Assembly: GCA_029210175.1 (NCBI GenBank)
Contig: JARGPL010000027.1
Coordinates: forward strand, 62,001-126,000
Direction of reading: 5' to 3'
Length of the DNA stretch: 64,000 nt
Source of the DNA: Minwuia sp.
GTDB taxonomy: Bacteria; Pseudomonadota; Alphaproteobacteria; Minwuiales; Minwuiaceae
The translations under genes and the position numbers were made by a program. Below the pieces are notes generated by a model. The model was given only the letters and a program-made list of their open reading frames with translations, had not been told where the DNA came from and ran no database searches. Positions 1 through 64,000 of this stretch are shown piece by piece (within the stretch, counting starts at the first letter, position 1; the number at the start of each line of letters is the position of its first letter).

Positions 1-25
1 GACGCCTGATCGGCCCTGGCATCCG

Positions 26-1285
26 TCAGTCGCGGGCACGTTCCAGAATGGTGACCGAGCAGGCGGCTTCCTCGAAACCCATGACACCACCGCCGTTCTC
101 CGCCAGCGCGATGCGGGCATCGGGCACCTGACGGTCACCGGCCTCGCCGCGCAACTGCGTCGCCAGTTCATAGATCATCGACAGGCCGGTCGCGCCCACG
201 GGATGGCCTTTCGAGACCAGTCCGCCGGAGGTATTCACCGGCACCTTGCCGCCCGGCCCGGTCTCCCCCGCCTCGACGAAACGACCGCCCTCGCCGATAT
301 CGCAGAAGCCCATCATTTCCACCTGCAGCACTTCGCAGAAGCTGGTGGCGTCATGCACCTCCGCGACCTGGACGTCGTCCGGGGTCAGACCGGCCTGCGC
401 ATAGGCCTTCCTGGCGGCAGTCATGGACAGCGACGGCTCATCCAGGCGCTTGTACTTGCCGCCTGACAGAGTGTTCGCCCTGATCCTGACAGCGCGGTCC
501 TTCACGGCCTGGGGCAGGCCCTTGTAGTAATCTTCCGACACCACCACCGCTGCGGCGGCCCCGTCGCCAATGGGCGAACACATGGATCGGGTGAGCGGGA
601 AACTGACCGGGCGATCTTCCATCACCTGATCGACCGTCATCTCGAACTGGTACTGCGCGTTCGGATTCATGGCGCCGTAGTTGTGGTTCTTGGCTGCCCC
701 TGCCGCGATCTGGCGCTGGGTCGTGCCATGCTTCTTCATGTGATAGCAGGCCTGCATGGCATAGGTGTCCATGAACACCGTTCGGTCCGGCCCGGTCTCG
801 AACGGCTTGCCCGCTTCCTCACCGGCGTCTCGGTAATACTGCTGCCATTCCTCAGGATCGAAGTTGTCGATACCGGCGTAGAAACTGCGCTGGATCTTCT
901 CCGGCTCGTCGGGGAACCAGATCTTCTCGACCCCCAGCGCCAGGCTGACATCGGTCTGGCCGGAAAGGATGTCCTTCCAGGCGCCATGCAGGGCCATGGA
1001 TGCGGTGGCGCACGCGCCTTCCACATTCACCATCGGCACGCGGGCGGGAAACAGGCCTTCGTTCACCAGCGGGGTGAAACAGACCTGGCCACGGATCGAT
1101 CCCTGGTCATTGTGCAGCCACATGCCGCAATTGCCGAACCAGCCGAACTCTATGTCGTCACCATTCTCCATGCCCGCATCTGCCAGCGCGCCCATATAGG
1201 CCTCTCGCGTCAGGTCCTTGAAGGACTTGTCCGGCCATTTCTGGAACCGGGTGGAAAAGGATCCGATGATGTATGCGTCCGTCAT
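26..1285 (-). CDS. Thiolase-superfamily protein (SCP-x / acetyl-CoA acetyltransferase-like)
   Basis: A 419-residue thiolase-fold protein expected to cleave or condense acyl-CoA thioesters in the cytoplasm. The nucleophilic cysteine lies in GACATAS (Cys92) and the active-site histidine in GHPVGATG (His361). The second-cysteine motif of classical thiolases near the C terminus is replaced by ENGGG, as in the SCP-x/lipid-transfer branch, so the substrate may be a branched or bulky acyl-CoA rather than acetoacetyl-CoA. The start at 1285 is preferred over an in-frame codon at 1330 because GGGGAGG sits directly upstream of it. The gene is divergent from the bactofilin gene. Its downstream partners lie outside the window, so the pathway is unknown. 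Family confident, substrate not. Confidence 0.88.
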   Translation of the reverse strand: MTDAYIIGSFSTRFQKWPDKSFKDLTREAYMGALADAGMENGDDIEFGWFGNCGMWLHNDQGSIRGQVCFTPLVNEGLFPARVPMVNVEGACATASMALHGAWKDILSGQTDVSLALGVEKIWFPDEPEKIQRSFYAGIDNFDPEEWQQYYRDAGEEAGKPFETGPDRTVFMDTYAMQACYHMKKHGTTQRQIAAGAAKNHNYGAMNPNAQYQFEMTVDQVMEDRPVSFPLTRSMCSPIGDGAAAAVVVSEDYYKGLPQAVKDRAVRIRANTLSGGKYKRLDEPSLSMTAARKAYAQAGLTPDDVQVAEVHDATSFCEVLQVEMMGFCDIGEGGRFVEAGETGPGGKVPVNTSGGLVSKGHPVGATGLSMIYELATQLRGEAGDRQVPDARIALAENGGGVMGFEEAACSVTILERARD

Positions 1286-1454
1286 GTGCGCCTCCCCAAG
1301 CTGCTGCGAAGGGACAGCATGCCACCCCACGCGTCCGTGTCAAAACGGTGACCGGCAAAAAACCTGTCCTTCGCCCAATTGTCGCCGCGATCGAAGATGA
1401 TTATGGATAGCGTCAATTGAGAGTTCAGACCAGCCAGGAAGGCGGCCACCGACC

Positions 1455-2015
1455 ATGTTCACCCGCAAACCGAACGGACAGGACGGCGACGGCGCTAGCG
1501 AAAGCCCGCGCCCGGCACCGAAAACCAGCACACCCATGGCGACGGAAGATCTGATCGCGCGACGTCCGCGCCCTGACATTCCGCGCCCCAGACAGGATGC
1601 CCCGATGCGCGAACGCCGCAGCACGACCCAGGACGAGGAATCGCGGTTGCTTGTCGGCAGCGGCATTTCCCTGAAGGGCGAAGTCAGCAATTGCGCCGAA
1701 CTGGTGATCGAGGGCTCCGTCGATGCCCGCGTGGAGGCCACGGGTTTCCGTGTCAGCCCCGGCGGCAGCTATTCCGGAGAGTGTCATGTGGAAACCGCTG
1801 ACATTGCTGGCGAATTCGAAGGCACCCTGAACTGCCGGGATCGTCTGATTGTCCGCTCCACAGGCAAGCTCAAGGGCGTACTGCGCTACGGCGAAGTGGA
1901 GATCGAGGCCGGCGGTCGCATTGCAGGCGAAATTCAGGTCTTTGGCGAGGAGGCGGAGAAACCCGAGAAGCCGACAGAAGTCACCGCGCCCCGCAAGGTC
2001 GCAGGTACCGACTGA
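1455..2015 (+). CDS. Bactofilin-family polymer-forming cytoskeletal protein
   Basis: A 186-residue protein with the bactofilin (DUF583) layout: a disordered, proline- and arginine-rich N-terminal tail of about 55 residues, a central right-handed beta-helix core (about residues 57-155) rich in short repeats such as VIEGSVDA, DIAGEFEG and VRSTGKLKG, and a charged C-terminal tail. Bactofilins self-assemble without nucleotide into filaments at the inner face of the membrane and act as scaffolds for cell-wall enzymes, stalks or polar structures. No peptidase or cell-wall partner gene is adjacent here; the neighbours are a thiolase (divergent) and a response regulator (convergent), so the local context does not define its role. 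Confidence 0.9.
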   Translation: MFTRKPNGQDGDGASESPRPAPKTSTPMATEDLIARRPRPDIPRPRQDAPMRERRSTTQDEESRLLVGSGISLKGEVSNCAELVIEGSVDARVEATGFRVSPGGSYSGECHVETADIAGEFEGTLNCRDRLIVRSTGKLKGVLRYGEVEIEAGGRIAGEIQVFGEEAEKPEKPTEVTAPRKVAGTD

Positions 2016-2054
2016 CCTCCCGGCGCTGCGCCGCCCCTGCTGAGCCGCTTGTCA

Positions 2055-2429
2055 TCAGGCGAGCGCTGCCCTCAGATCGGCCAGCGCGACCGGTTTCTGC
2101 AAGACGGAAACGCTGGCGATTCCCTTCAGATCCGCCAGCGTTCTGGCAGCGCGGGCATAATTGGGATTGAATCCGGTGACCAGCACCAGTCGGCCCTTGT
2201 ACCCCTCCCCCGTCAACCAGGTGACAAGTTCCAGGCCGTCGATGTTGGGCATGACGATGTCCAGCACCACGATTTCAGGGATGCATCGGGCGAAGGTATC
2301 GGCGAAAAGCTCAGGCTGGGCCACTTCGATGGCTTCGAAGCCCATGCCTTCGACCACATCGCGCACGATCGCACGGAAATCCGGCTCGTCATCGCAGATC
2401 AAGATGCGTTTGATTGCGTCACTGGACAT
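2055..2429 (-). CDS. Single-domain response regulator (CheY-like receiver)
   Basis: A stand-alone receiver domain of 124 residues with the acidic pair CDDE at 12-15, phospho-acceptor Asp57 in VVLDIVMP, a Thr in LVTGF and conserved Lys112 in QKPV. There is no output domain, so it probably passes phosphate on or binds a partner protein. ATG at 2429 (MSSDAIKR) is preferred; an in-frame ATG at 2456 would lengthen it by nine residues. The gene overlaps the 3' end of the large PAS kinase gene upstream by about 11 bases, which implies co-transcription and translational coupling. That kinase is its likely phosphodonor (inference). Confidence 0.88.
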   Translation of the reverse strand: MSSDAIKRILICDDEPDFRAIVRDVVEGMGFEAIEVAQPELFADTFARCIPEIVVLDIVMPNIDGLELVTWLTGEGYKGRLVLVTGFNPNYARAARTLADLKGIASVSVLQKPVALADLRAALA

Positions 2430-5400
2430 GGTGCTGGCTTTCCCTCGCATTGCCAAAACTGCGGATCAGATCGTCGGTTGAAAAGGGCTTCACGAGTGTC
2501 GGCAGGTGCGGCTGGTCAGGCGCATTGTCGAAGGCTGCCGGCAACCGGCCCTCACCGGATGTCAGCAGAATCGCCCTCAATTCAGGCCGGTTCCTCCATG
2601 CCCAGATCACCGGGAACTCTTCCGGTTCGTCGCCGATGAGGGCGTCGGAAACCAGCAGAAAATCAATCTTCCGGGTAAGGCGCAGAAAGCCCATTCCCCG
2701 TTCGGTGTCCGGAAAACTGATCACTTCATGCCCCAGGGCCTCCAGGTCTTCAGTCAAATGCGTCGCCGATGCCCCGTCCGGTTCGATCAGCAGTATCGTG
2801 GCACTCGGCACCGCATCGGGTCCTGCGGCTGCGCCCTCGAAACCCGTGACGTCGACGAGTGGCAGATGTATCTCCACACAGGTTCCGCCCGCATCACCCG
2901 AGCGGATCAGCGCGCGTCCGTCAGACTGCTTGGCAAATCCATAGACCATGCTCAGACCCAACCCGCTTCCCTTGCCGACCGCTTTCGTGGTGTAAAACGG
3001 CTCGAATGCTCTTGCCCGCACATCTTCGGGCATTCCGGTACCACTGTCGCTGACAGCGATCACCACTTCGCCAACACGTGATGACCGCCTGATACTTATG
3101 CGGATGTCGCCGCCTTCGGGCATGGCATCGCGGGCATTGACCACCAGATTGAGGATCGCGGTATCGAACTGTGCCGGATCGGATCGCACCCACAGCCCCT
3201 GTCCCCCGTCCAGATGCAGGCGGATGTCGTTGCCGATGGTCCGGTTCAGGATGCCCAGTGCGGCACGGGCACTTTCCCCCACATCGAAGGTTTCCAGAGC
3301 GACCGGACGGTGCCGGGCAAAGCTCAACAGGCGAGAGGTCAGGTCGGCACCCCGGCCGGTGGCGCGTTGCGCTGATTCAATCAGGCTTGTCTGCCTGTCA
3401 TCCAGACCATCCGATTCGCCCAGCAATTCGAGATTGCCCGAGATCACCGCAATCAGATTGTTGAAATCATGAGCGATGCCGCCGGTCAACTGCCCGACAG
3501 CCTCCATCTTCTGGGCCTGGCGCAGTTGCTGTTCGGCGGCCCGCAACTGGGTCAGATCGCGGATGGTGCCGATGTATTTGCGCTGCCCATCGACGATGGC
3601 CTCCCCCACACAGAGATCGGCAATGAAAGTCTTGCCGTCCTTCCTGACGCAGTCGAGGGCGATGTTCTTGCCGATGAACGGGCTCTCCCCTGTTTCCTCG
3701 ACCCGGGCGATGGCAGCGCGATGCACCTGCGCAGCGTCCTCGTGCAGCAACATGAAGGTGTCCTGCCCGATGACTTCCGCCGCTGTATAGCCGAATGCTT
3801 CCTCTGCTGCGGGGTTGAAGGATTCAATGATGCCCTGGTCGTCAGTTCGCAGGATCGCGAGGCGAGCCGCGTCCAGCGTCGCGGACATCAGTTCCTGCGC
3901 AGCCACTGTCCCTGACTGGTCCAGGCCCATGTTGCAGACACCGGCCAGCACGCCTGGGCTTTCGAACACAGGAAACCGTATGGCACGGACCGACAGGGTC
4001 CGCCCGCCAGAGACGGCCATGCGGATTGTCTCGTCAAAGGTCTCGTGTTCCTCGAAAACCCGTGCATCGATATCGCGGGTCAAGTCGGTCGCGGCAAAGT
4101 TCGGCATGGCGTCCAGTACCTTGCCCAGCACTTCTTCTTCCGTATGCCCGATCCAGTCGGCGGCGATCGGGTTCATCATCTGGACCCGGCGATCCCTGTC
4201 GCGATAGGTGAAGGCAATCGGAGCGTGCTCGACGATCAACCTGAGCACCCGCGCCACACGCCGGGCCTCGGCCTCGGCTGCCTTCATCGCTTCCTGCGCG
4301 CGCCATTCAACCGTGATGTCCACGGCGAAGTTTGCCACACCCAGTATCTTGCCTGCCGTGTCCCTGACGGGGAAGCGGATGGAGCGGATCCGACGGGCAC
4401 CTTCGACTTCGTCATAATCAAAGGTCGCCTCGCGCTCCAGCTTGCCTGTCCGGACTGCCTCATTGTCCAGAATCTGGCACCACTGCGCGGCCTCCGGCGA
4501 CGAGAAATCCGCCGCCCGCCGACCGATGATCTCTGCGACAGGATGACCCCAGTGATCGGCATTGTGCGCGTTGATCAGCTCGAACCGTCCCGACAGGTCA
4601 CGAAAGGCAAACCCGACCGGCGCATGCTCCATGACTGCCGTCAGCATGGCCTCCGTCCGCCGGGTATGGGCCTGGGCGGCCCGGAGCTCGGTCTGGTCTA
4701 CCATGGTCGTGAAGAACGCTTCCTGTCCGCCATAAACTGTCTTCACGGTATAGATCAGGCAGGTGATCGTGACGCCATCATGGCGCACCATCGGTGCCTC
4801 CAGACCGTTGATCACGCCATCTCTGGCAAGCATTTCCATGGCGGTCTGGCGCATTTCCGGGTCCCTGTAGAGGGACATGGCCGACTGGCCGACGAGCGCC
4901 TGTCCATCAGGACTGAACAGCTTTCGAGCGCTCAAGTTGGCGTAGCGGAAATGATCATCGACGATGATCAGGGACGGCAGCGGTGCCAGTTCCAGCGCCT
5001 GCCGGATGAAGCCCTCTGCCTCATCATTGCGGGCAATGGCCGTGTTGCGCGCGGTGACATCATTGATCGACACGGCAATTGCGGGCCCACCAGCCCATTC
5101 CACGAGAAATGCCAGAACCTCGATCTCGATCTGTCCTCCATCGGAATGGATCCCGCGAAACGCCGACCGCTCCTGCACGACATCCCCTTGCAGACGACGC
5201 GTTGACTGTGCCGCGGCGCCGGCACGGTCTTCCACCGCCAGCAAGTCGTAAGGGTTCGTGCCGATCAGCGCGCCACGGGCAAACCCGTAAATCCGTTCGG
5301 CAGCCGCGTTGGCGTATACGATCCGCGAATCCCGATGGACAATGATCCCGTCCATGGACTGATCGACGATGGCCCGGAAAGTTGCATTGTCCGGCAGAGG

Positions 5401-5436
5401 ACTTTCTGGTGTGGTGAGCACCGCATTCTCCCACAT
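2419..5436 (-). CDS. Multi-PAS hybrid sensor histidine kinase
   Basis: A 1005-residue soluble sensor kinase with no evident transmembrane segment. About five consecutive PAS domains fill residues 16-645 (recurring cores such as RIVYANAAAERIYG, ELINAHNADHWG, VQMMNPIAADWIG and IIESFNPAAEEAFG). HisKA follows with His656 in GGIAHDFNN, then a HATPase_c domain (N box NLVVNARDAM, G box DSGTGM), then a C-terminal receiver (Asp931, Lys983). The GGIAHDFNN H-box is the type common in alphaproteobacterial PAS kinases. The receiver's acidic pair is degenerate (LIEPDG), but Asp931 is present. It is coupled to the downstream single receiver gene at 2055-2429. The stimulus is unknown; redox or small-ligand sensing through PAS is possible. 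Confidence 0.9.
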   Translation of the reverse strand: MWENAVLTTPESPLPDNATFRAIVDQSMDGIIVHRDSRIVYANAAAERIYGFARGALIGTNPYDLLAVEDRAGAAAQSTRRLQGDVVQERSAFRGIHSDGGQIEIEVLAFLVEWAGGPAIAVSINDVTARNTAIARNDEAEGFIRQALELAPLPSLIIVDDHFRYANLSARKLFSPDGQALVGQSAMSLYRDPEMRQTAMEMLARDGVINGLEAPMVRHDGVTITCLIYTVKTVYGGQEAFFTTMVDQTELRAAQAHTRRTEAMLTAVMEHAPVGFAFRDLSGRFELINAHNADHWGHPVAEIIGRRAADFSSPEAAQWCQILDNEAVRTGKLEREATFDYDEVEGARRIRSIRFPVRDTAGKILGVANFAVDITVEWRAQEAMKAAEAEARRVARVLRLIVEHAPIAFTYRDRDRRVQMMNPIAADWIGHTEEEVLGKVLDAMPNFAATDLTRDIDARVFEEHETFDETIRMAVSGGRTLSVRAIRFPVFESPGVLAGVCNMGLDQSGTVAAQELMSATLDAARLAILRTDDQGIIESFNPAAEEAFGYTAAEVIGQDTFMLLHEDAAQVHRAAIARVEETGESPFIGKNIALDCVRKDGKTFIADLCVGEAIVDGQRKYIGTIRDLTQLRAAEQQLRQAQKMEAVGQLTGGIAHDFNNLIAVISGNLELLGESDGLDDRQTSLIESAQRATGRGADLTSRLLSFARHRPVALETFDVGESARAALGILNRTIGNDIRLHLDGGQGLWVRSDPAQFDTAILNLVVNARDAMPEGGDIRISIRRSSRVGEVVIAVSDSGTGMPEDVRARAFEPFYTTKAVGKGSGLGLSMVYGFAKQSDGRALIRSGDAGGTCVEIHLPLVDVTGFEGAAAGPDAVPSATILLIEPDGASATHLTEDLEALGHEVISFPDTERGMGFLRLTRKIDFLLVSDALIGDEPEEFPVIWAWRNRPELRAILLTSGEGRLPAAFDNAPDQPHLPTLVKPFSTDDLIRSFGNARESQHHVQ

Positions 5437-5495
5437 TTCGTTGCGTCTTCAGATTGGCACACGCTTCGTTAACGACAGGTTGGTGACATTCAAGC

Positions 5496-7157
5496 ATGGA
5501 TGCTTCGGCAAATCGCGATCATGGCACGGACATGACAGAACCCGAGACGCCGCATTCGGCGGCCGGGCTGCTGCGAGATGAACGTCCCACCGGCGACCCG
5601 GTGCGTGGGCTGATCGTGCCCATGGTGCTGCTGCTCAGCCTGGCCGTTGTCGCCATCATCGCCATCGCCTGGTTTGCCGCCGAACGCCTGGACCACGAGA
5701 CGGAGAACCGGGACGTGGCCCTGGCCCGCACGGCGCTGGAGGCGGAGGCCAGCCGCATGGCATTCCTCGCCAGGGACCTCTCTTACTGGGACACCGCATA
5801 CGAGAAGCTGATTGTCACGCCGGACATTGTGTGGGCTGACGGCAACGTCGGATCCTACATCGCCGAATCGTCCCGAATCAGTCACACGATCGTCCTTGCC
5901 GAAGATGGCACGACCGCGATGGTCTTTCATCAGGGCGAAGTGGTTGATGCAACCGGTGAGGATTATCTGCCAACAGACCTGCTGTCGGAGTTGGTGCGGG
6001 CGGCCAACGCCGCCCCGATGAGTGCGCCGGTTGCAGTTGTCCGTTATGGCGTGATCGGCGGCATGTTGCATACGATCGCCGCCAGCGCCTTCACTTCGGA
6101 ATACCCGACAGAAGCACAGTTGATCCGGAGGCCCCGGGCGGTGCTGATCCTTGCCTCTCCCATCGATGATACGTTCCTGGCCGATGTGTCGAGATCGTTC
6201 CTGCTGGAAGACGCATCGGTGAGCATGAGTCTGCCAACAGGAACCCGTATCTACGCCCCCATCTCGGCCGACGAGACCTGGGCGACCGCCTACATCACCT
6301 GGGACGCGAGCCGGCCGGGCACGAGGCTGCTACACGACCTGCTGGTGCCCATCGTCGTCAGTCTGACCGCGATCATCCTGCTGGCGGCGCTCTATGCCCG
6401 TCGACTGGCACGGGCGCGGCGGGAAGCGGAGGCCATTTCCCGCGCCCTGGATCGGGAGGTGGAACTGCGCGAGCTGAAATCGCGCTTCATCTCCACTGTC
6501 AGCCATGAGATGCGCACCCCGCTGGCCACCATTCAGGCGGCGGCCGATCTGCTGAGCCATTTCAGCGACCGCCTGTCGCCGGAGGAAGCGCAGCGTGAGC
6601 TCGACACCATCCGCGACCGGGTCAGCGACATGGATGCCCTGCTGGGTGAGGCGCTGTTGCTGGAAAAGGGTGAAACCCAGCGCCTGACGCCGGAAATGAT
6701 CGACCTGCCAGCAATGATAGAGGGTTTCTGGCGCAACCGGCTGCCCAGTGAAGGGCGGATGCTGCGTGTCGAGGACGAACGCCACACGGCAGAACCGGTA
6801 CATTGCGACCGTCGGCTGTTGCAGCAGATCATCGGAAACCTGCTGCAGAATGCCCTGAAGTATTCCTCTGCCGAGGAGCCCGTGACCACACGGATCACCG
6901 AAGAAGGCGGCGTTCTCGTGATCTCGGTCATTGATCAGGGCATCGGGATACCGCTAAAGGATCTGCACCATGTGCGAGAGCCGTTCAGCCGCGGGGCAAA
7001 CGTGGAGAATGTCAGCGGGGTCGGGTTCGGGCTGAGCATCGTTGATCGTGCCATTGCCATGCTGGACGGCACGTTCGAACTGGAAAGCGAACTGGGGGCC
7101 GGTACCACGGCCAGGGTAAGGTTGCCGCTGAGCGGGACCAGAGAGAGGGCGAATTGA
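5496..7157 (+). CDS. Membrane sensor histidine kinase with periplasmic CHASE4-type domain
   Basis: A 553-residue inner-membrane kinase. Segment TM1 spans about 40-62, a periplasmic sensor about 70-270, and TM2 about 282-301. A coiled linker leads to HisKA (His337 in STVSHEMRTP) and HATPase_c (NLLQNALKY, DQGIGIP, GVGFGLSI). The sensor carries the LARDLSYWDTAYE signature near its start, typical of CHASE4 domains. An alternative start is the ATG at 5532 (MTEPETP); neither has a strong ribosome-binding site. The stop codon overlaps the TTG start of the next receiver gene, so the two are translationally coupled. It heads the four-gene coupled set running to 9197. Ligand unknown. Confidence 0.88.
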   Translation: MDASANRDHGTDMTEPETPHSAAGLLRDERPTGDPVRGLIVPMVLLLSLAVVAIIAIAWFAAERLDHETENRDVALARTALEAEASRMAFLARDLSYWDTAYEKLIVTPDIVWADGNVGSYIAESSRISHTIVLAEDGTTAMVFHQGEVVDATGEDYLPTDLLSELVRAANAAPMSAPVAVVRYGVIGGMLHTIAASAFTSEYPTEAQLIRRPRAVLILASPIDDTFLADVSRSFLLEDASVSMSLPTGTRIYAPISADETWATAYITWDASRPGTRLLHDLLVPIVVSLTAIILLAALYARRLARARREAEAISRALDREVELRELKSRFISTVSHEMRTPLATIQAAADLLSHFSDRLSPEEAQRELDTIRDRVSDMDALLGEALLLEKGETQRLTPEMIDLPAMIEGFWRNRLPSEGRMLRVEDERHTAEPVHCDRRLLQQIIGNLLQNALKYSSAEEPVTTRITEEGGVLVISVIDQGIGIPLKDLHHVREPFSRGANVENVSGVGFGLSIVDRAIAMLDGTFELESELGAGTTARVRLPLSGTRERAN

Positions 7158-7555
7158 AAGTACCTTCGCGCCGGATCCTGGTGATAGAGGATGAGGCTGA
7201 TATTCGGGAGCGCATCGTCAAGGGGCTGGGTTTTGCCGGCTACACGGTGTCGGCAGCGAATGATGGCGCTGAGGGGATCGCGGCCCTGAAGACCCAGCGG
7301 GCGGACGTGATCATCTGTGACATGATGATGCCTTCGCTGAACGGGTTCGGCACCCTGACGGTTCTGAAGGACCGTCCCGACCTTGCCAGCATTCCGGTGA
7401 TTGTCCTGACTGCCCTGGGCGAAAAGACGACACGGGACTTCGCCTTCGGCAAGGGTGCCCGCGGATATCTGACAAAACCCTTTCAGCTGAGCGAACTGGT
7501 CGAGATGATCGAAGGACTGTTCGAACCGGCAGCACCTGATGGAGAACCCGTATGA
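7154..7555 (+). CDS. Single-domain response regulator (receiver), TTG start
   Basis: A 133-residue receiver domain with acidic pair ED at 12-13, phospho-acceptor Asp56 (VIICDMMMP) and Lys108 (YLTKPF). It lacks an output domain. Translation appears to start at TTG 7154, whose last two bases form the TGA stop of the kinase gene. A GAGAGAGGG ribosome-binding site lies upstream, and no in-frame ATG would keep the N-terminal beta strand. It is the probable phospho-acceptor of the upstream kinase and may relay to the Hpt domain encoded two genes downstream. Its own stop overlaps the hydrolase start (ATGA). Confidence 0.88.
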   Translation: MKVPSRRILVIEDEADIRERIVKGLGFAGYTVSAANDGAEGIAALKTQRADVIICDMMMPSLNGFGTLTVLKDRPDLASIPVIVLTALGEKTTRDFAFGKGARGYLTKPFQLSELVEMIEGLFEPAAPDGEPV

Positions 7556-8490
7556 ATGGGGCCGACTGGGCGTTCGACGCGCCGGACGGAACGGGTCTGA
7601 AGGGCTTGCGCTGGGATGTGGATGATCCGCGCGGGCGGGTCTATCTGGTGCACGGTCTGGCTGAACACATGGAACGCTACGACGCTTTCGCGACCGCCCT
7701 GAACGCCGCCGGATACAGTGTCGCCGGGCATGACCAGCGAGGACACGGGCGCACGGCGGCCCAGGATTCAAGCCTCGGACATTTTGCAGATCACGACGGC
7801 TGGACCCGCATGGTGGACGATGCGCGGATCGGCGTCGCCGCCTGGCGCGGCACGCAGCCGGACCTGCCGATGATCCTGTTCGGTCATTCGATGGGGTCGT
7901 TCCTGGTGCAGCAGGCACTCTGGTCCTGGCCGCAACTGATCGACGGGGCGGTACTGTCCGGGTCCAACGGTCCACCCCCGCCCCTGGCTGCCATCGGTCG
8001 CGTGATCGCGCGCATCGAGAGGCTGCGTCTGGGGCGCAGGGGGCAGAGCAAGCTGATCCACAGCCTCGGCTTCGATGGCATGAACAAGACCTTCCAGCCC
8101 GCCCGGACCGATATGGACTGGCTGAGCCGTGATCCGGCGATGGTGGACCGCTATGTCGCCGATCCCTGCTGCGGCTTCGTCGCATCCACAGCCAGCTGGA
8201 TCAGCCTGCTGGACGCCTTGCCAGGCCTGGCCGCATCCGCCAATGTTCAGCGCATCCCGAAGGACATGCCGGTGCATCTTGCGGCTGGCGCGTGCGATCC
8301 TGTCGGCGACTTCGGCAAGGGTGTGGAGCGGCTGTCGGGCATCTATCAGACTGCAGGCCTGACAGATGTCACGCTGCGTCTGTACGACGGCGCACGCCAC
8401 GAGATCCTGAACGAGATCAATCGTGACGAGATCACGACGGATCTGATCGCGAGGATGGACAGCATGCTGGAAGCCCGGAAACCAGCGTGA
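7552..8490 (+). CDS. Alpha/beta hydrolase, monoacylglycerol lipase-like
   Basis: A 312-residue alpha/beta-hydrolase of the serine aminopeptidase S33/monoglyceride lipase type. The oxyanion motif HGLAEHMERY is at 34-43, nucleophile Ser113 lies in GHSMGS, a candidate acid (Asp249 or Asp253) in GACDPVGDF, and the catalytic His283 in GARHEI. HGLAEHxxRY plus GHSMGS is the pattern of monoacylglycerol lipases and lysophospholipases. No signal peptide is seen, so it should act in the cytoplasm or at the inner face of the membrane. Its start and stop both overlap signalling genes by four bases (ATGA and GTGA). This is tight coupling that is unusual for a lipid hydrolase and suggests a role in producing, removing or responding to a signal molecule (inference). 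Confidence 0.88.
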   Translation: MNGADWAFDAPDGTGLKGLRWDVDDPRGRVYLVHGLAEHMERYDAFATALNAAGYSVAGHDQRGHGRTAAQDSSLGHFADHDGWTRMVDDARIGVAAWRGTQPDLPMILFGHSMGSFLVQQALWSWPQLIDGAVLSGSNGPPPPLAAIGRVIARIERLRLGRRGQSKLIHSLGFDGMNKTFQPARTDMDWLSRDPAMVDRYVADPCCGFVASTASWISLLDALPGLAASANVQRIPKDMPVHLAAGACDPVGDFGKGVERLSGIYQTAGLTDVTLRLYDGARHEILNEINRDEITTDLIARMDSMLEARKPA

Positions 8491-9197
8491 GCGAGACCGG
8501 ACTGCATATCCTGCTGGCTGACGACAACCCGGCGGCACGGTCACAGATCGCGGGGCTGCTGGCTCAGCTGGGGCACGAAGCGACCGTGGTGGAAAATGGC
8601 GCGGAAGCGCTTTCAGCCATCGCCGCCCTGCAGTTCGACGCGGCGATACTGGACATCGACATGCCGCCACCAACCGGGCCGGAGATCGCACGACAGCTGA
8701 AGGACGGACCCCTGCCCCTAATCGGTCTGTCCCCCGCCGACGGTGACCGGGCCGCCTGGCAGGACGCACCGATTCGTGCATGGCTCACCAAGCCCGTGGC
8801 CCTTTCCCCTCTGTCGCAGGCGATCGATACCGCGCTTGGTGCCGCGCGGGCGACAGCTCCGCCGGTCGACATGAAACATCTTGCCACCTACACGTCAGGC
8901 GATCCCGGATTGGAGGGGGAACTGGCCCTGCTGTTCCGGGTCTCGACGGACCGCTATCTCGGCATCATGCAGGGCCGTCCCGACGACAAGGCCTGGAAGG
9001 ATGCCGCACATGGCCTGAAGGGTGCCGCCCGCGGCATCGGGGCCAACGAAGTGGCGCGCCTGGCCGCCTATGCCGAGAAACTGGAGGGGCGCGCCGTCGA
9101 AGCCCGACGCCCTGCGGTGCTGCAGGAAATCGAGCAGGCCGTGGAAGCGGCTCATGCCTTCCTTGAACAACACCTGAAGAACCGGGAAGCCGACTGA
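8487..9197 (+). CDS. Receiver-Hpt phosphorelay protein, GTG start
   Basis: A 236-residue fusion of an N-terminal receiver (acidic pair DD at 12-13, Asp56 in ILDIDMP, Lys102 in LTKPV) and a C-terminal histidine phosphotransfer domain (about 130-230) with phospho-His175 in AAHGLKGAARGIGA. It is therefore both an aspartate and a histidine relay module without DNA-binding output. GTG at 8487 overlaps the TGA stop of the hydrolase gene (GTGA). With the CHASE4 kinase and the single receiver upstream it supplies all elements of a His-Asp-His-Asp relay. The final output regulator is not in this cluster. Confidence 0.87.
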   Translation: MSETGLHILLADDNPAARSQIAGLLAQLGHEATVVENGAEALSAIAALQFDAAILDIDMPPPTGPEIARQLKDGPLPLIGLSPADGDRAAWQDAPIRAWLTKPVALSPLSQAIDTALGAARATAPPVDMKHLATYTSGDPGLEGELALLFRVSTDRYLGIMQGRPDDKAWKDAAHGLKGAARGIGANEVARLAAYAEKLEGRAVEARRPAVLQEIEQAVEAAHAFLEQHLKNREAD

Positions 9198-9246
9198 TCC
9201 GACCGCACACCATGGTCTGACCTGGTGGTACCTGTCGCCAGATTCG

Positions 9247-10389
9247 TTACCCGGTCAGTGCAGCAACAAGACTCTGGTGATAGTGGATCAGCGCCGGTTC
9301 GTTGCGGCCATAGATGACGGCGTCATGCGCGCCCGCCCCATGTCCGGTCTGGATGTGTTCGCTGAGCGGAAAATCCTCGCCATCAACCGTCCGAATGGCG
9401 AGGTCGATGTTCTTCTCGTAGAAGGCGCGGGCCTTTTCGGCCTCGACGGCTTCCGGTGTGAAGACCGAAACCTGGACCCGGGATGCGCCTGGTACGCCAT
9501 CGGCGGGATAGCTGCGCCACATCTCCACATGACCGGCCTGAACCACCAGTGTCACATTGGGAAAGAACGTGTAGATCATCGCCGTCTCGGGCACCAGGTG
9601 CCAGTCGGACTCCGGCTTGTCGCGCAGGTTCGCGATCCGCTGGCGCGGCAGGGTGAGACGGGAATGCGGCCCGAAATGATCGAAGACCATCAGGTTGGAA
9701 TGAAAGATCGACCCCACCGAGTTCCGATGCAGGTACTGCAGGTGATAGCCTTCCATGAAGGTTTCCGGACACAGCTTCCAGTTCATCTGCCGCTCGATCG
9801 TCAGGCTGCGGTAATGGTGGAAAGTGTCGAAGTCGTAGGTTGAGACGTCATCCTCCAGCCCCGCCAGATGCTGATCCACATCAATCGCAGCACCGCCACC
9901 GGGGCGCACGAAGATCAGGCCATGCCTTTCCGCCGCCGGGACCTCGAACAGCCCGTTCTCCGCCTTGCAGATGCCATCGAAGCTGTCCGCATCGGGCACG
10001 GCCTTCAGGGCGCCATCCAGACCATAGGTCCAGGCGTGATACGGGCAGGTGAAACGGCGCGCGTTGCCTGCACCGGTCGCGACCGGGGCGGCCCTGTGGC
10101 GGCAGATATTGTGGTAGGCGCGAACGCCACCTTCACGGTCGCGAACCAGCAGGATGGACAGCCCGTCCACGTCCTCCACCACGTAATCACCCGGATTGGC
10201 GATGCGGGCACTCAGGCCCAGCAGCAGCGGCGTTTCGCGAAACAGCACCTGGCGTTCGCGTGAAAACTGTTCGGCGCAGGTATAGCGCGTGATCGGATTG
10301 TGCTGAATCGTGTCGGCATAGCTGGTTGTGCCCGCATCGATATGACCGAACAGGCGATGGATCATTGCCACCTGGGCATCCTGGTGCAT
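9247..10389 (-). CDS. Rieske non-heme iron oxygenase, alpha subunit (second of tandem pair)
   Basis: A 380-residue ring-hydroxylating-type oxygenase large subunit. The Rieske [2Fe-2S] ligands are Cys96/His98 (CRHR) and Cys115/His118 (CPYH). The mononuclear iron site shows MEGYHLQYLH with His215 and His220. The residue that bridges the Rieske and iron sites, Asp in naphthalene dioxygenase, is Glu212 here, as in carnitine monooxygenase CntA and the glycine-betaine demethylase type. It begins eight bases after the stop of the paralogous oxygenase gene (10398-11555). The start at 10389 is kept because the N termini of the two paralogues then align residue for residue. No ferredoxin or reductase gene is adjacent. 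Confidence 0.9.
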   Translation of the reverse strand: MHQDAQVAMIHRLFGHIDAGTTSYADTIQHNPITRYTCAEQFSRERQVLFRETPLLLGLSARIANPGDYVVEDVDGLSILLVRDREGGVRAYHNICRHRAAPVATGAGNARRFTCPYHAWTYGLDGALKAVPDADSFDGICKAENGLFEVPAAERHGLIFVRPGGGAAIDVDQHLAGLEDDVSTYDFDTFHHYRSLTIERQMNWKLCPETFMEGYHLQYLHRNSVGSIFHSNLMVFDHFGPHSRLTLPRQRIANLRDKPESDWHLVPETAMIYTFFPNVTLVVQAGHVEMWRSYPADGVPGASRVQVSVFTPEAVEAEKARAFYEKNIDLAIRTVDGEDFPLSEHIQTGHGAGAHDAVIYGRNEPALIHYHQSLVAALTG

Positions 10390-10397
10390 GTCTGGTC

Positions 10398-11555
10398 TCA
10401 GACTGTTTCGTTGAGGCCGAGATGCGACCGGATATGGGCGTGATAATGCGTCATGGCGGGTTCATTGCGGCCATAGACAGTATGATCCTGCGTCCCGCTT
10501 TCCGCATTCTTCTGGATGATCCGGCCCAGTTCGAAATCTTCCGATTCCACGGTCCGGATCGCCAGATCCATGTTCTTCTGCCAGAAGTTCCGGGCCTTGT
10601 CCGTCGTCGGCTTCTCAGGGACATAGACACTCAGGTCGACAACCGACCAGCCGGGCCGCCCCTGATCCGGCCAGACCCGCCAGAGCTCGAAGTTGGCGGC
10701 ACCCTGAATAACTGCCAGACTGGTGGGGAAGAAGCCATAGACCACCGCTGCATGGGCGATCAGATCGCGTTCATCTTCAGGCTGGTCCACCAGTGTCCGA
10801 ATCGTGTTGCGCGGCACGACCATCCGATGATGCTCACCATAGGCGTCGAAGGTGCTTCGGTTGGTCTCCAGATAGGGCGCGATGGTTTCCTTGTGCAGGA
10901 CGCCAATATGGTAACCTTCCAGGAAAGTGTCGATGATCAGTTTCCAGTTCATCGGATGCACCATCCGGTAATTACCGAAATAGTGGTAGTCGCCAAGGCC
11001 CCATTCGGCGAACTCTTCCGACATGGTACCCAGGGGGTTTTCCGGCATCGGTGTGGTGCGGTCCAGCGGCCCCACCCAGATCATGCCGTCCTTTTCCAGC
11101 GCCGGCACTTCGGCCAGACCCAGGTCACTCTTGTCCAGACCGTCAAAGCTGCGCGCGTCAGGAATGCCTTTCAGGCTGCCGTCCAGATTGTAGGTCCAGG
11201 CGTGATAGGGACAGGCAAACATCTTTGCCTTGCCACAGCCCTCCGCCACGGGCGCGCCGCGATGACGGCAGACGTTCAGGAAGGCCCGGACAATGCCATC
11301 GGTGCCCCGCGTGACCAGCAGCGGATTGCCGTCGATGGTCTCCGTCGCGAAATCACCCGGTTCCGCCAGGCGACCGCTCAGGCCAAAGACCAGGGGGCGC
11401 TGGCGGTAGAATATTTCCCGTTCCCGCTGGAACCGCGCCGGGTCCGCATAGGCTGAGAGTTCATTGCGATAGGTTTCCGGCGCATAGGCCGTCTGACCTT
11501 CATCCATGTACTTCAGAAGTCGCCGGATCAATTCGAGTTGACGGTCGCGCCGCAT
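10398..11555 (-). CDS. Rieske non-heme iron oxygenase, alpha subunit (first of tandem pair)
   Basis: A 385-residue paralogue of the following oxygenase. The Rieske ligands fall at the same positions (Cys96, His98, Cys115, His118). The catalytic iron motif is LEGYHIGVLH with His216 and His221, and the bridging acidic residue is Glu213 instead of Asp. A GGGAGG ribosome-binding site precedes ATG 11555, and a 24-bp imperfect palindrome sits immediately upstream (11569-11592), suggesting ligand-controlled expression. Tandem alpha subunits could form a heteromeric enzyme or two enzymes acting in sequence, with electrons from an unlinked reductase. Substrate unknown; quaternary ammonium or aromatic/alicyclic acids are possible. 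Confidence 0.9.
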   Translation of the reverse strand: MRRDRQLELIRRLLKYMDEGQTAYAPETYRNELSAYADPARFQREREIFYRQRPLVFGLSGRLAEPGDFATETIDGNPLLVTRGTDGIVRAFLNVCRHRGAPVAEGCGKAKMFACPYHAWTYNLDGSLKGIPDARSFDGLDKSDLGLAEVPALEKDGMIWVGPLDRTTPMPENPLGTMSEEFAEWGLGDYHYFGNYRMVHPMNWKLIIDTFLEGYHIGVLHKETIAPYLETNRSTFDAYGEHHRMVVPRNTIRTLVDQPEDERDLIAHAAVVYGFFPTSLAVIQGAANFELWRVWPDQGRPGWSVVDLSVYVPEKPTTDKARNFWQKNMDLAIRTVESEDFELGRIIQKNAESGTQDHTVYGRNEPAMTHYHAHIRSHLGLNETV

Positions 11556-11568
11556 GCTTGCCTCCCAT

Positions 11569-11592
11569 AATTGGTAAGCTAGCGTACTAATT
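11569..11592. promoter_or_regulatory. 24-bp palindromic operator candidate before the Rieske pair
   Basis: AATTGGTAAGC-TA-GCGTACTAATT-like dyad: 10 of 12 base pairs are symmetric about 11580/11581. It lies 13 bases upstream of the start codon of the first Rieske gene and next to its GGGAGG ribosome-binding site. A -35-like TTGACC occurs about 20-25 bases further upstream on the minus strand, so a bound repressor would cover the -10/+1 region. The size and central symmetry fit a TetR- or MarR-type regulator. No such regulator gene adjoins it, so the cognate protein is unknown. Confidence 0.5.
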
Positions 11593-11628
11593 CGCTGCCG
11601 TCAGGTCAACAAGACCGTTCGGGAAACA

Positions 11629-11814
11629 TCATCCCCGTACGAGCCAGACCAGCGCGACACCAAGAATGGCCGCACCAAGTCCGATCATGCGGATGCGCTC
11701 CGTTGGCTGGGAGAGGACGATTGCGACTGACCGGCGCATGGCATCGGGGAAGAGCGCGTACAGCGCCCCCTCGATCACCAGCACCAAAGCAAGTGCCACA
11801 AGAAGATCAGCCAT
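11629..11814 (-). CDS. DUF2065 small membrane protein
   Basis: A 61-residue protein made almost entirely of two hydrophobic helices (about residues 3-20 and 43-59) separated by a short basic loop containing PTERIRMIGLG, which is the DUF2065 (YjeT-like) pattern. This family is regularly encoded just downstream of hflK-hflC, as it is here (65 bases after hflC). Its biochemical role is not established; association with the HflKC/FtsH membrane quality-control complex is an inference from gene order. The DegP-type protease gene that often follows in proteobacteria is absent. Confidence 0.8.
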   Translation of the reverse strand: MADLLVALALVLVIEGALYALFPDAMRRSVAIVLSQPTERIRMIGLGAAILGVALVWLVRG

Positions 11815-11879
11815 CTCTCAGAAACCTGTGACCAGGCGCTGAGAAATGGCGTGATTTCATGGCAGGTATGGTCGCCGGA

Positions 11880-12761
11880 TCAGCGGCCACTGCCCTGTAC
11901 AGACCCGATGTCACGGAAATACTTGAAGAAATCCGATTTCGGGTTGAGGACCATGGTCGTGTCCGCACTGCCCAGCGCGGCCCGATAGGCCTGCAGGGAG
12001 CGGTAGAAGGAGTAGAACTCCGGATCGCGGTTGGCGACGTTGTTGAAGATGGCAGCACGCGCGCCGTCGCCTTCACCACGCAGGATCTCCGACTGCTTCT
12101 CAGCCTCGGCGAGCAGGACCGTGCGGTCACGTTCCGCACGGGCCGTGATGCGCCGCGCCTCTTCATCACCCAGCGCGCGTTCCTCACGGGCTTCACGCTG
12201 CCGTTCGGTCTGCATCCGGTTGAAGATGGCGTTCTTGTTGGCTTCCGGCAGATCCGCACGCTTGATGCGCACGTCCACGATCTCGACACCCAGATCACCG
12301 GCTTTCTTGTTCATCTCGTCGGCGATCTTGGCCATCAGGGTTGAACGTTCACCGGAAAGCAGCGTCAGGAATTCCTCCGCACCCAGCACACCACGCATGG
12401 TGGAGATCAGGATCGGTTGCAGCCTGGAGCGGGCCTGACCAGTGGTCCGGACCGCCTGATAGAACTTCAGCGGGTCGGTGATCTTGAAACGGCTGAAGGC
12501 ATCCACGACCATCCGCTTCTGGTCCCTGGTGATCAGTTCCTCAGGCTCGATGTCCAGCGAAAGGATACGCTTCTCGATGGCCACCACGTCCTGCACGAAA
12601 GGAATCTTGAAGTGAAGGCCGGGTTCGGTATCGATCCGCTGCGGCGCGCCAAACTGCAGCACAAGTGCCTGCTGCGTCTGATGCACGGTATAGACCGAGC
12701 TGAAGCCCACGATGCCGAGACCCGCCAGGATGACGGCAATTGCGATGAGACCCTTGTTCAT
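11880..12761 (-). CDS. hflC: HflC, SPFH-domain modulator of FtsH
   Basis: A 293-residue Band-7/SPFH protein with one N-terminal membrane anchor (about 5-25) and a periplasmic SPFH domain beginning YTVHQTQQALVLQFG. A charged coiled-coil region follows (REAREERALGDEEARRI and beyond), then the C-terminal segment typical of HflC. With HflK it builds the large membrane cage around FtsH that limits access of membrane substrates. Its ATG overlaps the last base of the hflK stop codon (TGATG), so the two are made together. Length and order (hflK, hflC, DUF2065) are standard for proteobacteria. Confidence 0.95.
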   Translation of the reverse strand: MNKGLIAIAVILAGLGIVGFSSVYTVHQTQQALVLQFGAPQRIDTEPGLHFKIPFVQDVVAIEKRILSLDIEPEELITRDQKRMVVDAFSRFKITDPLKFYQAVRTTGQARSRLQPILISTMRGVLGAEEFLTLLSGERSTLMAKIADEMNKKAGDLGVEIVDVRIKRADLPEANKNAIFNRMQTERQREAREERALGDEEARRITARAERDRTVLLAEAEKQSEILRGEGDGARAAIFNNVANRDPEFYSFYRSLQAYRAALGSADTTMVLNPKSDFFKYFRDIGSVQGSGR

Positions 12762-13897
12762 CAGTTTGCCTCCTGACTCTTGTTGCGCAACTCATTGAGC
12801 GGCAGATAGGGCACGACCCCCTGCCCGCTATCACCGTCTTCGATGATGATCTTGTTCATGTCGCGCATGACCTCTTCCATCGTCTCCAGATAGAGACGGC
12901 GGCTGGTCACTTCCTTCGACGTCCGCCATTCATTGACGATGGCGGCATAACGGGATGCCTCACCCTCGGCTTCGGCGATCTTCTGTTCCTTGTAGGCCTG
13001 GGCCTCTTCAAGGATCTTCGCCGACTGACCACGGGCTTCCGGAATGATCGAGTTCGCGAAACCCTGCGCCTCGTTCACCTTTCGCGCCCGGTCGGCCTTG
13101 GCCGCCTGCACGTCGCGGAACGCCGCGATGACTTCTGCGGGCGGATCCACCGTCTGCAGCTTCACTTCGCTGATCAGCATGCCCGCGCCATATTCATCCA
13201 GCGTCTGCTGGATGTCTTCCTGCACGGTCTGTTCGATCTCGACCTTCTGCGCTGTCAGCACGTCCTGGATCGGACGGCGACCGATGACTTCACGCATCAC
13301 GCTCTCGGCCACGGCCTTCAGTGTGGCTTCGGGCGATTCGATGTTGAACAGATACTGACCTGCATCACCGATCCGCCAGATCACCGTGAAGTCGATGTCC
13401 ACGATGTTCTCGTCACCCGTCAGCATCAGGCTCTCATCCTTCAGGTCACGACGGCGGTCCGTGCCAACGCGCTGAAAGCCGACATCCAGCTGCTGTACCC
13501 GGGTCACTTCGGGCAGCAGCACGGTCTCGATCGGGGCGGGCAAGTGATAGTTCAGGCCCGGGTCCGTGGTATCGACCCACTCACCGAAGCGCAGAACAAC
13601 ACCCTGCTGGGACGTATCGACCCGGTAGAAACCGCTGGCCAGCCAGATCACCAGGATGAGCAGCAGAACCACCATCACCCCCAGGCGGCCAAAACCGCCG
13701 CCCCCGGGGCTGAAGCGTTTCAGGCGATCCTGACCCTGCTTGATCAGGTCTTCGATATTCGGTCCGGGGCCACCGGCCCCGCCACCGCCGCCTTGACCGC
13801 CGCCGGACGGTCCCTGGCCCCACGGACCACGGTTTCCACCGCCGCCGCCTTGCCATCCACCGCCGCCATTGCCGCCGCTTTGATTATTCCAGGGCAT
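12761..13897 (-). CDS. hflK: HflK, SPFH-domain modulator of FtsH
   Basis: A 378-residue partner of HflC. The first 45 residues are an extreme glycine/asparagine/tryptophan-rich tail (runs such as GGGGWQGGGGG), as is usual for HflK. A membrane helix follows at about 72-91, then the SPFH domain (TSQQGVVLRFGEW onward) and a coiled-coil stretch (EAQAYKEQKIAEAEGEASR). It assembles with HflC around the FtsH protease at the inner membrane. The gene is divergent from mrp, and a possible sigma-32-like promoter on the minus strand lies near 14041-14070. Confidence 0.95.
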   Translation of the reverse strand: MPWNNQSGGNGGGGWQGGGGGNRGPWGQGPSGGGQGGGGGAGGPGPNIEDLIKQGQDRLKRFSPGGGGFGRLGVMVVLLLILVIWLASGFYRVDTSQQGVVLRFGEWVDTTDPGLNYHLPAPIETVLLPEVTRVQQLDVGFQRVGTDRRRDLKDESLMLTGDENIVDIDFTVIWRIGDAGQYLFNIESPEATLKAVAESVMREVIGRRPIQDVLTAQKVEIEQTVQEDIQQTLDEYGAGMLISEVKLQTVDPPAEVIAAFRDVQAAKADRARKVNEAQGFANSIIPEARGQSAKILEEAQAYKEQKIAEAEGEASRYAAIVNEWRTSKEVTSRRLYLETMEEVMRDMNKIIIEDGDSGQGVVPYLPLNELRNKSQEAN

Positions 13898-14040
13898 CTG
13901 TAGTCCCTTGCTTCACGTGTCACAGGATCGAAGAAAATTCTCTGCTGGTCCGCACCCCTTTCAGGGGCATGGTCAGCGCGTTATATGACGTTGTCCCTGT
14001 CGGGGCAAACCCGGTCAGGACAACAATGTTCATAGCGGTC

Positions 14041-14070
14041 ATATCGGTAACAGGGCGGAGTTTTTCAACA
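14041..14070 (-). promoter_or_regulatory. Possible heat-shock (sigma-32-like) promoter for hflK
   Basis: On the minus strand GTTGAA (14069-14064) is followed after 15 bases by ACCGATAT (14048-14041), close to the CTTGAA / CCCCATNT pattern of RpoH promoters with allowed spacing. It would give a leader of about 140 bases for hflK and overlaps the mrp leader on the other strand. Weak evidence: two mismatches in the -10 and one in the -35. Confidence 0.25.
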
Positions 14071-15189
14071 ATGGCGGATATTTCCGAGGCGGATGTGCGA
14101 CGGGCACTGGCGACGGTGGTCGATGGCGACATCGGTCAGGACGTGATTTCGGCGGGCATGATCACCGGTCTGGTGGTGAAAGGCAGCAATGTCGGCTTCG
14201 CGGTAGAGGTTGATCCGGCCAAGGGTGCGGCCAAGGAACCGCTGCGTGCGGCCTGCGAAACCGCCGTGATGGGTCTGGCTGGCGTGACATCTGTCACCGC
14301 CGTGCTGACAGCTCACAATGCGGATCGCGCTGCCACACCACCGCCACAAAAGGCCAGCGGCCCGAAGCCGCCGCAGAAACAGGGCGTCCCGGGGGTAAAG
14401 TCTATCGTCGCGGTAGCTTCCGCCAAAGGTGGCGTCGGCAAATCGACGACCGCCGTCAACCTGGCCGTGGCCCTTTCGAAGCAGGGCAAGAAGGTCGGTC
14501 TGATGGACGCCGACATCTACGGCCCGTCAGTGCCACGCCTGATGGGCCTGTCCGGCAAGCCGCATTCGCCAGATGGAAAGACCATCGATCCGATGACCAA
14601 TCACGGCATCGTCTGCATGTCGATCGGGTTCCTGATCGAAGGCGACACGCCGATGATCTGGCGTGGCCCGATGGTGATGAGTGCGCTGGAACAGCTGTTG
14701 CGCGACGTGAACTGGGGTGAGCTGGACGTGCTGATCGTGGACATGCCGCCGGGCACGGGCGACGCGCAGCTGACCATGGCACAGCGGGTGCCGCTGACAG
14801 GGGCCGTCGTGGTCTCCACGCCACAGGACATTGCCCTGATCGATGCCCGCAAGGGATTGGCCATGTTCCGCAAGGTCGATGTGCCCGTCCTCGGCATCAT
14901 CGAGAACATGAGCTATTTCCTCTGCCCCAGCTGCGGCGAGCGGTCGGAAATCTTTGGTCATGGGGGCGCGCGCGAAACAGCGGCCGAACTGGGCACCGAT
15001 TTCATCGGCGAGATTCCGCTGCACATGTCGATCCGCGAGACGTCCGACGACGGACTGCCCATTGTCTCCTCCGATCCGGACGGGGAGTATTCGATGATCT
15101 ATCGCGGGATCGCCGATACCGTGTCGGCGAAGATCGACGAACAGTTGAGCGGCGGCGGGCGCAAGGGACCGCGCATCGTCATCCAGTAG
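14071..15189 (+). CDS. mrp: Mrp/ApbC-family Fe-S cluster carrier ATPase
   Basis: A 372-residue P-loop ATPase of the Mrp/NBP35 family that binds and delivers Fe-S clusters to apoproteins. An N-terminal MIP18/DUF59-type domain (about 1-85) is joined by a proline-rich linker to the ATPase core, with the deviant Walker A ASAKGGVGKS (about 117-125), DADIYGPS, and VDMPPGTGD. The cluster-binding CxxC is Cys285/Cys288 in LCPSC. The start at 14071 follows GGGCGGAG with normal spacing; an upstream in-frame ATG at 13969 would add an unrelated tail. It is likely housekeeping and may serve the several Fe-S enzymes in the window (SoeAB, Rieske proteins), but this is inference. Confidence 0.93.
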   Translation: MADISEADVRRALATVVDGDIGQDVISAGMITGLVVKGSNVGFAVEVDPAKGAAKEPLRAACETAVMGLAGVTSVTAVLTAHNADRAATPPPQKASGPKPPQKQGVPGVKSIVAVASAKGGVGKSTTAVNLAVALSKQGKKVGLMDADIYGPSVPRLMGLSGKPHSPDGKTIDPMTNHGIVCMSIGFLIEGDTPMIWRGPMVMSALEQLLRDVNWGELDVLIVDMPPGTGDAQLTMAQRVPLTGAVVVSTPQDIALIDARKGLAMFRKVDVPVLGIIENMSYFLCPSCGERSEIFGHGGARETAAELGTDFIGEIPLHMSIRETSDDGLPIVSSDPDGEYSMIYRGIADTVSAKIDEQLSGGGRKGPRIVIQ

Positions 15190-15204
15190 GTTCGGGCAAC
15201 CAGG

Positions 15205-15233
15205 CTCTGGCGCAGGAGTTCCCTGTGCCGGAG
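15205..15233. terminator. Hairpin between convergent mrp and UDP-glucuronate decarboxylase genes
   Basis: A 12-base-pair stem (CTCTGGCGCAGG against CCTGTGCCGGAG, two G-T pairs) with a five-base loop occupies the 51-bp space between two convergent genes. There is no T-run on either side, so it may work as a weak or Rho-assisted terminator or mark an mRNA 3' end. Confidence 0.45.
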
Positions 15234-15240
15234 CGGGCTG

Positions 15241-16215
15241 CTATCGGGCAGCTGCCTGATGTTGAGCCAGCAACGACCTGAAATACGCGATGGTCGGCAC
15301 CAGTCCTTCCGCAAGTGGCTTCGTCGGTGCCCAGCCGAGCAGGTTGCGGGCGCGGGTGATGTCGGGACAGCGCTGCATCGGATCATCGGCAGGCAGCGGT
15401 TCGCGCACCAGCTTCGATCCGGTATCCGTCAGGGCCAGGACCTTTTCTGCCAGTTCCAGGATGGAGAACTCCCCCGGATTGCCGATGTTGATCGGTCCGG
15501 TGACGCTGTCGTCGCTTTCCATCAGCCGAACCAGGCCATCGACCAGATCATCGACATAGCAGAATGACCGGGTCTGGCTGCCGTCACCGTAGATGGTGAT
15601 CGGGGTGCCGTTCAGGGCCTGCCAGATGAAATTCGACACGACACGCCCGTCCTTCGGGTGCATCCGCGGTCCATAGGTGTTGAAGATGCGCGCCACCTTG
15701 ATCGCGAGACCGTGCTGGCGGTGGTAGTCGAAGAACAGGGTCTCGGCGCAGCGCTTGCCCTCGTCATAGCAGGACCGGACCCCGATGGGGTTCACGTGAC
15801 CCCAGTATTCTTCGGTCTGCGGGTGCTGATGCGGGTCGCCATAAACCTCGCTTGTGGATGCCTGCAGGATCCTGCACCCCAGCCGCTTCGCCAAACCCAG
15901 CATGTTGATCGCACCATGCACCGATGTCTTGGTCGTCTGCACGGGGTCGTGCTGATAATGCACGGGGGACGCTGGACAGGCGAGATTGTAGATCTCGTCG
16001 ACTTCCACATACAGCGGGAAGGTCACATCATGGCGCATGAATTCGAAACGCGGGTGATTGTGCAGATGTTCGATGTTGCGCTTCGTGCCCGTGAACAGAT
16101 TGTCTGCACACAGCACTTCATGCCCCTGGCCCAGCAGGCGGTCACACAGGTGCGAACCGACGAAACCGGCGCCGCCGGTGACCAGGATGCGCTTGCGGCT
16201 GTCATAGAGCCTCAT
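15241..16215 (-). CDS. NAD-dependent epimerase/dehydratase, UDP-glucuronate decarboxylase-like
   Basis: A 324-residue extended short-chain dehydrogenase of the UDP-xylose synthase type, converting UDP-glucuronate to UDP-xylose for surface polysaccharides. The nucleotide-binding motif is [12 protein letters not shown] (13-24) and the catalytic Tyr150/Lys154 lie in SCYDEGKR. Family-typical segments are [23 protein letters not shown] and [13 protein letters not shown] 16215 is preferred, with AAGGAAAC upstream, over a start at 16329 that would add an unrelated 38-residue tail. No glycosyltransferase cluster adjoins it; the divergent neighbour is an orphan membrane protein. Confidence 0.9.
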
Positions 16216-16425
16216 GACGGTTATGTTTCCTTGACCTTGGATCGGTTCATGCCCGACCGGTGATAGCGACCCTGATGCCAGTTTATGGCGCGCGCCACAA
16301 TGGGGGACAGACGTAGCGGCGCGGCACATCTGCGCCAGACGTCACCCCCCTTCCACCCGTCGCCGGATGTGGTAGACAGCGAACTGAGCGAGATCGGCAA
16401 GGACACGACAGGAACAGTATCGAAG

Positions 16426-17106
16426 ATGGGTGCCACTGCAAACGACCGCCCGGCCAGGTCCGGAAGCATCCTGCGTCGGCTGGCTGTCCCGATCTTCCTG
16501 TCGCTGGTCATCGCGGTCTTCGGCACCACCGCATATCGCGCGCTGCCGGATCTTCCGATCCTGACCAGGCCGGAGGTCGAGGGCATGCCGTTTCGTCGCA
16601 TGTTTTCGACGGCCCTCTATGACGACCACGCAATCGCCGCACGCTACGACACGGCAATCACCGATCCGATCTTCATGAGCAGGCTGAGCCATCTGCTGGC
16701 GGTCGAACGCATGGCCAGACGATCCTTGGCACAGCGCCCCATCGGCAGCCGGTTCTGGTATCACAGGTCTGCCGCCGCACACCGTTCGGGGCGTGCCTCC
16801 GACGCCCGAACCCATGGATTGCGCGCATTGAGCGACGGGCCCTTCTCGCGCACATACGCCGCGGATCGGGTGGCCATCGCCGTGCGGTACTGGGACGACC
16901 TGACAGAAGCCGAGCGAGACAGGGCCTACGCCTACATGCGCAAGATGGTCTATTACACGGACAGCATTCTCGTGGCACAGGCGGCAGAAGATCAGCCGGG
17001 CGTCGAGGACCACCTCTGGACTGCAGTCGCCGGCGACGAGAACCTGGAAATACGGTTGGGTGTCAGGCTCCGAAACGGCAAACGCCATCTGTTTCGCCAA
17101 CGGTAG
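16426..17106 (+). CDS. Hypothetical single-pass membrane protein
   Basis: A 226-residue protein I do not recognise. It has a short basic cytoplasmic N terminus, one hydrophobic helix (about 15-35, RRLAVPIFLSLVIAVFGTTAYRALP) and then an Arg/Ala-rich, mostly helical, probably periplasmic region with a possible TPR-like segment (SRFWYHRSAAAHRSGRASDA). The start at 16426 is a choice; an in-frame ATG at 16285 would add 47 residues of low-complexity sequence. It is divergent from the UDP-glucuronate decarboxylase gene and convergent with hyuB, so a role as a polysaccharide assembly helper is possible but unsupported by motifs. Confidence 0.55.
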   Translation: MGATANDRPARSGSILRRLAVPIFLSLVIAVFGTTAYRALPDLPILTRPEVEGMPFRRMFSTALYDDHAIAARYDTAITDPIFMSRLSHLLAVERMARRSLAQRPIGSRFWYHRSAAAHRSGRASDARTHGLRALSDGPFSRTYAADRVAIAVRYWDDLTEAERDRAYAYMRKMVYYTDSILVAQAAEDQPGVEDHLWTAVAGDENLEIRLGVRLRNGKRHLFRQR

Positions 17107-17129
17107 AATCGCAGCGACACAGCTGTTTC

Positions 17130-18773
17130 TCAGACAAACCCGTCGATCCGGTCCCTGGCACGATCTGCTTCCGCACGGTCGGTTTCAACGCCGTAACCCG
17201 CGCCGCCGCCAGTCTGCACGAACAGCAGGTCGCCCTTTTCCAGCGGCATGCTGATCTTTGACGGCAGATCGATGCGCGTATCTCCCCGCTGCACCCAGAC
17301 CGCAGCCTTCTGCCCCGGCGACCCGCCGAACAGACCCTCCGGCGCGATCTCGAACCGGTCGCCGTAGGCCGCGAACGTCACGTCGTCAGACGCGATCTCA
17401 TAGACGCGCTGGAACCCGAGGCCGCCCCGATGCCGACCGTCACCACCTGATCCAGCAATCAGGCTGTAGTCGCGGACGCGGAAGAACGGATAGGCCATGT
17501 CCTGCGCCTCGATGGGGATGTTGCCGCAGTTGGACAGCGGGCTGTCCACGGCATCACAGCCGTCATTGTCCGGGCCCGCGCCGTAACCGCCGCCAAAGAT
17601 CTCCAGATAGATGTTGTAGCCCCTTGGCCCCAGATGACTGAGGCAGCAGGCATAGGTGGTGTCATATCCGGTGGCGATGACACGCTCCGGCACCGCCTGC
17701 GCCAGTGCCTTCATCACCGCATTGAACACGCGATATGTGGGCAGCAGCCGCGCCCTGACCGGCGCCGGATAGATCGGGTTCAGGATCGACCCGTGTGGGG
17801 CGGAGATGGTCACCGCCCGTGCGCAACCGGTGTTGAACGGCAGATCGGCGGACGTCAGCGCCGACTTGATGACTGACAGCGCCGCACCGACGGTAGACGC
17901 AAAGGGGCTGTTGATGTTGACCTTCACCTGATCGCTGCTGCCGGCGAAGTCGACGGCAATGTCGGAGCCACTGACGGTGACCTTCGCCGCGATCTTCAGC
18001 GGGCCACTGCCCCTGCCGTCGTCGTCCAGGAAGTCCTCACCGTAATAGGTGCCATCCGGCACGGCCTGCAGGGCCGCGCGCATCCGGCGTTCCGCATAGT
18101 CGAGCATTTCGGTCATCGCGGTCTCGACCCTTGCCGCACCATGGCGCGCGCACAGGTCGCGCACCCGCTCGATCCCGATCTGGTTGGCGGCGAACTGCGC
18201 CTCGAAATCACCGATGGTATGGTCAGGCATGCGGATGTTGGCCCGCACCAGACGTTGCAGCGCGCCATCATTGCGCCAGTCGCGGTCCAGGTTCCAGCGC
18301 GACGGGGGGAAGATGATGCCTTCCTGATGCACGTCCGTTGCATCCGGGTTCAGGCCCGGCGCGCCGCCACCCAGATCGATGTGATGCGCCACGGTGGCGG
18401 AGAAGCCGATCAGCCGCCCCTCCACGAAGATGGGGGAGAACAGGAAGACGTCCGGCAGATGCTGGCCGCCGTTGTAGGGGTCGTTGGTGATGTAGAAATC
18501 ACCCTCCTTCAGATCGGCGGGCGGGGTGATCTTGGCGCAGGGCCCGAAGGTATGGGCGATGGAACCCAGTTGCAGCGGGATCAGTTCCGACTGCGCCACG
18601 ACCTTGCCGTGTGCGTCCAGAATGGCGGACGAACAGTCCTCCGCCTCCCGCACGATGGTGGAATGGGCAGAGCGGATCAGCTTCATCCCCATCTCGTGCG
18701 CTGCCGCGATCAGGGCCTGGGTGATGATCGCCTGGTCAACTGCTGAAACATTGTTGAAGGCTGTATCAGGCAT
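17130..18773 (-). CDS. hyuB: Hydantoinase B / oxoprolinase-type subunit
   Basis: A 547-residue HyuB-family subunit, which together with HyuA forms an ATP-dependent N-methylhydantoinase, 5-oxoprolinase or acetone-carboxylase-like enzyme. Family-typical segments include IITQALIAAAHEMGMKLIRSA, EAEDCSSAILD, ITNDPYNGGQHLPD and the late GGDGRHRGGLGFQR. The start at 18773 follows GAGGAGAAG and overlaps the end of hyuA by eight bases, indicating coupled translation. The MFS transporter divergent from hyuA may import the cyclic amide substrate (inference). The exact substrate cannot be read from the sequence. Confidence 0.9.
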   Translation of the reverse strand: MPDTAFNNVSAVDQAIITQALIAAAHEMGMKLIRSAHSTIVREAEDCSSAILDAHGKVVAQSELIPLQLGSIAHTFGPCAKITPPADLKEGDFYITNDPYNGGQHLPDVFLFSPIFVEGRLIGFSATVAHHIDLGGGAPGLNPDATDVHQEGIIFPPSRWNLDRDWRNDGALQRLVRANIRMPDHTIGDFEAQFAANQIGIERVRDLCARHGAARVETAMTEMLDYAERRMRAALQAVPDGTYYGEDFLDDDGRGSGPLKIAAKVTVSGSDIAVDFAGSSDQVKVNINSPFASTVGAALSVIKSALTSADLPFNTGCARAVTISAPHGSILNPIYPAPVRARLLPTYRVFNAVMKALAQAVPERVIATGYDTTYACCLSHLGPRGYNIYLEIFGGGYGAGPDNDGCDAVDSPLSNCGNIPIEAQDMAYPFFRVRDYSLIAGSGGDGRHRGGLGFQRVYEIASDDVTFAAYGDRFEIAPEGLFGGSPGQKAAVWVQRGDTRIDLPSKISMPLEKGDLLFVQTGGGAGYGVETDRAEADRARDRIDGFV

Positions 18774-20799
18774 TCTGCTTCTCCTCATCACGTCGCAGGA
18801 TCAGATTGTGGGCCGCATCGACGGCGCCCCGCCAGCCATCCGCCACAAGGATGGTCGACGTGCCATCTTCCACCAGCGCCGGGCCGGTGACCGGAACACC
18901 CTGCCCCGGTCGTGTGGTGCAGGGCGCACCCGTGTGCTGCGCACCATGTTCGTGGAAATCGGTGTGGTCCGCAATCTCGGTCACGGCTGCATCGCCGGAC
19001 AGGTCCGGTTGCACGCCGGGCGGCACGGAGGCACCGGCGCGGAAAGCGACGATCTCGATCGCCGATCCCCCGGCCTTGTCGAATTCGAAGACCCGGTGGT
19101 GCGCGGCCTCGAACAGGTCACGGATCGTGGCCGGCGCCAGATCCGCCGGGGCCCGGTCCCCCAGGTCGACCGGAATCTCGAACGCCTGCCCGACATAGCG
19201 CATGTCGAGGCCGAGTTTCAGTCCCACATCACCGTCCAGCCCCAGATCCCGCAGGTGCGCCGCCGCGGCCGCACCGACCTCGGCAATCACGCCGCGGATC
19301 TCGGCGGCATTGCCATCCTCCAGGCGCACCTGATGCGTCCGGCTCTCGAAATGCACGAAATCGGACGCGAGCAACCCATAGGCCGACAGCACGCCTGCAG
19401 CGGGCGGCACAAGCACGGTGTTGATGCCAAGATCCTCCGCCACCCGGCAGGCGAGCATCGGTCCCGCACCACCGAACGGCAGCAGGGCAAAGTCGCGCGG
19501 ATCGTGGCCGCGCTCCGTTGAAATGCGCTGGATGGCCCGGACAATATTGGCCTCCGCAACCCGGATTGCGGCGTCCGCAGCCTCCACCGGTGACAGGCCA
19601 AGCTGGTCCGCGACAGGCGCAATGACCGCCTTTGCCGCGGCCCGATCAAGCTGCATGCTGCCGCCCAGAAACGTCTCGGCCCGGATCGTGCCGCGCACCA
19701 GATGGCAGTCGGTGATGGTGGGGCGCTGGCCACCCCGGCCATAGCAGGCCGGTCCCGGATCAGCACCCGCCGATTCCGGCCCGACCCGCAGCAGGCCGCC
19801 GTCATCGATCCAGACCAGCGACCCGCCGCCGGCACCGACCGTCGCAATATCGATGACCGGCGTCTTGACCGGCAGGCCATCGATCTCCGTCGCCGCGGAC
19901 AGGTCAGGCTGCCCGTCCTGCACCAGGCAGACATCGGTGGAGGTGCCCCCCATGTCGAAGGTGATGATGTTGCCGAAGCCGGATCGCACGGCCTGCCGTG
20001 TCGCGCCGACGACCCCGGCTGCCGGGCCGGAAAACAGCGCCGTGATGGCAGAGCGCGCCATCCCCGCTGCTGGCAGACGGCCCCCGTTCGATTGCATGAC
20101 GGAAAACCGGCCCGTGTGGCCACGCCGGGTCAATTCGGCACCGAAACGCCCCAGGTAGGCGTCGATGACGGGCTGAACGTAGGCCGCAAGTGCGGTCGTG
20201 GATGCGCGTTCATATTCCCGGAACTCCCGGCAGACGTCCGACGACACGGTGACCTTCAGGTTCTGGAACCGTTTCCGCACCGCATCGGCCACCGCCTGTT
20301 CGTGCGCGGGCTCCACATAGGCGTTCAGCAGGCAGATCGCGACGGCACCATAGTCATCCTCCGCATCCAGCCGCTCCGCGATGCGGGTGAGCGTGGTTTC
20401 CACGTCCAGCGCATCAACCACCGCGCCGGTGGCATCAATCCGCTCCGGCGCTTCCACCACGTCGCGGCGGCGCACAACCGGTTCCGGTTTCCTGTAGAAG
20501 AGATCATAGATCTGTCGGCGATTGTGGCGCTGGATGAACAGGATATCGCGCGTCCCCTCGGTCACCACCATCAGCACCCGCGCGCCCTTGCGTTCCAGGA
20601 TCGCGTTGGTGGCAACGGTGGAGCCGTGCACCAGGTCATCCACCCGCGCCAGATCGATACCGGCACTGTCGATGGCGTTCAGCGCGCCTTCATCAGGCCG
20701 TGCCGGTGTCGATGGCACCTTGGTGACCAGCAACCGGCCATCATCACCAATCGCCACCAGATCCGTGAACGTTCCCCCGACCTCAACACCGACACGCAT
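18766..20799 (-). CDS. hyuA: Hydantoinase A / oxoprolinase-type subunit
   Basis: A 677-residue HyuA-family protein with an ASKHA-type ATP-binding fold. It starts MRVGVEVGGTFTDLVAIG, with the phosphate-binding GGTFTD at about 8-13. FDMGGTSTDVCL and GAGGGSLVWID are further nucleotide-site motifs, and PFGGAGPMLA is near the C-terminal third. It catalyses the ATP-driven step in opening hydantoins or 5-oxoproline together with HyuB. GGGGAAGAG precedes ATG 20799. It heads the hyuAB pair and is divergent from an MFS transporter. Confidence 0.92.
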   Translation of the reverse strand: MRVGVEVGGTFTDLVAIGDDGRLLVTKVPSTPARPDEGALNAIDSAGIDLARVDDLVHGSTVATNAILERKGARVLMVVTEGTRDILFIQRHNRRQIYDLFYRKPEPVVRRRDVVEAPERIDATGAVVDALDVETTLTRIAERLDAEDDYGAVAICLLNAYVEPAHEQAVADAVRKRFQNLKVTVSSDVCREFREYERASTTALAAYVQPVIDAYLGRFGAELTRRGHTGRFSVMQSNGGRLPAAGMARSAITALFSGPAAGVVGATRQAVRSGFGNIITFDMGGTSTDVCLVQDGQPDLSAATEIDGLPVKTPVIDIATVGAGGGSLVWIDDGGLLRVGPESAGADPGPACYGRGGQRPTITDCHLVRGTIRAETFLGGSMQLDRAAAKAVIAPVADQLGLSPVEAADAAIRVAEANIVRAIQRISTERGHDPRDFALLPFGGAGPMLACRVAEDLGINTVLVPPAAGVLSAYGLLASDFVHFESRTHQVRLEDGNAAEIRGVIAEVGAAAAAHLRDLGLDGDVGLKLGLDMRYVGQAFEIPVDLGDRAPADLAPATIRDLFEAAHHRVFEFDKAGGSAIEIVAFRAGASVPPGVQPDLSGDAAVTEIADHTDFHEHGAQHTGAPCTTRPGQGVPVTGPALVEDGTSTILVADGWRGAVDAAHNLILRRDEEKQNA

Positions 20800-20895
20800 G
20801 CACTCTTCCCCTCAGATGAATGCGCGAAGGGTAGAGTACCCGTTGGCGACATGGAAAGATGCGGCAGAGGGATTCGGCTGAAACAAGGGGTTGCC

Positions 20896-22092
20896 ATGCA
20901 CCGCGCGTGGGTGATCGTCATACTCTGTGCGCTCGTCGTCGGCTGCTGTCTCGGCCTCGCCCGTTTCGCGTTCGGCATGCTGTTGCCGGGCATCAGCGGC
21001 GATGTGGGACTGGACTATGCCCAGGGCGGTCTGCTGGGCACCAGTTACTTCATCGGCTATCTGGTGATGGTGGTCGGGGTGCCCCGGATCGTGCGGACCG
21101 CGGGACAGCGGCGGATGATCCTGGCCGGTCTGCTGGCCCTGATCATCGGCATGACAGGCATGGCCTTCACCAGCAGTTTCATCATGTTGCTGGCTCTCTA
21201 TACGCTCACCGGCATGGGCGCGGGCGGGGCCTATGTTCCGGCGATGAGCCTGGCATCCAGCTGGTTCGAGGCATCCCACAGGGGCCGTGCGGCAGGCACC
21301 ATGCTTGCCGGGGCCGGGATCGGCATCGTGCTGTCGGGGCTGCTGATCCCGGCGCTGCAACCCCACGCAGGCTTCGCCGGATGGCAGGTCGGGTGGCTGC
21401 TGTTCGCGCTGATCGCTGCCGTGACCCTGGTGCTGTGCAGTCTGGCACTGCGCGACCGCCCGTCAGAGCTTGGTCTGAGGCCCTATGGAATTCCCGCGCC
21501 TCCGCCGGTCACAGGCGGCCCGAAGCCGCGCAGGGGCTGGCTCATCCTGCTGCATCTGGGGGTCATATACAGCTGCTATGGCCTGACCTACATGACCTAC
21601 ACCACCTTCATCGTCACCGCGATGATCGATGAACGTGGCATGGACGCCGGACAGGCGGGGCTGTTCTGGAGCATTGCCGGTTTCTGTTCCATCTTCTCCG
21701 GCGCGCTGTTCGGCGGGCTGTCGGACCGGATCGGGCGACGGGGCGGTCTGATGGCCGCGTCGCTGGCGCAGGCCGTATCCTTCGCGCTGGTCGCGGGCGA
21801 TTTCGGGGAGGTGGCGCTTTACGGCTCCATCATCTGCTTCGGCATTTCTGCCTGGAGCATTCCGACGATCATGGCCGCCGCAGCGGGGGATCAGGTGGGT
21901 CCGGAGCGGGCCGCCGGCGCACTTGCCGCCATCACCCTGATGTTTGCCGCCGGCCAGGCGGCCGGCCCGGTCGGCGCCGGGGCGCTGGCCGAATGGACTG
22001 ACCACTTCGGACCCGGCTTTGCCGCATCTGCCGTCATCGCCCTGCTTGCGATTGCCCTGTCGGCGCTGCTGCCCGCAAGAGCCAGGGCTTAG
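20896..22092 (+). CDS. Major facilitator superfamily transporter
   Basis: A 398-residue 12-helix MFS permease. The first helix carries LGLARFAFGMLLP, resembling the YbfB/YjiJ-type MFS group, and the loop between helices 8 and 9 has GLSDRIGRRGG, an MFS motif-A variant. ATG at 20896 follows ACAAGGGG. The reading frame stays open far upstream, but that part lies antisense to hyuA and lacks transporter features, so it is excluded. It is divergent from hyuAB and therefore a candidate importer or exporter of a related nitrogenous compound; no substrate can be assigned. Confidence 0.9.
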   Translation: MHRAWVIVILCALVVGCCLGLARFAFGMLLPGISGDVGLDYAQGGLLGTSYFIGYLVMVVGVPRIVRTAGQRRMILAGLLALIIGMTGMAFTSSFIMLLALYTLTGMGAGGAYVPAMSLASSWFEASHRGRAAGTMLAGAGIGIVLSGLLIPALQPHAGFAGWQVGWLLFALIAAVTLVLCSLALRDRPSELGLRPYGIPAPPPVTGGPKPRRGWLILLHLGVIYSCYGLTYMTYTTFIVTAMIDERGMDAGQAGLFWSIAGFCSIFSGALFGGLSDRIGRRGGLMAASLAQAVSFALVAGDFGEVALYGSIICFGISAWSIPTIMAAAAGDQVGPERAAGALAAITLMFAAGQAAGPVGAGALAEWTDHFGPGFAASAVIALLAIALSALLPARARA

Positions 22093-22097
22093 CGGGA

Positions 22098-23039
22098 TCA
22101 GCCCCGCCGGGGTGGACGCCCCATGACGCGGCGGCCGAACAGGCTGGCCGTCAGGTCCCGCATCAGTCGGCAGGTCTTGCCCCGATCATCCAGGTAGGGG
22201 TTGATCTCGGCCAGGTCCACGGAGGTCACCAGACCACTGTCATGCAGCAGTTCCATGATCAGATGCGCCTCCCGAACCGTGGCCCCGCCGGGCACCGTGG
22301 TGCCAACGCCGGGGGCAATGTCGGGGTCGAGAAAATCCACATCCAGGCTGACATGCAGCAGCCCGCTGGCCGCGCGCACCCGGTCGATGAAGGCGCGGGT
22401 GAGACCGGCAAACCCGACCTCATCCACCGCCCGCATGTCATGGATGTCGATGTGGTTGGCCAGCACCAGGTCGTGTTCCGTCTCATCCACCGAGCGGATG
22501 CCCATCATGGTGACATTGCGCGGGTTCACCGGATGCTCCAGCGGCGCGCCATAGACCTCCGCTCCGTCGATGCCGCAGAACATCGCCACAGGCATGCCAT
22601 GGGTATGTCCGGATTCAGAGCTTTCCAGCGTGTTGAAATCGGCGTGGGCGTCGAGCCAGAGCACGAACAGTTCCCGCCCCTGCGTCGCGGCATGCCGGGC
22701 AATGCCTGCCACGGTACCGATGGCCAGACTGTGGTCACCCCCGACGAAGATCGGCGTCCAGCCCGCGTCCGCGATCTGGGTTGCGTGGCCCATCAGGCTG
22801 TCCGCCCAGGCTGCTGTCATGGCGATGTTGCGCCCGCGCCCGCGTTCCGGCACCTCACGGGCCAGCGGCGCAGGTTCGGCATTGCCGAAGTCGCGCACGT
22901 CATGGCCCAGGTCCGAAAGCGCCTCCCCCAGTCCGGCGATGCGCATGGCGTCCGGCCCCATCTGGCAGCCACGCAGGCTGGCCCCGGAATCGACCGGCGC
23001 CCCCAGAATGGCGATCTTGCGCGTCTGACTTTCAAGCAT
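22098..23039 (-). CDS. rocF: Arginase (ureohydrolase family)
   Basis: A 313-residue binuclear-manganese ureohydrolase converting arginine to ornithine and urea. Metal ligands are visible as His103 in GGDHS, Asp130/His132/Asp134 in DAHADFN and Asp233/Asp235 in LDVDFLDP. The opening [18 protein letters not shown] fits arginases better than agmatinases, although the family is broad. A GGAAG ribosome-binding site precedes ATG 23039. It ends five bases from the convergent MFS gene. No ornithine-metabolism genes are adjacent. Confidence 0.9.
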
Positions 23040-23065
23040 TTTGACGTACTTCCGGTCCTGAAACG

Positions 23066-23089
23066 AAAAAGGGGAGCCGTCGGCTCCCC
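23066..23089 (-). terminator. Rho-independent terminator after the cyclase-family gene
   Basis: Reading the minus strand, GGGGAGCCG / CGGCTCCCC forms a nine-pair inverted repeat directly followed by TTTTT. It lies 28 bases beyond the stop of the cyclase-family gene and before arginase, which points to separate transcription of the two genes. Confidence 0.85.
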
Positions 23090-23116
23090 TTCCCCGTAAC
23101 CCGAAAGCGGTCTCTC

Positions 23117-24079
23117 TTACCAGAGGGCCACCGGATTGATGATCATCTGCACCGTGCCCTTGATCCGGGCCTGGCCGAGCACGAACATGAACTCGGTCAC
23201 GCCTTCCTTTGCCAGACGACCCGTGTTCATGGTCTCCAGAATATAGATGCCATTCTTCTGCAACAAGGTGACATGGCCGTAGAACAGCTTGTCGCCATTT
23301 GCCGGGGGAACCGCATCAAGGCCCCAGGTATCGGAACCGACAGCCATGACATCCTGCGCGGCAAGGTAGACAGCGGCTTCGTTGTTCAGGCCCGGCTCAC
23401 CCGCAACCCAGGTCTGCGGTTCGGATTCCAGCTTGCCGTCGGTCCAGCCCGTGTGGAACAGGACCACGTCGCCGGTACGGATTTCCACGCCCTGCGCCTT
23501 GGCGGCCGCGCGGATGTCGGCAGAGCCGAAGGACTGACCGGCTTCCATGACCTCAACACCGAAATGCCTGGCCATGTTGATCAGCACACCACGACCCACC
23601 AGCGGCGGGATGTTGTGCACGCCAAGTTTCGTCAGGCCGGTCACCTGCGAGATTTCCTTGTCGGTGTTGCAGTTGTAGTACATCCCGTTCTCACCCAGAT
23701 GCCCGAGGCCATCGATCTGCGAGCCGATGCCGAACCAGAGCTGCGCGATGTCGTCATTGTAGATGGCTTCATAGCCGAACTGGGACAGACGGTTGCCACC
23801 GGCCTGGCCGGGCGAGACCACCTGCAGCATCAGGCCTCGCGGCGAGAACGCCGGGGTCGAGCTGTCGATCACGATGCCCAGCTCGTGCGAATTGCCGGTC
23901 TTGATCAGCTTGGATGCCATCATGACCTGCTTCGGTGTCACATGGTTGGCGGCACCGATCTGGTCATCCGCGCCCCACTTGGACGGCTTGCACTCGGATG
24001 CGGCATGGCTGCCCGCCATCGCAGTGCCGGCAGCGAACAGGGCAAGGCCCATGCTGGCTGCAATGACTGATTTCCTCAT
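23117..24079 (-). CDS. Exported cyclase-family (kynurenine formamidase-like) hydrolase
   Basis: A 320-residue metal-dependent hydrolase of the cyclase/kynurenine formamidase superfamily. A signal peptide (MRKSVIAASMGLALFAAGTAMA, cleaved near residue 22-24) sends it to the periplasm. The metal motif is GIGSQIDGLGHLG, the variant of HxGTHxDxxxH found in the larger cyclase-like members, and VLFHTGWTDG is the family's second conserved block. The substrate could be a cyclic amide or lactone. It has its own terminator and a GGAGGAGA ribosome-binding site. Periplasmic location separates it from true kynurenine formamidase. Confidence 0.83.
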   Translation of the reverse strand: MRKSVIAASMGLALFAAGTAMAGSHAASECKPSKWGADDQIGAANHVTPKQVMMASKLIKTGNSHELGIVIDSSTPAFSPRGLMLQVVSPGQAGGNRLSQFGYEAIYNDDIAQLWFGIGSQIDGLGHLGENGMYYNCNTDKEISQVTGLTKLGVHNIPPLVGRGVLINMARHFGVEVMEAGQSFGSADIRAAAKAQGVEIRTGDVVLFHTGWTDGKLESEPQTWVAGEPGLNNEAAVYLAAQDVMAVGSDTWGLDAVPPANGDKLFYGHVTLLQKNGIYILETMNTGRLAKEGVTEFMFVLGQARIKGTVQMIINPVALW

Positions 24080-24319
24080 GAATGTCTCCTCCGTTTCGTC
24101 CCCACAGGGCGGTCGTCATTCATGCGACCACTCCTCCCCGCCTGAACATGTCTCCGGCAGGGCAATCATTGTCAGGGGCAACAACCGGCATTGGCAAGCA
24201 ACAATTGCCGGGACGGAAAGCCCGCTGCTTGTTCGCAGACGCACGCCTTCACCGATTCCGTCGATGGGCCAAATGGTCTATCGTCGGCGCGATGCAGCGG
24301 ACTGGGGGAAGAGAGAACG

Positions 24320-25375
24320 ATGAATGATGAACCGGTAACACGGGGCCGAACCCATGTTTCAGCACGGCAGCAGAGCCTGCCGCAGGGCGCATTTCCGCGC
24401 GTTCGCATGCGCCGCACACGGGCGCAGGACTGGACCCGTCGCATGGTGTCGGAGCAGGTCCTGACGCCGGCGGATTTCATCTGGCCGCTGTTCGTGCATG
24501 AGGGATCGGGTGTCGAGGATGTCGACGCCATGCCCGGCGTGAAGCGTTACGATGTGGCCAGCCTGCCCCGGGCCGTGGCGGAGGCGGCAGATCTGGGCAT
24601 TCCGGCAATCGCGCTGTTTCCTGCCCTTGATACCGACAAGAAGAACGCGGAGGGGACGGAGGCGACCAACCCCGACAACGTCGTCTGTCGCGCCATTCGC
24701 GCCGTGAAGGCGGAGGTGCCGGAGATCGGCATCCTCTGCGACGCGGCGCTGGACCCCTTCACGTCCCACGGCCATGACGGCGTCATCCGTGACGACTACG
24801 TCACCAATGATGAAACGGTCGAGATCCTGGTACGCCAGTCGCTCAATCAGGTGGAAGCCGGGGCGGACATCATCTCCCCCTCCGACATGATGGACGGGCG
24901 CGTCGGTGCCATTCGCCAGGCGCTGGAGGCCGAAGGCCACGTCAACACGATGATCATGTCCTACGCCGCCAAGTATGCTTCCGCCTTCTATGGTCCGTTC
25001 CGGGATGCCATCGGCTCCCAAGCCAACCTGGGCAAGGCCAGCAAGGCCACCTATCAGATGAACCCGGCCAACGGGGACGAAGCCATGCGGGAAGTCGCCC
25101 TGGACATCGCCGAAGGCGCCGACATGGTGATGGTGAAGCCCGGCATGCCATACCTCGACCTCTGCCATCGCGTGAAGTCGACATTTGGCGTGCCGACCTT
25201 CGCCTATCAGGTGTCGGGGGAGTACGCGATGCTGCAGGCAGCGGCGGGCAACGGCTGGCTGGACCTGGAGCGGGTGATGCTGGAAAGCCTGCTCGGCTTC
25301 AAGCGCGCGGGCTGCGACGGCGTCCTGACCTATTTCGCCGTGGAAGCGGCGCGGAAACTGAAAGAGCTTGCCTGA
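24320..25375 (+). CDS. hemB: Porphobilinogen synthase (5-aminolevulinate dehydratase)
   Basis: A 351-residue HemB joining two 5-aminolevulinates to porphobilinogen in heme and corrin biosynthesis. The two active-site lysines are Lys218 (MSYAAKYASAFYGPFRDA context) and Schiff-base Lys273 (MVKPGMPYLD). The metal loop reads CDAALDPFTSHGHDG, aspartate-rich in place of the zinc-binding cysteines, as in other alphaproteobacterial magnesium/potassium-dependent HemB. The start at 24320 follows GGGGGAAGAGAG; an upstream in-frame ATG at 24191 would add a non-conserved tail. The CoA-transferase gene starts two bases after its stop, so the two may be co-transcribed. Confidence 0.95.
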   Translation: MNDEPVTRGRTHVSARQQSLPQGAFPRVRMRRTRAQDWTRRMVSEQVLTPADFIWPLFVHEGSGVEDVDAMPGVKRYDVASLPRAVAEAADLGIPAIALFPALDTDKKNAEGTEATNPDNVVCRAIRAVKAEVPEIGILCDAALDPFTSHGHDGVIRDDYVTNDETVEILVRQSLNQVEAGADIISPSDMMDGRVGAIRQALEAEGHVNTMIMSYAAKYASAFYGPFRDAIGSQANLGKASKATYQMNPANGDEAMREVALDIAEGADMVMVKPGMPYLDLCHRVKSTFGVPTFAYQVSGEYAMLQAAAGNGWLDLERVMLESLLGFKRAGCDGVLTYFAVEAARKLKELA

Positions 25376-25377
25376 CC

Positions 25378-26553
25378 ATGACACTTGCCCCCTCCGACCG
25401 CGGCGGCCCGCTCACCGGGATCACCGTCATCGACCTGACCCGCGTTCTCGCCGGCCCCTATTGCACCTTGATGCTGGCCGAACTCGGTGCCCGTGTGATC
25501 AAGGTGGAAGAACCGCAAGTCGGTGATATCAGCCGGTCCATCGGCCCGTTCCTGAACGGCAAGTCGGCCTATTTCATCAGCCTCAACCGCGACAAGGAAA
25601 GCATCGCCCTGAACCTGAAGGTGGATGCCGACCGCGCCATCTTCGAGCAGTTGCTGGATCAGGCGGATGTGCTGGTGGAGAACTATCGCCCCGGCACCAT
25701 GGAAAAGCTCGGGTATGGCTGGGACATGCTGGAAAAGCGCTGGCCATCCCTGGTCTTTGCGGCGGCGAGCGGCTTTGGCCAGACCGGTCCCTACGCCAAG
25801 CGACCGGCCTATGACATGGTCGTGCAAGGCATGGGCGGGGTGATGAGCCTGACCGGCCATCCCGGTGGTCCGCCAACCCGCGTCGGTTCGTCCATCGGCG
25901 ACCTCGCTGCCGGCATGTTCGCTGCAGCGGGCATCAATGCCGCGTTGTTCGAGCGGACCCGCACCGGGCGGGGTGCCATGGTGGATATCGGCATGCTCGA
26001 CTGTCAGGTCGCCCTGCTGGAAAACGCCATTGTCAGATATACGGCCACCGGCGAAGTGCCCGGCCCGCTGGGCGCGCGACACCCGTCCATCGCCCCGTTC
26101 GCGGCCTTCACCAGCGGCGACGGCCATATCATCGTCGCCTGCGGCACCAACAAGGCGTTCATCGACCTGGCTGAAGCGCTGGGTGCACCGGAACTGGGCA
26201 ACGACCCGCGCTTCGACACGCCAACGACCCGTGTCGAGAACGTGGAACAGCTGCAGGTGGTGCTCGACGCCCTGTTCGTGACGAAGACCACTGCCGAGTG
26301 GCTGACGATCCTGGAGGCCCGGGGCCTGCCCTGCGGCCCGATCAACAATGTGGCGCAGGTGATGGCGGACCCGCATGTGGCCGCCCGCAACATGATCGTC
26401 CACACCGAAGACCCGATCGCCGGGCATGTCCAGATGGGCGGCAACCCGATCAAGATTTCCGGGCACCCCGACGGCACCCTGCGCCGCCATGCGCCGAACC
26501 TGGACGAGAACCGGGACGCCCTGCTGGCAGAACTGGCCGCGCAGGCGAAGTAA
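25378..26553 (+). CDS. Family III CoA-transferase (CaiB/BaiF type)
   Basis: A 391-residue class III CoA-transferase moving CoA between carboxylic acids. The opening ITVIDLTRVLAGPYCT and RVIKVEEP are typical, and the catalytic aspartate is Asp175 in SSIGDLAAGM. CaiB itself activates carnitine and crotonobetaine, and other members act on formyl, succinyl or bile-acid groups. Its position directly upstream of a ProWV-like quaternary-amine ABC transporter makes a betaine- or carnitine-type acid an attractive but unproven substrate. It starts two bases after hemB. Confidence 0.9.
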   Translation: MTLAPSDRGGPLTGITVIDLTRVLAGPYCTLMLAELGARVIKVEEPQVGDISRSIGPFLNGKSAYFISLNRDKESIALNLKVDADRAIFEQLLDQADVLVENYRPGTMEKLGYGWDMLEKRWPSLVFAAASGFGQTGPYAKRPAYDMVVQGMGGVMSLTGHPGGPPTRVGSSIGDLAAGMFAAAGINAALFERTRTGRGAMVDIGMLDCQVALLENAIVRYTATGEVPGPLGARHPSIAPFAAFTSGDGHIIVACGTNKAFIDLAEALGAPELGNDPRFDTPTTRVENVEQLQVVLDALFVTKTTAEWLTILEARGLPCGPINNVAQVMADPHVAARNMIVHTEDPIAGHVQMGGNPIKISGHPDGTLRRHAPNLDENRDALLAELAAQAK

Positions 26554-26580
26554 CAGGACCATTAGGGGAAGGAACCCGTC

Positions 26581-27432
26581 ATGGAATGGCTGACCGAGCA
26601 GAAGCTTCCCATCGGCAAGGCAGCCAAGACAGTGGTCGAGTGGATCACGGACAATTTTGCCTGGTGGTTCGACGCCTTCTCCATCGGCATGGAAACCGCA
26701 ATCGATGGCCTGCTGTGGCTGCTGCAGACACCGCACCCGCTGATCATCGTCGCGCTGGTGACCGCGCTGGCGTGGTTCCTCAAACAGTCCGTCGGCTTCA
26801 CGGTGTTCGTTGCCCTGTCGCTGCTGCTGATCATCAATCAGGGGTATTGGGAAGAAACCACCGAGACCCTGGCGCTGGTGCTGTCCGCCGCCGTGGTCTG
26901 CATGGTGGTTGGCGTTCCCATCGGCGTGGCGGCTGCCCACCGGCCCTGGCTGTTCCGACTGCTGCGCCCGATCCTGGATCTGATGCAGACGATCCCGACC
27001 TTCGTCTATCTGATCCCGGCACTGATCCTGTTCGGCCTCGGCATGGTGCCCGGCCTGATCGCCACGGTGATCTTCGCCATCCCTGCCCCGATCCGCCTGA
27101 CGCACCTTGGTGTTTCATCGACACCGAAGCCGCTGATCGAGGCCGGTCAGGCATTCGGCGCCACCGGCTGGCAACTGCTGTGGAAGGTGGAACTGCCCTA
27201 CGCCCTGCCGTCCATCCTGGCGGGGCTGACGCAGACCATCATGCTGTCGCTGTCCATGGTGGTGATCGCCGCGCTGGTTGGTGCCGACGGTCTCGGGGTG
27301 CCAACGCTCAGGGCGCTGAACACCGTGAACATTGCCAAGGGGTTCGAGGTCGGGGTGGCCATCGTGCTGATCGCCATCATCCTCGACCGGCTCTGCCGCC
27401 GGGATGAAACACCGAAGGGGCCGGGCAAGTGA
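26581..27432 (+). CDS. ABC transporter permease, glycine betaine/proline (ProW-like)
   Basis: A 283-residue inner-membrane permease with about six or seven hydrophobic helices. The cytoplasmic coupling motif EAGQAFGATGWQLLWKVELPYALPSI is typical of the ProW/OpuAB group. AGGGGAAGGAAC precedes the ATG. Its last four bases overlap the GTG start of the ATPase gene. It should import quaternary amines or related osmolytes, but no periplasmic substrate-binding gene is adjacent; the binding protein must be encoded elsewhere. Confidence 0.92.
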   Translation: MEWLTEQKLPIGKAAKTVVEWITDNFAWWFDAFSIGMETAIDGLLWLLQTPHPLIIVALVTALAWFLKQSVGFTVFVALSLLLIINQGYWEETTETLALVLSAAVVCMVVGVPIGVAAAHRPWLFRLLRPILDLMQTIPTFVYLIPALILFGLGMVPGLIATVIFAIPAPIRLTHLGVSSTPKPLIEAGQAFGATGWQLLWKVELPYALPSILAGLTQTIMLSLSMVVIAALVGADGLGVPTLRALNTVNIAKGFEVGVAIVLIAIILDRLCRRDETPKGPGK

Positions 27433-28622
27433 GTCTGACGTCCGAACGTGAACCCATCGTCCGTTTCCGCGACGTGGACATTGTCTTCGGCGACCGGCCC
27501 GATGCCGCGCTGCCCCTGATCGATGCCGGAAAATCCCGCGCGGAGGTTCAGGAGGAAACAGGTCAGGTCGTCGGCGTGAAGGGTGCCAGCCTGGACATAC
27601 ACGAAGGCGAGATCGTGGTGCTGATGGGCCTGTCCGGTTCCGGCAAGTCCACCCTGCTGCGGGCGGTCAATGGTCTCAACCCGGTCACCCGTGGTCAGGT
27701 CATCGTCAATGACGGTGCCCGGGACGTCGATGTTGCCACCTGCTCCCCCCAGGACCTGCGGCGACTGCGGATGCACCGCATCGCGATGGTGTTCCAGCAG
27801 TTCGCGCTGCTGCCCTGGCGCACGGTGGCGGAAAACGTGGGCCTGGGGCTCGAACTCGCAGGCGTGCCCCTGGCGGAGAGGCGCAAGCGCGTCAGCCATC
27901 AGCTGGGCCTGGTGGACCTGGGGGTCTGGGCCGATCGCCGGGTACATGAACTGTCAGGCGGCATGCAGCAGCGTGTTGGCCTGGCCCGCGCCTTTGCCAC
28001 CGATGCACCGATCCTGCTGATGGACGAACCCTTCTCGGCACTCGACCCGCTGATCCGGGCGCATCTGCAGAACGAACTGCTGGACCTGCAATCGCGCCTG
28101 AAGAAGACCATCATCTTTGTCAGCCATGACCTGGATGAGGCGATCAAGCTCGGCAACCGCATTGCCATCATGGAAGGCGGGGAAATCATTCAGACGGGGC
28201 AGCCGGAAGACATCGTGCTGAACCCCGCGAACGACTATGTGGCCGAATTCGTGGCCCACATGAACCCGCTTCAGGTCATGCGCGCCGCGACCATGATGCG
28301 CCCGGTTGCCGATCTGCCACGGGATGACGCAGGCCTGCTGTGTCTCGACCGCCTCGGCTGGTTCAAGGTGGCCGTGGACGATACCGGCGCACCGGCTGCG
28401 GTGACCTGCAGCGGAGAGACCTGGGATCTGATCCCCGGCGACCCGGCAGTACCGCCGGGTGCCGGACAGATGGTGACAGCCGCGCCCGACGTGATCATGC
28501 AGCAGGTGATCGACTGGCGCGAACGCTCCGGCGGGCCGGTATTGATCCTGCAGGACGGCAAGCTGCTCGGCGCCATCGGCGATGATCAGATCTTCCGCGG
28601 GCTGTTGCGCCGGAAGGTCTGA
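27429..28622 (+). CDS. ABC transporter ATPase, glycine betaine/proline (ProV-like)
   Basis: A 397-residue ATPase with Walker A GLSGSGKST, signature LSGGMQQRV, Walker B ILLMDEPFSALDP, and the long N-terminal extension of about 45 residues found in ProV/OpuAA/ChoV. The C-terminal about 110 residues (after VAEFVAHMNPLQVM) form the CBS-like regulatory tail that senses ionic strength or nucleotides in this family. GTG 27429 overlaps the permease stop (GTGA). It powers the upstream permease. Choline- or carnitine-specific variants look the same at this level. Confidence 0.93.
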   Translation: MSLTSEREPIVRFRDVDIVFGDRPDAALPLIDAGKSRAEVQEETGQVVGVKGASLDIHEGEIVVLMGLSGSGKSTLLRAVNGLNPVTRGQVIVNDGARDVDVATCSPQDLRRLRMHRIAMVFQQFALLPWRTVAENVGLGLELAGVPLAERRKRVSHQLGLVDLGVWADRRVHELSGGMQQRVGLARAFATDAPILLMDEPFSALDPLIRAHLQNELLDLQSRLKKTIIFVSHDLDEAIKLGNRIAIMEGGEIIQTGQPEDIVLNPANDYVAEFVAHMNPLQVMRAATMMRPVADLPRDDAGLLCLDRLGWFKVAVDDTGAPAAVTCSGETWDLIPGDPAVPPGAGQMVTAAPDVIMQQVIDWRERSGGPVLILQDGKLLGAIGDDQIFRGLLRRKV

Positions 28623-28645
28623 CCGAACGGTGGCAGGACCCTGGG

Positions 28646-29077
28646 TCAGCCGGTACGGATGTAGTCGCGCATGGCGTCCGCTTCGTGCTGCAGTTCGTCC
28701 ACGCGGTTCTTCACCACATCGCCGATGGAGATGATGCCGCAGAGCACATTCGCCTCCACCACCGGCAGATGGCGGATACGGTGTTCAGTCATCATGCGCA
28801 TCAGTTCGGCGACGGATTCATCCTTGCCGCACGTGATCACGTCACCGGTCATGATATCGGCGGCTGTCCGCTTCAGCGCATCGCAGCCGTTGTTGGCAAT
28901 GGCACGCACGACATCACGTTCGGAGACGATACCATTGATGCGGTGACCGTCGTCGGACACGACGAGCGCGCCCACCTTCTCGGTCTTCAGACGTGCGACA
29001 ACGCTTTCCACGGTTGCGTCGGGGCGTGTGATGGCAACATCGCCACCCTTGGCATGCAGCAGGGTTGAAACAAGCAT
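28646..29077 (-). CDS. CBS-pair domain protein
   Basis: A 143-residue protein consisting of two CBS motifs (about 8-62 and 72-130), with ALVVSDDGHRINGIVSERDVVRAI and HLPVVEANVLCGIISIGDVV as the characteristic repeats. Such stand-alone CBS pairs bind adenosine nucleotides or NAD and act as energy sensors on partner enzymes. GGGAGG lies eight bases before ATG 29077. It is convergent with the ProV-like gene and otherwise isolated, so its partner is unknown. Confidence 0.9.
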   Translation of the reverse strand: MLVSTLLHAKGGDVAITRPDATVESVVARLKTEKVGALVVSDDGHRINGIVSERDVVRAIANNGCDALKRTAADIMTGDVITCGKDESVAELMRMMTEHRIRHLPVVEANVLCGIISIGDVVKNRVDELQHEADAMRDYIRTG

Positions 29078-29390
29078 TCCATGAACCTCCCATCCGGGGT
29101 CCGCTGGAGTGCTGTTCTGTCGGTCAGGCCGTCAAGGGCAGCTGATATGCAGGTCCTGTGGCAGGCCGGGATCGTGCAGAGCGGCCCTCCAATCGGGCCA
29201 ATATGTTCACGACAACTCACCGCGAAGTGTACGGCAATCGGCACGACCGCGCAATGAAACCCGAAAACAGAATACGCGAATCCGGGACAGTGTTCATGTC
29301 CAATCCAGACCACATCTCGGATAACGAATGGATTTCGCTGGTCTTTAGTTATTCATTCCAAACCAGTCGCGAATTTCCCCTGCGTAAATA
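29078..29390. other. Gene-free interval, AT-richer than its surroundings
   Basis: No credible gene is visible in these 313 bases between the CBS gene and the enoyl-CoA hydratase stop. The part at 29220-29390 is noticeably AT-richer than the neighbourhood. A five-pair GGCCC/GGGCC inverted repeat lies at 29183-29199. The interval must hold the promoter of the CBS gene (minus strand); I cannot place it confidently. Confidence 0.6.
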
Positions 29391-30137
29391 TCAGCTTCGT
29401 TTCTTGAATTTTTCTGCTGCGGCATCAAAGGTTCCTGATGTGGCGATGAGCGCATTGAGCTGCGTCCCCATGGCCAGGGCGTCATCGCGCGGCATGGCGC
29501 GGGCGGCCCGATGCAGTGCCTTGGTCAGCTTCACCCCGTCCGGGTTCAGCGCCGCGGCCCGGCCAATGAAACGGTCGGCAATGCGCTTCAGATCACCGAT
29601 ACCGTCCGCCAGCCGGTTGACCAGCCCCATCTCGTAGAGCCGGGCCGCGTCGATCATCTCACCGAACAGCAGCATTTCCAGGCCGAGCCGCGATCCGACC
29701 AGTTGCGCCAGCAGGGGCGTGTTCACCGCCGCGGGAAACCCGGAGCGCATCTCCAGCACACCGAACTGTGCGGTCCGCTCCGCGATCACGAAGTCACACC
29801 CCATGGCCAGCGTGAAACCACCGGCCACGGCATAGCCCTGAACCACCGCGACTGACGGTATCGCCAGCCGGTCGAGACGCCGAAAAACCTCCGTCCAGGC
29901 TTCATGGCGTTCCACGGCGGGGCCGAGATTGCGGTCCTCCCCCTGCGTCAGGTCGCGCCCGGCGCAGAAATGCTCCCCTTCGCCCCGGACGGCGAGGCAC
30001 CGCACCTGGCTGTCGCGGGAAATGTCATCAACCGCGCGGGCGATGTCGGCCATCATGCCGGCGGTCATCGCGTTGCGGGCTTCGGCGCGGTCGAGCACGA
30101 TGCTCGCCACCGCACCCTCATGCTCGATGCGGATCAA
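29391..30137 (-). CDS. Enoyl-CoA hydratase/isomerase family protein
   Basis: A 248-residue crotonase-fold enzyme. The oxyanion-hole segments are RGEGEHFCAGRDL (around 50-62) and VAGGFTLAMGCDFVIA (around 105-120), followed by FGVLEMRSGFP, where the catalytic glutamate region lies. Likely role: hydration or isomerisation of an unsaturated acyl-CoA. Translation probably starts at TTG 30137, which overlaps the stop of the thioesterase gene (TTGA); the N-terminal strand MIRIEHEGAVASI is intact from there. The pairing with a hotdog thioesterase suggests an acyl-CoA degradation step whose substrate is not evident. Confidence 0.87.
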   Translation of the reverse strand: MIRIEHEGAVASIVLDRAEARNAMTAGMMADIARAVDDISRDSQVRCLAVRGEGEHFCAGRDLTQGEDRNLGPAVERHEAWTEVFRRLDRLAIPSVAVVQGYAVAGGFTLAMGCDFVIAERTAQFGVLEMRSGFPAAVNTPLLAQLVGSRLGLEMLLFGEMIDAARLYEMGLVNRLADGIGDLKRIADRFIGRAAALNPDGVKLTKALHRAARAMPRDDALAMGTQLNALIATSGTFDAAAEKFKKRS

Positions 30138-30523
30138 GTCAGGTCACCGCCATCGGCACTGACGCCATGGACCGTCGGGCGCCCCTCCGCATCAATCGCC
30201 ACGAAGACAAAGTCGCCTTCCGTCACCTTCACAGTCTCGGTTCCGAACTTCCGGTGCACGATGGTTTCGATGTGCACGGTTACGGACGTCCGGCCAACCC
30301 CGGTGATCGACGTGAACAGGGACACGACGTCGCCGATGCGGATCGGTGCCTCGAACGTCATGGCCTCGATGGCGCGGGTGACGCAGCGGCTGCCCAGGTG
30401 GCGCGATGCGGCGACGCCGCCGGCGATATCCATCTGTGACAGCACCCAGCCGCCGAAGATGTCACCATTGGCGTTGCAGTCAGACGGCATGGGGGCGGCG
30501 CGCAGGGTGGGTTCTCGGGTCAT
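30134..30523 (-). CDS. Acyl-CoA thioesterase (hotdog fold, YciA-like)
   Basis: A 129-residue acyl-CoA hydrolase of the YciA/cytosolic thioesterase type. NANGDIFGGWVLSQMDIAGG carries the catalytic Asp and helix of this group, and it is followed by MTFEAPIRIGDVV. The start at 30523 follows GGAGAGAAC; the frame remains open upstream but the extra part is not conserved in character. Its stop overlaps the TTG start of the enoyl-CoA hydratase, so the two form a small operon. Confidence 0.9.
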   Translation of the reverse strand: MTREPTLRAAPMPSDCNANGDIFGGWVLSQMDIAGGVAASRHLGSRCVTRAIEAMTFEAPIRIGDVVSLFTSITGVGRTSVTVHIETIVHRKFGTETVKVTEGDFVFVAIDAEGRPTVHGVSADGGDLT

Positions 30524-30583
30524 GTCGGTTCTCTCCAGTGGGCTGGTCGGGCGAATCCAGGGGACGCTACAGTCGCGCAAACG

Positions 30584-30608
30584 AAAACAGGGGGCAATGT
30601 GCCCCCTG
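30584..30608 (-). terminator. Rho-independent terminator after the peroxiredoxin gene
   Basis: A perfect nine-pair stem (CAGGGGGCA / TGCCCCCTG) with a three-base loop is followed on the minus strand by TTTT. It is placed 36 bases past the peroxiredoxin stop and upstream of the thioesterase start. Confidence 0.8.
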
Positions 30609-30644
30609 CTCCCCAGGTCACGGATGACCGATTGGCGTGACGGA

Positions 30645-31157
30645 TCAGGCCGTGCCGCGAATCGGATAGCCCTTTTCCTTGATGAACTTGATGCCACGCA
30701 GGATGCTGGCAATCTCCGGTCGTGCGAACGGGGCGTTGGAGATGTCGACGATCTGCACCTGACCCTCGCCATTGACCACGAACATGCCGGGTTCCGGGAA
30801 TTCATGATCGGTCTCGTTCGGGCGCGGGGTCGAGACGTACAGGCCAAGCTGCTTCATATGCGCCACCGTCAGGCCATAGCCGACCGGCACCTTGACCTCG
30901 GTCTGTTCGACAGCCGCCTGGGCCTGTGCCTCCGAATCGCCGGAAACAGCAACCACATCCAGCCCGAGTTCCGTGATCTCGTCCTTCAGGGCATCAAGGC
31001 CACTGAGATAGCGCATGCAGATCGGACAATGCTTGCCGCGATAGACGATGACCATGCGCCAGTCGCCCGTCGGACCCAGGTTCAGTTCACCGCCGCCGAG
31101 TTTCGGCACCGTAATGGACGGCATGGCACCGCCTGCCGTGATCTTCCCGCTCATCAT
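30645..31157 (-). CDS. Peroxiredoxin-like AhpC/TSA family protein
   Basis: A 170-residue thioredoxin-fold peroxidase. The redox motif is KHCPICMRY with Cys44 and Cys47, matching the C-x-x-C arrangement of AhpC/TSA and PrxQ-like proteins, with the expected WRMVIVYRG strand before it. It should reduce peroxides in the cytoplasm using thiols. A GGAG site precedes two adjacent ATGs (31157 and 31154), either of which could be used. The gene lies 44 bases downstream of the rpoH-type sigma gene on the same strand and ends at a clear terminator, so read-through from the sigma gene is likely. Confidence 0.88.
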   Translation of the reverse strand: MMSGKITAGGAMPSITVPKLGGGELNLGPTGDWRMVIVYRGKHCPICMRYLSGLDALKDEITELGLDVVAVSGDSEAQAQAAVEQTEVKVPVGYGLTVAHMKQLGLYVSTPRPNETDHEFPEPGMFVVNGEGQVQIVDISNAPFARPEIASILRGIKFIKEKGYPIRGTA

Positions 31158-31201
31158 CTGCTCCAGATTGATTGCTTGTTGTGTCAGGCGGTTGAACGCG
31201 A

Positions 31202-32110
31202 TCAGGCGGCCATGTCGTCGGTGATGGCAATCGGGCGACCCGCATCTGCCGCATCCCGGGCGCGACGCAACACGCCATCGGAAAGCTTCTGCAGGGCCTT
31301 GTGCTCGATCTGGCGTACCCGTTCCTTGGTCACGCCTAGCTGAACGCCCAGTTCCTCCAGCGTCACCTTTTCCTCATTCAGCTTCCGTTCCTTGACGATC
31401 AGCTGTTCGCGGTCGGTCAGGTCGGACAGGGCTTCGCGCAGCCACACACCACGGGTCGCCCCGTCACGCACGGTCTGCGTCACCTCTTCCGGAGAGGGCC
31501 GGTCGTCCACCAGGAAGTCACCCCATTCGTCGGAGCCTTCCTCACCCGCCGGGGCATTGAGGGACTGGTCCTTGGCCGACAGCCGGTTGGCCATGGCAAT
31601 GACTTCGCGGGTCGAGACCTTCAGCTTCTCGGAAATCTGGTCACGGGCCTCTTCGGTCAGGCTGGTGACACCTGCACCGTCGATCTGGGCGCGCAGGCGG
31701 CGCAGGTTGAAGAACAGGGCCTTTTGCGCGGCGCTGGTACCGGACCGGACAATGGACCAGTTGCGCAGCACGTATTCCTGCATCGACGACCGGATCCACC
31801 AGGTCGAGTAGGTGGAGAACCGCACGCCCCGTTCCGGTTCGAACCGGGCCGCAGCCTGCATCAGGCCGACACAGCCTTCCTGAACCAGATCAGCACGCGG
31901 CAGGCCATAGGCACGGAACCGTCCGGCGACCGAGACCACCAGGCGCATGTAGGCAGAGACCAGTTCATGCAAGGCACGCTCATCACCATGGTCGCGCCAG
32001 CGCAGTGCCAGATCCTGTTCGTGTTCGAACGAGAGCAGGGGCGCGGACATCGCCGTGGAGATGAACTGCTGTTCCTGCCGTACCGACTGCATCGCATTAT
32101 CATGAATCAT
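31202..32110 (-). CDS. rpoH: RNA polymerase sigma factor, RpoH family (RpoHII-like)
   Basis: A 302-residue sigma-70-family factor. The RpoH box QKALFFNLRRL after region 2.4 marks the heat-shock sigma group. Region 2 reads DLVQEGCVGLMQAA with RFSTYSTWWIRSSMQEYVLRNW, and region 4 ends in VTKERVRQIEHKALQKL. The WWIR and NWSIVRSGTSAAQKALFF pattern matches the RpoHII branch of alphaproteobacteria, which in Rhodobacter controls the singlet-oxygen and oxidative-stress regulon, better than classical RpoH. The start ATG 32110 is preferred, with GGTGA upstream; the longer frame is not conserved in character. It is divergent from a MarR regulator across a long inverted repeat and followed by a peroxiredoxin gene. 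Confidence 0.88.
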   Translation of the reverse strand: MIHDNAMQSVRQEQQFISTAMSAPLLSFEHEQDLALRWRDHGDERALHELVSAYMRLVVSVAGRFRAYGLPRADLVQEGCVGLMQAAARFEPERGVRFSTYSTWWIRSSMQEYVLRNWSIVRSGTSAAQKALFFNLRRLRAQIDGAGVTSLTEEARDQISEKLKVSTREVIAMANRLSAKDQSLNAPAGEEGSDEWGDFLVDDRPSPEEVTQTVRDGATRGVWLREALSDLTDREQLIVKERKLNEEKVTLEELGVQLGVTKERVRQIEHKALQKLSDGVLRRARDAADAGRPIAITDDMAA

Positions 32111-32206
32111 TGTCGTCACCCGTCTTTCCGGCTCCGCCCGTCGAACCCGCCAGGATTCGCTTTCCCCCGGACCGTGCCTTGCTGCGACCGACTGCCCCTT
32201 GGCAAA

Positions 32207-32277
32207 TTGGTTTCGCCTCGATACCTTAATGCAGCACGTTCGAGCCTCACAAGCATTAATTTTCGAGTCGAAACCAA
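32207..32277. promoter_or_regulatory. Long inverted repeat between rpoH and marR (operator candidate)
   Basis: Two arms of about 25 bases (32207-32232 and 32253-32277) are inverted copies that differ at only a few positions; both read TTGGTTTCG, then CTCGA, then TTAATGC from outside in. They are separated by 20 bases. The right arm contains the perfect 11-bp dyad TTCGA-G-TCGAA and ends directly at the marR start codon; the left arm has a degenerate copy. A possible minus-strand promoter for rpoH (TTGTGA, 17 bases, TTAAGG) lies between and within the arms. This suggests that one dimeric regulator, probably the MarR protein, controls both genes. Confidence 0.6.
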
Positions 32278-32928
32278 ATGACCGTGAACGACGGCCAGAC
32301 CAGAAGTGACAACGCTGATGCACGCCCCCCCGCCGCCCTGCCCGGCGCGATGGACCATGCGGCGCGTGTGGCCGAACTGATTGACCGACTTGGCCGGATG
32401 ACCCGCGAACTGCAGTATGTGGATGGGCTGAACCCGGCACAGTGGGAGGCCTTGCGCTATCTCAACCGGGCCAACCGCTATTCCCGCACCCCCGGCGGCG
32501 TTGCCGAGTTCCTCGGCGCGACGAAGGGCACGATTTCCCAGACCGTCTCGGCCCTGGAATCCAAGGGGCTGATCGCGCGCACGCCGAGCGATCGCGACAA
32601 GCGTGTCTGCCTGATCGACCTGACGGACGAAGGCAAGCGGATGATCGCCCGCGATCCCGTGCGCTGTATCGAGACGATTGTCGGCGAGATGGATGAGGCG
32701 ACGGCGGCCCAGATGGTCGGTGGCCTTGGCCGATTGATGGCCAGCCTGCAGATCGAACTCGGTTCCAAGCCCTTCGGCGTCTGTGTCGCCTGCTGCCGCC
32801 ATCTGGCCCCCGACGCGGGCTGCAAGCAATCCGAAGGTGCCCCGAAGTGCGGCATGACCGGGGAGCCGCTGAAAGGCGATGCGCCGCAGCGAATCTGCGT
32901 CAATTATCTCAACGACGCAGCCGAATAA
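32278..32928 (+). CDS. MarR-family regulator with cysteine-rich C-terminal tail
   Basis: A 216-residue regulator. A winged-helix MarR core (about 27-160) has recognition helix TKGTISQTVSALESKGLI and wing PSDRDKRVCLIDLTDEG. It is followed by a tail with six cysteines: Cys169, Cys172, Cys173, Cys182, Cys191 and Cys207 (FGVCVACCRH, GCKQ, KCGMTGEPL, ICVNY). The spacing suggests a metal or Fe-S site, or disulfide switches. There is no ribosome-binding site before ATG 32278, which abuts an inverted repeat, so the mRNA may be leaderless or translation may be controlled. It is divergent from the RpoHII-like gene, so a redox-sensing repressor of that gene is plausible (inference). Confidence 0.85.
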   Translation: MTVNDGQTRSDNADARPPAALPGAMDHAARVAELIDRLGRMTRELQYVDGLNPAQWEALRYLNRANRYSRTPGGVAEFLGATKGTISQTVSALESKGLIARTPSDRDKRVCLIDLTDEGKRMIARDPVRCIETIVGEMDEATAAQMVGGLGRLMASLQIELGSKPFGVCVACCRHLAPDAGCKQSEGAPKCGMTGEPLKGDAPQRICVNYLNDAAE

Positions 32929-32966
32929 AAGAAGAACATCGGCGCGCTGCCCGCTAGGATCGACGC

Positions 32967-35393
32967 ATGAACGATGCGTCTGTTTCCACCCATATCCTGC
33001 CCACGGCCTTCACTGAATGGTTCTGTCAGCGCGGCTGGCAGGCCCGGCCGCACCAGATCCGGCTGGCAGAGGTCGCTGCCCGTGGTGGCGATGCCTTGCT
33101 GATTGCGCCGACAGGTGGTGGCAAGACGCTGGCGGGGTTCCTGCCGACCCTGATCGACCTGGCAGCGAAACCACGACCCGGTCTGCACACGCTCTATGTT
33201 TCACCGCTGAAGGCCCTGACCTACGACATCGCGCAGAACCTCGACGCGCCGGTGCAGGAAATGGGCCTGCCGATCACGCTTGAAACACGCACCGGCGACA
33301 CGCCGCAGTCGAAGCGCCAGCGCCAGAAGAAGACCCCGCCCAACATCCTGCTGACGACCCCCGAACAGCTTGCCCTGCTGCTTGCCGCGCGGGAGGCGAA
33401 ACAGATGTTCCGTAATCTGGGGGCAGTGATCATCGACGAACTGCATGCCTTTGCCGACACCCGGCGCGGCGACCTGCTGGCGCTGGATCTGGCACGGCTG
33501 GGCGCCCTTGCCCCGGGCCACCGCCGGGTCGGTCTGTCGGCCACGGTGGCAGAGCCGGAACGGCTGGCCCGTTTCGTCGGACTGGCGCAGGGGCCGGCAA
33601 CGATTATCCGTGGTCCACCCGGCCCCCGCCCCGATGTCGCCATCCTGCGCGCGGAGGGGCGGATCCCCTGGTCGGGCCATACGGCAATGCATGTGATCCC
33701 GGAGATCTATCGGGCAATCCGCGCCCACCGCACCGTGCTGGTCTTCGTCAATACCCGCAGCCAGGCCGAGCGGGTGTTTCAGGAACTCTGGCGGGCCAAC
33801 GACGACGGGCTGGCCATCGCCCTGCATCACGGCAGCCTGGATGTGGAACGCCGCCGCAAGGTGGAAACGGCCATGGCGCGGGGTGCCCTGCGGGCCGTGG
33901 TCTGCACCTCCACCCTCGACCTCGGCATCGACTGGGGCGATGTGGATCTGGTCGTCCAGGTCGGGGCGCCGAAGGGGGCCGCGCGCACACTGCAGCGGAT
34001 CGGTCGGGCCAACCATCGCCTCGATGAGCCAAGCAAGGCCATGTTCGCCCCCGCCAACCGGTTCGAGGAACTGGAATGCCTTGCCGCGCTGGAGGCGCTG
34101 GCAGAGGGCCAGGTGGATGCCCCGCCTGCACGGGACGGGTCTCTCGACGTTCTGGCACAGCACGTTCTGGGAGTTGCCTGTGGCGCGCCGTTCGCAGCCG
34201 ACGACCTGTTTCGGGAAGTCATATCGACGGAGCCTTATCGCGAACTGGATCGGGAGACCTTCGACCGGGTGATCGATTTCGTGGCCACCGGCGGCTATTC
34301 GCTGAAACGCTATGAGCGCTATCACCGGTTGCGCCAGACCGTCGAGGGGCGGTGGCGCGTCGCCAACCCGCGCGTGGCGCAACAGTACCGCATGAACGTC
34401 GGCACCATTGTCGAAGCGCCGATGCTGAAGGTGCGCATCAGGGGCGGGCGAAACCTCGGCGAGATCGAGGAGTATTTCATCGAGCAGTTGAGCCCCGGCG
34501 ATACCTTCATCTTCGCGGGCGAGATCCTGCGCTTTCAGTCCGTGCAGGAAACCACCGCCATCGTCACCCGCGCACCGGGGGAAGAAGCCAGCGTGCCAAG
34601 CTATCAGGGCGGCAAGTTCCCGCTGTCCACCTTTCTGGCAGAGAAGGTGCGCGCCATCCTGGCAGACCCCGGCCAGCACCCGGGCCTGTCGCCGCAGGTG
34701 CGCGACTGGCTGGGGATACAGAGCTGGCGATCCGTGCTGCCCCGCCCGGACCAGCTGCTGGTGGAGACATTCCCCCGCGCGAAGAAGCATTACCTCGTCG
34801 CCTACCCGTTCGAGGGACGGCTGGCGCACCAGACGCTCGGCATGCTGCTGACCCGGCGCATGGAACGGATGCGGTTACGGCCCTTGGGCTTTGTCGCCAG
34901 CGACTATGCGATCGCGGTCTGGTCGCTGCGCCCGGTCGAGGACGTGGACGAACTGTTCGCACCGGACATGCTGGGGGACGATCTGGATGCCTGGCTGGAC
35001 GAATCCATCCTGATGAAACGCACTTTCCGCAACGTCGCCACCATCGCCGGACTGATCGAGCGGCGGTTTCCGGGTCAGGAGAAGTCCGGCCGCCAGATGA
35101 CCATTTCGTCGGATCTGATCTACGACGTCCTGCGCGAACATGAACCGGACCACATCCTGCTGCGCGCGACGTGGGAGGACGCGGCCACCGGCCTGCTGGA
35201 CGTGCGCAGGCTGGGCGACATGCTGGTCCGGGTGCAGGGTCACATTCACCTGCAGCGGCTGGACCGCATCTCACCGCTCGCCGTCCCCGTGATGCTGGAA
35301 ATCGGCAAGGAACCGGTGATCGGCGAAGCCATGGGCGACATCATAGCCGAAGCCGCCGACGGCCTGATGGCAGAGGCGTCGGTGCTGCTATGA
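32967..35393 (+). CDS. Ligase-associated DEXH-box DNA helicase (Lhr-like)
   Basis: An 808-residue superfamily 2 helicase of the Lhr-like group tied to bacterial DNA repair. Motif I APTGGGKTLAG is near residue 48, motif II reads IIDELHAF, motif III GLSATVAEP, and motif VI IGRANHRLDEP. The long C-terminal half carries the Lhr winged-helix region. Its TGA overlaps the ATG of pdeM. In many proteobacteria these two genes form a damage-response operon with an ATP-dependent DNA ligase and an exonuclease, but those two genes are not seen here. Confidence 0.92.
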   Translation: MNDASVSTHILPTAFTEWFCQRGWQARPHQIRLAEVAARGGDALLIAPTGGGKTLAGFLPTLIDLAAKPRPGLHTLYVSPLKALTYDIAQNLDAPVQEMGLPITLETRTGDTPQSKRQRQKKTPPNILLTTPEQLALLLAAREAKQMFRNLGAVIIDELHAFADTRRGDLLALDLARLGALAPGHRRVGLSATVAEPERLARFVGLAQGPATIIRGPPGPRPDVAILRAEGRIPWSGHTAMHVIPEIYRAIRAHRTVLVFVNTRSQAERVFQELWRANDDGLAIALHHGSLDVERRRKVETAMARGALRAVVCTSTLDLGIDWGDVDLVVQVGAPKGAARTLQRIGRANHRLDEPSKAMFAPANRFEELECLAALEALAEGQVDAPPARDGSLDVLAQHVLGVACGAPFAADDLFREVISTEPYRELDRETFDRVIDFVATGGYSLKRYERYHRLRQTVEGRWRVANPRVAQQYRMNVGTIVEAPMLKVRIRGGRNLGEIEEYFIEQLSPGDTFIFAGEILRFQSVQETTAIVTRAPGEEASVPSYQGGKFPLSTFLAEKVRAILADPGQHPGLSPQVRDWLGIQSWRSVLPRPDQLLVETFPRAKKHYLVAYPFEGRLAHQTLGMLLTRRMERMRLRPLGFVASDYAIAVWSLRPVEDVDELFAPDMLGDDLDAWLDESILMKRTFRNVATIAGLIERRFPGQEKSGRQMTISSDLIYDVLREHEPDHILLRATWEDAATGLLDVRRLGDMLVRVQGHIHLQRLDRISPLAVPVMLEIGKEPVIGEAMGDIIAEAADGLMAEASVLL

Positions 35394-36079
35394 CGACAAC
35401 GGAAATGGTCGTCAATGGTGCGCGCCTGCAGCCTGATCCATCGGGTGCGGTCTGGTGGCCAGCGGAGGGGATGCTGATCGTATCGGACCTGCATTTCGAG
35501 AAGGGTTCCGCCATGGCCCGGCGCGGGCATGGCCTGTTGCCGCCCTACGACACGGCAACCACGCTGACCCGGCTGGAAGCCCTGTTGCAGCACTACCGGC
35601 CCGCCCGATTGCTCGCCCTGGGCGACAGTTTTCATGACCGGCACGCGTTCAGCCGCCTCAGCGCGAATGAGACAGACCGGCTTGCGGCCCTGTCGCAGCG
35701 CCAGGAAATGATCTGGATCACCGGCAACCACGATCCCGAACCGCCTGACAGCATCGGCGGGCGCATTCTGGAAACATATCCCTGCGGCCCGCTGCTTTTC
35801 CGCCATGAACCCGTCGTGGGGCGGGCGCCGGGCGAAGTCGCGGGGCATCTGCACCCAAAGGCCCGGATCAGGGGGCGGGGTCGGCAGGTTCGGGCGCGCT
35901 GTTTCGCAACCGACGGTCTGCGGCTGATCGTGCCTGCATTCGGGGCCTATACCGGTGGGCTCGACGTCATGGACGCCGCCTTCAGACCGCTGTTCCCGAA
36001 GATGTTTCACGCATGGATGATGACCGGAGACCGGGTCCTGCCCGTACGATCGGACCGGCTTGTCGCGGCGGTTGCCTGA
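35390..36079 (+). CDS. pdeM: PdeM-type ligase-associated DNA damage response endonuclease
   Basis: A 229-residue calcineurin-like metallophosphoesterase. Metal-binding motifs are SDLHFEKGS (about 29-37), LGDSFHD and GNHDPE, with a late GHLHPK. This is the protein encoded beside Lhr-like helicases in ligase-associated repair operons, where it is thought to process DNA ends. It overlaps the helicase gene by four bases (ATGA), giving coupled translation. ATG 35390 is required by that overlap; the open frame further upstream is antisense-like filler within the helicase gene. Confidence 0.9.
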   Translation: MTTTEMVVNGARLQPDPSGAVWWPAEGMLIVSDLHFEKGSAMARRGHGLLPPYDTATTLTRLEALLQHYRPARLLALGDSFHDRHAFSRLSANETDRLAALSQRQEMIWITGNHDPEPPDSIGGRILETYPCGPLLFRHEPVVGRAPGEVAGHLHPKARIRGRGRQVRARCFATDGLRLIVPAFGAYTGGLDVMDAAFRPLFPKMFHAWMMTGDRVLPVRSDRLVAAVA

Positions 36080-36133
36080 ACACTAACGCCCCCGGCGCAT
36101 GGATCAGGCGGGTGCGCAGGGCCAATGTCGCGG

Positions 36134-37588
36134 TCAGCCCGTCGCCGCCAGCGCGGCATCATCCTCTTCCCAGGCGGCACGCTTGCGATAGATGGTCTGT
36201 GGTGCGATGCCCAGCAGGGCCGCAGCCGTGCGGATGTTGCCGCCACAGCGCTCTATGGCCCCTTCGATGTAGTCCCGCTCCACCGCCGCCAACGGGCGAA
36301 TATCCTCCGAAAGGCTCTTCACGTCCGACGGACGGGCACGGGCGATTTCACCTTCTGGCTGCGGCACGGACGGGGCTGGCACCTGTGCGACCGAAACCAC
36401 CGGCGTCACCAGCGAAAGCGGCGGCGGCAGCATGTCGGGCGTCACCAGTTCCCCGTCATGCAGCACCACCGTGTTGTGCATGACGTTCTGCAGTTCGCGC
36501 ACATTGCCGGGCCACTCGTACGACATCAGGATTGCGGCAGTCGCAGGATCGAAGTCCCTGAACTTCCGATTTTCCTGCTCGGCGAACTTTGCCAGGAACA
36601 CCCGCGCGATCTTGACGATGTCATCATCGCGGTCACGCAGCGGCGGCAGATGCAGCGGTATGACGTGCAGCCGATAATACAGGTCTTCGCGGAACCGCCC
36701 GGCCTTCACCTCTGCCATCGGATCCTTGTTTGTGGCGCAGATCACGCGCACATCGACCTTGTCGGTCCGGGAAGCGCCAACCTTGCGATAGGTCTCGGTC
36801 TGGATGAAGCGCAGCAGCTTGGCCTGCAGGTCCAGGTCCATCTCGCAGACTTCATCCAGGAACAGCGTGCCGCCATCGGCCATGGACGCCGCACCTTCAC
36901 GTTCCCCCAGCGCCCCGGTGAAGGCGCCCTTCACATGACCGAAGATCTCGCTTTCCATCAGGTCGTGCGGGATGGCGGCGCAGTTGATGGCAATGAAGGG
37001 GCCATTGCGGCGCGGGCTGCGGTTCTTGATCGCCTCGGCGCAGACTTCCTTGCCGGTTCCGCTCTCGCCGGTCACGAAAACGGTGGCCTTGGACGGGGCA
37101 GCAGCCTCCACGATCCGATAGACCGCCTGCATCGCCAGGGCACTGCCGACGAAACCCTCGAACCCGTCCTTGTCGATCTCGGAACGGTAGGTATTGACGA
37201 TATCGCGCAGTTCCGTGCGTTCCAGCACGTTCTTCAACGTCACCTTCAGCCGGTCGGCGTTGAACGGTTTCACGATGAAATCCGACGCCCCCGCCTGCAT
37301 CGCCGTGACGGCTGTCTGCACCGACCCGTGGGCCGTGATGACAATGACCGGCAGGCTGTCGTCGATTTCGGTCACATGGCGCAGGATGTCCATCCCGTCC
37401 ATGTCAGGCAGCTTCAGGTCCAGCAGAATGGCGTCCGGCCGGTGCCGTTCGATGTACGCCAGTGCCGGCTTGCCCAGTTCCTCATGGTGGATCTCGTAGG
37501 GTTCGTCGCGCAGGAACTGGATATAGCTGCGCGCAAGGGTGGGCGTATCCTCCACCAGTAATATCTGCGCCGCACCATTTCTGCTCAT
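36134..37588 (-). CDS. Sigma-54-dependent response regulator (NtrC/LuxO type)
   Basis: A 484-residue three-domain activator. The receiver (1-125) has Asp57 in LLDLKLP and Lys107. The AAA+ domain (about 145-380) has Walker A GESGTGKE (174-181), the sigma-54-contacting GAFTGA loop (221-226) and Walker [10 protein letters not shown] proline-rich linker leads to a Fis-type helix-turn-helix (about 430-475, [20 protein letters not shown]). The intact GAFTGA means it should activate sigma-54 RNA polymerase. It is divergent from a hybrid kinase with its own Hpt domain, its probable phosphodonor. A sigma-54 promoter precedes the RTX gene just beyond that kinase. Confidence 0.93.
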
Positions 37589-37658
37589 CAGTCTGATCTT
37601 CCCCCAATATCGCCACGAACCGGTTTATCGTAGTATCACCGTCTGCAGGGTGTTCGCG

Positions 37659-40600
37659 ATGAACGCAACATCCGTGAGCGACAGAGTCAAATTGCGATTT
37701 CACATGCGCCTGGTCAATGTTCTTCGACGCAGATCTGTTATCGACACCACGGACGACAACCTGTCCGGTGGATCAGGGCGCGTGCGCTTCGGCCTTCTGG
37801 GGCTGACAATCGCGATCCTGATGGCGACAACGGTCTTCTCGATCCTGACGCTTCGGCAGGAATATAACGCCAGTTCCAGCCGCTATGACAGCGTTGTCTG
37901 GGGTGCGACACACACGCGCAGCGAGCTTTCGCTGTTTCTCAGCACACTCGACAATTACGTCCTCGGGACCGCTGGCATGTCGCAGCCGGAATTCCAGCAA
38001 CGGCTGGGATACCTGAAGCAGCGGCTGCCGACGTTCCTCGTCGCCATGCAGAGCGACAAGGGCGACAGCCTGGGCGCAGGCAGCATTGCCGCCAGTATCG
38101 AGCGGACGTTCGAGGTCAATGACAAGCGTCTGATGGGTCTGCAAACCGGCGACTTCCGCAGCTACAGCGCAATTCGGACGGACCTGGTGTCCCTGTTCCA
38201 GTCGTTGCAGCAACTGACGAATTCGAGCGAACTGACCGTCACCCAGTCGCGGGTCGATCGACTGGAACCGATCTACTTCGAGCTGTTGCTGTCTGCGGTG
38301 GCGACCCTGATCGGGTCAGGCACGCTGGTCTGGTTCCTGATCCGGGAAATCCGCCGGACCCGCAGGCTCTACCGCAAGGTTGCCCGGGCGGAGGCACGCG
38401 AGAGTGCCGCCCGCACCCAGTTGCTGGAAGCCATCGAGGCGATGACGGACGGTTTCGCGCTCTATGATGCCGACGACCGCCTGATCCTGTTCAATACCAA
38501 GTACCGCGAATTCTATTCCACTGGTTCTGGCCAGGTCACCGAAGGTCAACGGTTCGAGGACATCATCCGGCAGGCGGCATCACGTCGCATTCTGACCGAT
38601 GGCCGGGGCCCCGAGGTCTGGATCGCCGAGCGGCTGGAGCGGCACCGCAACCCGCGCGGGCCTGTCGAGACCCAGCTGACCGACAATCGCTGGCTGCTGG
38701 TCGGTGAGTTCCGGACGGAGGACGGCGGGCGGGTCAGCGTCCACACCGACATCACGGCGCAGAAGGAGAACGAAAGCGCCCTGATGGAAGCCAAGGAGCG
38801 GGCGGAGGACGCCAACGTCGCCAAGTCCCGGTTCCTGGCCATGATGAGCCATGAGATCCGCACCCCGATGAACGGGGTTCTGGGCATGACGAACCTGCTG
38901 ATGGAAACGCCGCTGAACGGCGAACAGCGCCAGTATGCCGATACCGTGCGTCTGTCCGGTGAGGCGCTGCTGACGATCATCAACGACATCCTCGACTTCT
39001 CGAAACTGGAGGCCGGGCGGCTGGAGCTCGAAAGCGTGGCCTTCGACCTGTCGGATCTGGTCGATGGTGTCACGGACCTGCTCTCTGCCCGCGCGTTCGA
39101 GAGCGGTATTGAAGCGGTGGTCATCCTTGATCCGTCCATCCCGAAGGTCCTCAAAGGCGACCCGACCCGCATCCGTCAGGTGCTGCTGAACTTTGCGGGC
39201 AATGCCATCAAGTTCACCGACACGGGTGGCGTGACGCTGGATGTTTCCATGGCGGGCGGCACGCCAGAGGCGCCGGTGATCCGTTTCGATGTCCGCGACA
39301 CCGGCATCGGCATCCCGAAGGACCGCCAGAACGCCCTGTTCCAGGAATTCACGCAGGTCGATGCGTCAACCGCGCGCCGGTATGGCGGGACCGGGCTGGG
39401 TCTGGCCATCTGCAAGCGGCTTGTGGGGCTGATGAACGGCCAGATCGGCCTCGAAAGCGTCGAGGGTGAAGGCAGCACGTTCTGGTTCGAGGCAACGCTG
39501 GCCGCCGCCGAACAGCCAGCCAGAGACCCGCTTGCGTCCCTGCTGCGCATGACCGATGGCCGCACCGTCGCCGTCCTGTCCGCCAACAGCGTACTGCGTG
39601 ACGGCCTTGCCGCCCGCGCCCGCGGGCTGGGCCTCAGCGTCGCGCATCAGGCCGAAGACATGCAGCCGCCATCAGAGACCGTTGATCACCTGCTGATCGC
39701 CGGGGAACTTGTGGAATCGGCACAGGTTTCTGCCATCCGCGCGCTGCGGCGCATGGTGTCCGGGCGCATGTTGATCGCGCTCGCCCCTGCACACCGTGGT
39801 CGGGCCGACGACCTGCTGGCGCGCGGGTTCGACGGTTTCATCACCCGACCGGTCCGGCAGCTGGCCCTGGCAAGAGCCATCACCGGGCGCGATCTGGAAG
39901 ATGCCGGACCTCAGCAGGTCGGAACCGAGCAGATCGGCGACATCGCGGCACAGGGCAGCCGTGTCCTGATCACCGACGACAACAGGATCAACCTGCAGGT
40001 CGCCCGGATCATGCTTCAGAAGGCAGGTTACATCGTGGAAACGGCGGAGGATGGCAGGGCTGCCGTGGCGGCCATCAGCAAGTCGCCGTTCGAAGTGGTT
40101 CTGATGGACGTGCAGATGCCGGACATGGACGGGTTCGAGGCCACGGCGCGCATCCGTGCCCTTGGTGGCAACCGGGCGGCCGTGCCCATCGTTGCCGTCA
40201 CGGCCAATGCAATGCCGGAACATCGCGAGGAGTGTCTGGCCAAGGGCATGGACGATTTCATTGCCAAGCCCTTCGACAAGGTGGAACTGCTGCAACTCGT
40301 TGCCCGCTGGGCCGTGATCGGCGCCAGGGCAACCGGCGGCCCGGCTGCAGACAACAAGGCACCGGCGGAACTGAACAATGCGGCATCGGATTCCGGCACG
40401 CCTGACAAGCCGGAGGCACGCGCCGGAGAGACAGCCGGAACCCTGGTCGATGATACGAACGCGGACACCGGTCCGGCCATTGCGGACAGCAAGGTGCCCC
40501 TGATCGATCACGAAATCCTGGATCAGTTCGCCCGGGACGTGGGCGATGAATTCCTGTCCGACCTGATCAATGACTTCATGGAAGACACGCTCGCGCGTCT

Positions 40601-40844
40601 GGAAAAGTTACAGCAGGCCCCTGACGAATCGAATCGCGCCGAACTGGAACGGGAAGCCCACAGCCTGAAAGGCAGTGCCGGAACAGTCGGTGGCATGCGT
40701 CTGTTCGATGCGGCGCAGGTCGCCGAAGACATGTTTGAAAACAATGATCTGGATGGTGCCCGTGCGGCTGTCGCGCAACTGACCCCCGTCGCCGAGGCAA
40801 CTGTTGCGGCCTATGTTAAGATCCTCGCGGCACGGGCGGCCTGA
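37659..40844 (+). CDS. Hybrid sensor histidine kinase with receiver and Hpt domains
   Basis: A 1061-residue inner-membrane phosphorelay kinase. TM1 spans about 44-65, a periplasmic sensor about 66-205 and TM2 about 208-228. A PAS-type domain follows (EAMTDGFALYDADDRLILFN), then HisKA with His398 (MMSHEIRTPMNG), HATPase_c, a degenerate receiver-like segment, a true receiver with Asp817 (VLMDVQMPDMDG) and a C-terminal Hpt with His1001 (AHSLKGSAGTVG). The start ATG 37659 is one choice; 37704 is another. The His-Asp-His steps sit in one chain and need only an external receiver, supplied by the divergent sigma-54 regulator. The giant RTX gene follows 108 bases later. Confidence 0.92.
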   Translation: MNATSVSDRVKLRFHMRLVNVLRRRSVIDTTDDNLSGGSGRVRFGLLGLTIAILMATTVFSILTLRQEYNASSSRYDSVVWGATHTRSELSLFLSTLDNYVLGTAGMSQPEFQQRLGYLKQRLPTFLVAMQSDKGDSLGAGSIAASIERTFEVNDKRLMGLQTGDFRSYSAIRTDLVSLFQSLQQLTNSSELTVTQSRVDRLEPIYFELLLSAVATLIGSGTLVWFLIREIRRTRRLYRKVARAEARESAARTQLLEAIEAMTDGFALYDADDRLILFNTKYREFYSTGSGQVTEGQRFEDIIRQAASRRILTDGRGPEVWIAERLERHRNPRGPVETQLTDNRWLLVGEFRTEDGGRVSVHTDITAQKENESALMEAKERAEDANVAKSRFLAMMSHEIRTPMNGVLGMTNLLMETPLNGEQRQYADTVRLSGEALLTIINDILDFSKLEAGRLELESVAFDLSDLVDGVTDLLSARAFESGIEAVVILDPSIPKVLKGDPTRIRQVLLNFAGNAIKFTDTGGVTLDVSMAGGTPEAPVIRFDVRDTGIGIPKDRQNALFQEFTQVDASTARRYGGTGLGLAICKRLVGLMNGQIGLESVEGEGSTFWFEATLAAAEQPARDPLASLLRMTDGRTVAVLSANSVLRDGLAARARGLGLSVAHQAEDMQPPSETVDHLLIAGELVESAQVSAIRALRRMVSGRMLIALAPAHRGRADDLLARGFDGFITRPVRQLALARAITGRDLEDAGPQQVGTEQIGDIAAQGSRVLITDDNRINLQVARIMLQKAGYIVETAEDGRAAVAAISKSPFEVVLMDVQMPDMDGFEATARIRALGGNRAAVPIVAVTANAMPEHREECLAKGMDDFIAKPFDKVELLQLVARWAVIGARATGGPAADNKAPAELNNAASDSGTPDKPEARAGETAGTLVDDTNADTGPAIADSKVPLIDHEILDQFARDVGDEFLSDLINDFMEDTLARLEKLQQAPDESNRAELEREAHSLKGSAGTVGGMRLFDAAQVAEDMFENNDLDGARAAVAQLTPVAEATVAAYVKILAARAA
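40775..40807. promoter_or_regulatory. Possible enhancer (UAS) for the sigma-54 promoter
   Basis: GCAACTG occurs at 40775-40781 and again at 40797-40803, exactly 22 bases apart, and the second copy is half of a perfect dyad GCAAC-T-GTTGC (40797-40807). They sit about 90-120 bases upstream of the predicted start of RTX transcription, the usual place for activator dimers. They lie within the end of the kinase coding region, so chance is not excluded. Confidence 0.3.
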
Positions 40845-40869
40845 TCGTCCAATTCAGCGTGCGCGGGCA

Positions 40870-40884
40870 TGGCATCAGGCTTGC
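40870..40884 (+). promoter_or_regulatory. Sigma-54 (-24/-12) promoter of the RTX gene
   Basis: TGGCAT at 40870-40875, five bases, then TTGC at 40881-40884 matches the TGGCAC-N5-TTGC consensus with exact spacing and one mismatch. Transcription would start near 40895, giving a leader of about 58 bases before ATG 40953. It is the only such match I found in the intergenic regions I read, and the neighbouring regulator has the GAFTGA sigma-54 contact loop. Confidence 0.7.
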
Positions 40885-40952
40885 GTACCAAGGCTGTATT
40901 CACAGATTGTGACACTCGTTTGGTGCCACATGAACGGTTGAGGACGGACAAC

Positions 40953-43900
40953 ATGGACCAGCCCACAAGCCGCGACAGCGCCGAGGTCACGCTCTCCGAC
41001 GCGATGACCGATGTTGCTGGATTCGTGCTTCCCGCCGATCAGGTCGCAGGCGCGACCGAGGATGCGGACCGGGCGGAAACCGTGCAGTTGCTGACCAGCG
41101 AGGTCCAGGGCACGCTTTCGGTCCGTACCGTTGTCGGTGACGTCTTCGTGGTGCATGTGGATGGCCGTCAGGGACCGCTGCAACTGGGCGAACGCGTCGG
41201 CCCCGGCGACATCATCCTGACCCGCGGGGATGGTGCCGTCGAACTGGTTACAGCTGACGGCGCTGCGGCATTCTTCGACAGCGACAGCCGCATCCTGCTG
41301 GAAGCCCCGACGGACGACAGTTCGCGCGAACCGCAGTTTTTCGTCATCCAGGGCCAGTTCGCGGTCGACAATACCGCTGCGGAAAGTGGCGGCGCTGACG
41401 TGTTGTACGTGCGCACACCGGTGGCAAATCTGACGGTTCGCGGTGCCCGGGTCATTGGCAAGGCAGCACCCGAAGCCCAGGCCAACACCTTTGTCCTTCT
41501 GCCCAGCACCAGCGGCTTCACCACAGGGTCCGTTGCGGTCGCGACCGCCGGTGCCGTGCTGGTTCTGGATCAGCCCCTGCAGGGCATGGAAGTCCTGTCC
41601 ATGTTCCGCCAGCCGACAGCGCTGAGCAACATCGACGTCGACACCCTGTTGAGCTCCTTCGCACCCGGCGTTCTGGCCTATACCGATCTGGACAGTCTGT
41701 CTGACCTGCCCCCGATCGAGGACCCGAGCGTCCTGGCGCAGCTTCGCGCCGCGCTGGGTCTGGACGACGATCAGGTCGAGATTGCCGCCGGAGAGGAAAT
41801 CGGCGACGTATCCGGTGAGGAACAGGTGATCGGCAGCGTCGGCGACGATGATCTGGCCGATCGCAATGACGACGATGAACAGATCGTCGGCGACGACAAT
41901 GACAACAACAACAACATCATCAGCTTCGATGGCACACAGCGCTACAACATCGCGCAGGGTGACGCGACGCTGATTGGCGGCGGCGGTATCGACACGCTGA
42001 TCATTCAGGCCGACGAAAACCAGACCAACATCGTCACCGGTCAGACGGAAGATGGCCGTGCGGTGATGAATTTCGACGTGGACGGCGTGAACACCCAGGT
42101 CACGATCCAGAATGTCGAGGAACTGGAGATCGACCTGGGAACCAATGATGATCGGGTGATTCTTGGCGACCTCACCGGATCCGGCATCCTGGACAATACC
42201 GTCATCATCCGGACCGGTGCAGGCAGCGACATTATCGATGGCCGGAACGCAGGCCTGTCGCTGGAACTCTTCGGCGGTGCAGGCGATGACACGCTCACGG
42301 GCGGTGTTTCCAACGATCTGCTCTCCGGCGGCACCGATGCCAGCCTGCTCACCGGCGGCGCAGGCAATGACCGCATCATCGGCGGTACCGGTACTGACCG
42401 GGCTGTCTACGCGGGCGACAAGAACAACTTCGATCAGAGTGTCGATGACACCAGCGGTGACATCACCCTGCAGGACACGGTGGGCGCGGAAGGCACCGAC
42501 ACGTTGAGCGCCGAGATCGACGAGATCGACTTCAACGGCTCGATATTCGACATCACCCTGGGCGATGCTGGCGCCAACAGTCTGATCGGCGATGGCGGCA
42601 ACAACATCCTCGTAGGACGCGCAGGCGACGACACGGTAAGCGGCGGCGACGGCAACGATGTGCTGGCCGGCGGCGGCGGTTCCGATCGGGCGACGTTCAG
42701 CGGCATTGCATCGAACTTCACCGCCGATGCTTCTGCCGACGGTCTGTCGGTGATCCTGACCGACACGGTCGGTTCGGAAGGCGTCGACACCCTTTCCACC
42801 GACATCGAGATCCTGGAATTCGCGGGCACCGGGCTGAACACGACCTTTGGCACGTCCGGGGATGACCTGCTGAACCAGCAGGACGGCGGCGCGGTCGCGG
42901 TTGGCGGTACGGGCAGCGACACGATCAACGGCGGCGCTGGCAGCGATGTGCAGTTCGGCGGTGCGGGCAGTGACAGCCTGTCCGGCGGCGCGGGCGGCGA
43001 CACCCTGCTGGGCGAGGACGGCGACGATACCCTGGCAGGCGGCGTTGATGACGACCAGATCTTCGGCGGCAACGGCAACGATCTCGCCATCTTCAACAGC
43101 GCCATCGAGGACATCACGGGGACAGCGGAAGCCGATGGCTCGGCCATCACGGTGGAGAGCACGGCAGAGGGCCGCGACACCATCGGCAACGACGTCGAAC
43201 AGATCCGGTTCGCTGGCGAAACCTTCGATCTGACCTTCGGGTCCGTGAACGCCGACAACCAGACCCTGGGCGATGGCAATGACATCGTGGCCGCACTTGC
43301 CGGGAACGACACCATCGCCACAGGCGGGGGACGCGATGCCGTGCTCGCCGGGGACGGTAACGACGACATCTCCGGCAACGCCGGTGTCGATACCCTGCTG
43401 GGTGAAGATGGCGATGACACCCTGACAGGTGGTGTCGGCGACGACGTGCTTTCCGGCGGCGCAGGAACGGCTGACCGTGCCGTTTTCGCTGGCAATGTGG
43501 CGGAGTTCAGCCTGTCTGCGTCCGGGGACGGAACATCGGTCACGATCACCGACAACCTGACAGGCGATGTGGACGAAGGCACGGATCGGCTGGACGGCAC
43601 CTTCGAGCAGTTGCAGTTCTCCGGCGAAGTCCTGGCACTGACGGTCGGCGGCGCGGCAGACGATGCCCTGACAGCGGACAATACCCGCAACATCATGTTC
43701 GGCGGCGACGGCAACGACACGATCACGGGCGGCACGGCCGCGGACATCCTGTCCGGCGGGGCGGGCACCGACGTGGTGAGCGGCGGGGCCGGTGCGGACG
43801 ACATCAATGGCGATGCGGGCGATGACACGCTGGCCGGCGGCACAGGCAATGACAGCCTGCGCGGCGGTGATGGCACGGACCGGGTGGAGATCGCCGACGA

Positions 43901-46220
43901 CGCCCTGGGGGTCACGACCGACCCGGAGCGGACAATCGAGGTCAACGCGCTGTCCGATGCATCCGCCGTCGTGGTGACCCAGGTTGGCACGGGCGAATCC
44001 GACACGCTGTTCGCCGATGTCGAGGAAGCGTCCTTCAACGACGCCCTGTTCAGCCTCCGCGTGCTGGATGATACGGCCAACACCGAAACCCTCGGCGTGA
44101 CCAACGATATCGTGGCCGGACTTGGCGGCAATGACACGTTGGACGGCGGGGCCGGTCGCGACTTCCTCAGCGGCGATGCGGGCGATGACAGCCTGTCCGG
44201 TGGTGATGGCGATGACACGCTGGAAGGCGACGCGGGCAACAACACCCTCAGCGGCGATGCGGGCAACGACAGTTTCCGCTTCAACGCCACCAACGCGGGC
44301 ACCAACGCGGTTGCTGGCGGTGATGGCGCGGCGGACGAGATCAACCTGCTGCTGAATGACACCGCAGGCAGTGCCGTGGACATTTCGGCTTCCGAAACGG
44401 ATGTGACCGTACAGACAACAACCGGTGCAACGGTTCAGACAGTGACCGGCGACGCGGCGGTCGAAAGGGTCGGCATCACCGGCTCCACAGGCAATGACAG
44501 CGTGACCGTAGGTGATCTTGCCGCCACGGGCATAGGCGATGTCGTGGCGGAGCTCGACTCCGGCAACGACAATCTGGACGGGCGTTCGGCGACGGCGAGC
44601 CTGAACGTCAAGGGCCAGGCCGGCGATGACACGCTGCGCGGCGGCGTGGGCAACGACACCCTGGATGGCAACGGGCAGGGCACGGATGCCACCTCCGGTG
44701 ACGTGGTGACCTACGACCATCTGGATACCGACCTGCTGGCGGACCTCTCGCGCGGCTTTGCCACCAGCGCCGATTCGGGCACGGATCAGCTGTCCCGCCT
44801 GGAGACCGTCATCGGCGGCGCGGGCAACGACACCATCACCGGCAGCGACAGCGCCAACCGTCTTGTCGGCAACGGGGGCAACGACAGCCTGACGGGGCTG
44901 GCGGGCGATGACACGCTGGCGGGTGAAGCGGGCGACGACACGCTGAACGGCGACGATACGCTGAACGGCACCGGGCTGGACGTGGCTGACTATTCCGCGC
45001 TGGGGGCGGAAGATCTGGTCATGACCGTGACCGATGCGACGGTCAACGCAGGCAGCTTCGGCACCGACACCTTCATTTCCATCGAAGGCATCTTCGGCGG
45101 TGCGGGCAATGACCTGCTGAACGGCGATGCCGGGTCGAACCGCATGAATGGTGGCGCAGGCAACGATACGATCAGCACCTTCGCCAGCAATGACACGATC
45201 ATCGGCAGCGCCGGCAACGACAGCCTGAATGCGGGTGACGCCACCGACAGCGATACGATCGATTATTCCACGATCGCCAATGGCGGCGTCACCGTCGACC
45301 TGGGCATCGTCGACCTGGGCATCGGGAATGCCAACGGGACAGGCATCGGCAACGACACGCTGACCGGATTCGAAAATGTCATCGGCACCAATCAGGACGA
45401 TCAGATCTTCAGTGACGCCAGCGCGGGTCGCCTCGAAGCACGGGGCGGCAATGACTTCGTCACCGGCGGTGACGGCATCGACGACATCCTGGGTGAGGAC
45501 GGCAACGACACCCTGAGCGGTGACAATGGCGCCGACAGCCTGCGTGGCGGTCTGGGTCAGGACTCCATCAATGGTGGCGACGGCAATGACTTCATCCAGA
45601 GCGAACAGGGTGCCGACACGGTCTTCGGCGACGCGGGTGACGACACGATATCCGGCGGGTCCGGCGCAGACCTGATCGACGGCGGCACCGGTGCCGACAG
45701 CATCAATGGTGATGCAGGCAATGACACCGTGCGCGGGGGTGACGGCAATGACCAGATCGCGGCCCTCTCGGGGCTGAACACGCTGCAGGGTGATGGTGGC
45801 GACGACAGCATCTCCGGTGGTGACAATGTCGATGAGATATTCGGCGGTCTTGGTTCCGACGAACTGACCGGCAACCAGGGCGACGACCGTTTCCGCTATG
45901 ACACGGTCGATGACGGCGGCGACACGATCACCGACTTCGCCAGCGGCGGCGACAGGTTCCTGATCGATCGGGGCGGGTTCAACAATGTCGGCGGCGGGGC
46001 GAACAGCCTGACCGACGGGCAGAACTTCGTCAGCGCCGCCTTCGACCTGACCAACAACCCCGGCGGCGTGAACATCGGCACGAACGAAGCCACGTTCTTC
46101 TTTGACGAAAGCGACAACCGCCTGCATTTCGACCCCGACGGCGGGTCCAGCGCCAACAGCTTCGAGATTGCGCGCCTGACGTCCGGTACCGTTCAGGCGG
46201 CGGATTTCGAAGTACAGTAG
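40953..46220 (+). CDS. Giant FecR-domain/RTX calcium-binding protein, type I secretion candidate
   Basis: A 1755-residue acidic protein. The N terminus has no Sec signal. A FecR-like domain spans about 35-200 (SVRTVVGDVFVVHVDGR, VGPGDIILTRGDGAVEL), then an Asp/Asn-rich linker at about 290-325 (DDNDNNNN). From about residue 440 to 1645 come RTX nonapeptide arrays of the GGxGxDxLx type, interrupted by five copies of a non-RTX unit starting DRAxFxG. The C terminus (FRYDTVDDGGDTITDF; then FFFDESDNRLHFDPDGG) is of the type I secretion target kind. ATG 40953 follows GAGGACGG and lies downstream of the sigma-54 promoter, so longer versions are unlikely. Probable role: calcium-stabilised adhesin or matrix protein. 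No exporter gene adjoins. Confidence 0.9.
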   Translation: MDQPTSRDSAEVTLSDAMTDVAGFVLPADQVAGATEDADRAETVQLLTSEVQGTLSVRTVVGDVFVVHVDGRQGPLQLGERVGPGDIILTRGDGAVELVTADGAAAFFDSDSRILLEAPTDDSSREPQFFVIQGQFAVDNTAAESGGADVLYVRTPVANLTVRGARVIGKAAPEAQANTFVLLPSTSGFTTGSVAVATAGAVLVLDQPLQGMEVLSMFRQPTALSNIDVDTLLSSFAPGVLAYTDLDSLSDLPPIEDPSVLAQLRAALGLDDDQVEIAAGEEIGDVSGEEQVIGSVGDDDLADRNDDDEQIVGDDNDNNNNIISFDGTQRYNIAQGDATLIGGGGIDTLIIQADENQTNIVTGQTEDGRAVMNFDVDGVNTQVTIQNVEELEIDLGTNDDRVILGDLTGSGILDNTVIIRTGAGSDIIDGRNAGLSLELFGGAGDDTLTGGVSNDLLSGGTDASLLTGGAGNDRIIGGTGTDRAVYAGDKNNFDQSVDDTSGDITLQDTVGAEGTDTLSAEIDEIDFNGSIFDITLGDAGANSLIGDGGNNILVGRAGDDTVSGGDGNDVLAGGGGSDRATFSGIASNFTADASADGLSVILTDTVGSEGVDTLSTDIEILEFAGTGLNTTFGTSGDDLLNQQDGGAVAVGGTGSDTINGGAGSDVQFGGAGSDSLSGGAGGDTLLGEDGDDTLAGGVDDDQIFGGNGNDLAIFNSAIEDITGTAEADGSAITVESTAEGRDTIGNDVEQIRFAGETFDLTFGSVNADNQTLGDGNDIVAALAGNDTIATGGGRDAVLAGDGNDDISGNAGVDTLLGEDGDDTLTGGVGDDVLSGGAGTADRAVFAGNVAEFSLSASGDGTSVTITDNLTGDVDEGTDRLDGTFEQLQFSGEVLALTVGGAADDALTADNTRNIMFGGDGNDTITGGTAADILSGGAGTDVVSGGAGADDINGDAGDDTLAGGTGNDSLRGGDGTDRVEIADDALGVTTDPERTIEVNALSDASAVVVTQVGTGESDTLFADVEEASFNDALFSLRVLDDTANTETLGVTNDIVAGLGGNDTLDGGAGRDFLSGDAGDDSLSGGDGDDTLEGDAGNNTLSGDAGNDSFRFNATNAGTNAVAGGDGAADEINLLLNDTAGSAVDISASETDVTVQTTTGATVQTVTGDAAVERVGITGSTGNDSVTVGDLAATGIGDVVAELDSGNDNLDGRSATASLNVKGQAGDDTLRGGVGNDTLDGNGQGTDATSGDVVTYDHLDTDLLADLSRGFATSADSGTDQLSRLETVIGGAGNDTITGSDSANRLVGNGGNDSLTGLAGDDTLAGEAGDDTLNGDDTLNGTGLDVADYSALGAEDLVMTVTDATVNAGSFGTDTFISIEGIFGGAGNDLLNGDAGSNRMNGGAGNDTISTFASNDTIIGSAGNDSLNAGDATDSDTIDYSTIANGGVTVDLGIVDLGIGNANGTGIGNDTLTGFENVIGTNQDDQIFSDASAGRLEARGGNDFVTGGDGIDDILGEDGNDTLSGDNGADSLRGGLGQDSINGGDGNDFIQSEQGADTVFGDAGDDTISGGSGADLIDGGTGADSINGDAGNDTVRGGDGNDQIAALSGLNTLQGDGGDDSISGGDNVDEIFGGLGSDELTGNQGDDRFRYDTVDDGGDTITDFASGGDRFLIDRGGFNNVGGGANSLTDGQNFVSAAFDLTNNPGGVNIGTNEATFFFDESDNRLHFDPDGGSSANSFEIARLTSGTVQAADFEVQ
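42272..45893 (+). repeat. RTX nonapeptide repeat arrays with five interspersed units
   Basis: The DNA repeats GGCGGCxxxGGCAAYGAY-like blocks encoding calcium-binding RTX turns. Five inserted units of about 60-70 residues begin at 42396, 42684, 43080, 43473 and 43878. Each opens with D(R/L)xxxxxx and ends with a short strand like IEILEFAGxxxxxTFG. The unit starts are 288, 396, 393 and 405 bases apart; the units differ enough in sequence to be old duplications rather than recent expansion. Confidence 0.85.
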
Positions 46221-46331
46221 ATACCGGTGTCGGCGCTCCGGATCCACGGCATTCGCGCTTGACCTGACCGCACTGCGCCATAGGTTGCGCGGTGCCGGAT
46301 CTCCCCGGCATCTTCACAGCATGGCGGCAGG

Positions 46332-47033
46332 ATGAACCACGGATCCGACACTCTGGGCCGCAGCATCATGGACGGGCTGCGCATGACCTTCGGGTTTGCG
46401 CTGGGCGCGTTCACGTTCGGCATCGTCTATGGCACTGCCGCGCATGTGCAGGGCATGGGGGATGAGCAGACACTGGTACTCAGCTTCACCGCCTTCGCCG
46501 GTGCAGCGCAGTTCGCGGTGCTGCCGTTCTGGAACGATCCGCTGCCGCTGCTTGCCATCGCACTCTCCGCCGGTCTGGTCTCCACCCGCAACATCCTGAT
46601 GGGCCTGACCCTCACGCCGATCCTGCGACAGATGTCCCCGCTGCACCGGCTGGTTGGCATCTGGCTGCTGGTCGATGCCACCTGGGCCCTGACGATGCGG
46701 GAACGCCATCGGGCTGATGTCGGTGTGCTGTATCTCACCTGCTCCCTCACCCTGCTGGTCACCTGGATGGCAGGGGTCGCGCTGGGGGTCAGCCTGCCCG
46801 GGGTGCTGGATCCGGTCACCCAGGAAGCACTGGGATACGGCGGAATCACGTTCCTGTTCCTGATCCTGCTGATGGTTGCGCGCAGCCGCATCGGCCCCGT
46901 GCTGCCGTGGCTTGTTGCTGCTGCCGCCGCCGTGGCGGCAGACCATTTCCTGGATCCGCAGTTCTCCCTGATCATCGGTGTCGGGGCCGGGGCCCTGACC
47001 GGCCTGATCCTGCCGGAGCGCGCGGATGGTTGA
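46332..47033 (+). CDS. azlC: AzlC-family branched-chain amino acid exporter, large subunit
   Basis: A 233-residue protein with about five to six hydrophobic helices. It shows the AzlC signatures FGFALGAFTFGIVYGTAA near the start and FAGAAQFAVLPFW in the second helix region, followed by STRNILMGLTLTPIL. With AzlD it forms a two-component exporter of branched-chain amino acids or analogues. It overlaps azlD by eight bases. The start at 46332 could instead be the ATG at about 46371. Confidence 0.9.
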   Translation: MNHGSDTLGRSIMDGLRMTFGFALGAFTFGIVYGTAAHVQGMGDEQTLVLSFTAFAGAAQFAVLPFWNDPLPLLAIALSAGLVSTRNILMGLTLTPILRQMSPLHRLVGIWLLVDATWALTMRERHRADVGVLYLTCSLTLLVTWMAGVALGVSLPGVLDPVTQEALGYGGITFLFLILLMVARSRIGPVLPWLVAAAAAVAADHFLDPQFSLIIGVGAGALTGLILPERADG

Positions 47034-47331
47034 TACGCTTTCGGCATGGATCGCGATCGGCATGCTGACCGTGGTCGTCTTCGCATCCCGCTATCTCGGC
47101 TATGCGATCGGCAACCATGTCCCGGCCAGGGGGCGGTTACGGCGGTTGTTGAACGTGTTGCCCGGCTGCGCCATCGCAGCCGTCGTCGCCCCGCAGATCG
47201 CCCATGCCGGTCCGTTCCAGATCGCGGTACTTGCTGTTGCCGGGATCGCGCTTTGGCTGACGGGGCAGGTTGCCGTGGGTCTGCTGCTTGGTCTTGGCCT
47301 GCTGGTTGGCGGCGCACATCTGGGTTTCTGA
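47026..47331 (+). CDS. azlD: AzlD-family small exporter subunit
   Basis: A 101-residue protein with three to four hydrophobic helices, containing ASRYLGYAIGNHVPA and LLNVLPGCAIAAVVAPQI, the conserved AzlD region. It partners AzlC in amino-acid export; its start lies inside the azlC end, so production is coupled. Confidence 0.9.
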   Translation: MVDTLSAWIAIGMLTVVVFASRYLGYAIGNHVPARGRLRRLLNVLPGCAIAAVVAPQIAHAGPFQIAVLAVAGIALWLTGQVAVGLLLGLGLLVGGAHLGF

Positions 47332-47525
47332 TCATGTCCAGCCGGTTCGGTCCGGTTATCTGGTGACGTCGTCACGCTGGTGTGATGAACTCGGCGCTGA
47401 ATAAACGTCGCTGTTTCCTTGTTAATCACACGTCTGGTGCGGGATGATGGGGGCACTGATGCCTGGAATGCCGCAAGTGCGGCAGTCCGTCGACCTGACG
47501 GTCGGGAACCTTGAGGAGGAATTTG

Positions 47526-47966
47526 ATGAAGAAGATCATTCTGGCGAGCATTGCCGCCACCGTGTTTGCCGGGGCAGCTTTCGCGGGCGCACATGGCAGC
47601 ATGTCCGACAAGCGCGTTGCGAGCATGAAGGAAATCGGCGGTGCCATGAAGGCCATCTCCGACGTTGCCAAGGGCAATGCCGAGGCGAGCGATGCCACCG
47701 TGGCCGCAGCGATGAAGATCAACACCCTGTCCCAGCAGGTCCCGTCATGGTTCCCGGAAGGGTCGGGCGAATATCGCGCTAAGGCCAACATCTGGACCGA
47801 TTGGGCCGGCTTCAAGGCAGCCAATGACAAGTTCGTTGCTGCATCCGCTGACCTGGTCGAGGCGACCAAGACCATGGACGCTGGCAAGATCGGTGCAGCA
47901 CTGGGCGCCACGGGCAAGACCTGCGGCGGTTGCCACGAGACCTACCGTGGTCCGAAGCCGAGCTGA
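47526..47966 (+). CDS. Class II c-type cytochrome (cytochrome c'-like), exported
   Basis: A 146-residue protein with a signal peptide (MKKIILASIAATVFAGAAFA, cleavage near 20-22), a four-helix-bundle-type body and one heme site near the C terminus, CGGCH (Cys133, Cys136, His137). That placement is the mark of class II cytochromes c', which bind NO or CO or carry electrons in the periplasm. ATG 47526 is set by GAGGAGGA upstream. A diheme cytochrome gene begins five bases after its stop, so they are expressed together. Confidence 0.92.
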   Translation: MKKIILASIAATVFAGAAFAGAHGSMSDKRVASMKEIGGAMKAISDVAKGNAEASDATVAAAMKINTLSQQVPSWFPEGSGEYRAKANIWTDWAGFKAANDKFVAASADLVEATKTMDAGKIGAALGATGKTCGGCHETYRGPKPS

Positions 47967-47971
47967 TCGGC

Positions 47972-48892
47972 GTGATCCTGCGCAAGCATTTCCGTACAGG
48001 CCTTCGTCGGGTCGGGCTCTTGCCCGGCCTGGCGTCGGTCCTTGCCGTCCCTGCGCTTCTCCTCGCCGGAATGGCGGGCTCCGCCGTGGCTGAGACCACC
48101 GTGGAAAAGGGTGCCTATCTTGTCCGTGCCGGTGGCTGCCTGGCCTGCCATACGGCGAAGAAGGACGGGGTCGCCTATGCTGGCGGACATGCGCTGAAGA
48201 CACCTTTCGGAACATTCTACAGTCCCAACATCACGCCGGACCCGGATCACGGCATCGGCCGCTGGTCGGACGACGACTTTGTCCGCGCCCTGCATGAAGG
48301 TGTCGCGCCCGACGGCGGACGCTATTTCCCGGTCTTTCCCTATGGCAGCTACACACGGATGACCCGGGACGATGCCCTGGCGATCAAGGCGTTCCTGTTC
48401 TCGCTCGATCCGGTGGCACAGCCGAACCGCGAACACGATGTCAGCTTCCCCTTTTCCTGGCGGTTCATGCAGCGCGGCTGGCGCACGCTGTTCTTCGATG
48501 AAGGGCGGTTCGAACCCGATCCCGCGCAGTCGGCGGAATGGAACCGCGGCGCCTATCTGGTGGATGCCCTGACCCACTGCGGCGAATGCCATACACCACG
48601 CAACGTTTTCGGTGGTCTGAAGCGCGACCAGTACATGTCAGGCACCGTGGACGGGCCGGAAAACCAGTCGGTGCCGAACATCACCCCGCACGCCACCGGA
48701 ATCGGCGACTGGGGCAGGGGCGATCTGGTCAGCCTGCTGAAAAGCGGCATGAAACCCGATTTCGACAATGTGCAGGGCACGATGGCGGAAGCCATAGACG
48801 ATGGCCTGAAGTACCTGACAGACGCAGACCTGCAGGCGATAGAGACCTACATCTACGCGATAGAACCGATCGAAAACACCATCGCAAAGTGA
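47972..48892 (+). CDS. Exported diheme c-type cytochrome (dehydrogenase-associated type)
   Basis: A 306-residue protein. From GTG 47972 the N terminus is a good signal peptide (basic start, then LASVLAVPALLLAGMAGSAVA, cleavage near 40). Two class I heme sites follow: CLACH (Cys56, Cys59, His60) and CGECH (Cys203, Cys206, His207). Segments such as TPFGTFYSPNITPD, GIGRWSDDDF and FPYGSYTRMT are typical of cytochrome subunits serving periplasmic dehydrogenases, but no dehydrogenase gene is adjacent. It is probably co-transcribed with the preceding cytochrome c'-like gene. It could also accept electrons in an unlinked system. Confidence 0.87.
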   Translation: MILRKHFRTGLRRVGLLPGLASVLAVPALLLAGMAGSAVAETTVEKGAYLVRAGGCLACHTAKKDGVAYAGGHALKTPFGTFYSPNITPDPDHGIGRWSDDDFVRALHEGVAPDGGRYFPVFPYGSYTRMTRDDALAIKAFLFSLDPVAQPNREHDVSFPFSWRFMQRGWRTLFFDEGRFEPDPAQSAEWNRGAYLVDALTHCGECHTPRNVFGGLKRDQYMSGTVDGPENQSVPNITPHATGIGDWGRGDLVSLLKSGMKPDFDNVQGTMAEAIDDGLKYLTDADLQAIETYIYAIEPIENTIAK

Positions 48893-48897
48893 CACCG

Positions 48898-48917
48898 GAT
48901 CAGCATGTTGGCTGATC
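48898..48917 (+). terminator. Stem-loop after the cytochrome gene pair
   Basis: A perfect seven-pair stem GATCAGC / GCTGATC with a six-base loop begins six bases after the diheme cytochrome stop. No T-run follows, so it may protect the mRNA end or assist Rho rather than terminate alone. Confidence 0.35.
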
Positions 48918-49050
48918 ACGGGACGGGGCATCTTCTGCGATCCGGGCAGGGTCTCGGGAAATCATTCATGCGTGGATGAAACGCTGCCATGCAGTTTCAA
49001 TGCTGGTGATCGGGCTGTCAGACCGATAGCCTTTAGGTATTGTCAGTTCA

Positions 49051-50235
49051 ATGAGGTCCGTCTTGTCCGACTCGAGCAAAGAGATTTCGACAACGGAAAA
49101 CAGCAACAACGCGCAGGATGTGGACACAGCATCTTCCGGCGGTGACGTGGCATCGGTACGCCCGGCACGCCGACGCAAGCGGTCGCTGCGACGTTTCGTG
49201 CTGCTGGTTGTCATCCCCGTTCTGATCATTGCCGGTGCCGGGTTCGGCTACGCGCTGGGTGGCCGCTACATCACCACGGAAAATGCCTATGTGAAATCAA
49301 CCAAGTTCGCGGTTTCAAGCGATCTTGATGGCCGGGTCAGCGCGGTGCATGTGACCGAGAACCAGCGGGTTCGGGCTGGCGACGTGCTGATCGAACTGGA
49401 CAGCCGCGCCCATGAGATCCGGCTGGCGGAAACGGAGGCTGATCTGTCGCGTGCAGCCAGCCAGGTCGCACGGCTGAAGATCGAATATCGCGCCGCGCAG
49501 GCCGAACTGTCGGAAACCCGCGCCCGCATCGACCATCTGGAAAAACAGACGGAACGCTATCACAGCCTTTCCAAACGGGGCATCGCCGCCTCCGCGCAAT
49601 ATGAAGAAGCAGCTGCCGATCTGTCTGCCGCCCGCCGCAAGGTCGCCACGCAGCAGGAACGGGTGAAGGAAGCCCTGATCTCCATCGGGGGTGACGTCAA
49701 TCGCCCCGTTGAATCACATCCTGTCTATCTGGCCGCAGCGGCGCAGCGTGATCAGGCCATGCTGTGGCTCAATTACACGCGTATCCTGGCGCCGTCCGAC
49801 GGCATCGTGACCGCCATTCATCTGGAGACCGGTGAGTATGTGGAGAAGGGTGAACCGATCTTCGCCCTGGTCGATGACCGTGACACCTGGGTGGAAGCCA
49901 ATCTGAAGGAAACCCAGCTCACCCATATTCATGAGGGGCTGAAGGCCGAGATCGAGGTTGATGCCTATCCCGGCGTGACCTGGCTCGCCACCGTTCAGGG
50001 CATCGCGCCTGCGACCGGGGCCGAGTTTTCCATCCTGCCACCACAGAACGCATCAGGTAACTGGGTGAAAGTGGTGCAGCGGGTGCCGGTGCGGCTGCGA
50101 CTGCTGCCCAATCAGGACCGCCCGCCGCTGCGTGCAGGCATGACCGCCCACATTTCCATCGATACGGGTCGGGAGCGCAAGTTGCTGACCGATGCCCGCG
50201 CCGCCATGGGCATGCGCCCCAGCACGCCGCACTGA
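49051..50235 (+). CDS. HlyD/EmrA-family membrane fusion (periplasmic adaptor) protein
   Basis: A 394-residue adaptor. A disordered cytoplasmic start (1-45) is followed by one membrane helix (about 49-69) and the adaptor body: TTENAYVKSTKFAVSSDLDGRV opens the lipoyl half-motif, an alpha-helical hairpin spans about 115-215, and GAEFSILPPQNASGNWVKVVQR is a hallmark of EmrA-type proteins. It should bridge an inner-membrane pump and an outer-membrane channel for small-molecule efflux. No EmrB-type MFS partner lies next to it, which is unusual. The start has no clear ribosome-binding site. Confidence 0.9.
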   Translation: MRSVLSDSSKEISTTENSNNAQDVDTASSGGDVASVRPARRRKRSLRRFVLLVVIPVLIIAGAGFGYALGGRYITTENAYVKSTKFAVSSDLDGRVSAVHVTENQRVRAGDVLIELDSRAHEIRLAETEADLSRAASQVARLKIEYRAAQAELSETRARIDHLEKQTERYHSLSKRGIAASAQYEEAAADLSAARRKVATQQERVKEALISIGGDVNRPVESHPVYLAAAAQRDQAMLWLNYTRILAPSDGIVTAIHLETGEYVEKGEPIFALVDDRDTWVEANLKETQLTHIHEGLKAEIEVDAYPGVTWLATVQGIAPATGAEFSILPPQNASGNWVKVVQRVPVRLRLLPNQDRPPLRAGMTAHISIDTGRERKLLTDARAAMGMRPSTPH

Positions 50236-50274
50236 CGACACCCCCATGACGACGCCCCCTTGACGACGCCCCCG
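50233..50274 (+). repeat. Three tandem 14-bp repeats overlapping a stop codon
   Basis: TGACGACACCCCCA, TGACGACGCCCCCT and TGACGACGCCCCCG follow one another, the first beginning with the TGA stop of the EmrA-like gene. The copies differ at one internal base and the final base. They may be replication slippage or a protein/mRNA end signal. Confidence 0.7.
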
Positions 50275-50368
50275 CGCTGACCTTCAACGACTGACCTCAG
50301 CGTCGGCGTCAGGGCGCAGTACGTGGTTCGGCAATCCGGATTTCCCGCCCTCAGCGCCTGTGGTCCCT

Positions 50369-50384
50369 GCCCCGACGTCGGGGC
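50369..50384. promoter_or_regulatory. 16-bp perfect palindrome upstream of the PhyH-TenA operon
   Basis: GCCCCGACGTCGGGGC is fully self-complementary and lies 112 bases before the PhyH start. It may be an operator or, with the following GTTTCC, a weak terminator of the EmrA-like gene. The evidence does not separate the two. Confidence 0.35.
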
Positions 50385-50495
50385 GTTTCCGGCAACGCCA
50401 TCTGCATGATCCTTGCGCCTGTCGCATGACCGTGGCGCAATCGCCGGGTGAACGCTACATTTCCGCTCGTGGCGAATGACAAGGGAGGCACTGGC

Positions 50496-51308
50496 ATGCT
50501 GGACAGCGCAACGATCGAGGCGTTTCGGCGCGACGGCGTGGTGGTTCTGAAGGGTGCGGCGGACGCACACTGGCTGGACCGGCTGCGGCAGGCGGTGGAC
50601 CAGAACATCGAAGCACCTGGCCCCTTCGGCAAGGTCTACACGCCGGAAGGTGCGGACGGATTCTATTTCGGCGACTACTGCAACTGGGACCGCATCGACG
50701 GTTATCGCGCCTTCGCCCGTGAAAGCGGCATCGCGCAAAAGGTCGCCGCCCTGTTTGGCAGTGAACGCCTCAACCTGTTCCACGAACATGTGCTGGTGAA
50801 GGACCCCGGCACCCAGACCGCAACACCCTGGCACCATGATCAGCCATACTGGGCGGTGGATGGCGATCAGGTGGGTTCCACCTGGATCGCGCTCGATCCG
50901 GTACCGGTCGACGTGACCATGTCTTTCGTCGCCGGATCGCACCTGTCGGGCGTGCATTACCGCCCGCGCTATTTCTCCAACGAGAGCGATTACGAAGACC
51001 ACGACGGGGCTTCGGTGCCGGACATTGACGCCAACCCTGATGATTACCGCATTCTCAGGTTCGCTGTGGAGCCAGGCGACGCCATTGCGTTCCACGCCCG
51101 CACCCTGCACGGCGCACCGGGCAACAAGGGGCAGCACCGCCGCCGCGCCGTGGCCTTTCGCTGGACCGGGGACGACGCGCGCTTTGCCCGCCGCAAGGGC
51201 CAGATGTCGCCACCGTTCCCCGATGTCGGGCTGGAACCCGGTGACCGCATGGACTGCCCGACCTTTCCCGTTGTCTGGCCGGAAGCGGCCGCGACGATAC
51301 CCGCATGA
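50496..51308 (+). CDS. Phytanoyl-CoA dioxygenase (PhyH) family oxygenase
   Basis: A 270-residue Fe(II)/2-oxoglutarate-dependent dioxygenase. The iron-binding facial triad is visible as His113-x-Asp115 in PWHHDQPYW and distal His205 in ARTLHGAP, with the basic cluster QHRRRAVAFRW that would hold 2-oxoglutarate. PhyH-family enzymes hydroxylate acyl-CoAs, amino acids, phosphonates or small metabolites. ATG 50496 is chosen for AGGGAGG at 50482-50488; a weaker upstream start exists at 50448. Its stop overlaps the tenA start (ATGA), so the two products are made together and may act on one substrate. Confidence 0.88.
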   Translation: MLDSATIEAFRRDGVVVLKGAADAHWLDRLRQAVDQNIEAPGPFGKVYTPEGADGFYFGDYCNWDRIDGYRAFARESGIAQKVAALFGSERLNLFHEHVLVKDPGTQTATPWHHDQPYWAVDGDQVGSTWIALDPVPVDVTMSFVAGSHLSGVHYRPRYFSNESDYEDHDGASVPDIDANPDDYRILRFAVEPGDAIAFHARTLHGAPGNKGQHRRRAVAFRWTGDDARFARRKGQMSPPFPDVGLEPGDRMDCPTFPVVWPEAAATIPA

Positions 51309-51970
51309 GCCTGTTCGCACGCCTGAAGGCCGATTGCGCTGCCGATTGGCAGGCCTACACACAGCATCCCTTCGTCGCCGGACTGGCGGACGGCACCCTG
51401 GCGGAGGCCGCGTTCCGCCATTATCTGGTGCAGGATTACCTGTTCCTGATCCAGTTCGCGCGGGCCTATGCGCTGGCGGTCTACAAGTCGGATACCCTGG
51501 CCGACATGCAGTCGGCCGCCGAGACCATGAACGGTATCCTGAACACGGAAATGCAGCTGCATGTCGGCTATTGCGCCGGGTACGGCATCAGTGCCGCCGA
51601 GATGGAACAGGCCCCCGAAGCCGCCGAATGCACCGCCTACACCCGGTTCGTGCTGGATGCCGGGATGGCGGGTGACATTCTCGACCTGCACGTCGCCCTG
51701 TCCCCCTGCGTCATCGGCTATGGGGAGATCGGCGCGCGGCTGGCCGCCGACCCTGCAACGAAACGCGACGGCAACCCGTATCTGAGCTGGATCGAGATGT
51801 ATTCAGGTGACGATTATGCGGACGTGATGCGCGGCGCCATCGCCCGCATCGACCGGCTGGGTACGGAGCGGCTGACCGAAGCACGCTATGAACGGGTGAG
51901 CCGGCTGTTCGCGACCGCCACCCGGCTGGAGGCGGATTTCTGGTCCATGGGCCTCGATGCGGATGGCTGA
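51305..51970 (+). CDS. tenA: TenA-family thiaminase II / aminopyrimidine hydrolase
   Basis: A 221-residue all-helical TenA-like protein. Key residues align one-to-one with Bacillus TenA numbering: Asp44 (LVQDYLF), Tyr112, nucleophilic Cys135 (LSPCVIGYGEIG), Tyr139 and a C-terminal glutamate near 209. Tyr47 is replaced by Phe. TenA hydrolyses formyl-aminopyrimidine or thiamine degradation products in salvage. No other thiamine genes or TPP riboswitch are nearby. Its unusual partner is an overlapping PhyH-family dioxygenase, which suggests oxidative processing of a pyrimidine-containing compound (inference). Confidence 0.9.
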   Translation: MSLFARLKADCAADWQAYTQHPFVAGLADGTLAEAAFRHYLVQDYLFLIQFARAYALAVYKSDTLADMQSAAETMNGILNTEMQLHVGYCAGYGISAAEMEQAPEAAECTAYTRFVLDAGMAGDILDLHVALSPCVIGYGEIGARLAADPATKRDGNPYLSWIEMYSGDDYADVMRGAIARIDRLGTERLTEARYERVSRLFATATRLEADFWSMGLDADG

Positions 51971-52082
51971 CAGCCGCCGCACGATGCAGGCCGCACGTGA
52001 CAAGGGCGTTGCACCGCTGTAATCCCCACGCACCAGACCTTCGATCCCGCATCCAGCCCTTCGTTCCACAAGGCCCTGCCCC

Positions 52083-53660
52083 ATGTCGACGCTCAGAGAA
52101 CTCGCAGAAGAATCCAACGCCTGGCCATTCCAGGAAGCGCGGAAACTGCTGCAACGCTATGAGCAGCGTCCGAATCCGAAGGGCCACATGCTGTTCGAAA
52201 CCGGGTATGGCCCGTCCGGCCTGCCCCACATCGGCACCTTTGGTGAGGTGGCGCGGACCACGATGGTGCGCCGCGCCTTCGAATGCCTGTCCGATGTGCC
52301 GACCCGCCTGATCGCCTTTTCCGATGACATGGATGGCCTGCGCAAGGTGCCCGGCAACATCCCCAACGCGGATGCGATGCAACAGCACATCGGCAAGCCC
52401 CTGACCGAAGTGCCCGACCCCTTTGGCACGCACGAAAGCTTTGGCCACCACAACAATGCACGGCTCCGGGTGTTCCTGGACCAGTTCGGTTTCGACTATG
52501 AATTCCGCTCCGCCACCGACTGTTATCGCGCGGGCGCATTCGACGAGGTGGCGACCCTGTTCCTGCAGCACCACGAGGAAGTGGTGAATGTCATCCTGCC
52601 AACGCTCGGCCCGGAACGACGCGCCACCTACAGCCCGTTCCTGCCCATCGACCCGGACACCCGCCAGGTGCTGATGGTGCCGATCCGCGAAGTGCATGCC
52701 GACCGCGGCACCATTGTCTATGAACGCGCCGGCGGCAAGCTGGTGGAGACCGGGGTGACGGGCGGCCAGGTCAAGATGCAGTGGAAAGCCGACTGGGCCA
52801 TGCGCTGGCGCGCGCTGGGCGTGGATTACGAGATGGCGGGCAAGGACCTGATCGATTCCGTGCGCCTGTCGGGCCGCATCTGCCGCATTCTGGGCGGCAC
52901 CCAGCCGGAGGGCTTCAACTACGAACTGTTCCTGGATGAACAGGGCAAGAAGATTTCCAAGACCACCGGCAATGGCCTGACCATCGACGAATGGCTGACC
53001 TATGCCAGCCCCGAAAGCCTGTCGCTGTTCATGTTCCAGCAGCCACGCCGGGCCAAGCGGCTGCACTTCGACATCATCCCGAAGACGGTCGACGAGTATC
53101 TGAACCACAAGACCCGGTTCCCGACCGAAGACCCGGCCAAGCGGCTCATGAACCCGGTCTGGCACATCCACGAAGGCCACCCGCCGAGTGACGCGGCACC
53201 GGTCAGCTTCGGCATGCTGCTGAACCTCGCCAGCGTCTGCAATACGGAAGACAAGGCGGTCCTCTGGGGCTTCATCACCCGCTACGCACCGGATGCCACA
53301 CCGGAAACCAACCCGATGCTGGACAGCCTGGTCGGCTATGCCCTGAATTACTTCCGCGATTTCGTGAAGCCGGAGAAGCAGTTCCGCGATCCGACCGATC
53401 AGGAACGCGCCGCCCTGCAGGATCTGGTTGCACGCTTGCGGGACCTGCCGGAAACCAATGACGCGACCGAAATCCAGAACCTGATCTACACGGTGGGCAA
53501 GGACAATGGCTTCGAGAACCTGCGCGACTGGTTCGGCGCGCTCTACGAAGTCCTCTTCGGCCAGTCGCAAGGCCCGCGCTTCGGCAGCTTCGTCGCCCTC
53601 TACGGCGTGCCGGAGAGTATTGCGCTGATTGATGAGGCGTTGGCTCGCCCAACCGCCTGA
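52083..53660 (+). CDS. lysK: Lysyl-tRNA synthetase, class I
   Basis: A 525-residue class I lysine-tRNA ligase charging tRNA-Lys. The HIGH-type motif is SGLPHIGTF near residue 44 and the KMSKS-type motif [11 protein letters not shown] near 285, both in an archaeal-type class I core rather than the class II LysS fold. Alphaproteobacteria commonly use this version. It follows tenA after 112 bases and ends at a strong bidirectional terminator, so it is probably its own transcription unit or the tail of the PhyH-TenA one. Confidence 0.95.
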
Positions 53661-53680
53661 GGCTCGGCAGCATCTGCCAG

Positions 53681-53718
53681 AAAAAAGGGCGACATCTCAT
53701 CAGGTGCCGCCCTTTTTC
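53681..53718. terminator. Bidirectional terminator between lysK and the thiolase gene
   Basis: AAAAAGGGCG, one mismatch, CATC, six-base loop, then the complementary GGTG, CGCCC, TTTTT. The stem is flanked by A-run and T-run on opposite sides, so it terminates on both strands between convergent genes. Confidence 0.88.
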
Positions 53719-53761
53719 ATTGCGTTATTTCAGGGGGGTGAAGCCCCCTGAAACAAATGCC

Positions 53762-54946
53762 TTACGCGACCTCGAACAGGCCGGCGGCACCCTGGCCGCC
53801 GCCGATGCACATGGTGCAGACGACGTACTTGGAGCCACGGCGCTTGCCCTCGATCAGGGCGTGGCCGACCATGCGGGCGCCGGACATGCCGAACGGGTGG
53901 CCGATGGAGATCGCGCCGCCGTTGACGTTCAGGATCTCGTTCGGAATACCCAGCTTGTCGCGGGAATAGAGCACCTGCACGGCGAAAGCCTCATTCAGCT
54001 CCCACAGGTCGATGTCATCCATCTTCAGGCCGGTACGCGCCAGCAGCTTCGGCACGGCATAGATCGGGCCGATGCCCATCTCGTCCGGTTCCAGACCGGC
54101 AACGGCGAAGCCACGGAAGATGCCCAGCGGCTGCAGGCCCTTCTGTTCGGCGACCTTGGCATTCATGACCACGGCGGCAGAGGCACCATCGGACAGCTGG
54201 GACGCATTGCCCGCCGTGATGAAGCCATCGTCACCGATCACCGGCTTCAGGGACGACAGACCTTCCAGGTTGGTGTCGGCACGGTTGCCCTCGTCCTTGT
54301 CCAGGGTGACCTGAACTTCGGATGTTTCACCGGTCTGCTTGTCGGTGACGATCTTGGTGGTCGTCATCGGCACGATCTCGTCATCGAACTTGCCGGCCTG
54401 CTGGCCCGCTGCGGTGCGCATCTGCGACTGCAGGCCATACTCGTCCTGATATTCGCGGCTGAGGCCATAGCGGTTGGCCACGACTTCCGCCGTCTGGATC
54501 ATGGAGTAGTAGATGCCGGGGTGTGTCTTCTCCAGCCACTCGTCCTTGGAGCGGTAGCGGTTGGCATGTTCGTTCTGCACCAGGCTGACCGATTCCAGAC
54601 CGCCGGCGACCAGCACATCGGCTTCGTCAGCGATGATCCGCTGGCTCGCCATGGCGATGGTCTGCAGACCTGAGGAGCAGAAACGGTTGACGGTCGCACC
54701 GGGCACGGTGGTCGGCAGACCGGCGCGCAGCGCGATCTGGCGGGCAATGTTGCCGCCCGTGGTGCCTTCCGGATTGGCGCAGCCCATCAGCACGTCTTCG
54801 ACTTCGCCGCCCTCGATGCCCGCACGCTCCACCGCGTGCTTCACCACATGGCCGCCCATTTCGGCGCCACCGGTATTGTTGAAAGCACCGCGGAATGCCT
54901 TGCCGATCGGCGTGCGTGCGGTTGAAACGATGACTGCATCAGCCAT
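53762..54946 (-). CDS. Acetyl-CoA C-acyltransferase (thiolase)
   Basis: A 394-residue classical thiolase. Nucleophile Cys90 lies in NRFCSSGLQ, His350 in [14 protein letters not shown] and the second catalytic Cys380 in CIGGGQG, with the opening [19 protein letters not shown]. It cleaves 3-ketoacyl-CoA in beta-oxidation or condenses acetyl-CoA, and the motifs do not decide which. It stands alone between lysK and the soe genes. This is a different branch from the SCP-x-like thiolase at the left edge of the window. Confidence 0.93.
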
Positions 54947-55185
54947 GTGTGATCTCCCCTGTTTCAGTGACAGTTGTCTCGTTCAGCGTGAGGTACTGGG
55001 CGGAACATAGCGCGCCGGGTCGCCCGGGACAAAACCGAATTGCGCAGGTGGATAGAAGGGATCAATACCCCCATTCATGGCAGCGCCTTGCGGAGGGGCC
55101 GCCGTATCGTCCAAACTCAATGTCCGGGGTGTGAAACCCGGTGAGTTGATTGATGATGGTCGCAGAGCGGCTGAGGGGAGACACC

Positions 55186-58032
55186 GTGAACGCACCTACC
55201 AAGGACCCGGACGCCGAAAGGCGGATCGCCAAGACCACCTGTTACATGTGCGCCTGCCGCTGTGGCATCGATGTGCATCTGGAGGGGGATCAGGTGCGCT
55301 ACATCGGTGGCAACCGTGACCACCCGGTGAACAAGGGCGTGCTGTGTGCCAAGGGATCCGCCGGGATCATGCAGCACTATTCCCCTGCCCGGCTGCGCAA
55401 GCCGCTGAAACGGGTGGGCAAGCGTGGCGAGAACAAGTTCGAGGAGATCGAGTGGGAAGAGGCGCTGGACATGGCGACGGCCTGGCTCGCCCGGTCGCGG
55501 GCCACCAACCCCAGGCGTCTCGCCTTCTTCACCGGACGCGACCAGAGCCAGTCCCTCACCAGTTTCTGGGCGCAGCAGTTCGGCACCCCCAACTATGCGG
55601 CCCATGGCGGGTTCTGTTCCGTCAACATGGCAACCGCCGGGATCTACACCATCGGCGGCGCGTTCTGGGAATTCGGCCAGCCGGACTGGGACCGCACCAA
55701 GCTGTTCCTGCTGTTCGGCGTGGCGGAGGACCATGATTCCAACCCGATCAAGGCCGGTATCGCCAAGCTGAAGCAACGCGGCGTCCGCATTGTCTCGGTA
55801 AACCCGATCCGCACCGGCTATTCCGCCGTCGCCGATGACTGGTTCGGCATCCGCCCCGGCACCGATGGCCTGCTGGTGCTCAGCCTGATTCAGGAACTGA
55901 TGCGCAACGGGCGCGTCGATCTGGATTACCTGATGCGCTATTCCAATGCCGGATGGCTGGTGATCGACCGACCGGGGAAGGCTGATGACGGCCTGTTCCT
56001 GCGCGACGCCGACGGCGCGCCGCAGATGCTGGACCGCGACAGTGGCGAGATCGTCGCCCGCACCAGCCACCCCGCGCTGCATGGCCGTGTCGACCTGCCC
56101 GGTGGCGGCAGCGCCCGGCCATCGTTCGAACTGATCGCCGAAACCGCCATGGACCCGGACTATGCGCCAGATGCCGTGGCGGCGCAGACCGGCATCGCCG
56201 CCGGCCGCATCAGGGCTCTGGCGATGGAGATCGGTCGTGTGGCCTTCGATGAGGAAATCAGCATCGCGCAGCCCTGGACAGACATGCACGGTGAAACCCA
56301 TGACCGTTTCACCGGTCGCCCCGTGGCGTTTCACGCCATGCGCGGTATCTCGGCCCATTCCAACGGCTTCCAGACCTGCCGTGCCCTGCACCTGCTGCAG
56401 GTCCTGATCGGCGCGGTGGACTGCCCTGGCGGGTTCCGGTTCGAACCACCCTATCCGAAGCCCGTCGATGTACACCCGAAGCCGACAGGGGCAGGCGCAT
56501 CAGGCCGGATCATGCCGAACCAGCCCCTGTCGGGGCCGCACCTGGGCTTCCCCCGCGGACCGGAAGACCTGCTGCTGGAGGATGACGGCAGCGCCATTCG
56601 CATCGACAAGGCGTTTTCCTGGGACGCCCCGTTGTCTGCCCACGGCATGATGCACATGGTGATTGCGAACGCAGCCAATCGCGACCCGTACCCGGTGGAT
56701 GTCCTGTTTCTCTACATGGCCAACATGGCCTGGAATTCGTCCATGAACACCGCTGGCACCATGGAGATGCTGACGGCGACGGACGATGACGGGAATTACG
56801 TGATCCCGAAGATCATCTATTCGGATGCCTATGCGTCGGAAATGGTGGCCTACGCGGATCTGGTGTTGCCCGACACGACCTATCTGGAACGGCATGACTG
56901 CATTTCGCTGCTGGACCGCCCGATCGCGGAACCGGACATGATCGCCGACGCGATCCGCTGGCCGGTGATCCCGCCTGACCGGGATGTCCGGGGGTTCCAG
57001 ACCGTGCTGATCGATCTCGGCTCCCGCCTCGGCCTGCCCGGCTTCGTGGGGGAGGATGGCGCCCCGATCTACAAGGATTACGCCGATTACATCGTCAATC
57101 ACATTCGCAAGCCCGGCATCGGCCCGCTGGCCGGATTCAGGGGTGCGGATGGCAAGGCGGAGGGCCGGGGTGACGTCAATCCCGACCAGCTGGACCGCTA
57201 CATCGCCAACGGCAGTTTCTGGAGCAGGGAACTGCCGGAGGAAACGCGGTTCTTCAAGTTCGCCAACAAGGCCTATCAGGACTTCGCGGTGGAGATGGGT
57301 TTCTTCGACAAGCCCGCGCCTGTCACGTTCCAGCTCTATCTCGAACCGCTGCAGAAATTCAGGCTGGCCGCACAGGGGCATGGTGACCGGCAGCCGCCGG
57401 CGCACCTGCGCGAACGCATCGCCCGGACCTTCACGCCCCTGCCGCGCTGGTATCCGCCGTTCGAAGGCGAAGGCTTGCCGGATGGCGACTTTCCCCTGCA
57501 CGCCCTGACCCAGCGCCCGATGGCCATGTACCACAGCTGGGGATCGCAGAACGCCTGGCTGCGCCAGATCCACACCGCCAACGACATGCATGTCCCGGCG
57601 GGCCTGTTCGACGAGATGGAACTGACCGATGGCGACCTGATCGACGTCGTGTCCCACCATGGGCGCATCCGGGTGCCCGTGAAGCGCATGTCGGCAGTCA
57701 ATGACAGCACCATCTGGACCTGGAACGCCATCGGCAAGCGGTCGGGGGCCTGGAACCTCAGCCCCGACGCACCGGAGGCGGAGAAGGGTTTCCTGCTCAA
57801 CCACCTGATCCATGAACTGCTGCCGGATCGCGGTGACGGGGAACGGCACGCCAATTCCGATCCCATCACCGGACAGGCGGCCTGGTTTGACCTGCGCGTC
57901 CGGCTGGAGAAGGTTCGCGATGGTGATACAGCCCGCACCCTGCCCCGGTTCCCTGAACAGCGACCTCTGGTCGGTGCAACGGATCAACCAGCCGCCACAG
58001 CCTGGCATCCGGACAGGAGCCGCCGCACATGA
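55186..58032 (+). CDS. soeA: Sulfite dehydrogenase (quinone) molybdopterin subunit SoeA
   Basis: A 948-residue molybdopterin-guanine-dinucleotide oxidoreductase. The N-terminal [4Fe-4S] site is Cys19, Cys22, Cys26 and Cys54 (CYMCACRCG and LCAKG). GGFCSVNMATAGIYTIGGAFWEFGQPDWDR-like text around residues 140-170 matches what I know of alphaproteobacterial SoeA. No Tat signal is present, consistent with a cytoplasmic active site, unlike periplasmic DMSO reductase-type enzymes. It would oxidise sulfite to sulfate with electrons passed to quinone. GTG 55186 follows GAGGGGAG; the earlier TTG/ATG codons are less likely. soeB overlaps its end by four bases. A polysulfide or thiosulfate reductase relative remains possible. 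Confidence 0.82.
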   Translation: MNAPTKDPDAERRIAKTTCYMCACRCGIDVHLEGDQVRYIGGNRDHPVNKGVLCAKGSAGIMQHYSPARLRKPLKRVGKRGENKFEEIEWEEALDMATAWLARSRATNPRRLAFFTGRDQSQSLTSFWAQQFGTPNYAAHGGFCSVNMATAGIYTIGGAFWEFGQPDWDRTKLFLLFGVAEDHDSNPIKAGIAKLKQRGVRIVSVNPIRTGYSAVADDWFGIRPGTDGLLVLSLIQELMRNGRVDLDYLMRYSNAGWLVIDRPGKADDGLFLRDADGAPQMLDRDSGEIVARTSHPALHGRVDLPGGGSARPSFELIAETAMDPDYAPDAVAAQTGIAAGRIRALAMEIGRVAFDEEISIAQPWTDMHGETHDRFTGRPVAFHAMRGISAHSNGFQTCRALHLLQVLIGAVDCPGGFRFEPPYPKPVDVHPKPTGAGASGRIMPNQPLSGPHLGFPRGPEDLLLEDDGSAIRIDKAFSWDAPLSAHGMMHMVIANAANRDPYPVDVLFLYMANMAWNSSMNTAGTMEMLTATDDDGNYVIPKIIYSDAYASEMVAYADLVLPDTTYLERHDCISLLDRPIAEPDMIADAIRWPVIPPDRDVRGFQTVLIDLGSRLGLPGFVGEDGAPIYKDYADYIVNHIRKPGIGPLAGFRGADGKAEGRGDVNPDQLDRYIANGSFWSRELPEETRFFKFANKAYQDFAVEMGFFDKPAPVTFQLYLEPLQKFRLAAQGHGDRQPPAHLRERIARTFTPLPRWYPPFEGEGLPDGDFPLHALTQRPMAMYHSWGSQNAWLRQIHTANDMHVPAGLFDEMELTDGDLIDVVSHHGRIRVPVKRMSAVNDSTIWTWNAIGKRSGAWNLSPDAPEAEKGFLLNHLIHELLPDRGDGERHANSDPITGQAAWFDLRVRLEKVRDGDTARTLPRFPEQRPLVGATDQPAATAWHPDRSRRT

Positions 58033-58763
58033 CCGCCCTGCCCGCACATACCGAGAAGAAACTGGGGCTGGTGATCGATCTCGACACCTGCGTCGGATGT
58101 CATGCCTGTGCCGTCAACTGCAAGGAATGGAACACCGGCGGCGATCTGGCTCCGCTGTCGGACACCGACCCCTATGGCGCGGATGTTTCCGGCACCTGGC
58201 TGAACCGCATCCACAGTTTCGAGGTGGATGATGGCGATGATGCCCGGCTGGTCCATTTCCCCAAATCCTGCCTGCATTGCGACGACGCGCCCTGCGTCAC
58301 CGTCTGTCCGACCGGCGCATCGCTGAAACGAACGGAGGACGGGATTGTCCTGGTGGATGAGGACAAGTGCATGGGCTGCGGTCTCTGTGCCTGGGCCTGC
58401 CCCTATGGCGCGCGGGAGATGGATGCCGTCGCAGGGGTGATGAAGAAGTGCACGCTCTGCGTCGATCGTATCTACAGCGACGAACTGCCGGAGGAGGACC
58501 GCATTCCCGCCTGCGTGCGGACCTGCCCGTCCAGCGCCCGGCATTTCGGCGACCTGGCCGACCCGACATCGGATGTCAGCCTGCTGGTCGCGGCGCGTGG
58601 TGGCTATGACCTGATGCCGGAACAGGAAACCCGCCCCGTGAACAAGTATCTGCCCCCGCGCAAGCGGGTCAGCCTGCCCACCCCGGCGGCACGCGGCGAC
58701 AGCGGCCCGCCACTGACCGGGTTCTGGAAATGGCTCGACGGTGCCCTGGAGAAAGTCGGATGA
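58029..58763 (+). CDS. soeB: Sulfite dehydrogenase iron-sulfur subunit SoeB
   Basis: A 244-residue DmsB-like electron-transfer subunit with four [4Fe-4S] cluster motifs: CVGCHACAVNC, CLHCDDAPCVTVCP, CMGCGLCAWACP and CTLC with CVRTCP. It carries electrons from SoeA to the membrane subunit on the cytoplasmic side. The start overlaps soeA and the stop overlaps soeC (ATGA), so all three are translated together. Confidence 0.88.
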   Translation: MTALPAHTEKKLGLVIDLDTCVGCHACAVNCKEWNTGGDLAPLSDTDPYGADVSGTWLNRIHSFEVDDGDDARLVHFPKSCLHCDDAPCVTVCPTGASLKRTEDGIVLVDEDKCMGCGLCAWACPYGAREMDAVAGVMKKCTLCVDRIYSDELPEEDRIPACVRTCPSSARHFGDLADPTSDVSLLVAARGGYDLMPEQETRPVNKYLPPRKRVSLPTPAARGDSGPPLTGFWKWLDGALEKVG

Positions 58764-59674
58764 AACCTGCATTCTCGGTCATCTTCTTCACAGTCATGTC
58801 GGGCACCGGCTACGGCCTGATTGTCTGGCTGTCTGCCCTTGGCATGATCGACCCGGACAGGGCTGTCGCCCGGATCGGTTATCCCCTGGCCTTCGTCATG
58901 ATCAGCGCCGGGCTGTTGAGTTCCACGTTGCATCTGAAGTCGCCAGCCCGGGCGCGCCATGCGCTCAGCCAGTGGCGGACAAGCTGGCTCAGTCGTGAAG
59001 GGGTCCTGGCCCTCGCCACCTTTGCCCCGATCTGCCTGACCCTCTGGGGGGTCTTCGTCAACGATGTCCTCTGGCATGCGGCGACGGTGCTTGCGGCCAT
59101 CGGGGCGCTGCTGACCGTCTATTGCACCGGCATGATCTATCAGAGCATCCGCGCCGTGCGGGCCTGGGCCACGCCGCTGACCAGCCTGGCCTATCTTCTC
59201 GCTGCCCTGGCGGGGGGTGGAGTGGTCGCCATGGCCCTGACGACGACAGTGCATGGCGCAGCCGATCTGGTCCTGATCGCTGTTACCGCGCTTGCATTGC
59301 TCGGCCTGATGGCGATCAAGATCCAGTGGTGGCGAAACCTGGCATCGCCCGGCATATCAACGGTGGGCACGGCAACAGGTCTGGGCGATGCATCAGATGT
59401 CAGCCTGTTCGAGAGGCCGCATGTCACCGAGAACTGGCTGACAGAGGAAATGGGATTCCGTGTGGCCCGCAAGCATGCAGGCCGCCTGCGCCAGATGGCC
59501 CTGGGGCTGATGATCGTGCTGCCTGTCCTGATCCAGCTGATGGCCGGGGGTATCCACCTGCTTGCCCCGCTCGCCGCGCTGTCGTTCCTGCTCGGCGCCT
59601 TTGTCGAACGATGGCTGTTCTTTGCGGAAGCCCGCCACTCGGTTAGCTTGTATTATGGCGCAAGCCATGCTTGA
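58760..59674 (+). CDS. soeC: Sulfite dehydrogenase membrane anchor SoeC (DmsC family)
   Basis: A 304-residue integral membrane protein with about eight helices, of the DmsC anchor family. KPAFSVIFFTVMSGTGYG opens helix 1 and HLKSPARARHALSQWRTSWLSRE is the conserved cytoplasmic loop after helix 2. It anchors SoeAB and passes electrons to quinone. ATG 58760 is set by overlap with the soeB stop. The operon ends here; no sox genes are seen nearby. Confidence 0.88.
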   Translation: MKPAFSVIFFTVMSGTGYGLIVWLSALGMIDPDRAVARIGYPLAFVMISAGLLSSTLHLKSPARARHALSQWRTSWLSREGVLALATFAPICLTLWGVFVNDVLWHAATVLAAIGALLTVYCTGMIYQSIRAVRAWATPLTSLAYLLAALAGGGVVAMALTTTVHGAADLVLIAVTALALLGLMAIKIQWWRNLASPGISTVGTATGLGDASDVSLFERPHVTENWLTEEMGFRVARKHAGRLRQMALGLMIVLPVLIQLMAGGIHLLAPLAALSFLLGAFVERWLFFAEARHSVSLYYGASHA

Positions 59675-59749
59675 CGGAGTTGGCGCCGTTAAGGGTACTG
59701 AAGGAAACCTCTGCCACTCTTTGTATTGTACGCGTTAGGGCAGGTTGCG

Positions 59750-60985
59750 ATGCAGGCGAAACCGACGACGAATAGCGTCGGGGAGGGTGATCGACGCATG
59801 GATGCTCAGATCGCCGACCCGGGGAGCACGTCGCAGGCCGACGGCGCAGAACGACGTCTGCTGGATTTTGCGGCGGCGACATCCGACTGGTTCTGGGAAA
59901 TGGGCGCGGACCTGAGATTCAGATGGTTCTCATCGCGCTTTGAAGAGATTGCCGGTGTCCCGGAATCGGCCCTTCTGGGCCGCAGCCGCCGTGAGCTGCT
60001 GGAGGGCGGTGACCCCGTCGTCGACAGGATCGTGACCCGGGAAGACTGGTGGAACCATGTCGCGGTGCTGGAGCGACACGAGTCGTTTCGCGACTTCGTG
60101 CATCCCCGTGAGCACCCGGACAAGGGACGGATCTATCTGTCCATCAGTGGCACACCCTTTTTCGACAATGATGGCACCTTTGCCGGCTATCGCGGTGGCG
60201 GGCGTGAAGTCACCCGCGAGATCATGGTGGAGCAGGAATTGCTGCGCGCGAAGGACGTGGCCGAACAGGCGAACCTGGCCAAGACGGCCTTCCTCGCCAA
60301 CATGAGCCACGAATTGCGCACGCCCCTGAACGCGATCATCGGATTTGCCGAACTGATCGAGCAGGAAGTCGTCGGCCCCATCGAGAACAAGCAATATCCC
60401 GAGTATGCAGGCGACATTCGCCAGAGCGGTCGCCACCTGCTCGGCATCATCAACGATATCCTGGACATCGCGAAGATCGAGGCCAGCCACATAGAGCTCT
60501 CCGACGAGGTCGTGCCCTTGCAGGACCTGATAGAGGGCGCGATGACCAACGTCCGCCCCCAGGCCAACAGCAAGCAGATCGACCTGCAGGTCCACGTCAG
60601 CGACGCCAGCATGCACCTCAGATGCGATGAACGCCGGATGGGGCAGATCCTCGTCAATCTGCTTTCGAATGCCGTCAAGTTCACCGAACCAGGCGGCACG
60701 GTTTCCGTCGAGGGCCACATGAATGACAGCACCGGGTGTCAGATCACCGTCACCGATACCGGCATCGGCATGTCAGCGGCGGAACTGAAACAGGGTCTGG
60801 AGCCGTTTGGTCAGGCCGCCTATCACACCACGCGGGGCCATGAGGGTACGGGCCTGGGACTGAATATTGCCGACAGCCTCTGCCGTCTGCATGGCGGGAC
60901 GCTGCACCTGGAAAGCACGCCCGGCGTCGGTACATCTGCGACCCTGAACCTGCCCCGCGGGCGGTTGGTCAAATCGGAAGACTGA
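59750..60985 (+). CDS. PAS-domain sensor histidine kinase, soluble
   Basis: A 411-residue kinase without membrane helices. A PAS domain occupies about 28-150 (ATSDWFWEMGADLRFRWFS, a PAS type common in Rhodospirillales). HisKA has His187 (NMSHELRTPLNA), and HATPase_c includes LLSNAVKFT, DTGIGMS and GTGLGLNIA. The start at 59750 follows AGGGCAGG; 59798 is an alternative with GGGAGGG upstream. No response regulator gene is adjacent, so it is an orphan kinase; its position after soeC may be accidental. Confidence 0.87.
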   Translation: MQAKPTTNSVGEGDRRMDAQIADPGSTSQADGAERRLLDFAAATSDWFWEMGADLRFRWFSSRFEEIAGVPESALLGRSRRELLEGGDPVVDRIVTREDWWNHVAVLERHESFRDFVHPREHPDKGRIYLSISGTPFFDNDGTFAGYRGGGREVTREIMVEQELLRAKDVAEQANLAKTAFLANMSHELRTPLNAIIGFAELIEQEVVGPIENKQYPEYAGDIRQSGRHLLGIINDILDIAKIEASHIELSDEVVPLQDLIEGAMTNVRPQANSKQIDLQVHVSDASMHLRCDERRMGQILVNLLSNAVKFTEPGGTVSVEGHMNDSTGCQITVTDTGIGMSAAELKQGLEPFGQAAYHTTRGHEGTGLGLNIADSLCRLHGGTLHLESTPGVGTSATLNLPRGRLVKSED

Positions 60986-61029
60986 GCGTTGCGTTGCAGT
61001 ACGTTGCGGGCCGGGTAACGACGCGGCGG

Positions 61030-62043
61030 TCAGCGACGGCTGAACAGACCAAGAAAACCCGTCCTGCGCTGTGGCGGGCGCTGTTCCAGCCGACCATCGG
61101 CGATCTGCGGCTGCGCGCCGCCATCGACCCGGTCCATGCGCTGCGCCAGGCGCTGCACCGCGCGCTCGACAGGCCCAAGCCCGCCGGGTCCGGAATCCTT
61201 CAATTCGCGCATTTCACTGCGCAGTTCCGCCAACTCGCGGCGCAACGTCTTCACTTCATCGACCAGCACAGCAATGTCGGCACTGGTTTTCGACCGGGTT
61301 TCACGCACATGATCGTGGCGGATCTCCGGTTCGGTTGCACGCCGGGTCGCGGGCAGGCTCTCGGGCTCCACAGCACTGCGATCCTCGGGCTTCGGCGCAT
61401 CATCGCGCCGCCGGGCCGACTGGCGCGGGTGTGACTGGGTGACAGGGGCCTCGGCGGATTCCCGGGCAGCCTCCCTTGGCATCGCCTGCCGGGCCTCTGG
61501 CGCGCGCATCGGCTCTGACTGGCGCACAGGTTCTGGCTGACGGACAGGTTCTGGCTGACGGACAGGCTCTGGCCCTGGTTCCGGCGAGAGATCGACCTGG
61601 GCCGCCCTTGGCGTCGGCACGGGATCGATGACAACAGGTTCATCCCGCGTGAAGATTGGTGCGGGCTCTGCCACGGCGGCGGCCTCGGGTGCGGCCTGGC
61701 GCGCTGCGGCGACCGGAGTCCGGCCATCGTCGCGGGCCGTGCCATCGCGCTTGCGCAGAAGATCTGTGCGGGCCGACGACAGACGGTTGATCCGGTCACG
61801 CAGGCTGGTATCCACATTGCCACTGGCGGGCGACCTGCCCCCCGTTGAATTGCAATCCGAGAGATTACCGCCAACAGCCGCCGTGTCCGAAGTCTGTGGA
61901 CGGCGCGCGGGCGCTGATGCCTGCGCACGCGGCGCAGCAGGTGACGGGCGTCGTACCGCAGAAGCGGCGACACGGGAACCCGCAGGCGGCGCGCTGAGGC
62001 TGCGACGATTCCCGACCGTGGAACCATCATTCAAAGCCGTCAT
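61030..62043 (-). CDS. Hypothetical disordered protein with PEPVRQ repeats and C-terminal coiled coil
   Basis: A 337-residue protein with no family I recognise. Residues 1-225 are Ala/Pro/Arg-rich and probably disordered, containing three to four tandem PEPVRQ(P/S) units (DNA period 18 bases). Residues about 245-310 form a heptad-like coiled coil (DEVKTLRRELAELRSEMREL). The tail GFLGLFSRR is amphipathic and basic, which could be a short membrane-association peptide. There is no signal peptide. It may be a scaffold or polar-localisation protein, but this is speculation. It is convergent with the PAS kinase. Confidence 0.65.
   Translation of the reverse strand: MTALNDGSTVGNRRSLSAPPAGSRVAASAVRRPSPAAPRAQASAPARRPQTSDTAAVGGNLSDCNSTGGRSPASGNVDTSLRDRINRLSSARTDLLRKRDGTARDDGRTPVAAARQAAPEAAAVAEPAPIFTRDEPVVIDPVPTPRAAQVDLSPEPGPEPVRQPEPVRQPEPVRQSEPMRAPEARQAMPREAARESAEAPVTQSHPRQSARRRDDAPKPEDRSAVEPESLPATRRATEPEIRHDHVRETRSKTSADIAVLVDEVKTLRRELAELRSEMRELKDSGPGGLGPVERAVQRLAQRMDRVDGGAQPQIADGRLEQRPPQRRTGFLGLFSRR
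61515..61568 (-). repeat. 18-bp tandem repeat encoding PEPVRQ
   Basis: Three near-identical 18-bp units (plus-strand reading CTGGCTGACGGACAGGTT with variants) encode the PEPVRQ array of the disordered protein. They keep frame, so copy-number change would lengthen the linker without disrupting the protein. Confidence 0.8.
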
Positions 62044-62210
62044 GAACCATCTCCCGTTTCAATCCGTTGTTGGCCACGATCAGGAACCCCGATCAGGTTG
62101 GCCACATCATCCGCACGATTGGCGGTTCGGCAAGTCATCGATCGCAACTGGATAAGCAAGATACAGGCCAGATGCACATACTGCCGATCAATTTCCAGTC
62201 ATGCGGCCTG

Positions 62211-63224
62211 TCATGCGGCCTGTCGTGCACCTGCGACGTCCACGGCGGCCAGTGCCCGGCGGATCGTTTCCGGCCCCGCCCCCGGCTGCCGCGCCTCCTC
62301 CCCCAGGATACGCCGGAACGTGCGGGCACCCGGCAGACCATTGGCAAGCCCCATCATGTGTCGGGTCATGTGAGGCAGCGGCGTCCCTGCCGTCATCTCC
62401 CGCTCCACATGCGCAATGTATCCGGCGACGACTGTTGCCAGGTCAGGGTCCGGGGCCGTGTCACCGAACAGTACACGATCCACCCCAGCCAGCAGCATCG
62501 GGCGGTGATAGGCGGCCCGGCCAAGCATCACGCCATCCAGATGATCCAGGTGCAGGACGGCATCCTCCAGCGTTTCCAGACCGCCGTTGAGGATGATCGG
62601 GACCGCCGGGAACTGCTGCTTCAACCCATGCACCAGGCCATAGTCCAGCGGCGGGACATCCCGGTTCTCCTTCGGGCTCAGACCCGCCAGCCAGGCCTTG
62701 CGCGCATGCACGATGACGGCATCGGCACCCGCGTCCACCACCCGACGCACGAAGTCCGGCAGAACCTCGGCCGGTTCCTGCTCATCAACACCGATCCGGC
62801 ATTTGACGGTGACCGGAATCGAGACTCGCGCCTTCATCGCACTGACGCATTCCGCAACACGGTGGGCATCACGCATCAGAACCGCACCGAATGCGCCATT
62901 CTGAACCCGGTCGGACGGGCACCCGCAGTTCAGATTGATCTCGTCATAACCGGCATCCGCACCCATCTGTGCACAATCGGCCAGATCAGGCGCATCCGAT
63001 CCACCGATCTGCAGGGCCACAGGATGTTCCGCCGCATCGAAACGCAGCAGCCTTTCGCGCGGCCCGTGCAGCAGGGCACCGGTCGTCACCATTTCCGTAT
63101 AGAGCCGCGCCCGACGCGATATCAGTCGCAGCAGGTACCGGTCATGCCGATCCGTCCAGTCCATCATCGGCGCAGCGGAGAAGCGATATTGCGGACAAGT
63201 GTCAGATGTCATGAAAGCCGTCAT
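62211..63224 (-). CDS. dusA: tRNA-dihydrouridine synthase A
   Basis: A 337-residue FMN enzyme reducing uridine to dihydrouridine in the tRNA D-loop. FSAAPMMDWTDRH opens the TIM barrel, and the catalytic cysteine is Cys102 in LNCGCPSDRVQ. KCRIGVDEQE, VHARKAWLAGLSPKENR and MLGRAAYHRP are DusA-specific blocks. The start at 63224 has AGGA close upstream; 63278 would add an unrelated tail and 63212 lacks a site. Housekeeping; standalone. Confidence 0.94.
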   Translation of the reverse strand: MTAFMTSDTCPQYRFSAAPMMDWTDRHDRYLLRLISRRARLYTEMVTTGALLHGPRERLLRFDAAEHPVALQIGGSDAPDLADCAQMGADAGYDEINLNCGCPSDRVQNGAFGAVLMRDAHRVAECVSAMKARVSIPVTVKCRIGVDEQEPAEVLPDFVRRVVDAGADAVIVHARKAWLAGLSPKENRDVPPLDYGLVHGLKQQFPAVPIILNGGLETLEDAVLHLDHLDGVMLGRAAYHRPMLLAGVDRVLFGDTAPDPDLATVVAGYIAHVEREMTAGTPLPHMTRHMMGLANGLPGARTFRRILGEEARQPGAGPETIRRALAAVDVAGARQAA

Positions 63225-63368
63225 CGTCCTGAATGATTTCCAACGGACATCATGCCCCAGATCCGTCGCTTTCGCCATGGCGCAGGAGACCTCAGTCAGG
63301 TCTTCCTGCTCGCCGAACTGCGCGATGGTGGGCGACCAACGACAGCCGCAGCGGTCCGGTGCCGGGCC

Positions 63369-64000
63369 TCACCTGTCCAGATCGATACGGCGCAGCCGCA
63401 GCGCGTTGGAGATGACCGAGACCGACGACAGACTCATCGCCGCAGCCGCCAGCATGGGTGACAGCAACATGCCGGTCAGCGGATAGAGCACCCCCGCCGC
63501 GATCGGCACACCGGCACTGTTGTAGGCAAAGGCGAGGAACAGGTTCTGGCGGATGTTGCGCAGGGTCGCCTGTGACAGCTTGCGGGCACGCAGGATGCCA
63601 TCCAGATCACCGCGGAGCAGCGTGATACCCGCACTCTCAACCGCAACGTCGGCACCGCTGCCCATCGCGATGCCGACAGCCGCAGCCGCAAGCGCCGGGG
63701 CATCGTTGACGCCATCGCCCGCCATCGCGACCCTGTGGCCCGACGCCTGCAACTGGTCAACCAGCGCCTTCTTGTCCACAGGCAGCAGATCCGCATGCAC
63801 CTGATCGATGCCGAGTTGATCGGCCACAGCCTGGGCTGTGACAGCCGTGTCGCCCGTCGCCATGACCACCGTCAGGCCAGCGTCCTGCAAGGCTGCGACC
63901 GCCGCTGCGGCGCCTGCCTTCACCGGATCGGAGACCGCGATCATCCCCGCATGACGACCGGCCACGGCGATGTGCATCACGGTGCGGCCCTGTCGCCGCA
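63369..64000 (-). CDS. Heavy-metal P1B-type ATPase, C-terminal part (truncated by window edge)
   Basis: The last about 210 residues of a CopA-like metal-translocating P-type ATPase; the 5' part lies beyond 64000, with the frame open to the edge ([14 protein letters not shown]). Visible are the VSDPVK loop, VVMATGD, the hinge motif [13 protein letters not shown] and two C-terminal membrane helices containing [17 protein letters not shown] and [16 protein letters not shown], both typical of copper/silver ATPases. The substrate is probably Cu(I), but the CPx motif that would confirm it is outside the window. Confidence 0.9.

Follow-up and report, generated by a model that had tools for sequence, protein, structure and literature searches.

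Our analysis of a 64-kb window (the whole stretch of Minwuia sp. DNA analysed, 64,000 nucleotides) indicates that the 71-bp inverted repeat between the divergent genes marR and rpoH2 very probably comprises two palindromic candidate operators for the adjacent MarR-family protein, one at each divergent promoter, through which MarR would repress both marR and rpoH2. Across alphaproteobacteria, the candidate sites co-occur with MarR homologues having four invariant C-terminal cysteines. The features of the region are:

30645–31157, minus strand: AhpC/TSA-family redoxin gene (Pfam AhpC-TSA, 60.7 bits), downstream of rpoH2
31202–32110, minus strand: rpoH2-type sigma-32 gene, 302 aa from MIHDNAMQS, divergent from marR
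32207–32277, no strand assigned: 71-bp inverted repeat, with arms at 32207–32232 and 32253–32277
32209–32225, no strand assigned: left (rpoH-side) candidate operator GGTTTCGCCTCGATACC, centre 32217, without GANTC
32259–32275, no strand assigned: right (marR-side) candidate operator ATTTTCGAGTCGAAACC, centre 32267
32278–32928, plus strand: marR-family gene, 216 aa, with four C-terminal cysteines (C169, C172, C191 and C207)

A palindrome in each arm of the inverted repeat

The repeat contains 21 pairs in blocks of 9, 5, and 7 around a 20-nt loop, with one C/A mismatch and one small internal loop with unequal sides, bearing out a preliminary description of two facing arms of about 25 bases separated by 20 bases. 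The final base of the right arm, 32277, lies immediately 5′ of the marR ATG (32278), and the palindromic core that had been described in this arm, TTCGAGTCGAA, is present as an exact copy at 32262–32272, the sole match with at most one mismatch in the window. Scored by gapped local alignment, the repeat reaches 17 and ranks second among the inverted repeats of the window (the top one, with a score of 19, has inner ends at 25162/25174 and a short loop). The initial impression of a repeat far longer than chance would give holds within the intergenic stretch, where none of 2000 Markov-shuffled versions of the 166 bp reached a score of 17, but fails window-wide, where a score of at least 17 was reached in 16 of 40 Markov-1 random windows of 64 kb. 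The repeat alone is not exceptional, and we take it to be real and meaningful because it is conserved.

Each arm contains its own palindrome, with consensus TAGTATCGA-S-TCGATACTA and centres at 32217 and 32267. Specifically, the left palindrome reads GGTTTCG-CCT-CGATACC, and the left operator matches a 17-bp pattern with one mismatch and scores 20.8 bits with the operator matrix described below, while the right operator matches the pattern with two mismatches, scores 23.3 bits, and has GAGTC, a GANTC site, at 32265–32269. These two operators are the only places in the window that score at least 7 bits. The repeat is lengthened by TTAATGC/GCATTAA flanks on the inner side of both palindromes; the flanks are similar in close Minwuia and, by eye, are not mirror-image in L006 and L007, which are more distant Minwuia loci. 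The arms look inverted because each holds a palindrome and because the Minwuia promoter flanks happen to mirror each other, and the long hairpin of the Minwuia repeat is incidental.

Co-occurrence of the sites with Cys-tailed MarR homologues

The marR product is a member of the MarR family, matching PF12802 (MarR_2) with 54.4 bits over 27 and PF01047 with 36.8 bits over 24.6; MarR_2 is matched in 58 of 58 homologues. AlphaFold2 predicts a winged-helix MarR fold (mean pLDDT 73.9, core mostly >80), and the best Foldseek matches to the model are MarR-family entries (MepR, E 2.4e-7). C169, C172, C191, and C207 are invariant in all 58 aligned homologues, and no cysteine before position 169 is invariant among them; OhrR, a thiol-sensing MarR, has a conserved reactive cysteine near its N-terminus. 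The protein scores 22.8 bits with the NCBIfam OhrR model (cut-off 200), and with no NCBIfam equivalog of the family does it reach the cut-off, the best being FabT, with 38.4 bits versus 200. No Pfam domain was found in the Cys tail of the window's MarR, and in the AlphaFold2 model the tail has low pLDDT and no assignable fold; because the tail is modelled with low confidence, an oxidant or metal signal there is a guess.

The divergent sigma-32 gene matches NCBIfam PRK07500, which we take to be RpoH2, with 383 bits over 315, and lies below the cut-off for canonical RpoH (283.4 bits to TIGR02392 versus 323.1). Because the canonical RpoH is encoded elsewhere in the same assembly (G000:C28; TIGR02392, 379.4 bits over 323.1), the sigma factor beside marR is a second, RpoH2-like paralogue. 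The redoxin gene is also found downstream of rpoH in L001–L007, and ChrR-like cupin domains (PF12973) are present in 12 of 12 genomes searched, so that their presence does not bear on an RpoE–ChrR link either way.

A profile search of genome contigs, with an alignment of 12 orthologues as query, yielded 69 named loci, in 48 of which an rpoH2-type sigma-32 gene is divergent from marR. Seventy-two upstream regions (the window, L006, L007, and L031–L099) were used to construct a symmetric 21-bp operator matrix, with leave-one-locus-out scoring. Conservation across relatives, proposed with the preliminary description as a check, was borne out: at least two matrix sites are present upstream of 53 of the 72 MarR homologues, one site in 6, and none in 13, while controls with the final matrix gave 0 of 72 for reversed sequence and 0 of 68 for stretches 600–980 nt downstream. 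These locus counts are not independent, because relatedness and near duplication are common among the loci (L052/L053, L073/L074, and the Minwuia set are examples). For a held-out set, a second draw of 385 genomes of the class was searched, 51 matched, and the best 30 made loci; 21 of these duplicated the training set and one more, with 24 nt upstream, was dropped, leaving eight upstream regions, seven with two or more sites and one with a single site.

The 13 siteless loci comprise L082, L084, and 11 of the 13 loci in L087–L099, in which the protein match ends before the Cys tail; a single site is present in each of L094 and L097, the remaining two loci of that group. L082 (Rhizobiales bacterium) and L084 (Aestuariivirga) are exceptions, having a Cys-tailed MarR with neither an operator upstream nor an rpoH neighbour. 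Single sites are present in L067, L072, L085 (weak), and L086, with short upstream DNA in L072 and L085. Conversely, rpoH is absent beside marR in L077, L081, and L083, which have two sites each, and in L086, which has one; the sites therefore go with the Cys-tailed marR and not with rpoH. In these four loci, the gene divergent from marR encodes a ~240–250-aa protein with a signal-peptide-like start, for which no Pfam match was found in the three tested (L077, L081, and L083). An AhpC/TSA redoxin is encoded near marR in L077 and L083.

Scanning of genomes for the motif, also proposed at the outset, recovered the operator pair in seven Minwuia genomes but no other recurrent promoter. In particular, the 17-bp pattern with at most two mismatches occurs at 3–7 places per genome, versus 0–2 in the reversed control, and, as judged by positions and listed sequences, only the marR–rpoH2 operator pair recurs. 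In G000, TCGANTCGAWACC occurs without mismatch at the right operator only, among the matches listed, and the three other places of the 17-bp pattern lie apparently in coding sequence (two) and near a possible gene start (one); the latter is not matched by any place listed for the Minwuia relatives. Neither the seven Minwuia genomes nor a matrix scan of the 69 loci (401,688 bases) revealed a recurrent second target; in the latter, four places outside marR upstream regions score at least 11 bits. One of the four is an isolated operator-like site of 20.4 bits, TATGTTTCGGGTCGAAACTAT, at ~4395 in L099 (a Magnetospirillum MAG; match start +1394), away from the MarR homologue. Because only the one pair recurs, MarR looks dedicated to the marR–rpoH2 promoter pair, and wider effects, if any, would be exerted via RpoH2.

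These observations bear on the possibility that the palindromes serve another regulator, such as a global stress or cell-cycle factor, instead of the adjacent MarR. Proteins other than MarR might well recognise a palindrome centred on GANTC; however, the sites accompany Cys-tailed marR even where rpoH is missing, they are absent from most of the loci with a match lacking the Cys tail (none in 11 of 13, one in 2 of 13), and they lack the genome-wide scatter in Minwuia that a global factor's sites would show. We therefore consider another regulator unlikely.

GANTC centres, promoters, and operator spacing

Of 108 sites, 88 have GANTC at the palindrome centre and 107 have C or G as the middle base; among 50 pairs, GANTC is present in 48 marR-side and 32 rpoH-side sites. 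A RAMA-domain (CcrM-type) match was obtained in 12 of 12 genomes, 11 of them above cut-off; in G000, a 361-aa reading frame at L148 is CcrM-like, as judged by the RAMA match and its resemblance to CcrM. GANTC is rare in the window (80 seen versus a mean of ~298 in 20 Markov shuffles, ~3.7-fold depleted), as expected for a genome with CcrM. CcrM/GANTC-regulated promoters occur in alphaproteobacteria, and the operators might double as CcrM sites, with methylation after replication altering MarR affinity, which would put RpoH2 under cell-cycle control in addition to the MarR signal. The GANTC centres and the RAMA matches resemble what such promoters have; unlike in such promoters, GANTC is contained automatically in any intact TCGANTCGA core and is absent from the Minwuia rpoH-side operator. 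For these two reasons, methylation gating is a possibility only, and one that we regard as distinctly doubtful.

Promoter elements can be proposed by eye for both directions, and all three assignments are tentative:

32223–32228, minus strand: proposed rpoH2 −10 element TAAGGT, from an alignment in the rpoH direction, abutting the left operator
32247–32252, minus strand: proposed rpoH2 −35 element TTGTGA
32255–32260, plus strand: proposed marR −10-like element ATTAAT, overlapping the edge of the right operator

The rpoH2 −10 block reads TAAAGT in close relatives. By eye, no −35 element is evident for the marR promoter, and a scan for consensus sigma-70 promoters found none. A TATA-like block of its own promoter adjoins each operator. 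Read towards rpoH, 34 of 46 loci have CTTG and 42 have TTG at 25–45 nt upstream of the rpoH-side operator centre; at the equivalent position towards marR, CTTG is present in 3 of 46. TTG at −35 is likewise the conserved element of Rhodobacter RpoH promoters (PMC3441632), and by this analogy it is possible that RpoH2 feeds its own promoter. A search of 32111–32400 on the rpoH strand for the exact words TGATC and GGAAC found neither, giving no sign of RpoE-type control of rpoH2 by these words. Both words are ECF-type motifs.

The spacing between operator centres is 44–61 bp in 46 of 47 loci and 16 bp in one, and is 50 bp in the window; the 47 loci are those with rpoH and two strong sites at a 14-bit limit, which left out L036, L037, and L069, where one of the two sites is below 14 bits. 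A spacing of 16 bp is seen in L036, L037, and L070, and a third site is seen in L040, L069, and L071, so that some lineages arrange these sites differently. In 46 loci, the two sites match better as direct repeats in 17, better as inverted repeats in 18, and equally well in 11. Because both spacing and relative orientation vary, the long hairpin is not the conserved element; conservation extends to no rigid loop and no long stem, and the position of each operator seems to be set by its own promoter.

The same data weigh against an RNA structure at the marR start, which had been raised as an alternative to protein binding, and more generally against a 71-bp hairpin or cruciform that controls initiation of marR translation or serves as a terminator or processing site. 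The window repeat does fold strongly (−24.7 kcal/mol; z −5.7 on the plus strand and −4.7 on the minus strand), but folding is weak in three relatives (z −1.4, −2.1, and −1.7), the two sites are on average equally alike in direct and inverted orientation, their spacing is variable, and transcription starts inside the arms, as promoter placement suggests, would leave neither mRNA with both arms. We judge this reading to be highly improbable. A chance inverted repeat without function, for which the scores in random windows could be cited, is next to inconceivable, since sites are kept upstream of marR homologues down to ~37–42% identity and the controls are empty.

The proposed switch and known systems

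The reading we favour thus remains two candidate operators for MarR, one per divergent promoter. The preliminary idea of two dimers setting both genes stands insofar as each arm is self-palindromic and the pair recurs in distant alphaproteobacteria; the binding itself, like repression, the signal, and the exact start sites, is what we infer. In the proposed switch, the operators would cover the −10/start regions of the marR promoter (plus strand) and the rpoH2 promoter (minus strand), and one MarR dimer per operator would block both promoters, so that MarR would repress itself and RpoH2. A signal received by MarR, which might be an oxidant or a metal acting on the four-cysteine tail, would free the DNA, and release of MarR would let RpoH2 turn on its own regulon.

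MarR, MepR, OhrR, and SlyA belong to the MarR family and repress their own genes through palindromic operators located in divergent promoters. The present system resembles them in its MarR fold and family, in its palindromes of ~17–21 bp, and in the divergence of marR from the presumed regulated gene; it differs in that the neighbour encodes an alternative sigma factor and in that the protein has a four-cysteine C-terminal tail. A literature search covering titles and the beginnings of abstracts found no published account of a MarR–rpoH2 switch. The system thus apparently combines a commonplace mechanism, autorepression by MarR at paired operators, with an arrangement that this search did not find in print: a conserved, seemingly dedicated MarR switch on rpoH2. 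The exact bases, the protein, and the cysteines can now be named, and the matrix allows the site to be sought in other genomes.

Control of RpoH2-type sigma factors is best known from the RpoE pathway of Rhodobacter. RpoHII of Rhodobacter sphaeroides is directly controlled by RpoE (PMC3441632). The Minwuia gene is likewise a second RpoH paralogue beside a canonical RpoH, with a link to oxidants suggested by the redoxin neighbour. In contrast to RpoHII, the rpoH2 promoter region here has candidate MarR operators and a proposed TTG-type −35 element, and lacks TGATC and GGAAC in the 290 nt upstream. A widespread, dedicated MarR–RpoH2 switch with a defined 21-bp site would mean that this sigma factor is wired in a second way.

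Follow-up and report, generated by a model that had tools for sequence, protein, structure and literature searches.

MarR-family repressors such as OhrR, MgrA/SarZ and E. coli MarR (PF12802/PF01047) combine a winged-helix dimer core with short palindromic operators, and oxidation-sensitive repression is a known theme among them, the sensing cysteine lying within the MarR core. In alphaproteobacteria, large stress regulons depend on RpoH2-type sigma factors, whose known switch is the RpoE–ChrR pair: in Rhodobacter, singlet oxygen leads to activation of rpoHII by RpoE that has been freed from ChrR (PMC7074977). Among proteins with a MarR-like winged helix, ArnR of Corynebacteria comes closest to a precedent for cysteines clustered at the C-terminus: its MarR/ArsR-like winged helix is followed by a C-terminal cysteine region, it carries a [4Fe-4S] cluster, and it no longer binds DNA once exposed to NO (PMC12343034).

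Here we analyse a locus in a 64,000-nucleotide stretch (the window) of the 4.1-Mb genome of an alphaproteobacterium, Minwuia sp., at which a MarR-family gene with a cysteine-bearing tail stands divergent from an rpoH2-type gene. As in Rhodobacter, the gene switched on by oxidative stress would be one for a sigma factor of the RpoHII type (PMC7074977), but a divergent repressor would take the place of a sigma/anti-sigma pair acting in trans. Unlike in OhrR, MgrA/SarZ and E. coli MarR, the conserved cysteines lie in a separate C-terminal tail without a Pfam or PDB match. ArnR, for its part, has three conserved cysteines as opposed to four here, is actinobacterial and has nitrate respiration and hmp, not a sigma factor, under its control (PMC12343034). 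Two further proteins, WP_003086060 of Pseudomonas aeruginosa and WP_087878550 of Enterobacter, share the same core, the four-cysteine (Cys4) tail and similar palindromes, but face a small thioredoxin-fold gene instead of rpoH. No characterisation of tailed MarRs of this latter type was found in the literature searched, and that search, which covered few subscription papers, brought up no article dealing with the Cys4 tail or with a MarR divergent from rpoH2. The features of the locus are as follows.

30645..31157, minus strand: AhpC/TSA-type redoxin gene (Pfam AhpC-TSA), 44 bp downstream of rpoH2 and read in its direction
31202..32110, minus strand: rpoH2-type sigma-32 gene (PRK07500), likely ATG at 32110, in-frame upstream starts possible
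32211..32223: predicted operator 1 (palindrome comparison), rpoH2-proximal, TTTCGCCTCGATA, 12/13 to TWTCGASTCGAWA
32223..32252, minus strand: candidate rpoH2 promoter read from the sequence, TTGTGA, spacer of 18, TAAGGT, its last base being the first of operator 1
32261..32273: predicted operator 2 (palindrome comparison), marR-proximal, TTTCGAGTCGAAA, 13/13, 4 bp before the ATG
32278..32928, plus strand: marR, encoding a 216-aa repressor of the MarR family that ends in a Cys4 tail (ORF, Pfam, alignment)
32773..32928, plus strand: C-terminal tail from F166 to the stop, C169-x2-C172-x18-C191-x15-C207 (alignment; cysteines in 79/79)

The MarR core and its four-cysteine tail

The core of the 216-aa protein is that of an ordinary MarR regulator, as an earlier note on this DNA had described it: PF12802 (MarR_2) matches with E=1.4e-14 and 54.4 bits (gathering score 27), and Foldseek places the winged-helix domain with MepR, FabT and SlyA. 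The protein does not fit an OhrR-type thiol sensor: the OhrR model scores 22.8 bits against a cut-off of 200, and the core cysteines are poorly kept among 79 relatives (Cys 111 in 8/79, Cys 130 in 25/79).

Besides these two, the protein carries cysteines at 169, 172, 173, 182, 191 and 207, and codons 169 to 207 correspond exactly to 32782-32898, so that the earlier note, which had singled out a six-cysteine tail, gave positions and coordinates correctly. The conservation check that it proposed leaves a smaller unit: C169, C172, C191 and C207 are invariant in all 79 aligned relatives (mean column identity 40%), which were picked for tail presence and in which invariance is thus a property of the tailed family, whereas C173 (12/79) and C182 (9/79) are lineage extras, and the six-cysteine cluster was dropped accordingly. 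Across relatives the motif reads C-x2-C-x(11-27)-C-x15-C, with an invariant glycine just before it. In an unselected count, the tail was present in 76 of the best 80 relatives found by MarR-core pattern matching. A profile of the tail matched in 16/299 Pseudomonadota genomes, and the matches that were read are MarR-like proteins. The earlier note had supposed that similar tails may exist in other proteobacterial MarR proteins, and Pseudomonas and Enterobacter do have them.

As regards the Fe-S cluster regulators Rrf2, FNR, SufR and ArnR, whose cluster is held by cysteine ligands, the Cys4 motif is present, but Pfam returned no family over the tail and no Fe-S domain in the protein; a PDB sequence search with the tail gave no significant match; its only hit, eL34, was rejected as a homologue at E=1.5. 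A HiPIP-like [4Fe-4S] domain likewise found no sequence match in Pfam or PDB, and the two CxxC knuckles of a classical zinc ribbon do not occur, the second pair being C-x15-C in 79/79. The tail stayed unresolved in a first structure model, built from 12 sequences; an AlphaFold2 model with 79 sequences was better, its confidence in the tail being moderate (pLDDT of about 60-86 as block means), and Foldseek with this model matched the core alone, the tail finding no counterpart. Downstream of marR, after a gap of 38 bp, lie a ligase-associated DEXH helicase gene (TIGR04121) and then a phosphoesterase-like ORF (32967-36079, plus strand), with which marR may be co-transcribed in the Minwuia genus.

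The divergent sigma factor gene and the predicted operators

On the opposite strand to marR, the neighbouring gene is of RpoH2 type, as the earlier note had read it, with 384.4 bits on PRK07500 against a curated cut-off of 315; a second RpoH in the host genome scores lower. The arrangement is widespread. All 13 tailed relatives read in a first genome set (L033-L045) are divergent from RpoH, the closest tail-less relatives are not, and a distant tailed relative with 31% identity (L047) has no RpoH nearby. In an independent named set, gathered by a protein-only search, RpoH lies divergent and immediately upstream in 63/76 tail-bearing loci. The RpoH-facing loci form one clade of 66 rows in a maximum-likelihood tree, 64 of them next to rpoH and the two exceptions (L140 and L148) cut by contig ends. 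Outside this clade, rpoH also lies opposite the gene of a Bradyrhizobium-type relative, as seen in a genome that was drawn independently and on a plasmid with annotation. Back-to-back placement of the tailed MarR and a stress sigma gene is thus found in about sixty genomes of alphaproteobacteria, and the linkage is kept while RpoH identity drops to 44-66%.

Comparison of the marR–rpoH intergenic regions brought out the odd 13-bp palindrome TWTCGASTCGAWA in two copies. Counting matches of >=11/13, at least one copy is present in 63/63 regions and at least two in 56/63, compared with 2.8% and 0% in a dinucleotide-shuffle control, a comparison that is favourable because many of the loci are related to one another and some of this family had already served to derive the consensus. 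The paired copies are mostly 44-49 or 51-57 bp apart. On the basis of its distribution, the predicted site goes with the tailed MarR and not with the sigma gene, given that RpoH2 genes without a tailed MarR, including the second RpoH2 of genome G008, reach 8-9/13 at best and that several tailed MarRs without RpoH still have the palindrome; it is absent at five others that lack RpoH (L152, L154 and L157-L159). In the host genome the exact palindrome occurs at this locus only, and looser matches come near or equal to the control (8 vs 5 with one mismatch, 81 vs 80 with two), so that the regulator looks dedicated to the rpoH2–marR locus and a wider regulon was rejected. An extra exact copy in another genome (G003) sits within an HflK-like coding sequence.

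The predicted sites lie near the regulator's own and the divergent promoter, as is typical of MarR operators. The candidate rpoH2 promoter is weak in the window and clearer in sister species (TTGTGG-N17-TAAAGT); a consensus promoter scan of the window found none, and neither promoter is close to consensus. In many relatives, a sigma70-like rpoH promoter (TTGnnn-N17-TAnnnT) ends on operator 1, directly abutting that palindrome, and a marR promoter of the type TTGCAA-N17-TACTAT spans operator 2, although such promoters were picked by best score, with no shuffle control, and serve as supporting evidence only. By the same search, the -35 positions of the best promoters fall within 3 bp of each other in 30/51 loci but coincide exactly, and read TTGCAA, in only a few, and a -35 shared by both promoters is not claimed as a general rule. 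With only 4 bp between operator 2 and the ATG, the start or leader of marR is uncertain in the Minwuia genus.

The earlier note had proposed a repressor controlling the sigma factor itself. Control of rpoH2 is strongly supported by the divergent synteny, the clade-wide paired palindromes, their lack at MarR-less rpoH2 genes and the promoter overlap in many relatives, and, judged from these sequence features, the tailed MarR is very probably a dedicated repressor of rpoH2 and of itself. The note had also drawn on a neighbouring peroxiredoxin. An AhpC-TSA gene does adjoin rpoH2, with which it is possibly co-transcribed, but it does so in the same genus only; it is hence weak evidence, and a peroxiredoxin link was rejected as a general feature. 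The redoxin ORF and a thioesterase ORF overlap as listed (30134-31157, minus strand), the true start of the thioesterase probably lying further downstream.

The proposed switch and its alternatives

What the regulator may sense is suggested by the tailed MarRs without RpoH, whose divergent genes are repeatedly of redox type. AhpC/TSA-type redoxins stand opposite the regulator in L150 and L156, a redoxin behind a cytochrome P460 gene faces it in L153, and a glutaredoxin–rhodanese fusion is divergent from it in L160. Small HAGCPVC thioredoxin-like proteins take this position in L197-L199, L202, L204 and L205; the P. aeruginosa protein faces an annotated thioredoxin and the Enterobacter protein a glutaredoxin, and in Ruegeria a cluster of redoxin and hexameric tyrosine-coordinated haem protein is faced. 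There are also non-redox partners, among them an ABC transporter in Leisingera and, in L152, a gene resembling those for penicillin-binding proteins. That the Cys4 tail senses redox stress is accordingly somewhat favoured, and it is plausible that the four cysteines form a metal or Fe-S site or a thiol switch, considering both the invariance of the four cysteines and the thioredoxin, glutaredoxin and redoxin genes that relatives face.

We suggest that a MarR dimer binds each of the two 13-bp palindromes between marR and rpoH2, one per core promoter, and that the bound repressor would silence both genes together, as the conserved DNA implies. The Cys4 tail would most likely hold a metal, in the form of an Fe-S cluster (slightly preferred) or of a zinc-thiolate. 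Damage to this site by an oxidant, an electrophile or nitric oxide may lower DNA affinity and so induce rpoH2, and in the Minwuia genus perhaps also the redoxin gene behind it; repressor made along with rpoH2 would then reset the switch. We consider this scheme of an autoregulated rpoH2 repressor with two operators and a Cys4 metal site as its sensor fairly probable as a whole: Cys4 conservation, synteny and paired palindromes are observed, and binding, repression, metal and signal are inferred. Against it count the tail's want of a match to any known Fe-S or zinc family, the moderate model confidence, the partners outside redox metabolism and the weak promoters of the window.

The choice of metal is nearly balanced. 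The slight lean towards Fe-S over zinc draws on the likeness to ArnR and on the spacing C-x2-C...C-x15-C, which we take to be more like HiPIP-type Fe-S motifs and which, on that assumption, speaks against zinc, as does the missing second CxxC knuckle of classical zinc ribbons. Four cysteines binding Zn(II), with disulfide oxidation ejecting the metal and freeing the DNA as in RsrA, would nevertheless accord with the four invariant residues (one CxxC knuckle included) and with the thiol-redox genes adjoining tailed MarRs of the non-RpoH branch, and RsrA is described as a zinc anti-sigma factor that answers disulfide stress (PMC4960319); we hold such a switch to be possible, but doubtful. That the tail is instead a purely structural metal site shaping the dimer, the signal being a small ligand bound in the pocket typical of MarR proteins, seems unlikely: a ligand-specific regulator would not be predicted to have redox genes divergent from it repeatedly across distant hosts, even if some tailed MarRs do face transport genes (the Leisingera ABC transporter). 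Most MarR regulators do respond to ligands, which counts in favour of this structural role.

It is far less probable still that the MarR acts on itself alone while its neighbourhood hitch-hikes and rpoH2 answers to RpoE/ChrR, as rpoHII does to RpoE in R. sphaeroides (PMC7074977). A full-length ChrR anti-sigma gene is indeed present in the host genome, but mere hitch-hiking sits poorly with the rpoH-side operator abutting the predicted -10 in many loci, with a linkage that outlasts the divergence of RpoH, and with four tailed-MarR genomes (G015, G024, G087 and G093) in which no ChrR exceeds the cut-off. Given the full-length ChrR, RpoE may control rpoH2 as well as, or instead of, the MarR; on this ground and in view of the four genomes, we regard the repressor as an additional or alternative input to rpoH2 and not as an exclusive replacement of RpoE–ChrR. 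With its paired operators and an unnamed cysteine domain, a repressor tied to rpoH2 throughout one clade would offer a testable second input to the RpoH2 regulon, and the wider Cys4-tailed MarR family, Pseudomonas and Enterobacter included, seems built around thiol redox. Only tentatively do we extend this to the broader proposal of an undescribed MarR clade whose new C-terminal Cys4 Fe-S domain would make it a second, one-component RpoHII switch in alphaproteobacteria, parallel to or replacing RpoE–ChrR, and part of a larger family of MarRs with Cys4 tails that guard thiol-redox genes in proteobacteria.

Further observations around tailed MarRs

On a Bradyrhizobium conjugative plasmid, an FdxA ferredoxin gene lies directly behind the RpoH-linked tailed MarR (L215 4136-4471). 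The glutaredoxin–rhodanese protein of L160 (1967-2893, minus strand) is a three-domain fusion with an Fe-S biosynthesis-like domain between the two, its contig carrying the label of a gammaproteobacterial MAG. HAGCPVC-type thioredoxin/glutaredoxin-like proteins are divergent from the tailed MarR in L197, L198, L199, L202, L204, L205, L214 and L216, with a Rho-binding antiterminator near the gene in Pseudomonas (L214) and Enterobacter (L216), and they possibly constitute an uncharacterised thiol-redox module with the regulator. A secreted-looking protein of ~250 aa, for which Pfam gave no match in the two copies searched (L155 and L161), recurs facing or near tailed MarRs without RpoH (L198 5660-6451, L199 3554-4303, L206 3640-4407, L155 2148-3068 and L161 2020-2805) and carries motifs like FDIVxAHA, VYSYVWPTSLD and GILALAxTSHPDFDDTPxxDENGDG.
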